Of a stretch of 20,828 bases of DNA, positions 1-20,828 are shown piece by piece. The position numbers were made by a program, and so were the translations under genes. Numbering within the stretch: the first letter of the stretch is position 1; every line of letters begins with the position of its first letter. Below the pieces are notes generated by a model. It worked only from the letters and a program-made list of their open reading frames with translations. It was not told the DNA's origin and searched no databases. The DNA comes from a virus: the IMG/VR virus record IMGVR_UViG_3300007734_000450, positions 1 to 20,828 of that record; one strand, given 5' to 3'.

Positions 1-35
1 GTGCTGCGAATCTCTCTCCCCGAAGCAAGCCAGGA

Positions 36-323
36 TTGCAAAATAAAGATAACAATTTTGTTATGAAAACTATGAAAAGTAGAAAATACAACGCTCATTA
101 CAAGAGATTGCGGCAGATTATTTTGACCACTCAACCGGCCTGTTTTTACTGCAAAAAGGCTGCAGCTACGACTATTGACCATGATCCACCGATTGACACC
201 TTCCCAGCTCCAGAGCTATGGGTTGGTACTCTAAGACCTGCGTGTGCACATTGCAACTATAGCAAGGGGGCGATTTATGGTAACAAAAAAAGGAAAGCCG
301 TTAAAAACAGCCGTAAGTGGTAA
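36..323 (+). CDS. HNH endonuclease, packaging-associated
   Basis: This small protein looks like an HNH nuclease with a treble-clef zinc site. Counting from the TTG at 36 (95 residues), C36-x2-C39 and C70-x2-C73 form the zinc pairs, IDHD at 47-50 supplies the catalytic His (H49), and N74 with the following SKG closes the HNH core. HNH proteins of this size directly upstream of terminase are known in cos-packaging phages such as HK97, where they work with terminase to cut concatemers at cos. The start is uncertain. TTG at 36 gives the longest frame, but ATG at 63 or 72 removes only the first 9 or 12 residues and leaves the whole domain. The gene overlaps the next one by 47 bases, which supports joint translation. 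Family assignment is firm; the packaging role is inferred from position. Confidence 0.85.
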   Translation: MQNKDNNFVMKTMKSRKYNAHYKRLRQIILTTQPACFYCKKAAATTIDHDPPIDTFPAPELWVGTLRPACAHCNYSKGAIYGNKKRKAVKNSRKW

Positions 324-543
324 GGCCGCACTTGGCAGACATACAACCGCAATGAACAACGCTTTGAAGGGGCGCAAAGACATTGATGGGGTAACACAGG
401 TGGCTTTACTGGGACTAGCTACAGCTTGGGATCTTATAGAGAAAACCGGCGAGAATACTCACACCATCCCATCTATATCCAGAGAGCTGAGAGAGATCTG
501 GACTTATTGCGGTTTGCCAGAGGCAGATGACATTTTTAAGTAA
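277..543 (+). CDS. Putative terminase small subunit
   Basis: An 88-residue protein lies between the HNH nuclease and the large terminase, the usual place for the small terminase subunit, which recognises the packaging site and loads the large subunit. I recognise no firm motif. The first 28 residues are basic (MVTKKGKPLK and following), and a mostly helical, more acidic C-terminal half follows, ending in CGLPEADDIFK. The ATG at 277 is chosen because AAGGGGG at 264-270 is an excellent ribosome binding site six bases upstream. The frame is also open back to 244, but that start has no such signal. The 3' end overlaps the large terminase start by 17 bases. The assignment rests mainly on position and size. 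Confidence 0.55.
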   Translation: MVTKKGKPLKTAVSGKAALGRHTTAMNNALKGRKDIDGVTQVALLGLATAWDLIEKTGENTHTIPSISRELREIWTYCGLPEADDIFK

Positions 544-1936
544 GTGTCCACCAAGATGGGCATCACTAAGAGATAAAAACTGTGTGACAGATGGCGATAA
601 CATGGCGATTGTTGCAGAGCTATTAGGTTTTAGCTTATTTGAGTGGCAACGCTATGTCTGTGATGTTGGATTAGAAAAAAACACCTATGGTCAATATAAG
701 TACCGCACTGTAGCAGCTCAAGTTAGCAGGCAATCCGGTAAGTCTAAACTGATTGAAACCCGCATTGCCTATGAGTTATTGCAATCTAAAAGACATGTTG
801 CCTATACAGCTCAAGATCGCAACATGGCTAAGGTTAAATGGGAAGAGCATTTATTAAGCTTTATGATGTCACCAAAGTTTTCAAAGCGTATTGCAAGAGT
901 TAGCAAGACAAACGGCAATGAAAAGATTTACATGCGCAATGGATCTACTTACGGCATTGTGACACCTAATGACAAAGGTGCACGCGGTCTGAGTCTTAAT
1001 CTTATGGTAATTGATGAGGCACTTACACACCCATTGTCTTTAATAGCAAACCTGCAACCTACACTTGCAACAAAGCGTAATGGTCAGCTTTGGATCATGT
1101 CTAATGCCGGCAGACCAGGTGAGTCGGAGTTGTTAGAGCATTATCGGGAATTAGGTCACAGAGAGATTGCAGATCCGACAAACAAACTAGCTTGGTTTGA
1201 GTGGTCACCTCTGTCAGATGATTTTGACTATATGGATCAAGAGGTGTGGTATCAAGCAATTCCATCCTTGCATGAAGAAAAGGGTGTTTTGCTTGAAGCT
1301 GTCAAAGAGGCATCACAAACAAATAGTCCAGAGATCTTTACAAAAGAGTGGTTAAATGTTTGGCCGGCCAAAGATGCAGTGCAGGTTATAGGTACAGAGT
1401 TGTGGGATAGTTTGGCTAGGACAGACATCATCCTAAACAATAATGTTGTTTTTGGTGTTGATATATCCAGAGAGCGCGACAGGGCTAGTATTGCCGTATG
1501 TGGGCAAGTCTTAGGTTATACACCTGTTGAACTTATAGAGTCTAAAGAGGGTACATCTTGGGTATTGCCAAAACTTATAGAGCTGTGTAAAAAGTACAAG
1601 ACCAAAGTAGTCATAGACACAGGCTCACCGGCAGCTTCTCTTATAGCAGAACTGCAAAAGCAAGAGGTAGGTGTTATGGCTATACATCTGCGTGATTATG
1701 CTAGAGCATGTGGATCTTTCTATGATGCAGTGCAAGCAAAGACAATATGTCATATAGATGACCCAAACCTAAGAGCCGCAATTATGGGATCAACAAAAAG
1801 ACCATTAGGTGACTCATGGGCTTGGAATAGACAAAGTACAACAAACATCACGCCACTTGTAGCGGTAACACTGGCACGCTATGGAGTAGTGACCAAAATA
1901 GAGGAAAGACCAGTAGCAAGGAGTAAGATGTACTAA
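527..1936 (+). CDS. terL: Terminase large subunit
   Basis: This is the ATP-driven DNA packaging motor and nuclease, 469 residues, a usual length. The N-terminal PPRW at 8-11 followed by a FEWQRYV segment is typical of the actinophage branch. The ATPase has a Walker A-like VSRQSGKS at 66-73, a Walker B LMVIDE at 159-164 and a coupling motif LWIMSNAG at 188-195. The RNase H-like nuclease domain shows acidic residues in VDIS (D312), VVIDTG (D364) and LGDSWAW (D429). The ATG at 527 is preferred over that at 602 because it keeps PPRW, and AGAGG lies just upstream at 519-523. The gene overlaps the small subunit candidate at its start and shares one base with the next start (TAATG). Confidence 0.97.
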   Translation: MTFLSKCPPRWASLRDKNCVTDGDNMAIVAELLGFSLFEWQRYVCDVGLEKNTYGQYKYRTVAAQVSRQSGKSKLIETRIAYELLQSKRHVAYTAQDRNMAKVKWEEHLLSFMMSPKFSKRIARVSKTNGNEKIYMRNGSTYGIVTPNDKGARGLSLNLMVIDEALTHPLSLIANLQPTLATKRNGQLWIMSNAGRPGESELLEHYRELGHREIADPTNKLAWFEWSPLSDDFDYMDQEVWYQAIPSLHEEKGVLLEAVKEASQTNSPEIFTKEWLNVWPAKDAVQVIGTELWDSLARTDIILNNNVVFGVDISRERDRASIAVCGQVLGYTPVELIESKEGTSWVLPKLIELCKKYKTKVVIDTGSPAASLIAELQKQEVGVMAIHLRDYARACGSFYDAVQAKTICHIDDPNLRAAIMGSTKRPLGDSWAWNRQSTTNITPLVAVTLARYGVVTKIEERPVARSKMY

Positions 1937-2082
1937 TGAGATACTTATCAACAATATTACAAGTTTCAGGATCTTTACTGTTAGTCTTCGGTGTCGCATC
2001 TCTTAACTTGATTTCTGGAGTATTATTAGGCGGCGTATTTTTAATTTTATTCGGCGTTGCTTTAGAGGTCAGAGGTAAATAA
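1936..2082 (+). CDS. Small two-helix membrane protein
   Basis: A 48-residue ORF fills the gap between terminase and portal exactly. Its ATG shares the last base of the terminase stop, and its TAA shares its last base with the portal ATG, so translation is probably coupled on both sides. The protein is almost entirely hydrophobic, with two likely membrane segments at about 4-21 and 24-43 separated by Asn-containing LNLISG, and a short basic tail EVRGK. Small membrane proteins at this place are seen in other phages, but their role is not known to me. The exact fit in the operon and the clean hydrophobic pattern argue that it is a real gene despite its size. Confidence 0.75.
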   Translation: MRYLSTILQVSGSLLLVFGVASLNLISGVLLGGVFLILFGVALEVRGK

Positions 2083-3257
2083 TGCTTGGCAAGCTACTAA
2101 AGAGGCAGATACAACCCGGCATAGCTTATACAGCATCCGGTTATGTGGATTCACTTGGTAGAGTCGGTAGATTTTTTGAAGGCAATTACTCTGGCACTTA
2201 TGTAGATGGCCGCACCGCATTAGGCATACCTGCAATTTATCGCGGTATCTCACTCATTGCAGATGCTATTGGTGCATTAGATCTTTGCGCATATCGCAAT
2301 GGTAGAGAAGTTATGCCAAAGCCAAACATATTAGCGCGGCCTAATCCAACAGAAACACGCATGGAAACAATTGCGGCAATGGCCGCTGGTCTTTTGATGG
2401 ATGGTAATTATATTGCCGTATTAGGTGAGGCTGGGGCTAATGGCTATCCGGACAGTCTTTATCCTGTGTCACCTGATCGCGTGCAAGTTACAAGAGATAA
2501 AGGCAGGATTGTTTATCGCATTGATGACAAAACTTATGATAGGTCAGAGATCTTTCATATTAAAAACTTTACAATGCCGGGTGACATTGTAGGTAGAGGT
2601 ATTTTAGCTGTAGCAAAACAATCACTTGGTAAAGAAATTGCAATCAATGAATATGCTGCAAGATATTTTGATGGCGGAGTAAATCCAACAGCTGTAATTA
2701 AATCAGCTAATCCGGATCTTACAAGTGAGGAAGCGGATGCGTTAAAGTCCGCATGGATGTCAATGTACTCATCACGCAATAGATCTCCAGTAGTTATGAA
2801 CGCATCTACAGACTTTGAGGTGTTAAGTAGTAACGCAGCTGAAAGTCAATTAGTAGAGGCACAAACAGCTGGTCTTACAGAGGCCTCTAACATCCTTGGA
2901 ATACCGGCTTACTACTTAGGCGCACCAAACAGTAGCCGCACATATAGCAATGTTGAAGAAGAAAACTTGCAACTTATCAAATTTTCAATACAACCAATAG
3001 CTGAAAGAATTGAAGCCGCCTTTTCTGATCTGTTAGTGCGTGGACAAGTTGCCAAGTTTAAGTATGACACTATGTTAAAGACAGACACAGCTAGTAGATA
3101 CGCAGCTTACGCAACAGCATTGTCAAGCGGATTTTTAACTGTTGATGAGGTGAGAGATAGAGAAAACCTTGAGTCAATGGATTATGAACTAGGGGAAAAT
3201 GATGATGAAACAAATGCAACCGCACAAATACAAGAGGTAACTGACAATGAGCAATGA
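2082..3257 (+). CDS. Portal protein, HK97 type
   Basis: This 391-residue protein fits the HK97 portal family, whose dodecamer forms the DNA entry vertex and docks terminase. Typical traits are ALGIPAIYRGISLIADAIGAL near residues 46-66, a conserved GNYIAVL segment near 111-117, the EIFHIKNFTMPGD segment near 156-168, and ILGIPAYYLG in the second half. The acidic C-terminal tail (GENDDETNAT) is normal for the family. AGAGG lies before the ATG. The gene follows the small membrane protein with a one-base overlap and overlaps the protease by 11 bases, in the canonical order of terminase, portal, protease and capsid. Confidence 0.95.
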   Translation: MLGKLLKRQIQPGIAYTASGYVDSLGRVGRFFEGNYSGTYVDGRTALGIPAIYRGISLIADAIGALDLCAYRNGREVMPKPNILARPNPTETRMETIAAMAAGLLMDGNYIAVLGEAGANGYPDSLYPVSPDRVQVTRDKGRIVYRIDDKTYDRSEIFHIKNFTMPGDIVGRGILAVAKQSLGKEIAINEYAARYFDGGVNPTAVIKSANPDLTSEEADALKSAWMSMYSSRNRSPVVMNASTDFEVLSSNAAESQLVEAQTAGLTEASNILGIPAYYLGAPNSSRTYSNVEEENLQLIKFSIQPIAERIEAAFSDLLVRGQVAKFKYDTMLKTDTASRYAAYATALSSGFLTVDEVRDRENLESMDYELGENDDETNATAQIQEVTDNEQ

Positions 3258-3801
3258 GGAACTAGAAAACAGGCGTTACAATGTTGAGTTTGAATTACGC
3301 CTTGCAGATGGTGATGGGCGCACTATCTATGGTATGGCAGTGCCATATAACAAAGAGCAGCGCATAAGCAGCACAATTACTGAGATATTTAGAAAAGGTG
3401 TTTTTGCAGATGTTATCCGAGCACCTCACAGGGTAAAACTTTTGCGCGGTCATGGCGAAAACAATGTATTAGGTAGAGCCACGCTTTTGAAAGAAACAGA
3501 TGAAGGTTTGTATGCGGAGTTTAGAATTTCTAAAACAAGAGAAGGTGATGAAGCTTTAGAGCTGGTAAGAGATGGCGCACTAGACCAATTATCTATTGGA
3601 TTTATGCCAATTAAAAACCGCAAAAGACCAGATGGTGTCATGGAGCGTATTAAAGCTCATCTAGCTGAGGTATCGCTTGTAACCTTTGGAGCTTATGGGG
3701 ATATGGCTGCCGTTGCCGGAGTCCGACAAGGTGCGCCTCAAATTACACCTAGATTAGATGAAGCTAAGAAGATATTAGATGCCATACAGCGTAGTAAGTG
3801 A
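3247..3801 (+). CDS. Prohead protease, S78 (HK97 gp4-like)
   Basis: A 184-residue serine protease that removes the scaffold part of the capsid protein and matures the prohead. The fold is visible from FELRLADGDGRTIYGMAVPY near 15-34, LLRGH with the catalytic His at 69, LSIGF with the nucleophile Ser at 116, and the conserved strand AEVSLVTFGAY at 140-150. AGAGG lies near 3232, upstream of the ATG. The gene lies directly between portal and the capsid region, as in HK97-like phages. Its 3' end overlaps the next gene by 23 bases in another frame. The length is usual for the family. Confidence 0.93.
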   Translation: MSNEELENRRYNVEFELRLADGDGRTIYGMAVPYNKEQRISSTITEIFRKGVFADVIRAPHRVKLLRGHGENNVLGRATLLKETDEGLYAEFRISKTREGDEALELVRDGALDQLSIGFMPIKNRKRPDGVMERIKAHLAEVSLVTFGAYGDMAAVAGVRQGAPQITPRLDEAKKILDAIQRSK

Positions 3802-4885
3802 TCATCCAGACTGCGAAGGCTTTGCAGTAGTTAAAGATGATAACAATGAAGTTTTAGGCTGTCACAAAACACAGGCTCAAGCTGAGGAACAATTAACAGC
3901 CATAAATATTGCAGAGTTTGGTACCAGAGAGTTACCACAAAATTACAGACCGGCATCCAGTGAAGATGTGCCAGAGGGTCGCAATTGTGCAAACTGTTAT
4001 TTTTATGAAGAAGGCTACTGTGACCTGTGGGATGCTAATGTAAAAGCAAACTATTATTGCAACAGATGGGCTGCACAAAATGAAGATAGAGCAGATGCCC
4101 CGGCTCCAGAAAAAGATCAAATTGAGGGTAGTGATGAAAACAAACCCGGTAGTGCAGCTGGTAAGTCCGGTGACATATCAATAAACGCAGCCACCGAAAA
4201 AGCATTACAAACAAAAGCAGATGAACACAATGAGGCTATGTCAAAAGCTAATAAGCCAAACTGGACAAGGGTCAGAGTGGGTGCGCTTAAGTCTGTATAT
4301 CGCAGAGGGTCAGGCGCATACTCAACATCACACAGGCCGGGAATTAGCCGCGCCGCTTGGTCAATGGCCAGAGTAAATGCTTTCTTAGTATTAGTTAGGA
4401 CAGGCAGACCTACAAACCCAAAGTATGTTGGTGACAATGATTTGTTGCACTCAGATCATCCAAGATATTCAAAACAAAAAGATGAGTCAAGAGCTGTAAG
4501 TTTTACACCAACAGCTGCTATGAGGACAGAGGCACAAAGAGGACTTGATTGGCGTAGAGAGTTTGGCAGAGGCGGTACAGAGATAGGGATTGCCAGAGCT
4601 AGGGATATTGCCGGTGGCAAAGACTTGCCTTTAGAAACAGTCAATCGCATGGTGTCTTTTTTTGCAAGACATGAAGTAGATAAACAAGCTGAGGGTTTTA
4701 GTCCTGGAGAAAAAGGCTATCCATCAAACGGCAGAATTGCGTGGGCTTTATGGGGCGGTGATGCCGGTAAGTCATGGGCAGAAAACATAGCAAACCAAGA
4801 CAGAGATTACCATGAAGATGAGGATGATAAACCAAGATACAACACAGCTATACAAATATTACAAAACTTAAAAAAACAGATATAA
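3779..4885 (+). CDS. Multidomain Cys-containing head protein, function unknown
   Basis: A 368-residue protein of unknown function lies between prohead protease and major capsid protein. Four blocks can be seen: an N-terminal module with HPDCEGFAVVKDD at 9-21 and GCHKTQAQAEEQL at 27-39; a Cys cluster C70-x2-C73-x7-C81-x12-C94, which resembles an iron-sulfur (HiPIP-like) or zinc ligand set; a basic block around VGALKSVYRRG (167-177) and GISRAAWSMARVNAFL (188-203); and a C-terminal block with GGTEIGIARARD (265-276), VSFFARHEVD (292-301) and WALWGGDAGKSWA (322-334). Similar C-terminal blocks occur in head-gene regions of environmental phages as I recall them. A head assembly or packaged-protein role is inferred from position only. 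The long overlap with the protease supports co-translation, so it might act with the protease. Confidence 0.8.
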   Translation: MPYSVVSDHPDCEGFAVVKDDNNEVLGCHKTQAQAEEQLTAINIAEFGTRELPQNYRPASSEDVPEGRNCANCYFYEEGYCDLWDANVKANYYCNRWAAQNEDRADAPAPEKDQIEGSDENKPGSAAGKSGDISINAATEKALQTKADEHNEAMSKANKPNWTRVRVGALKSVYRRGSGAYSTSHRPGISRAAWSMARVNAFLVLVRTGRPTNPKYVGDNDLLHSDHPRYSKQKDESRAVSFTPTAAMRTEAQRGLDWRREFGRGGTEIGIARARDIAGGKDLPLETVNRMVSFFARHEVDKQAEGFSPGEKGYPSNGRIAWALWGGDAGKSWAENIANQDRDYHEDEDDKPRYNTAIQILQNLKKQI

Positions 4886-4886
4886 T
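4858..4886 (+). promoter_or_regulatory. Candidate promoter for major capsid gene
   Basis: A perfect TATAAT at 4881-4886 lies 17 bases after ATTACA at 4858-4863, which matches the -35 consensus at four of six bases. The -10 box overlaps the stop codon of the preceding gene. It would give a leader of about 70 bases before the capsid ATG. The region is AT-rich, so chance matches are possible. Confidence 0.5.
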
Positions 4887-4963
4887 ATAAAGAGTAGAAC
4901 ACCTGACCCTGTATTGCAGCGAGTCACACCTTCTCACAAACCAAACTAATTTATAGGAGAAAA

Positions 4964-6322
4964 ATGTCAAATACATTTCTAGCCTCTCTGCGTGAGAAGC
5001 GTGAAACAAAGACTGCTCTTATTTCATCAACAGTAGAGCGTGCAGCGGATGAGACGCGCGATCTATCAGAGGTTGAACTTGCCAATGTAGAGGCACTAAA
5101 CCTTGAAGTAAAAAAGTTAGATGAAAGAATTGAGCAGATGTCAGATATTGAACTGCGCAACCAAAAAGCCGCTGATCTAGCAGCTAAGGTTGATGCCAAT
5201 GTAGATACAAAGAAAGAAACACGCGCTGGTGGTTTCACTGTAACAAAAGAGGAACTAACTTACTCAGAGCGCACCGCGGATAAATTCTTAGGTGATGCAC
5301 TAAAAGCGCAATTTGCAAATGACTATGAAGCATCCGAGCGTATCCAACGCCATCAAAAAGAAATGGCAATTGAAAAGCGTGCATCAGATTCAGGCAATTT
5401 TGCCGGCCTTGTAGTACCTCAATATCTAGTTGATTTGTATGCACCTCTAGCACGCGCCGGTAGGCCGTTTGCAGATGCAGCACGCAAACATCCACTACCT
5501 GCACAGGGTATGTCAGTAGTTATCAGCCGTATCACAACCGGTACAGCTGTTGCATATCAAACATCTGAAAACACTGCCGCAGTTAGCACAGATCCAGATG
5601 ACACAACACTCACAGTAAATGTGAACACAATCGCTGGACAAAACAGCATTTCAAAGCAAGCATTACTACGCGGATACAACATTGAAAACATTGTATTAGC
5701 AGACTTGCTACGCGCTTATCACACAAAACTTGATGATGCGCTACTAAATGGATCAGGAGCTAATGGACAACCATTAGGCCTAAAGACCATGACAACAGGA
5801 ATCTTGGTAACTTACACAGCGACCACAGGTACAGTTGCCGGCCTTTATCCAAAAATTGCAGATTCAATCCAACAGATTCAATCAACAATTTATGCTAATC
5901 CAAATGCAATCATCATGCACCCACGCCGCTTAGGATTCCTATTGGCTGGAGTAGATGGTTCAAACCGCCCACTTGTAGTACCAAACGCCTACAATCCAAC
6001 TAACGCAATTGGTACAGGTAACGGCACACCACCTTACGGCAACAGCGGCTACTCAATACTTGGCTTGCCAATTATTACAGATGCCAACATTGCAACAAAT
6101 GTCGGTGCTAGCACAAATCAAGACACAATCTTTGTGGTTGATCTTAATGAGTGTCACCTTTGGGAAGAGGCTGGATCTCCTACCTATGTAAAGTTTGAAG
6201 AGCCAAATGGCAAGGTTGCAATCAACATTGTTATGTTTGGCATGTCAGCATTTACAAGCTTGAGATACCCAGGCGCAATTGCTCAAATCAACGGAACCGG
6301 ATTAGCGGCACCAAGCTTCTAA
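4964..6322 (+). CDS. Major capsid protein, HK97 fold
   Basis: This 452-residue protein builds the icosahedral shell. Residues 1-80 are charged and helical (coiled-coil scaffold or delta domain), a linker follows, and the mature part probably begins somewhere near 135-150, before SGNFAGLVVPQYLVDLYAPL. HK97-fold signs include LLRGYNIENIVLADLL, a DDALLNGSGANGQPLGL loop, and IMHPRRLGFLL. The C-terminal segment with VAINIVMFGMSAF is typical of actinophage capsids. A strong AGGAGA site lies eight bases before ATG. The gene has its own candidate promoter upstream and a hairpin downstream, as expected for the most abundant structural product. The integral scaffold explains the lack of a separate scaffold gene. 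Confidence 0.96.
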   Translation: MSNTFLASLREKRETKTALISSTVERAADETRDLSEVELANVEALNLEVKKLDERIEQMSDIELRNQKAADLAAKVDANVDTKKETRAGGFTVTKEELTYSERTADKFLGDALKAQFANDYEASERIQRHQKEMAIEKRASDSGNFAGLVVPQYLVDLYAPLARAGRPFADAARKHPLPAQGMSVVISRITTGTAVAYQTSENTAAVSTDPDDTTLTVNVNTIAGQNSISKQALLRGYNIENIVLADLLRAYHTKLDDALLNGSGANGQPLGLKTMTTGILVTYTATTGTVAGLYPKIADSIQQIQSTIYANPNAIIMHPRRLGFLLAGVDGSNRPLVVPNAYNPTNAIGTGNGTPPYGNSGYSILGLPIITDANIATNVGASTNQDTIFVVDLNECHLWEEAGSPTYVKFEEPNGKVAINIVMFGMSAFTSLRYPGAIAQINGTGLAAPSF

Positions 6323-6332
6323 TCTAAAAATT

Positions 6333-6364
6333 TCTAAGCCCCTTACCCTTCCAAGGGGCTTAGA
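6333..6364 (+). terminator. Hairpin terminator after capsid gene
   Basis: A perfect 12-base-pair stem pairs 6333-6344 with 6353-6364 around an 8-base loop; the core is CTAAGCCCC/GGGGCTTAG. No T tract follows on the + strand (it reads ATCCTAAC). An A-rich stretch lies before it, so it is T-rich on the - strand. It probably reduces rather than abolishes read-through into the connector genes. Confidence 0.75.
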
Positions 6365-6370
6365 TCCTAA

Positions 6371-6443
6371 CTATGGTTGGTATTTAAGAATTGGAGTTTG
6401 CTTAATGTCCCAGAGCAATACAGATTTTGGATACCAACCATGG
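6371..6443 (+). promoter_or_regulatory. Long hairpin hiding the adaptor start codon
   Basis: ATGGTTGGTAT at 6373-6383 is the exact reverse complement of ATACCAACCAT at 6431-6441. With G-U pairs the stem extends to 6371-6389 against 6425-6443 (19 pairs) around a 35-base loop. The AUG at 6440 of the next gene is inside the 3' arm, so translation initiation there should be blocked unless the stem is opened. Confidence 0.7.
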
Positions 6444-6449
6444 CTATAA
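6405..6449 (+). CDS. Possible 14-residue leader peptide
   Basis: An ATG at 6405 preceded by GGAG at 6393-6396 opens a 14-codon frame, MSQSNTDFGYQPWL, that ends with TAA at 6447-6449. It starts in the loop of the hairpin at 6371-6443 and crosses the whole 3' arm, overlapping the adaptor start at 6440 in another frame. Translating it would unfold the stem and bring ribosomes to the adaptor AUG. The ORF is short and could be accidental, but the good binding site and its geometry are suggestive. Confidence 0.4.
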   Translation: MSQSNTDFGYQPWL

Positions 6450-7063
6450 CAAATGGCTACGCAACACTAGTAGCTATCAAAGCCTACTTGTCCATCTCAG
6501 ACTCAACAGATGACACTTTACTTGAAACATTAGTAGAGTCATCTTCACGCTCAATTGATAAAATTGCCAACCGCAGATTTTATGCTGACACTTCGGCTAC
6601 AACACGCACTTACAGAGCTTACTCAGATGTTTTTGTTTATACAGATGACATTAGTTCTACAACCGGTCTTATAGTAAAAACAGATGAAGACGGAAATGGT
6701 ACCTACTCAAAAACACTGACTTTGAACACAGATTTTATTATGGATCCGCTTACAGCCTCAGCTTTAGGCAGACCCTTTACACAATTGACTATGGTTTCTA
6801 ATACTGAGTCTTGGCCTATTTTTCCCGGATTAACACAAAACGGCTTACGCCCCGGTGTGCAAGTAACGGCTAAGTTTGGCTGGCCATCTGTACCTAGTGA
6901 TGTCAATGTAGCTTGTCTAATACTTACAGCTGATTTATACAAGCGCAAAGATGCACCGGGCGGTGTCCTAGGTCTTGGTGATCTAGGAGTAATACGCATG
7001 TCCCCAGTAGGCAGAGATGTATCACAAATGATTAGGGCTTATCAAAAGATTGCTATTGCCTAA
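6440..7063 (+). CDS. Head-tail connector/adaptor (HK97 gp6-like)
   Basis: This 207-residue protein fits the adaptor family that binds below the portal and joins head to tail. The N-terminal NGYATLVAIKAYLSI and the Ser-rich helix SSSRSIDKIANRRF match the helical start of gp6-like adaptors, and the C-terminal half has VTAKFGWPSVPSDV followed by a helix carrying LILTADLYKRKD, also typical. The frame is open upstream to a TTG at 6377. I choose ATG at 6440 because MAITNGYATL is the usual family start, and the extra 21 residues are coded by the hairpin. No strong ribosome binding site is seen at 6440, which fits translation coupled to the small ORF overlapping it. The stop shares a base with the next ATG (TAATG). 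Confidence 0.85.
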   Translation: MAITNGYATLVAIKAYLSISDSTDDTLLETLVESSSRSIDKIANRRFYADTSATTRTYRAYSDVFVYTDDISSTTGLIVKTDEDGNGTYSKTLTLNTDFIMDPLTASALGRPFTQLTMVSNTESWPIFPGLTQNGLRPGVQVTAKFGWPSVPSDVNVACLILTADLYKRKDAPGGVLGLGDLGVIRMSPVGRDVSQMIRAYQKIAIA

Positions 7064-7473
7064 TGGTGCCAAGTACAGTAAGGACAAATCTTAAAACAGC
7101 TCTTACAGCTATTAGCGGTTTGCGTGTAATGGATTATGTCCCTGACTCTACAAATGTGCCTACCAATAATGCTTTTGCAGTTATTGGTCAATTGTCAATG
7201 AACTATGACTACACACTTAACAGAGGCTTTGATTCTGCAACCTGCAATATAATTGTCATGGTTGGTCGCATGAGTGAAAAAGATGGGCAATCAAGATTGG
7301 ATGGGTTACTTAGCTCATCCGGTTCAACCTCAATTAAAGCCGCTATTGAGGCTGATAAAACACTAAGCGGTGCAGTGCAAACTTTAAGAGTTGTGTCTGC
7401 ATCACCAGGCACAATAACATCCGCTAGTATTGATTACCTAAGTTATCAGTATTCAGTGGAATTGATAGGTTAG
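7063..7473 (+). CDS. Tail terminator-like protein
   Basis: A 136-residue protein sits between the adaptor and the tail tube, where neck and tail terminator proteins are encoded. Features are an N-terminal helix (STVRTNLKTALTAI), a central strand pair with CNIIVMVGRMSEKDGQSRLDGLL, SGSTSIKAAIEADKTL, and a final YLSYQYSVELIG strand. This pattern is common in actinophage proteins at this place, which cap the tail tube and dock to the head. ATG 7063 overlaps the adaptor stop. A separate head-closure protein is not evident, so this or the adaptor may have taken over that task. The family call is moderate; the connector role is likely. Confidence 0.7.
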   Translation: MVPSTVRTNLKTALTAISGLRVMDYVPDSTNVPTNNAFAVIGQLSMNYDYTLNRGFDSATCNIIVMVGRMSEKDGQSRLDGLLSSSGSTSIKAAIEADKTLSGAVQTLRVVSASPGTITSASIDYLSYQYSVELIG

Positions 7474-7486
7474 CGAAAGGAAAAAT

Positions 7487-7891
7487 ATGGCCATATTTAT
7501 GGGTAATAAAGTAGCTGTGATTGTCGGTACCTCAACCATATCTTCATTTGTCAGCACTGTAAGTCTTAACCGCGAAGTAGAGGCAGTAACTATAACTGCC
7601 ATGAACGATACTGTGCAAAATATGATTGGTGGCATTGAAGTGTCATCTGTCAGCATGGAATTATTTAATGATTTTGCGGCAGCCTCAGTGAATAGTCTTT
7701 TTGAAGATGCAATTGGGTCAAAACTGGCAATCAAATTGATACCAGTAACCGGCACAGTCACCGCTACAAATCCAAGTTATTCAATGTCATGTTTGATCAC
7801 CCAATGGACACCCATTGCAGGTCAAACAGACGGCGCGGCAACGGCAAGCGTAACTTTTCCAGTGACGGCTTTAACAAAAGCAACAAGCTAA
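7487..7891 (+). CDS. Major tail protein (tail tube)
   Basis: A 134-residue protein rich in Ser, Thr and Val, with predicted alternating beta strands (AVIVGTSTISSFVSTVSLN, SVSMELFNDFAAASV), a pattern seen in short tail-tube proteins of actinophages. It lies directly before the tail assembly chaperone and tape measure, as expected. An AAAGGA site lies eight bases before ATG. The closing segment AATASVTFPVTALTKA resembles the C-terminal strand of tube subunits. It should polymerise around the tape measure protein. An alternative would be another tail structural protein, but no better tube candidate exists in the window. Confidence 0.82.
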   Translation: MAIFMGNKVAVIVGTSTISSFVSTVSLNREVEAVTITAMNDTVQNMIGGIEVSSVSMELFNDFAAASVNSLFEDAIGSKLAIKLIPVTGTVTATNPSYSMSCLITQWTPIAGQTDGAATASVTFPVTALTKATS

Positions 7892-7907
7892 AAAGAAAAG
7901 GTGGGAC

Positions 7908-8165
7908 ATGCACAAGATTGAAATAACAAAGAAAGACGGCAAAAAGATTACTTATGATCTTACGCCATCTGTCAAAGTAGCTTTTGAAGCTGAGTTTAAG
8001 ACAGGATGGCGTAAGAGATTAGGTGAACTACAAATGGAGTCTGATTTGTGGTGGCTTGCTTGGCGACTAGAGAAAGATCTAGGCAAGACAGAATTAACAT
8101 TTGGTGATGATTACATCAATCAATTTATAGATGTTGATTTATTGTATGAAGCAAAAAATGGCTAG
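7908..8165 (+). CDS. Tail assembly chaperone, unshifted product (G form)
   Basis: The 85-residue zero-frame product is small, helical and charged: HKIEITKKDGKKITYDLTP, then WRKRLGELQMESDLWWLAWRLEK. It is followed by the slippery site near its last codons. A good AGGTGGG ribosome site precedes the ATG. By analogy with lambda gpG, this form is made in excess of the frameshifted form and coats the tape measure protein during tail assembly; it is not in the final virion. Position between tail tube and tape measure supports this. Confidence 0.87.
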   Translation: MHKIEITKKDGKKITYDLTPSVKVAFEAEFKTGWRKRLGELQMESDLWWLAWRLEKDLGKTELTFGDDYINQFIDVDLLYEAKNG

Positions 8166-8323
8166 ACCGACATGGTCAAATATGGGAGATTGCCTCTATG
8201 TCGGTGGCAACAGGTATTAGCCCTAAAGATTTATTAGAGGTTGATCCGGCTATTTATATGGCAATCAAAGCAATATTGCAAGAGCAGGCTGCAAAAACAA
8301 AAGGGACAGTCAGGCGGAGATAG
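7908..8323 (+). CDS. Tail assembly chaperone, -1 frameshift product (GT form)
   Basis: The chaperone frame from 7908 meets TAG at 8163-8165, but a slippery heptamer A AAA AAT at 8153-8159 is in the correct phase six bases upstream of that stop's last base. After a -1 slip, reading continues as WLDRHGQIWEIASMS and beyond to TAG at 8321-8323, giving about 138 residues. The extension (ISPKDLLEVDPAIYMAIKAIL) is typical of the T half of siphophage chaperones (lambda G/GT type). The next gene starts with GTG sharing the last G of that stop, which supports that the shifted frame is translated. The GT protein binds tape measure and recruits tube subunits. Confidence 0.88.
8153..8159 (+). promoter_or_regulatory. 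-1 ribosomal slippery heptamer
   Basis: A AAA AAT fits X XXY YYZ in the zero frame of the chaperone gene (codons gca aaa aat). A stop lies one codon beyond the site in the zero frame, and the -1 frame is open to 8321. No strong downstream stem was identified by eye. Confidence 0.85.
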
Positions 8324-8979
8324 TGGCTTTAGTAAAAGAGGACAGATCTCTCAAGGCTGTTTATGTAGCTGACTTAGATGGCTTGATGAAAAAAATGGCG
8401 CAGGTTGATCCTGACACTCAAAAAATATTTAAGAAAGAATTACGCAAACAAATTAAGCCTGTTGAAAAACTGGCCAAGAGTTTTATACCCTCTGAGGTCT
8501 TTCCAGGCTGGAGAGATACTAAGCCTTACTACCCTAGCAATTGGGGGTGGGCTTTTGATCAAACCCACAGAGGCCGCACTTATGGCAAAACAAATCAATC
8601 AAGATGGCAATGGTCACAAGCGGATGCAGTTGCCGGCGTACAAATCACAAGTACAAAGGTCAAAGTACAAAGAAATAAAGGTGTCAAATATTCAGTCACA
8701 GCTTTAGCTTTAGTAAATAAATCAGTGCCAGGAATAATTTTTGAATTAACAGGCGGCGGTACTGCTAGGAGTAGAGGCAAGACAAGGCGCGTAAGTCGTA
8801 ACCTTAATGCTAGTGAAGGTTTTATTCGCAAAGTGTCACAAGCTCATGGCGCAATTTCTGGAGATGGTAAAGGCAAAAGAGTAATCTATAAGGCTACATC
8901 CGAAAAAGGTGAGCAGGCTTTAGCAGGAATTTCAGCTACAATAGATAAATACTTGGGCGCAAAATTTAGGGGTAACTAA
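8323..8979 (+). CDS. Tail morphogenesis protein (HK97 gp10-like candidate)
   Basis: A 218-residue basic protein between the chaperone and tape measure. Its N-terminal helices contain KKELRKQIKPVEKLAKSFIP, a pattern like HK97 gp10-type proteins (KxLRxxxxPxxxxAKxxxP). A Trp-rich middle part (GWRDTKPYYPSNWGWAFD) and a Gly/Arg-rich GGTARSRGKTRRVSR segment near 144-158 follow. The start GTG shares a base with the shifted chaperone stop. GGAG lies only three bases upstream, so initiation is probably coupled. Gp10-like proteins usually lie before the tail tube, so its place after the chaperone is atypical; a tail-tip or tape-measure partner is an alternative. Its stop neatly abuts the tape measure start. 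Confidence 0.6.
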   Translation: MALVKEDRSLKAVYVADLDGLMKKMAQVDPDTQKIFKKELRKQIKPVEKLAKSFIPSEVFPGWRDTKPYYPSNWGWAFDQTHRGRTYGKTNQSRWQWSQADAVAGVQITSTKVKVQRNKGVKYSVTALALVNKSVPGIIFELTGGGTARSRGKTRRVSRNLNASEGFIRKVSQAHGAISGDGKGKRVIYKATSEKGEQALAGISATIDKYLGAKFRGN

Positions 8980-10751
8980 TGGCACTAAGTCAAAATGTTG
9001 TAATTAACTTTCTTACTAAGTTTGACAAAAAAGGCCTAGACCGAGCAACAAAAGAACTTAAAGGTTTTGACAAATTTGTAGCAATAAGTAGCAAGGGACT
9101 AAAAGCCGGTCTGTTTGCAGGTGCCGTTACTGCCGGCTTTGCATTACTAAAGCTTGGCAAAGACTCTATAACGGCAGCCTTAGCTCAAGAAAAATTAGAC
9201 AAAGCTCTACGCTTGACCCTGCAATCTATTGGAGCCGAGGGTTTGTTACCTAATGTAAAAGACTTTATAGACAATTTACAAAGGGTAACAAATGTAACCG
9301 AAGATGAATTAGTGCCGGCTTTAAGACAATTGATTGCACAAACTGGAGATCTTGACAGCTCACAATTTTTATTACAGAAATCTTTAGACATATCAGTTGG
9401 CTCGGGTGCAGATTTGACTCAAGTTTTAGAGGCAATAACAAAGGCGGCAGTAGGCAACTATAAGAGCATTGGAGCTTTAGGGGTCGGCTTTACCGCAGCC
9501 GAAGCAAAGGCTATGGGATTTGAAAAACTTTTAATAAATTTAGACAAGTATGCAGGCGCAGCCGAAGCATCAACAGATACTTTTGAAGGTCAGTTAAAGT
9601 CTTTTAAGATTAGTGCCGGCGAAGCTACAGAAACTTTAGGTCAAGGATTTTTGACTGCCTCATCTTACATAGTCACTGGCACCGACAATCTCAAAACTTT
9701 TGGTGTCGTTTTAGAGTCAGTAGCAGGTGGCCTTGGTGATGTGTTTATAGGCTTTGGTAAAACTGTAAGTGATAAAGGTTTTTTGAGTGCCCTTAATACA
9801 ACCTTTCAAGACTTAGGTACTGAGGGATTTAAGGTAAGACAAAAGCAATATTTAGCCGCTAAAGGTTATTTAGGTTTATCTCAACAAACTATTGATGCTT
9901 TAGAATTACAAGACAAGTTTGGTAAGAAAAAATTAACACAAGATCAAATGTTGGCAAAAATACAGGCAGAAATTTTGGCTAGACAAAAGGCAACTACAAA
10001 AGAGCAAACTGCTCAAGCTGCCCTATCAAAGAAAAAAGCCGAGATTGAGTCTATGTTTGACTTAGACAGGATCAATTTACAAGCTGCTCTAAGTCGCAAA
10101 TTAAATGCCGAAGATGAACTGCGTGTCAAGACATTACAAAAACTTAAAGAGGGCACCAAAGAGGCTGTTGATGAAGCTGAAAGATATGTAGATGTTCTTG
10201 GAATTATTGCGGATGGCAAAATATCTACTGAGGAAGTAGAGATGTTAGCTAAAAAATGGGGTATGACCACTACTGCGGTATTACTTTATTTACAAGGTCT
10301 TTTTGCAGCTAATGATGAACTTAAAAAAATGCTTGCTTTGTTAAATCAAATAAAAACAACAGGCGGTGGTGTTAGTGGTGGTGCGGCAGTCATAAGTAAT
10401 GACCCAGGCGAAGATGCACGCGATAGGCGTGAAAGGCTTGCCGCTTTAGCAAAGGTAATTACCCCAGCCGATTTAATTAGCTCAGGCGAAGATGCCCGCG
10501 ATAGGCGTTTAGGTTTAACTAAAATGGCATCTGGCGGGATTGTAACTCAACCAACAACAGCTTTAATTGGTGAGGCCGGTGCTGAGGCTGTAATACCACT
10601 TGACCGCATGGGATCTATGGGTACGACTGTAAATGTAAATGTTGCCGGATCTATTATCTCTGAGGGTCAATTACAATCTGTAATTCAAGATGTTTTGTAT
10701 AACTTGAACCGCACCGGAGCAGTCACTCAGTTAGCAAATTTAGGTAGATAA
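8979..10751 (+). CDS. Tape measure protein
   Basis: This 590-residue protein sets tail length and is packed inside the tube. A helical N-terminus (VINFLTKFDKKGLDRATKELK) is followed by a hydrophobic segment at about 42-60 (AGLFAGAVTAGFALLKLG), long helical parts, and a C-terminal MASGGIVTQPTTALIGEAG-type motif near 517-540, known from many siphophage tape measures, with AEAVIPLDRMG. A GEDARDRR repeat occurs at 477-484 and 503-510. At about 0.15 nm per residue the tail would be near 90 nm, which is rather short. The gene is the longest in the window and lies between chaperone and tail-tip genes, as in the canonical order. Confidence 0.95.
   Translation: MALSQNVVINFLTKFDKKGLDRATKELKGFDKFVAISSKGLKAGLFAGAVTAGFALLKLGKDSITAALAQEKLDKALRLTLQSIGAEGLLPNVKDFIDNLQRVTNVTEDELVPALRQLIAQTGDLDSSQFLLQKSLDISVGSGADLTQVLEAITKAAVGNYKSIGALGVGFTAAEAKAMGFEKLLINLDKYAGAAEASTDTFEGQLKSFKISAGEATETLGQGFLTASSYIVTGTDNLKTFGVVLESVAGGLGDVFIGFGKTVSDKGFLSALNTTFQDLGTEGFKVRQKQYLAAKGYLGLSQQTIDALELQDKFGKKKLTQDQMLAKIQAEILARQKATTKEQTAQAALSKKKAEIESMFDLDRINLQAALSRKLNAEDELRVKTLQKLKEGTKEAVDEAERYVDVLGIIADGKISTEEVEMLAKKWGMTTTAVLLYLQGLFAANDELKKMLALLNQIKTTGGGVSGGAAVISNDPGEDARDRRERLAALAKVITPADLISSGEDARDRRLGLTKMASGGIVTQPTTALIGEAGAEAVIPLDRMGSMGTTVNVNVAGSIISEGQLQSVIQDVLYNLNRTGAVTQLANLGR
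10405..10508 (+). repeat. Direct repeat inside tape measure gene
   Basis: Two 26-base copies at 10405-10430 and 10483-10508 differ at one base and are spaced 78 bases (26 codons) start to start, so the protein repeats GEDARDRR in frame. They look like a past in-frame duplication that partly diverged between the copies. Confidence 0.8.
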
Positions 10752-12001
10752 TGTCAGCGGCAGTATTCAAGGCAGAGATAGATTTTAGCAATGGTGCAAG
10801 TTTTGATCCCGCCCTTATACTTGATGATCCTGCAACACCTTTAGATTCAGCTGTACTGGGTACAGCCGCCGCAGACATTGTAGATATAACAAGTTTTGTA
10901 ACTGAGTGCTACATAAGGCGTGCCTTCAATAGATCATCTGACTCATTTATTGGCGGTAGTGCAAAGATAGTATTTGTAGATCAGACAGGCACATTTAACC
11001 CTGCCAATACTGGATCACCTCTGTATGGCAAAATTAAACCTATGCGTAAGATCCGCATGACTGCAACTTACAACAGCATCAATTACAACCTAGGATCTTT
11101 TTATGTGCAAGAGTGGAATTACAAAAGCCCTACGGGATTTGACCCTGCCTATGTAACACTAAATTGTGTAGATGGTTTTCAGCTATTAAATCTTACAACC
11201 CTAACTACAGTCTCAGGCGGTACAGCGGGACAAACTACAGCTGCCAGGGTTACAAGTTTGCTTGACTCTGGAGATTGGCCAGGTGGTATGAGGGACATAT
11301 CTACAACATCTACTACTACTGTCCAGGCAGATAGCGGCAACTCAAGATCTTTACTTGCATCTTTGCAAGAGATTGAGCAGACCGAAACCGGGGCTTTATA
11401 TGTTGATCAAAGAGGCTTTGTTAAGTTTATGTCAAGGTCAGACATTATTACTGCCTCTGGATCTGCACTTACAAAATTCTCAGATGTTGATGGATCAGGT
11501 GACATTACATATCAAAATGTAGAGTTTGATATATCTGATTATCAAATGATTAACAAGGTTACTGTAACGCCTGCCTCATTGACCGGTCAGACCGCAAGCG
11601 ATTTAGCAAGCATTGATGATTATTTTCAGCATAGCAGGGTGAGATCAGGAATTATGCAGACTGAGGCAGATGCCTTAGATCAGGCTCAAATGATTATTGC
11701 CTCACGCAAAGAGCAAGGTGTTGATATACAACTTAATTCTTTGACTGTAGATGCTTATAGTCAAAATGATACTGCTAGGACTACGGCAGCTTTGGAGCTT
11801 GATATTTTCAACCCTATTCAGGTTACTCAAACTTTACCTGCCGGCAATGTGGTCAGTGATAGTGTTATAGCTGGAGTGCAGTATCAGATCACCCCTAATT
11901 CTTTTCTTGTAACATTTTCATGTGCTCAACCCTTTGCCGTAGGTTTTTTGCTAGACTCAGCCGTTGATGGTTTATTAGATGAAGACAGTTTGAGCTACTA
12001 G
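10751..12001 (+). CDS. Minor tail protein, tail hub/tip component
   Basis: A 416-residue protein directly after the tape measure, where distal tail and hub proteins lie. The N-terminal half carries a beta-rich domain with ECYIRRAFNRSSDSF, KIVFVDQTGTFNPANTGSPL, MRKIRMTATYNSINY and GSFYVQEWNY, a set common to actinophage minor tail proteins. The second half (LLASLQEIEQTETGALYVDQ, GFVKFMSRSD) resembles the hub part that contacts the tape measure C-terminus. I cannot decide between distal tail protein and tail-associated lysozyme-type hub; no peptidase motif is visible. It starts with an ATG that overlaps the tape measure stop. Confidence 0.75.
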   Translation: MSAAVFKAEIDFSNGASFDPALILDDPATPLDSAVLGTAAADIVDITSFVTECYIRRAFNRSSDSFIGGSAKIVFVDQTGTFNPANTGSPLYGKIKPMRKIRMTATYNSINYNLGSFYVQEWNYKSPTGFDPAYVTLNCVDGFQLLNLTTLTTVSGGTAGQTTAARVTSLLDSGDWPGGMRDISTTSTTTVQADSGNSRSLLASLQEIEQTETGALYVDQRGFVKFMSRSDIITASGSALTKFSDVDGSGDITYQNVEFDISDYQMINKVTVTPASLTGQTASDLASIDDYFQHSRVRSGIMQTEADALDQAQMIIASRKEQGVDIQLNSLTVDAYSQNDTARTTAALELDIFNPIQVTQTLPAGNVVSDSVIAGVQYQITPNSFLVTFSCAQPFAVGFLLDSAVDGLLDEDSLSY

Positions 12002-12008
12002 GAGATAC

Positions 12009-13007
12009 ATGTCAAAACAGACATTTACCACAGGGCAGGTTTTGCTTGCCAGTCAATTAACATCCCTGCAACAGACAGCTATGGGCGGTGGATCTGCAAC
12101 GGCTAAGACCGCATCTTATGTATTAGTAGCTGCCGATGCTGGCGGTACTGTAATTATGAACGCAGCAGGTAGTACAACAATTACAGTTAATACAAGTTTA
12201 TTCGCAGCAGGTGACACAGTATTAATTATGAATATTGGCGCAGGAACATGCACAGTTACAGCCGGTACTGCAACAGTAAGCACAGCCGGATCATTAGCAT
12301 TAACTCAATATGAGTCAGGCATTTTATATTTTACTGCAACAGGCGCGGCTATATTTAATGATTATGTGCAGGCAGGTAGTAATCCATTAACTACCACAGG
12401 CGATATGATTTATTCATCAAGTGGCTCAACACAGGCTAGATTAGCAATTGGCAGCACATCACAAGTTTTAACTGTGGCGGCAGGAATTCCAAGCTGGGCA
12501 ACACCTGGTGGTGCTTATACTTTAATTAACTCAGGTGGAACCACTTTAACAGGTTCAAGCGTTACAATAGGATCAATTCCTGCCACATATAAAGATTTAT
12601 ATTTAGTAGTGAGTAATTACAAACCTAGCGCAGCCGCATTATTACAGATGAGATATAACAGTAGCAGCACAGCCAATACTTATTATCATATCCAAGGAAC
12701 AGTATTTGGAAGCGTTGTATCAAATACAGCATTTGACCAAGCACAATGCAGATTAGGTGCTATGGAACAAAATACAACCACATCATACAGTTTATTTCAA
12801 CATCGTATATTTGATTATTCCAACACTAATGTTTGGAAACATAGTTGGGGAACATTTGTAACTAATGGCGTTGCTAATGCCGCACAATTTAACTGGGCAC
12901 CAATGGCAAATGTTTGGAGTAATACCAACGCAATTTCATCAATTGATTTGTTTCCTAATACTGGAACATTTACATCAGGCACAGCCTACTTATACGGGGT
13001 GAAATAA
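12009..13007 (+). CDS. Tail fibre / receptor-binding protein
   Basis: A 332-residue protein with a beta-rich, Gly/Ser/Thr/Ala composition. The region 30-120 (TASYVLVAADAGGTVIMN, TVLIMNIGAGTCTVTAGTA) is a module widespread in phage fibres. It is followed by GDMIYSSSGSTQARLAIG and SQVLTVAAGIPSWA at about 131-165, a repeat-like connector typical of fibres. The C-terminal domain with TYKDLYLVVSNYKP and a final SGTAYLYGVK is probably the receptor-binding head. A strong AGGAGA lies before ATG. With no second large fibre gene, this is the best receptor-binding candidate. The C-terminal Asn/Ser/Trp content fits a carbohydrate-binding lobe, but that is inference. Confidence 0.8.
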   Translation: MSKQTFTTGQVLLASQLTSLQQTAMGGGSATAKTASYVLVAADAGGTVIMNAAGSTTITVNTSLFAAGDTVLIMNIGAGTCTVTAGTATVSTAGSLALTQYESGILYFTATGAAIFNDYVQAGSNPLTTTGDMIYSSSGSTQARLAIGSTSQVLTVAAGIPSWATPGGAYTLINSGGTTLTGSSVTIGSIPATYKDLYLVVSNYKPSAAALLQMRYNSSSTANTYYHIQGTVFGSVVSNTAFDQAQCRLGAMEQNTTTSYSLFQHRIFDYSNTNVWKHSWGTFVTNGVANAAQFNWAPMANVWSNTNAISSIDLFPNTGTFTSGTAYLYGVK

Positions 13008-13213
13008 TGAAATCACAGATAAAAGAATATAATTGCGAAACTGGCATAGAGATTATTAGAGATGCTACTGATGCTGAAATGGCACAAATGAAATTAGATG
13101 CTATTAATCATGCAGAGGAAAAAATTAAAACCGAAGCAAAGGCATTAGCCAAATCTGCATTACTTGCCAAATTGGGCATTACTGAGGATGAAGCAAAACT
13201 GCTTCTCAGTTAA
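13007..13213 (+). CDS. Small fibre-associated protein
   Basis: A 68-residue protein overlapping the fibre stop by one base. It begins with a short strand (IKEYNCETGIEIIRDATDAE), then an Ala/Lys-rich helix and LGITEDEAKLLL at the end. Short proteins of this make-up commonly follow tail fibre genes and may help folding or joining of the fibre; no enzymatic motif is present. The role is inferred from position and resemblance, not from a known fold. Confidence 0.65.
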   Translation: MKSQIKEYNCETGIEIIRDATDAEMAQMKLDAINHAEEKIKTEAKALAKSALLAKLGITEDEAKLLLS

Positions 13214-13222
13214 TTCTTAATT

Positions 13223-13696
13223 ATGGCAACAATTCGGGAACTTACTAGCCCTAATGGATGGCCGGCTAATGAAGACCGCAAAGCTATAGGCATTGAGTCT
13301 TTTATTGTAGTCGGTACAAAGATCAAGCTTGTTTGTGCTAAAGCGGTTGCACCTTTACTTGTTAATTTTGCCAAAGAATTCCATGATTCTGTTGAACCGA
13401 TAGATGAAGGTCAATTAGATGACTGGGGTTACGCCTTCCGCATGACCAGAGGGTCAGACAGAATATTGAGCAACCACTCATCTGGGACTGCCATAGACTT
13501 AAATGCAATAAAACACCCTTTAGGCAAGTCAAATACTTTTAACAAAGAGCAGTGTAATATAATTAATCTGTTAATAATTAAATATGGCTTGGCTTGGGGC
13601 GGTAATTACAAAAAGCGCAAAGATGACATGCACTTTGAGATTGCCTTGGATAAAGAGCAGGTCAAAAATAAAATACAAGAGTTAGGATTAAAATGA
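13223..13696 (+). CDS. Endolysin, M15 family D-Ala peptidase
   Basis: A 157-residue peptidoglycan peptidase. The zinc-site pattern of M15 enzymes is clear: SNHSSGTAIDLN at 83-94 provides H85 and D92, and DDMHFEI at 134-140 provides D135 and H137, matching HxxxxxxD and DxHxE/H-type motifs. The AWGGNY segment at 124-129 fits the usual core preceding the last motif. It cuts stem peptides or crosslinks in the cell wall. No signal peptide is seen, so it depends on the adjacent holin candidates for export. No strong ribosome binding site precedes the ATG; the nine preceding bases are AT-rich. Confidence 0.9.
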   Translation: MATIRELTSPNGWPANEDRKAIGIESFIVVGTKIKLVCAKAVAPLLVNFAKEFHDSVEPIDEGQLDDWGYAFRMTRGSDRILSNHSSGTAIDLNAIKHPLGKSNTFNKEQCNIINLLIIKYGLAWGGNYKKRKDDMHFEIALDKEQVKNKIQELGLK

Positions 13697-13884
13697 AACT
13701 CACTACAAAACAAAAAGCAATTATTAAATCTTATTGTCGCAGTTTAGCCGCTGCTACTGTCACTACAGTCTTGGCATTAGTAGCTGACATGCGGCCAGAG
13801 CTATCTATTCTTGCAGGTGCCTTAGTAGCACCTTTAATCAGATATTTTGATACCCAGGATCAGGCTTTTGGTCGCAATAGCTAA
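13693..13884 (+). CDS. Holin candidate, two membrane segments
   Basis: A 63-residue protein with a basic N-terminus (KLTTKQKAIIKSYCR), then two hydrophobic segments at about 17-31 and 37-50 separated by DMRPE, and a short polar tail. This shape fits a small class II-like holin that permits endolysin to reach the wall. It overlaps the endolysin end by four bases (ATGA) and the next membrane protein by one base. AGGA lies upstream of its start. Holins are diverse and no sequence family could be identified, so topology and lysis-cassette position carry the call. Confidence 0.72.
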   Translation: MKLTTKQKAIIKSYCRSLAAATVTTVLALVADMRPELSILAGALVAPLIRYFDTQDQAFGRNS

Positions 13885-14087
13885 TGAGTCCTAATGAGTG
13901 GGCAGGTCTATGTGTAGCTGTAGTAACAATTTCTGGATCATTTGTTGCAACTGTAAGATGGCTTGTAAAACATTATTTGTCTGAGCTTAAGCCTGATAAA
14001 AATGGGCAACATAATCTTGAGGGGCGAATTTGTCGCATAGAAAATAAACTAGACACGCTATATGAAATACTGATAACTAAAAATTAA
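13884..14087 (+). CDS. Small membrane protein with coiled-coil tail, second holin candidate
   Basis: A 67-residue protein with one N-terminal membrane segment (about 5-28, WAGLCVAVVTISGSFVATV) and a charged C-terminus ending in a heptad-like helix, EGRICRIENKLDTLYEILI. One-helix proteins with a C-terminal coiled coil often follow the first holin gene in actinophage lysis cassettes and may act as pinholin, antiholin or lysis modulator. It starts on the last base of the preceding stop (TAATG). The region after it, 14088-14105, holds a candidate promoter box. Confidence 0.7.
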   Translation: MSPNEWAGLCVAVVTISGSFVATVRWLVKHYLSELKPDKNGQHNLEGRICRIENKLDTLYEILITKN

Positions 14088-14093
14088 CCTGCA

Positions 14094-14099
14094 TACCCT
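14094..14099 (+). promoter_or_regulatory. Candidate -10 box for leaderless glycosyltransferase mRNA
   Basis: TACCCT fits the TAnnnT pattern of actinobacterial -10 boxes and ends exactly six bases before the ATG at 14106; the intervening bases are TCTCTT, with no ribosome binding site. This spacing would put the transcript start at or next to the ATG. No clear -35 box is seen. Confidence 0.4.
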
Positions 14100-14105
14100 T
14101 CTCTT

Positions 14106-14783
14106 ATGAAAAGCTGCGTTATTGTGCCAACTAGGGGCAGACCAGAAAACATGGTCAGACTAGCTGCATCACTTGTTAGCACAAACGCATCTGTAGATCT
14201 ATATGCTGTAATAGATAATGATGATCCAAAGTGGGATGAGTATGTCAAAAATGAAAACTATAAGTGTCTGCCTTCGGATAATAAAACAGGTGGTTGTGCC
14301 TACGCTCTTAATAGTGCCGCAGTTATGTTACTTGATTACAGTAACTATCCTATTTATGATCTCTACATTTTTATGGGTGACGATCACCTGCCTAGATCGC
14401 TGGATTGGGACACGGCTTTTGAAAAAGCGTTATTAGGTAAGACAGGCATTGCCTATGGTGATGATCTTTTGCAAGGGCAAAACCTACCTACTGCCTATGC
14501 AATGACAAGAGATATTGTCAGTGAGCTTAGAGGCATGACTTTCCCAGGTTGTAAGCATTTGTATTTTGATAATTTTGTAAAACAATTAGGTATAGATCTT
14601 AATTGTTTTATTTACCTACCAGATGTGATCATTGAACATCTACATCCCGCAGCTGGTAAAGCTGAGATGGATGAAGGCTATGAAAGAGTTAATCAAGTTA
14701 AGTGGTATGAAGAAGATTTATTAACTTTACAGACTTACTTAAGATCTAAAGAGTATGCAGATCTTGTCTATGCCTTAAAATGA
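14106..14783 (+). CDS. Glycosyltransferase, GT-A type
   Basis: A 225-residue protein with the opening CVIVPTRGRPENM (4-16), a common start of GT-A transferases that bind nucleotide sugar. DLYAVIDNDDP at 31-41 and the metal-binding FMGDDH at 89-94 (D92/D93) form the active centre, and IIEHLHP at 175-181 offers a C-terminal His motif as in related enzymes. It lacks membrane segments. Its neighbour is an SDR epimerase overlapping by four bases, so the pair may make and transfer a sugar onto DNA, virion or host wall; the target is unknown. No ribosome binding site is visible before ATG, consistent with a leaderless start. Confidence 0.85.
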   Translation: MKSCVIVPTRGRPENMVRLAASLVSTNASVDLYAVIDNDDPKWDEYVKNENYKCLPSDNKTGGCAYALNSAAVMLLDYSNYPIYDLYIFMGDDHLPRSLDWDTAFEKALLGKTGIAYGDDLLQGQNLPTAYAMTRDIVSELRGMTFPGCKHLYFDNFVKQLGIDLNCFIYLPDVIIEHLHPAAGKAEMDEGYERVNQVKWYEEDLLTLQTYLRSKEYADLVYALK

Positions 14784-15652
14784 AAGTCTTAATTACCGGC
14801 TCACATGGCTTTGTGGGGAGAGCCTTTAGGCGTGCCCTACCTTATGCACAATTGACTTTAGTTGATCTAAAAAATGGTACAGACTGTAGGGATTTTTTCA
14901 AGTTAGAAACTAAAAAGTATGATCTTGTAATACACCTTGCAGCTATTGTAGGTGGCCGGCAACAGATAGAAAATCAACCATTAAGTTTAGCTGTAGATCT
15001 TGCCATTGATGCTGAGTTTGCCAATTGGTGCATGGTTACAGAGCAGCCTTATGTAGTTTATTTTAGTTCATCCGCTGCCTATCCAATAGAGCTACAAACA
15101 TTACAGAAAAAACATAAGTTAAAAGAAAAAGATCTAAACTTTAAGAAAATTGGCGCACCTGATATGAGCTATGGATGGGCTAAATTAACAGGTGAGATGT
15201 TAATGAGTTACCTGCGTGAGATGGGTACTCAAGTGTTAATACTTAGACCCTTTAGTGGCTATGGCACTGATCAAGACATGAGTTATCCTTTTCCATCAAT
15301 TATGCAGAGAGCAATACTTAACTCAAATCCATTTGACATTTGGGGGCGATCAACTACTACAAGGGACTTTATACACATTGATGATGTAGTAGATGCTGTG
15401 GTCACAATGGCGCAAAACAATTGCAATCAAACAGTTAATCTTTGTACAGGCAGGCCTACTACTTTCCTTGAGTTATCACAGATAGCCTTAAAAACTTTAG
15501 GCATTACAAAGATGCCAAGGTTCAATATCCTCTCAGATCAGCCGGCAGGCGTGGCCTACCGCGTAGGGAATCCAACCATGATGAGTGATTACTACACACC
15601 AAAAATAAGTCTTGAGGAAGGTGTCCACAGGGCTATTTCTGGGATTTTGTGA
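14780..15652 (+). CDS. NAD-dependent sugar epimerase/dehydratase (extended SDR)
   Basis: A 290-residue extended SDR. The Rossmann signature GSHGFVG at 7-13 (GxxGxxG), the HLAAIVGG at 52-59, the Ser of FSSSAAYP at 95-102 and the catalytic Y131-x3-K135 (SYGWAK) are all present. RDFIHIDDVVDA at 195-206 is typical of NDP-sugar epimerases/dehydratases such as GDP-fucose synthase or UDP-glucose epimerase families; which substrate is used cannot be told. A short 290-residue length (against 310-340 usual) suggests a trimmed C-terminal part. It overlaps the glycosyltransferase by ATGA, indicating a linked role in sugar modification. Confidence 0.9.
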   Translation: MKVLITGSHGFVGRAFRRALPYAQLTLVDLKNGTDCRDFFKLETKKYDLVIHLAAIVGGRQQIENQPLSLAVDLAIDAEFANWCMVTEQPYVVYFSSSAAYPIELQTLQKKHKLKEKDLNFKKIGAPDMSYGWAKLTGEMLMSYLREMGTQVLILRPFSGYGTDQDMSYPFPSIMQRAILNSNPFDIWGRSTTTRDFIHIDDVVDAVVTMAQNNCNQTVNLCTGRPTTFLELSQIALKTLGITKMPRFNILSDQPAGVAYRVGNPTMMSDYYTPKISLEEGVHRAISGIL

Positions 15653-15654
15653 TT

Positions 15655-15660
15655 TACAAT
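15655..15660 (+). promoter_or_regulatory. Candidate -10 box for leaderless small gene
   Basis: TACAAT, five of six bases of the -10 consensus, ends exactly six bases before the ATG at 15667 (intervening TAGCTC). No ribosome binding site is present between the box and the ATG. The layout equals that before the gene at 14106. Confidence 0.45.
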
Positions 15661-15666
15661 TAGCTC

Positions 15667-15912
15667 ATGGCAATCAAACGCAAAAGCAAAAAAATAGCAA
15701 AGCAAAGGCGTACAACTAAAGAAACGCCTTTAACAAAGCTTGATTTTTGGGCTATCGCAGCCAATGAGGTGTACCGCGCTTGCCGCAAAGCCGGCATGGA
15801 TGAAGGCACAGCTCTAGCTTTTGCAATGGACAGATCATCTTACCCAGACTGGATTGTGGATAAGGATGATCCAATTCGCAAGCCATGGGATGATGATGAG
15901 GAAGACGATTAA
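15667..15912 (+). CDS. Small protein with basic head and acidic tail
   Basis: An 81-residue protein of unknown function. It has a very basic N-terminus (KRKSKKIAKQRR at 4-15), a central helical block FWAIAANEVYRACRKAGMDEGTA, and DRSSYPDWIVD, followed by a strongly acidic tail (DDDEEDD). Bipolar charge suggests a nucleic-acid or protein-bridging role. It overlaps the next gene in a different frame. I recall similar central blocks in hypothetical proteins of environmental phages, but no function. Confidence 0.75.
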   Translation: MAIKRKSKKIAKQRRTTKETPLTKLDFWAIAANEVYRACRKAGMDEGTALAFAMDRSSYPDWIVDKDDPIRKPWDDDEEDD

Positions 15913-16675
15913 GCGCGACAAGTCTTTTAACGCACGCTACTTAATCTGCTCAGATCTCCAGGTGCCTTTTCAATTTGATGAGGCAATAATCAATCTGAAA
16001 AAGTTAGTTTCTACTTACAAGTTTGATTTGGTACTTAATGTAGGTGATGAGCTAGATCTAAATACAATCTCTAAATACAGTCAAGGTAAAGCTGAGTCAT
16101 TTCAACAAACTCTAAATGCTGACAGAGATCTTTGCAAAGATATTTTGTACGATCTAAAAACAGATGTAGTTTCCAGGTCAAATCACGCCGACAGATTATT
16201 TAGTGCAGTTAGTCAGATACCAGGTTTGATGGCTTTGCCAGAGCTACAATATGAAAAGTTCATGGGGTTCAATGAGCTAGGCATTTACTTTGCAAAAAAA
16301 CCTTATGAGATACCTGGCACAGACTTTGTGCTGTGTCATGGGGATGAAGGCAACCTATCTAAAATTGGCGGATCCAGTGCGCTGAACATAGCAAAACGCT
16401 GGGGCAAATCTTGTATCGCAGGCCATAGTCACAGGATGGGCTATACATGCCACTCAGAGGCCTTTGGTGGGCGATTACAGAGGGTTTTAGTAGGTGTTGA
16501 AGTAGGTCACACCTGCAACATCTCCAAGATGTCCTACCTGGCAAAGAGCAATTATTACGCCAATTGGCAGGCTGGGGCAGTCATTATGACTATTAAGCGT
16601 GGCAATCCTAGCTTTGAAATGATCCGGTTTAACACAGACGGCAGTTTCGCCGCGCTAGGAAAAGCCTTTGGGTAA
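15890..16675 (+). CDS. Calcineurin-like metallophosphoesterase
   Basis: From ATG 15890 the protein has 261 residues. Metal-binding motifs of the family are in order: CSDLQVP (D22, Q24 in place of the more common His), VGDELD (D53), SNHADR (N98, H99), LCHGDE (H150) and AGHSHR (H179, H181). Such enzymes cut phosphodiesters of nucleotides, nucleic acids or lipids; the substrate here is unknown. Three ATGs stand in a row at 15890, 15893 and 15896, and the frame is open to 15821, but the longer N-terminus has no domain match and lies wholly inside the preceding gene. The gene lies between sugar genes and the replication block. Confidence 0.85.
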   Translation: MMMRKTIKRDKSFNARYLICSDLQVPFQFDEAIINLKKLVSTYKFDLVLNVGDELDLNTISKYSQGKAESFQQTLNADRDLCKDILYDLKTDVVSRSNHADRLFSAVSQIPGLMALPELQYEKFMGFNELGIYFAKKPYEIPGTDFVLCHGDEGNLSKIGGSSALNIAKRWGKSCIAGHSHRMGYTCHSEAFGGRLQRVLVGVEVGHTCNISKMSYLAKSNYYANWQAGAVIMTIKRGNPSFEMIRFNTDGSFAALGKAFG

Positions 16676-16723
16676 TTGCATTTGTCAGTGGGGTATGCTT
16701 TAATTGCTTTTGTAAATGCAATT
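16673..16723 (+). promoter_or_regulatory. Repeat-containing promoter/operator region
   Basis: TAATTGCATTTGT at 16673-16685 recurs as TAATTGCTTTTGT at 16701-16713 (12 of 13 bases), 28 bases apart. AATTGCATTT (16674-16683) is also exactly inverted as AAATGCAATT (16714-16723). A possible promoter TTGCAT (16676-16681), 17-base spacer, TTTAAT (16699-16704) lies within them. This is the clearest intergenic control region before the replication genes. Confidence 0.55.
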
Positions 16724-16742
16724 GACCTTGAAGGGGGTTAAT

Positions 16743-16982
16743 ATGAAATATACAGAAACAAAATGTGAGTGGTGTAAAGGTGTTACGCGTGGGGATGTTT
16801 GCCCACAATCTTTAGAGTGTCCAACTTGCTTAGTTAATCCTGGAGCAAATTGCAAAAGACCATCTGGTCACAAAGCTGCTGCAACACATAAAGATAGAAT
16901 TAAAAAAGCATTTGATATAGATGATGCTAACAATTTTAATTGGCAAGCTGCATACGCTGATAAAATTGCGGTGACTGTATGA
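16743..16982 (+). CDS. Small zinc-binding protein (CPTC type)
   Basis: A 79-residue protein with Cys residues at 8, 11, 20, 26, 29 and 37 and His at 43 and 49. The CPTCLVNPGANCKRPSGH block at 26-43 resembles the short zinc-ribbon motif frequent in actinobacterial and actinophage proteins (CPxCxxxPGxxCxxPSG); the preceding C8-x2-C11 may add a second site. ATG 16743 is preferred over the in-frame ATG at 16716 because GAAGGGGG stands at a good distance upstream. It may bind DNA or RNA. It is the first gene of the tight 16743-19213 set and overlaps PrimPol by four bases. Confidence 0.8.
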   Translation: MKYTETKCEWCKGVTRGDVCPQSLECPTCLVNPGANCKRPSGHKAAATHKDRIKKAFDIDDANNFNWQAAYADKIAVTV

Positions 16983-17461
16983 ACGCTACAGAGTATGCAC
17001 AAAAGGGTTGGTTTGTACTGCCACTTAAAAAACAATCCAAAGAGCCGGCAAAGTTTTTACGCCATGGTTATTTAGATGCAACAATAGATCAAGAAAAGAT
17101 TGATCAATGGTTTGCAGATCAAGAGCTAAACATTGGCCTTGGTATATCACAATCTAGTTTGGTTGTATTAGATTTTGATTTTAGAAATGCTTGCAGAAAT
17201 CTAAAATTTTATGAGTTACTGGAAAGATGTTTTAGTTGTAACACACATGTTGTATCTACACATGATGGTTACCACATATATTTCTATGTAGAAAAGCCTA
17301 AGCAATTTAAGGGCAAACTAATATCCGGTATAGATATAAAACATAAAGGTTATGTAGTGTTACCACCATCAATACATCCAAGTGGTACACCATACAAAAT
17401 AGTAAATGATGTAGCACCTGTAGATCTACCAGAGGATTTAGAGAAACTAATGACATGGTAA
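16979..17461 (+). CDS. Stand-alone primase-polymerase domain (PrimPol)
   Basis: A 160-residue protein equals the N-terminal domain of bifunctional primase/polymerases. It starts with the typical YAQKGWFVLPLKKQSKEP, followed by the DATIDQEKIDQWF helix, NIGLGIS (51-57) and LVVLDFDF (61-68), where D65 and D67 are the metal-binding pair. GYHIYF with H99, GIDIKHKGYVVLPPSIHPSG at 117-136 (D119) complete the set. These enzymes make primers and may extend them. The usual C-terminal helicase/AAA+ part is absent here and in neighbouring genes, which is unusual. It overlaps neighbours by ATGA and seven bases, in the replication operon. Confidence 0.88.
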   Translation: MNATEYAQKGWFVLPLKKQSKEPAKFLRHGYLDATIDQEKIDQWFADQELNIGLGISQSSLVVLDFDFRNACRNLKFYELLERCFSCNTHVVSTHDGYHIYFYVEKPKQFKGKLISGIDIKHKGYVVLPPSIHPSGTPYKIVNDVAPVDLPEDLEKLMTW

Positions 17462-17652
17462 TTGTTAAATATGACAAGATAAGTGGTGCGTATGTTGATA
17501 GCAAACGCACACACTTTGTAAAAGCTTCTCTGATTAGGGCATACGCTCATAAATTTATGGGTGCATCTCAAGTTAGGGGTAGGCTCTCAGCTGCAATGGT
17601 TGAGGGTTATTGGTTAGACAAGTTCAAGGAAGCGGTGAATTATGAACTCTGA
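17455..17652 (+). CDS. Small hypothetical protein
   Basis: A 65-residue basic protein with no recognised family. The first part is strand-like (VIVKYDKISGAYVDSKR) and the rest is helical with AYAHKFMGASQVRGRLSAAM, aromatic and basic residues that could bind DNA. It overlaps PrimPol at its start by seven bases and the next gene by eleven bases, so it belongs to the replication operon. Expression is likely; function is unknown. Confidence 0.6.
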   Translation: MVIVKYDKISGAYVDSKRTHFVKASLIRAYAHKFMGASQVRGRLSAAMVEGYWLDKFKEAVNYEL

Positions 17653-17884
17653 AATGTATGGATGGGCAATCACAATAATTTTGTTTGCTTTAGTAGCACT
17701 GTTACTTACAGTGACATGGATTGTAGCTGTAGAAAATGGCTATGACAAAGGTTTCAAAAAGGGTTATTCCAGAGGATCTAGAGATGCTTTACAAAACTGG
17801 GATAAAAGAAAACATCAATTAACAGCTGATAATGACTACCTCATGGGCAAGGTTGTAAGTCTGTTTGATAGAGAGATGAAATGA
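17642..17884 (+). CDS. Single-span membrane protein
   Basis: An 80-residue protein with one membrane segment at about 8-30 (WAITIILFALVALLLTVTWIVAV), followed by a Gly/basic stretch YDKGFKKGYSRGSRDAL and a helical tail ending near FDREMK. The motif of repeated G-Y/G-x3-G after a membrane span is common in small actinophage proteins. It could tether the replication proteins to the membrane, which is speculation. It overlaps the next gene by ATGA. Confidence 0.65.
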   Translation: MNSEMYGWAITIILFALVALLLTVTWIVAVENGYDKGFKKGYSRGSRDALQNWDKRKHQLTADNDYLMGKVVSLFDREMK

Positions 17885-18468
17885 TAGATTTAACACAATA
17901 TGAAGATGCGGCCACCTTAAATAGATGGTTTCTAAATCACTATCCGCTTGGGCGGATTGATTTACAGCTTGTAGAGATCAATCTTGACAAAGGGATTGTT
18001 GTATTTAAGGGCAGCTTGTATAGAGATAGCAATGATGCAAACCCGGCTGTAACTAATTATGCAAAGGGTGAAAGGGATGATTACCCTGCCCACATGCGTA
18101 AGTGGTACTTAGAGGACACAGCTACAAGCTGTATCGCTAGATGCCTTACTTTGCTTAAAGGCTCAAACAAGACTGCACCTAAAGAATCAATGGTTAGAGC
18201 TACAAACTGGTCAGTAGAGCCAAAGGCAGATCTAGATAAAGAGCTGTTGCAAGTCAATCCTGTAGAAACTTTGACTAGAGAAGTAGAGAATCTGAGAGAT
18301 CTGCGTTGTGAGGGCGGTGAGCGGATGCTCTACAAAGCCGGCATCTCTAAAACTACAAACAAACCTTTTGCGGGTTATGTCTGTGTGTGTGGTCAAAAAT
18401 GCCCACCGGTTTGGGGTACAGCTAAATCAGATGGCACCTTTGTATTTAGGGAGCCGGTCAGTGGGTGA
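17881..18468 (+). CDS. Rad52/ERF-like ssDNA annealing protein candidate
   Basis: A 195-residue protein whose N-terminal part matches the pattern of actinophage ERF/Sak-like proteins: LNRWFLNHYPLGRIDLQLVEI, then strands, and the signature KWYLEDTATSCIARCLTLLKG at 74-94, which aligns with the ENxETSAIGRALAxxG helix of Rad52-superfamily annealing proteins. The C-terminal part has GERMLYKAGISKTTNKPFAGYVCVCGQKCPPVW at about 146-178 with C168, C170 and C174, similar to the short tail module seen in such phage proteins. The superfamily call is by pattern only. The pairing with a nuclease gene downstream fits a recombination role. Confidence 0.65.
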   Translation: MIDLTQYEDAATLNRWFLNHYPLGRIDLQLVEINLDKGIVVFKGSLYRDSNDANPAVTNYAKGERDDYPAHMRKWYLEDTATSCIARCLTLLKGSNKTAPKESMVRATNWSVEPKADLDKELLQVNPVETLTREVENLRDLRCEGGERMLYKAGISKTTNKPFAGYVCVCGQKCPPVWGTAKSDGTFVFREPVSG

Positions 18469-18469
18469 C

Positions 18470-18631
18470 ATGGAGATAATTGATCAGTATGGGGTTAAGG
18501 CAATCTTTACAGATGATGGTGTTGAGATTGATTTAGTTAGGCAGCATGAGAGGTGTGTAGCTTGTAATGATCCCAGACTTATACATGAAGGCACTACAAA
18601 GATCTGTGTATGTTGCGGGTGTAGGCAATGA
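18470..18631 (+). CDS. Small zinc-ribbon protein
   Basis: A 53-residue protein (MEIIDQYGVK to the end) with C-x2-C at CVACND and C-x-C-C-x-C near the C-terminus (CVCCGC), together a likely zinc ribbon, plus an acidic first half. ATG 18470 lies just after the preceding stop; a GTG at 18461 and a longer open frame back to 18308 exist, but the latter runs in another frame of the previous gene. It overlaps the nuclease gene by ATGA. It could act as a DNA-binding partner of the annealing protein or nuclease. Confidence 0.65.
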   Translation: MEIIDQYGVKAIFTDDGVEIDLVRQHERCVACNDPRLIHEGTTKICVCCGCRQ

Positions 18632-19131
18632 CCTTTGACTATCACAAAGCTATGGCAGAGGGTCACAACTATAACAATTTTGTAGCTGACCTTCTTCGCA
18701 ATTTTGGCGTGCCAAATGTTGATGTGCCTGAATTTAGTATTGCTACAACGCATGAAAAGATTGCAGACAAAACTAAAAATGAGAAGGACATAGTGGTTGA
18801 TCAGATTGTCTTAGAGGTCAAGAGTAGAGCTATAAGCTTTGAGGGTGCAGACGACTTTCCTCATGCCTTAGTCTTGGTAGATACTGTTTATGGCTTTGAC
18901 CAAAAGATAGTCAAACCCTTTGCCTATGTTTATCTAAGTCAGATAACAAAAGGTGTCTTTGCAATACCTGTATCAACCCGACAATTCTGGACAATTGCTA
19001 CTATTTATGATCAAGCTAGACAAATTGAAGTTGAGTGTTACTTTGTATCAAAGCGACATTGCAGACCATTTATAGAGCTTGTAGATATACTTTTAGAAAG
19101 GGCGCATGAGCGAGCCGGTGAGATGCAATAA
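18628..19131 (+). CDS. PD-(D/E)XK nuclease candidate
   Basis: A 167-residue protein with the shape of a PD-(D/E)XK nuclease. The core is NEKDIVVDQIVLEVKSRAISF with D54 in the first strand and E63-x-K65 in the second, preceded by a helix (YNNFVADLLRNFG). Such small nucleases serve as recombination exonucleases, Holliday junction enzymes or restriction-like enzymes. Because it follows an annealing protein candidate, an exonuclease-like partner is plausible, but size and layout do not match the classical lambda exonuclease. The pattern D..ExK is short, so the call is moderate. Confidence 0.65.
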   Translation: MTFDYHKAMAEGHNYNNFVADLLRNFGVPNVDVPEFSIATTHEKIADKTKNEKDIVVDQIVLEVKSRAISFEGADDFPHALVLVDTVYGFDQKIVKPFAYVYLSQITKGVFAIPVSTRQFWTIATIYDQARQIEVECYFVSKRHCRPFIELVDILLERAHERAGEMQ

Positions 19132-19213
19132 GTGTGGCAGTTGGATTATGAGGGATGACCCTTGTGTAACTTGCCAGATGCTAGAGAAAGCAAAACACGC
19201 CCTAAATAGATAA
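19106..19213 (+). CDS. 35-residue zinc-ribbon protein
   Basis: A small ORF overlaps the end of the nuclease gene by 26 bases in another frame. It has CNKC at 7-10 and CVTC at 20-23, an ideal two-knuckle zinc ribbon, followed by a short helix. AAAGGG precedes the ATG at a good distance (19097-19102). Although very short, the paired CxxC motifs and the binding site make it a likely real gene. Role unknown. Confidence 0.6.
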   Translation: MSEPVRCNKCGSWIMRDDPCVTCQMLEKAKHALNR

Positions 19214-19233
19214 CTTGCAAAGGAAGGTTAATA

Positions 19234-19713
19234 ATGTTAAGTTTCAACCGCTTTGTGGGGGCTTACACTGAAACTCAGTCATACCGAGTGTCACTGTCCA
19301 ACCGATATAAAAAATTTTTTATATGGGGGTGGGGGGGCTTTCCTCAAAATCTAGTCACCCAAGTGTCAATGTTTGTAATGTTAATAAATCTAATAAATAT
19401 AAATCCAGTCTTTGCTAAAGAAAATATAAAAACTTATCAATTAGAATACCTGCGACAATTAGAATACAGTTCAGATCAATATGCTTGTATAACCCCGTTG
19501 ATAACTATGGAGTCCAGGTGGGATCCTAAAGCTACAAATGGATCACATTATGGATTAGCACAAGGCAAATCAAAATTCTTAGCGACAGCTGATTACAAGA
19601 CACAAATTACATGGCACATCAAATACCTCAAACACCGGTATGGAGTTGATAGATTTGGAGTTGCAAACGCCTGTGGAGCATGGGCACATTGGTTGATGAA
19701 GGGCTGGCATTGA
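19234..19713 (+). CDS. SLT-like lytic transglycosylase, secreted or tail-tip lysin
   Basis: A 159-residue frame whose second half fits an SLT-like domain: YACITPLITMESRWDPKA with catalytic E93, and HYGLAQG at 105-111. The start at 19234 has a fine AAGGAAGG site. However, residues 1-45 are odd, whereas an internal ATG at 19369 (residue 46) begins a signal-peptide-like MFVMLINLININPVFA followed by KEN. Either the long form has a signal anchor or translation starts at 19369. It may cut wall glycan during entry or lysis. It is far from the endolysin cassette, so it adds a second wall enzyme. The 5' part holds a palindrome and a long G tract. Confidence 0.75.
   Translation: MLSFNRFVGAYTETQSYRVSLSNRYKKFFIWGWGGFPQNLVTQVSMFVMLINLININPVFAKENIKTYQLEYLRQLEYSSDQYACITPLITMESRWDPKATNGSHYGLAQGKSKFLATADYKTQITWHIKYLKHRYGVDRFGVANACGAWAHWLMKGWH
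19305..19337 (+). repeat. AT palindrome followed by G tract
   Basis: ATATAAAAAATTTTTTATAT at 19305-19324 is a perfect 20-base palindrome, followed at once by five G, one T and seven G (19325-19337). It lies in the first third of the SLT-like gene, within a part of low similarity to known proteins. Confidence 0.85.
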
Positions 19714-19716
19714 TAG

Positions 19717-19812
19717 ATGAGTGACATAGATTGGGCATATCAAAATGAGCTGCGTGAGCAATGGCTTATAGATAATCCAGATGCCGAGTATCAAGGCTGG
19801 GTATCAATCTAG
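19717..19812 (+). CDS. 31-residue hypothetical protein
   Basis: A short ORF begins three bases after the SLT-like stop and ends on TAG whose last base starts the next gene's GTG. The product MSDIDWAYQNELREQWLIDN and onwards is acidic and helical with three Trp residues. Its exact fit between two genes suggests translation and coupling to the glycosyltransferase, but no motif exists. Without it there would be a 98-base gap, and the next gene lacks its own clear ribosome site. Confidence 0.5.
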   Translation: MSDIDWAYQNELREQWLIDNPDAEYQGWVSI

Positions 19813-20585
19813 TGAAGGACACTGAGAAAATTACAATTGGTATCTGTTCACCTGGATACATAGTTACAGACTTTATGACTAGCTTGTTGGATGTGGCTAG
19901 ATCACAAAAGCAATTAGGCCAATTCATATCATTGCAAGGATCAGGTGTTATCAGTCGCTTGCGCAATCAAGTAGTTGCAACCTTTATGGAGAAAACTACA
20001 GATGATTGGCTGTTGCAGATAGACACAGATCAACGCTTCACAGTCAATGACTTTAAGAAACTTGTAGAGGCCGCAGATGCTAAGAAAAGACCTATTGTGT
20101 CAGCTGTGGTACATGGTGGCTGGGAAGTTGGCGAGCCATACCTTGAGCCGGTACCTTGCATATTTAAGATGGGTGAAGACAGTGGCTTATATGCGGTACA
20201 TGACTATGATCCTGATAGCATTATAGAGGTTGATGCAGCGGGGACAGGAGCAATCCTGGTACATAGATCCGTCTTTGATCGCTTCATAAAAGAAGCTGAT
20301 CAAGTACACCAAGGGGACAAATGGTGCTATTACCAGGATATGCCACTGCACAAAGAGTGGATAGGTGAAGATTTACTTTGGTGTCTTAGAGCTAAGAGTT
20401 TTGGCTATAAGATCTATGCACACACAGGTGTACAGATGGAGCATCAAAGAAAGAATTGGGTAGGCATAAAGCAACATCAAGACTTTGCGAGGTTCAGGCG
20501 TGCAAGACTACAGACCAAGGATCAGATAGATGGCGATAGTGACAAGCAAGGTGACAGTAACGACAACAAGTCAATCAATAGTTAG
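19812..20585 (+). CDS. Glycosyltransferase, GT-A type (second)
   Basis: A 257-residue protein that resembles GT-A transferases: ITIGICSPGYI strand at the start, SRLRNQVVATF at 48-58, and LLQIDTDQRF at 67-76 with D71-x-D73 as the metal-binding DxD. VDAAGTGAILVHRSVF (140-155), IGEDLLWCLRAK with E186/D187 and AHTGVQMEHQ with H204/H211 are all typical of this type. The start is GTG, sharing a base with the preceding stop. The final 20 residues are polar and low-complexity (DGDSDKQGDSNDNK) and are coded by bases that overlap the next gene. The sugar target is unknown; it is not adjacent to the first transferase. Confidence 0.85.
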   Translation: MKDTEKITIGICSPGYIVTDFMTSLLDVARSQKQLGQFISLQGSGVISRLRNQVVATFMEKTTDDWLLQIDTDQRFTVNDFKKLVEAADAKKRPIVSAVVHGGWEVGEPYLEPVPCIFKMGEDSGLYAVHDYDPDSIIEVDAAGTGAILVHRSVFDRFIKEADQVHQGDKWCYYQDMPLHKEWIGEDLLWCLRAKSFGYKIYAHTGVQMEHQRKNWVGIKQHQDFARFRRARLQTKDQIDGDSDKQGDSNDNKSINS

Positions 20586-20787
20586 TGTTGATAATGTAAG
20601 CCGAGATGTAAGGCTACATGCAAAGCATGAGTGTCATGTAGGCAACAGTGGAGTAACAGCGGCTAATGGTTATCAGTTAGACAATGGTGACAAGATACAG
20701 CTGACACTAGCTGAGGGTGAGGATCTGTGGGCAATTGCAACTACAGGCACCGGCACATTAAATGTCTTAGTGTCTAAAATAGACTAA
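20530..20787 (+). CDS. Small virion-like beta protein
   Basis: An 85-residue protein rich in Val/Thr, with VTSKVTVTTTSQSIVSVDN, then HVGNSGVTAANGYQLDNGDKI and LAEGEDLWAIATTGTGTLNVLV. This pattern (a GxSGVT..NGxxL..GE/GD..L core) is common in small phage virion proteins such as decoration or head-fibre base proteins. AAGGAT lies upstream of ATG. It overlaps the glycosyltransferase gene by 56 bases in another frame, an uncommonly long overlap here. Location at the far right end, away from the head genes, is unusual but seen in phages with late accessory head proteins. Confidence 0.65.
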   Translation: MAIVTSKVTVTTTSQSIVSVDNVSRDVRLHAKHECHVGNSGVTAANGYQLDNGDKIQLTLAEGEDLWAIATTGTGTLNVLVSKID

Positions 20788-20828
20788 ATGACAGCTGTTT
20801 TTTCCTGCCACGCACGCGTGCGGAATAC
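20788..20828 (+). CDS. Partial small ORF running off the right end
   Basis: ATG at 20788 directly follows the preceding TAA and opens MTAVFSCHARVRN up to the window end. If the window is circular, the frame continues through base 1 and stops at TAA 44-46, giving 28 residues. Its coding value is uncertain because it crosses the GC-rich palindrome of the possible cos region. Confidence 0.3.
   Translation, partial: MTAVFSCHARVRN
20811..20822 (+). other. GC-rich palindrome, possible cos element
   Basis: CGCACGCGTGCG is a perfect 12-base palindrome close to the right end. The last 25 bases hold 17 G or C, and the first 34 bases of the window hold 21, both far above the rest. A packaging site next to HNH and terminase genes would be expected about here. 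Confidence 0.45.

Follow-up and report, generated by a model that had tools for sequence, protein, structure and literature searches.

In the RNA phage MS2, the replicase start site is opened by translation of the upstream coat gene; that system involves long-range pairing with a full-length upstream gene, unlike the 14-codon leader in a local loop that is described here, while the tap-repA region combines a blocking stem-loop with a stop-start overlap. For tap-repA of the IncFII plasmid R1, coupling of leader translation to that of repA is mentioned in PMC12779154, which cites Blomberg et al. 1992. The synTCE elements use a hairpin to block a second ribosome-binding site (RBS) and its leaky initiation until a ribosome arriving from upstream unwinds it, together with a stop/start overlap (PMC11602170). 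In phage T4, mRNA hairpins cover the Shine-Dalgarno (SD) sequence and/or the AUG of genes e, soc, 49 and I-TevI, and for gene e the block is relieved by late promoters that lie inside the 5′ arm and omit it from the transcript (PMC3014915).

Here we analyze a leader-hairpin module in front of the head-tail adaptor gene of a phage, in a window that is a virus record of 20,828 bases (GC 41%) with terminase, portal, protease, capsid, adaptor, tail terminator and tail genes. As in tap-repA, translation of a short leader ORF would be coupled to that of a downstream gene, but the target is a phage structural gene and no CopA-like antisense RNA was found. Replicon control of the tap-repA kind, with a homologous repA and antisense CopA, was rejected, as the downstream gene is a head-tail adaptor and no Rfam family reaches its gathering score in the window. 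The module shares a hairpin-blocked second RBS, a proposed unwinding by the ribosome and a stop/start overlap with synTCE and bicistronic designs; synTCE, however, is engineered, with a URAUG overlap and an upstream switch, whereas this module is natural, has a AUGGCUAUAA overlap and carries the leader RBS inside the hairpin loop. A start-sequestering hairpin is common to this locus and T4 e, soc, 49 and I-TevI, but no leader ORF is described for the T4 genes. The split-SD structure of T4 genes 25 and 38 does not fit, as the GGAG lies inside the loop.

The buried adaptor start and its hairpin

Two predicted hairpins separate the capsid stop (6322) from the adaptor AUG (6440), and the elements of the region are as follows.

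4964-6322, + strand: major capsid gene (HK97-type), upstream of the adaptor (Pfam PF05065, E=4.9e-19; PHROG major head protein)
6333-6364, + strand: hairpin 1, 12-bp stem, after the capsid gene (fold; stem covaries, loop fixed)
6345-6352, + strand: invariant 8-nt loop of hairpin 1, ACCCTTCC (every clade locus with enough upstream sequence)
6371-6389, + strand: 5′ arm of the start-codon hairpin, hairpin 2 (fold, covariation, tree)
6393-6396, + strand: leader SD, GGAG, in the hairpin 2 loop, 8 nt before the leader AUG (GGA invariant in 48/48, GGAG in 47/48 distinct sequences)
6405-6449, + strand: leader ORF, 14 codons plus stop (MSQSNTDFGYQPWL), frame -1 to the adaptor (conserved layout)
6425-6443, + strand: 3′ arm of hairpin 2, including adaptor SD and AUG (fold, covariation, accessibility)
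6429-6431, + strand: presumed adaptor SD, GGA, weak and buried in the stem (TTTGGA invariant in 34 distinct 14-codon leaders)
6440-7063, + strand: head-tail adaptor gene, 207 aa (phrog_442 head-tail adaptor, E=1e-12; phrog_40 Ad1)

The adaptor is identified by its profile matches and by its place between capsid and tail terminator, and tblastn matches it to Rhodococcus and Pontimonas phage adaptors. A good sigma-70-like promoter match (4858-4886, ATTACA-17-TATAAT, 10 of 12) lies 77 nt upstream of the capsid gene.

Hairpin 2 has a 19-bp stem, including G·U pairs, around a 35-nt loop (6390-6424), and within it lies an exact 11-base inverted repeat (6373-6383/6431-6441). These elements, with the GGAG, the leader AUG at 6405, its 14 codons and stop, and the adaptor AUG, all lie where a first-pass annotation of the locus had placed them. 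That annotation had also described the adaptor AUG as locked in the hairpin, which folding bears out: the fold of 6366-6450 has a free energy of -31.8 kcal/mol (z = -6.2, with 0/200 shuffles equally stable), the fold of 6320-6480 that it had proposed gives z = -8.3, and the SD-AUG region of the adaptor is the least accessible of the window's 22 gene starts (0.00 versus 0.17-0.79).

A scan of viral contigs returned 80 clade loci, to which scans with divergent members added more, and de-duplication left 81 distinct clade adaptor genes and 48 distinct hairpins, counts that are not independent since the sequences are closely related (adaptors 76-97% identical). All members are metagenomic, from uncultured freshwater phages, and a phage collection search gave no DNA-level similarity and no isolate of the clade. 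The module of hairpin and leader is kept in 79 of the 81 genes, and each of 13/13 clade records holds a single copy. The adaptor AUG is sequestered by the stem in 48/48 distinct modules, with an unpaired probability of 0.005 (maximum 0.04), and the stem end falls exactly over it in every member; in 116 more distant, hairpinless relatives the corresponding value is 0.43-0.47. From this difference, a closed start in the clade against one about 45% open in the relatives, it follows that a single clade gained the module or retained it. At the site of the presumed adaptor SD, one member (L035) has AGAGG.

Across the 48 distinct sequences, standard pairs occupy 94.9% of 910 pair cells, a share that falls to 41-45% when the partner is slid by one base; both sides have changed at 8 stem pairs, and 0/500 shuffles reach the observed pairing. 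Parsimony on a tree of adaptor codons 11-207 gives about 13 changes at pair 6378/6436, involving both arms every time, a count that whole-module exchange between phages could inflate. The arm variants include GGTTGG/CCAACC, GGTCGG/CCGACC, GGCCAG/CTGGCC, GATTGG/CCAATC and GATCGG/CCGATC, with TAGTTGG/CCAACTA in one phage. Because hairpin 2 is conserved with compensatory change throughout these sequences, it is far beyond chance. The kept pairs include several G·U, and the sense-strand fold is stabler than that of the complement in 48/48 (-29.9 versus -18.1 kcal/mol), so that sense RNA is what selection sees; the same two properties disfavor a DNA-level operator or recombination site. A covariance model run against 94 distant or module-less loci found no match outside the window, and the module is absent from phiPsal1 and from an Acidimicrobiia MAG. 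The same 5′/3′ arm motif was also sought before other viral genes, and at least 85 non-clade matches turned up; at least 39 of these stand at the head of an ORF longer than 60 aa, and the matches resemble chance hits within coding sequence.

The leader frame and the adaptor codons beneath its stop

The layout of a short ORF that spans the structure and stops close to the downstream start is conserved, as read here from sequence. The leader stop (UAA, 6447-6449) lies ten bases into the adaptor gene; 79 of the 81 distinct genes keep the leader, and the overlapping stop is present in 78. The first-pass annotation had predicted that adaptor translation should depend on the leader, and had taken relatives devoid of conserved pairing or of a leader ORF as the case against itself; relatives within the clade instead show both, with covarying pairing, in agreement with such dependence. 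The start is ATG except in L035, which has GTG and has lost one codon of the ORF through an in-frame 3-nt deletion, while single-base indels occur only upstream of the leader start, between stem and start, and never within the leader. In L029 the overlapping stop is lost and the leader extends to 39 codons.

What the clade conserves is thus the start, frame, length and overlapping stop of the leader, while its residues drift. Differences among the 34 distinct 14-codon leaders are mostly amino-acid-changing (N/S 1.46), and the peptide is therefore not under purifying selection. This ratio bears on an attenuator in which the nascent leader peptide would stall the ribosome on a signal and so set the state of the hairpin. 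Translational attenuators of the erm type likewise place a short ORF beside a start-sequestering hairpin, and FGY-Q/R-x-WL is common near the end of the leaders; the residues, however, are unconstrained in frame, including the 3′-arm codons, which track the pairing (Q/R/W, P/S/L), and the conserved leader end owes its constancy to pairing and to the overlapping adaptor codons. A conserved peptide sequence was not found, and we regard an arrest peptide as very improbable.

The overlap also constrains the adaptor, as the leader stop requires ATA at adaptor codon 3 and a codon 4 that starts with A or G. All 79/79 carry ATA at codon 3, compared with an ATA share of 29% among other Ile codons and 22/116 at codon 3 of the hairpinless relatives. 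An A or G opens codon 4 in every gene but one, which keeps the leader stop as TAA or TAG: ACN has given way to GTN several times, with TAA becoming TAG, and only L029 lost the stop. This pattern, the conservation of leader start, frame and stop, and the position of the stem end over the AUG are not predicted if the stem acts in RNA processing or stability, as a nuclease target or as a barrier between capsid and tail mRNAs, with the leader incidental to it. Two consecutive stable hairpins between a gene for a many-copy product and one for a few-copy product would suit such an element, which we nonetheless consider highly unlikely.

Probable translational coupling and a possible role of hairpin 1

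We think it probable, with good confidence, that the module is a cis-acting, sequence-independent device for translational coupling of leader and adaptor. On an mRNA that continues from the capsid gene into that of the adaptor, the stem would lock up the adaptor SD and AUG and block direct initiation, while the loop would offer a good leader RBS and room for an initiating ribosome without opening of the stem. By about leader codon 7, the footprint of the ribosome would displace the 3′ arm and free the adaptor SD and AUG, and at the leader stop over the adaptor start the terminating ribosome would reinitiate, or a new 30S subunit would load; both models are current (PMC7538156). This sequence of events agrees with folds in which a ribosome-sized stretch was masked: with the mask at the initiating position (6390-6418, leader codon 1) the stem is still 0.96 formed, but it disappears once codon 7 or a later one occupies the P site. 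The distance between the 15-bp arms is 37-44 nt, and 43 in 38/48. Because the loop size fits the footprint and the peptide evolves freely, coupling would be independent of sequence, the leader peptide itself being irrelevant to it.

We infer that coupling operates in vivo, by reinitiation or fresh loading, and that it brings a benefit, which may be a fixed ratio, shielding from direct initiation, or regulation. The first-pass annotation had seen its purpose in keeping the adaptor scarce, a possible but unsupported reading: coupling allows a high or a low yield, and the leader SD is a good one. A programmed frameshift that fuses leader and adaptor was rejected, as the stop is conserved, no slippery heptamer was seen, and the module-less members L027 and L031 start at the same MAITNGY.

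Adaptor scarcity had further been ascribed to a terminator just upstream, a part of the earlier reading that needs correction. Hairpin 1 has no U-tract on the + strand, a consensus terminator scan matches the - strand only, and an intrinsic terminator with a GC-rich stem and a coding-strand U-tract is therefore unsupported. Its stem varies almost freely with compensation, while the loop (also given as ACCCUUCC) is invariant even in loci that have lost hairpin 2; the 6 clade loci without the loop are truncated contigs. An invariant loop and the absence of a U-tract imply another or additional role, and from its pattern of variation hairpin 1 looks like a candidate binding site rather than a plain terminator. 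No GGAAGGG with which the loop could pair was found elsewhere in the window. In an active assembly switch, which we judge improbable, leader translation might be controlled by a phage protein or RNA, perhaps by way of this loop, so as to time or limit synthesis of the head-completion ring relative to capsid.

Relatives and the setting of the module

Two clade members, L027 and L031, lack leader and hairpin 2, by parsimony through two losses within the clade, and the module is therefore not essential. L027 (near 2835) retains the 5′ arm, now joined to the adaptor AUG, with TATGAT directly before the gene, and has ATT at adaptor codon 3, where the constraint imposed by the leader stop has been lost; L031 (near 3001) has an AAAGGA Shine-Dalgarno sequence in place of the module, and ATA at that codon. 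In more distant relatives the adaptor start follows closely on an upstream gene, a putative promoter hexamer, or a small basic-tailed gene. In L191-L250, hexamers like TAGAAT or TAGACT are frequent 6-7 nt ahead of the adaptor AUG, which suggests, from motif and spacing, leaderless transcripts from a dedicated promoter. In L270 and L271-L318, capsid and adaptor are separated by a 54-59-codon gene (MIRV...KRKRKK) whose start lies within the post-capsid hairpin and whose end, in most cases, falls 2-3 nt short of the adaptor AUG; this gene may correspond to the leader.

These hexamers, and the TATGAT of L027, are in line with a timing switch like that of T4 gene e, in which read-through transcripts carrying the hairpin are silent and a promoter in the 5′ arm (TATGAT/TATGGT) yields unfoldable, freely translated ones. 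T4 provides the precedent (PMC3014915), and TATGAT or TATGGT stands at 6372-6377 in 41/48 distinct sequences. In the other 7/48, however, the hexamer is broken (TATGGC, CATGGT, CATGAT, CGTAGT) and the pairing kept; a scan of the window found no consensus promoter at the 5′ arm, and such a switch leaves the conserved leader start, frame and overlapping stop unexplained. This logic is a live rival or addition to coupling, though an unlikely one.

Translational coupling of leader and adaptor would place a known mechanism at a new site. The first-pass annotation had called the arrangement unfamiliar at phage connector genes, and among open-access papers we found no description of leader-hairpin coupling at a tailed-phage connector gene; the mechanism itself is known from tap-repA, so that the novelty lies in where the arrangement is found, not in its kind. 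The module is a natural counterpart, tested by evolution, of the leader-hairpin coupling built by synthetic biologists, and it sits where tailed phages switch from a protein required in hundreds of copies to one required in about a dozen. The module thereby offers a testable case, in freshwater phages, for the setting of structural-protein ratios inside one operon.
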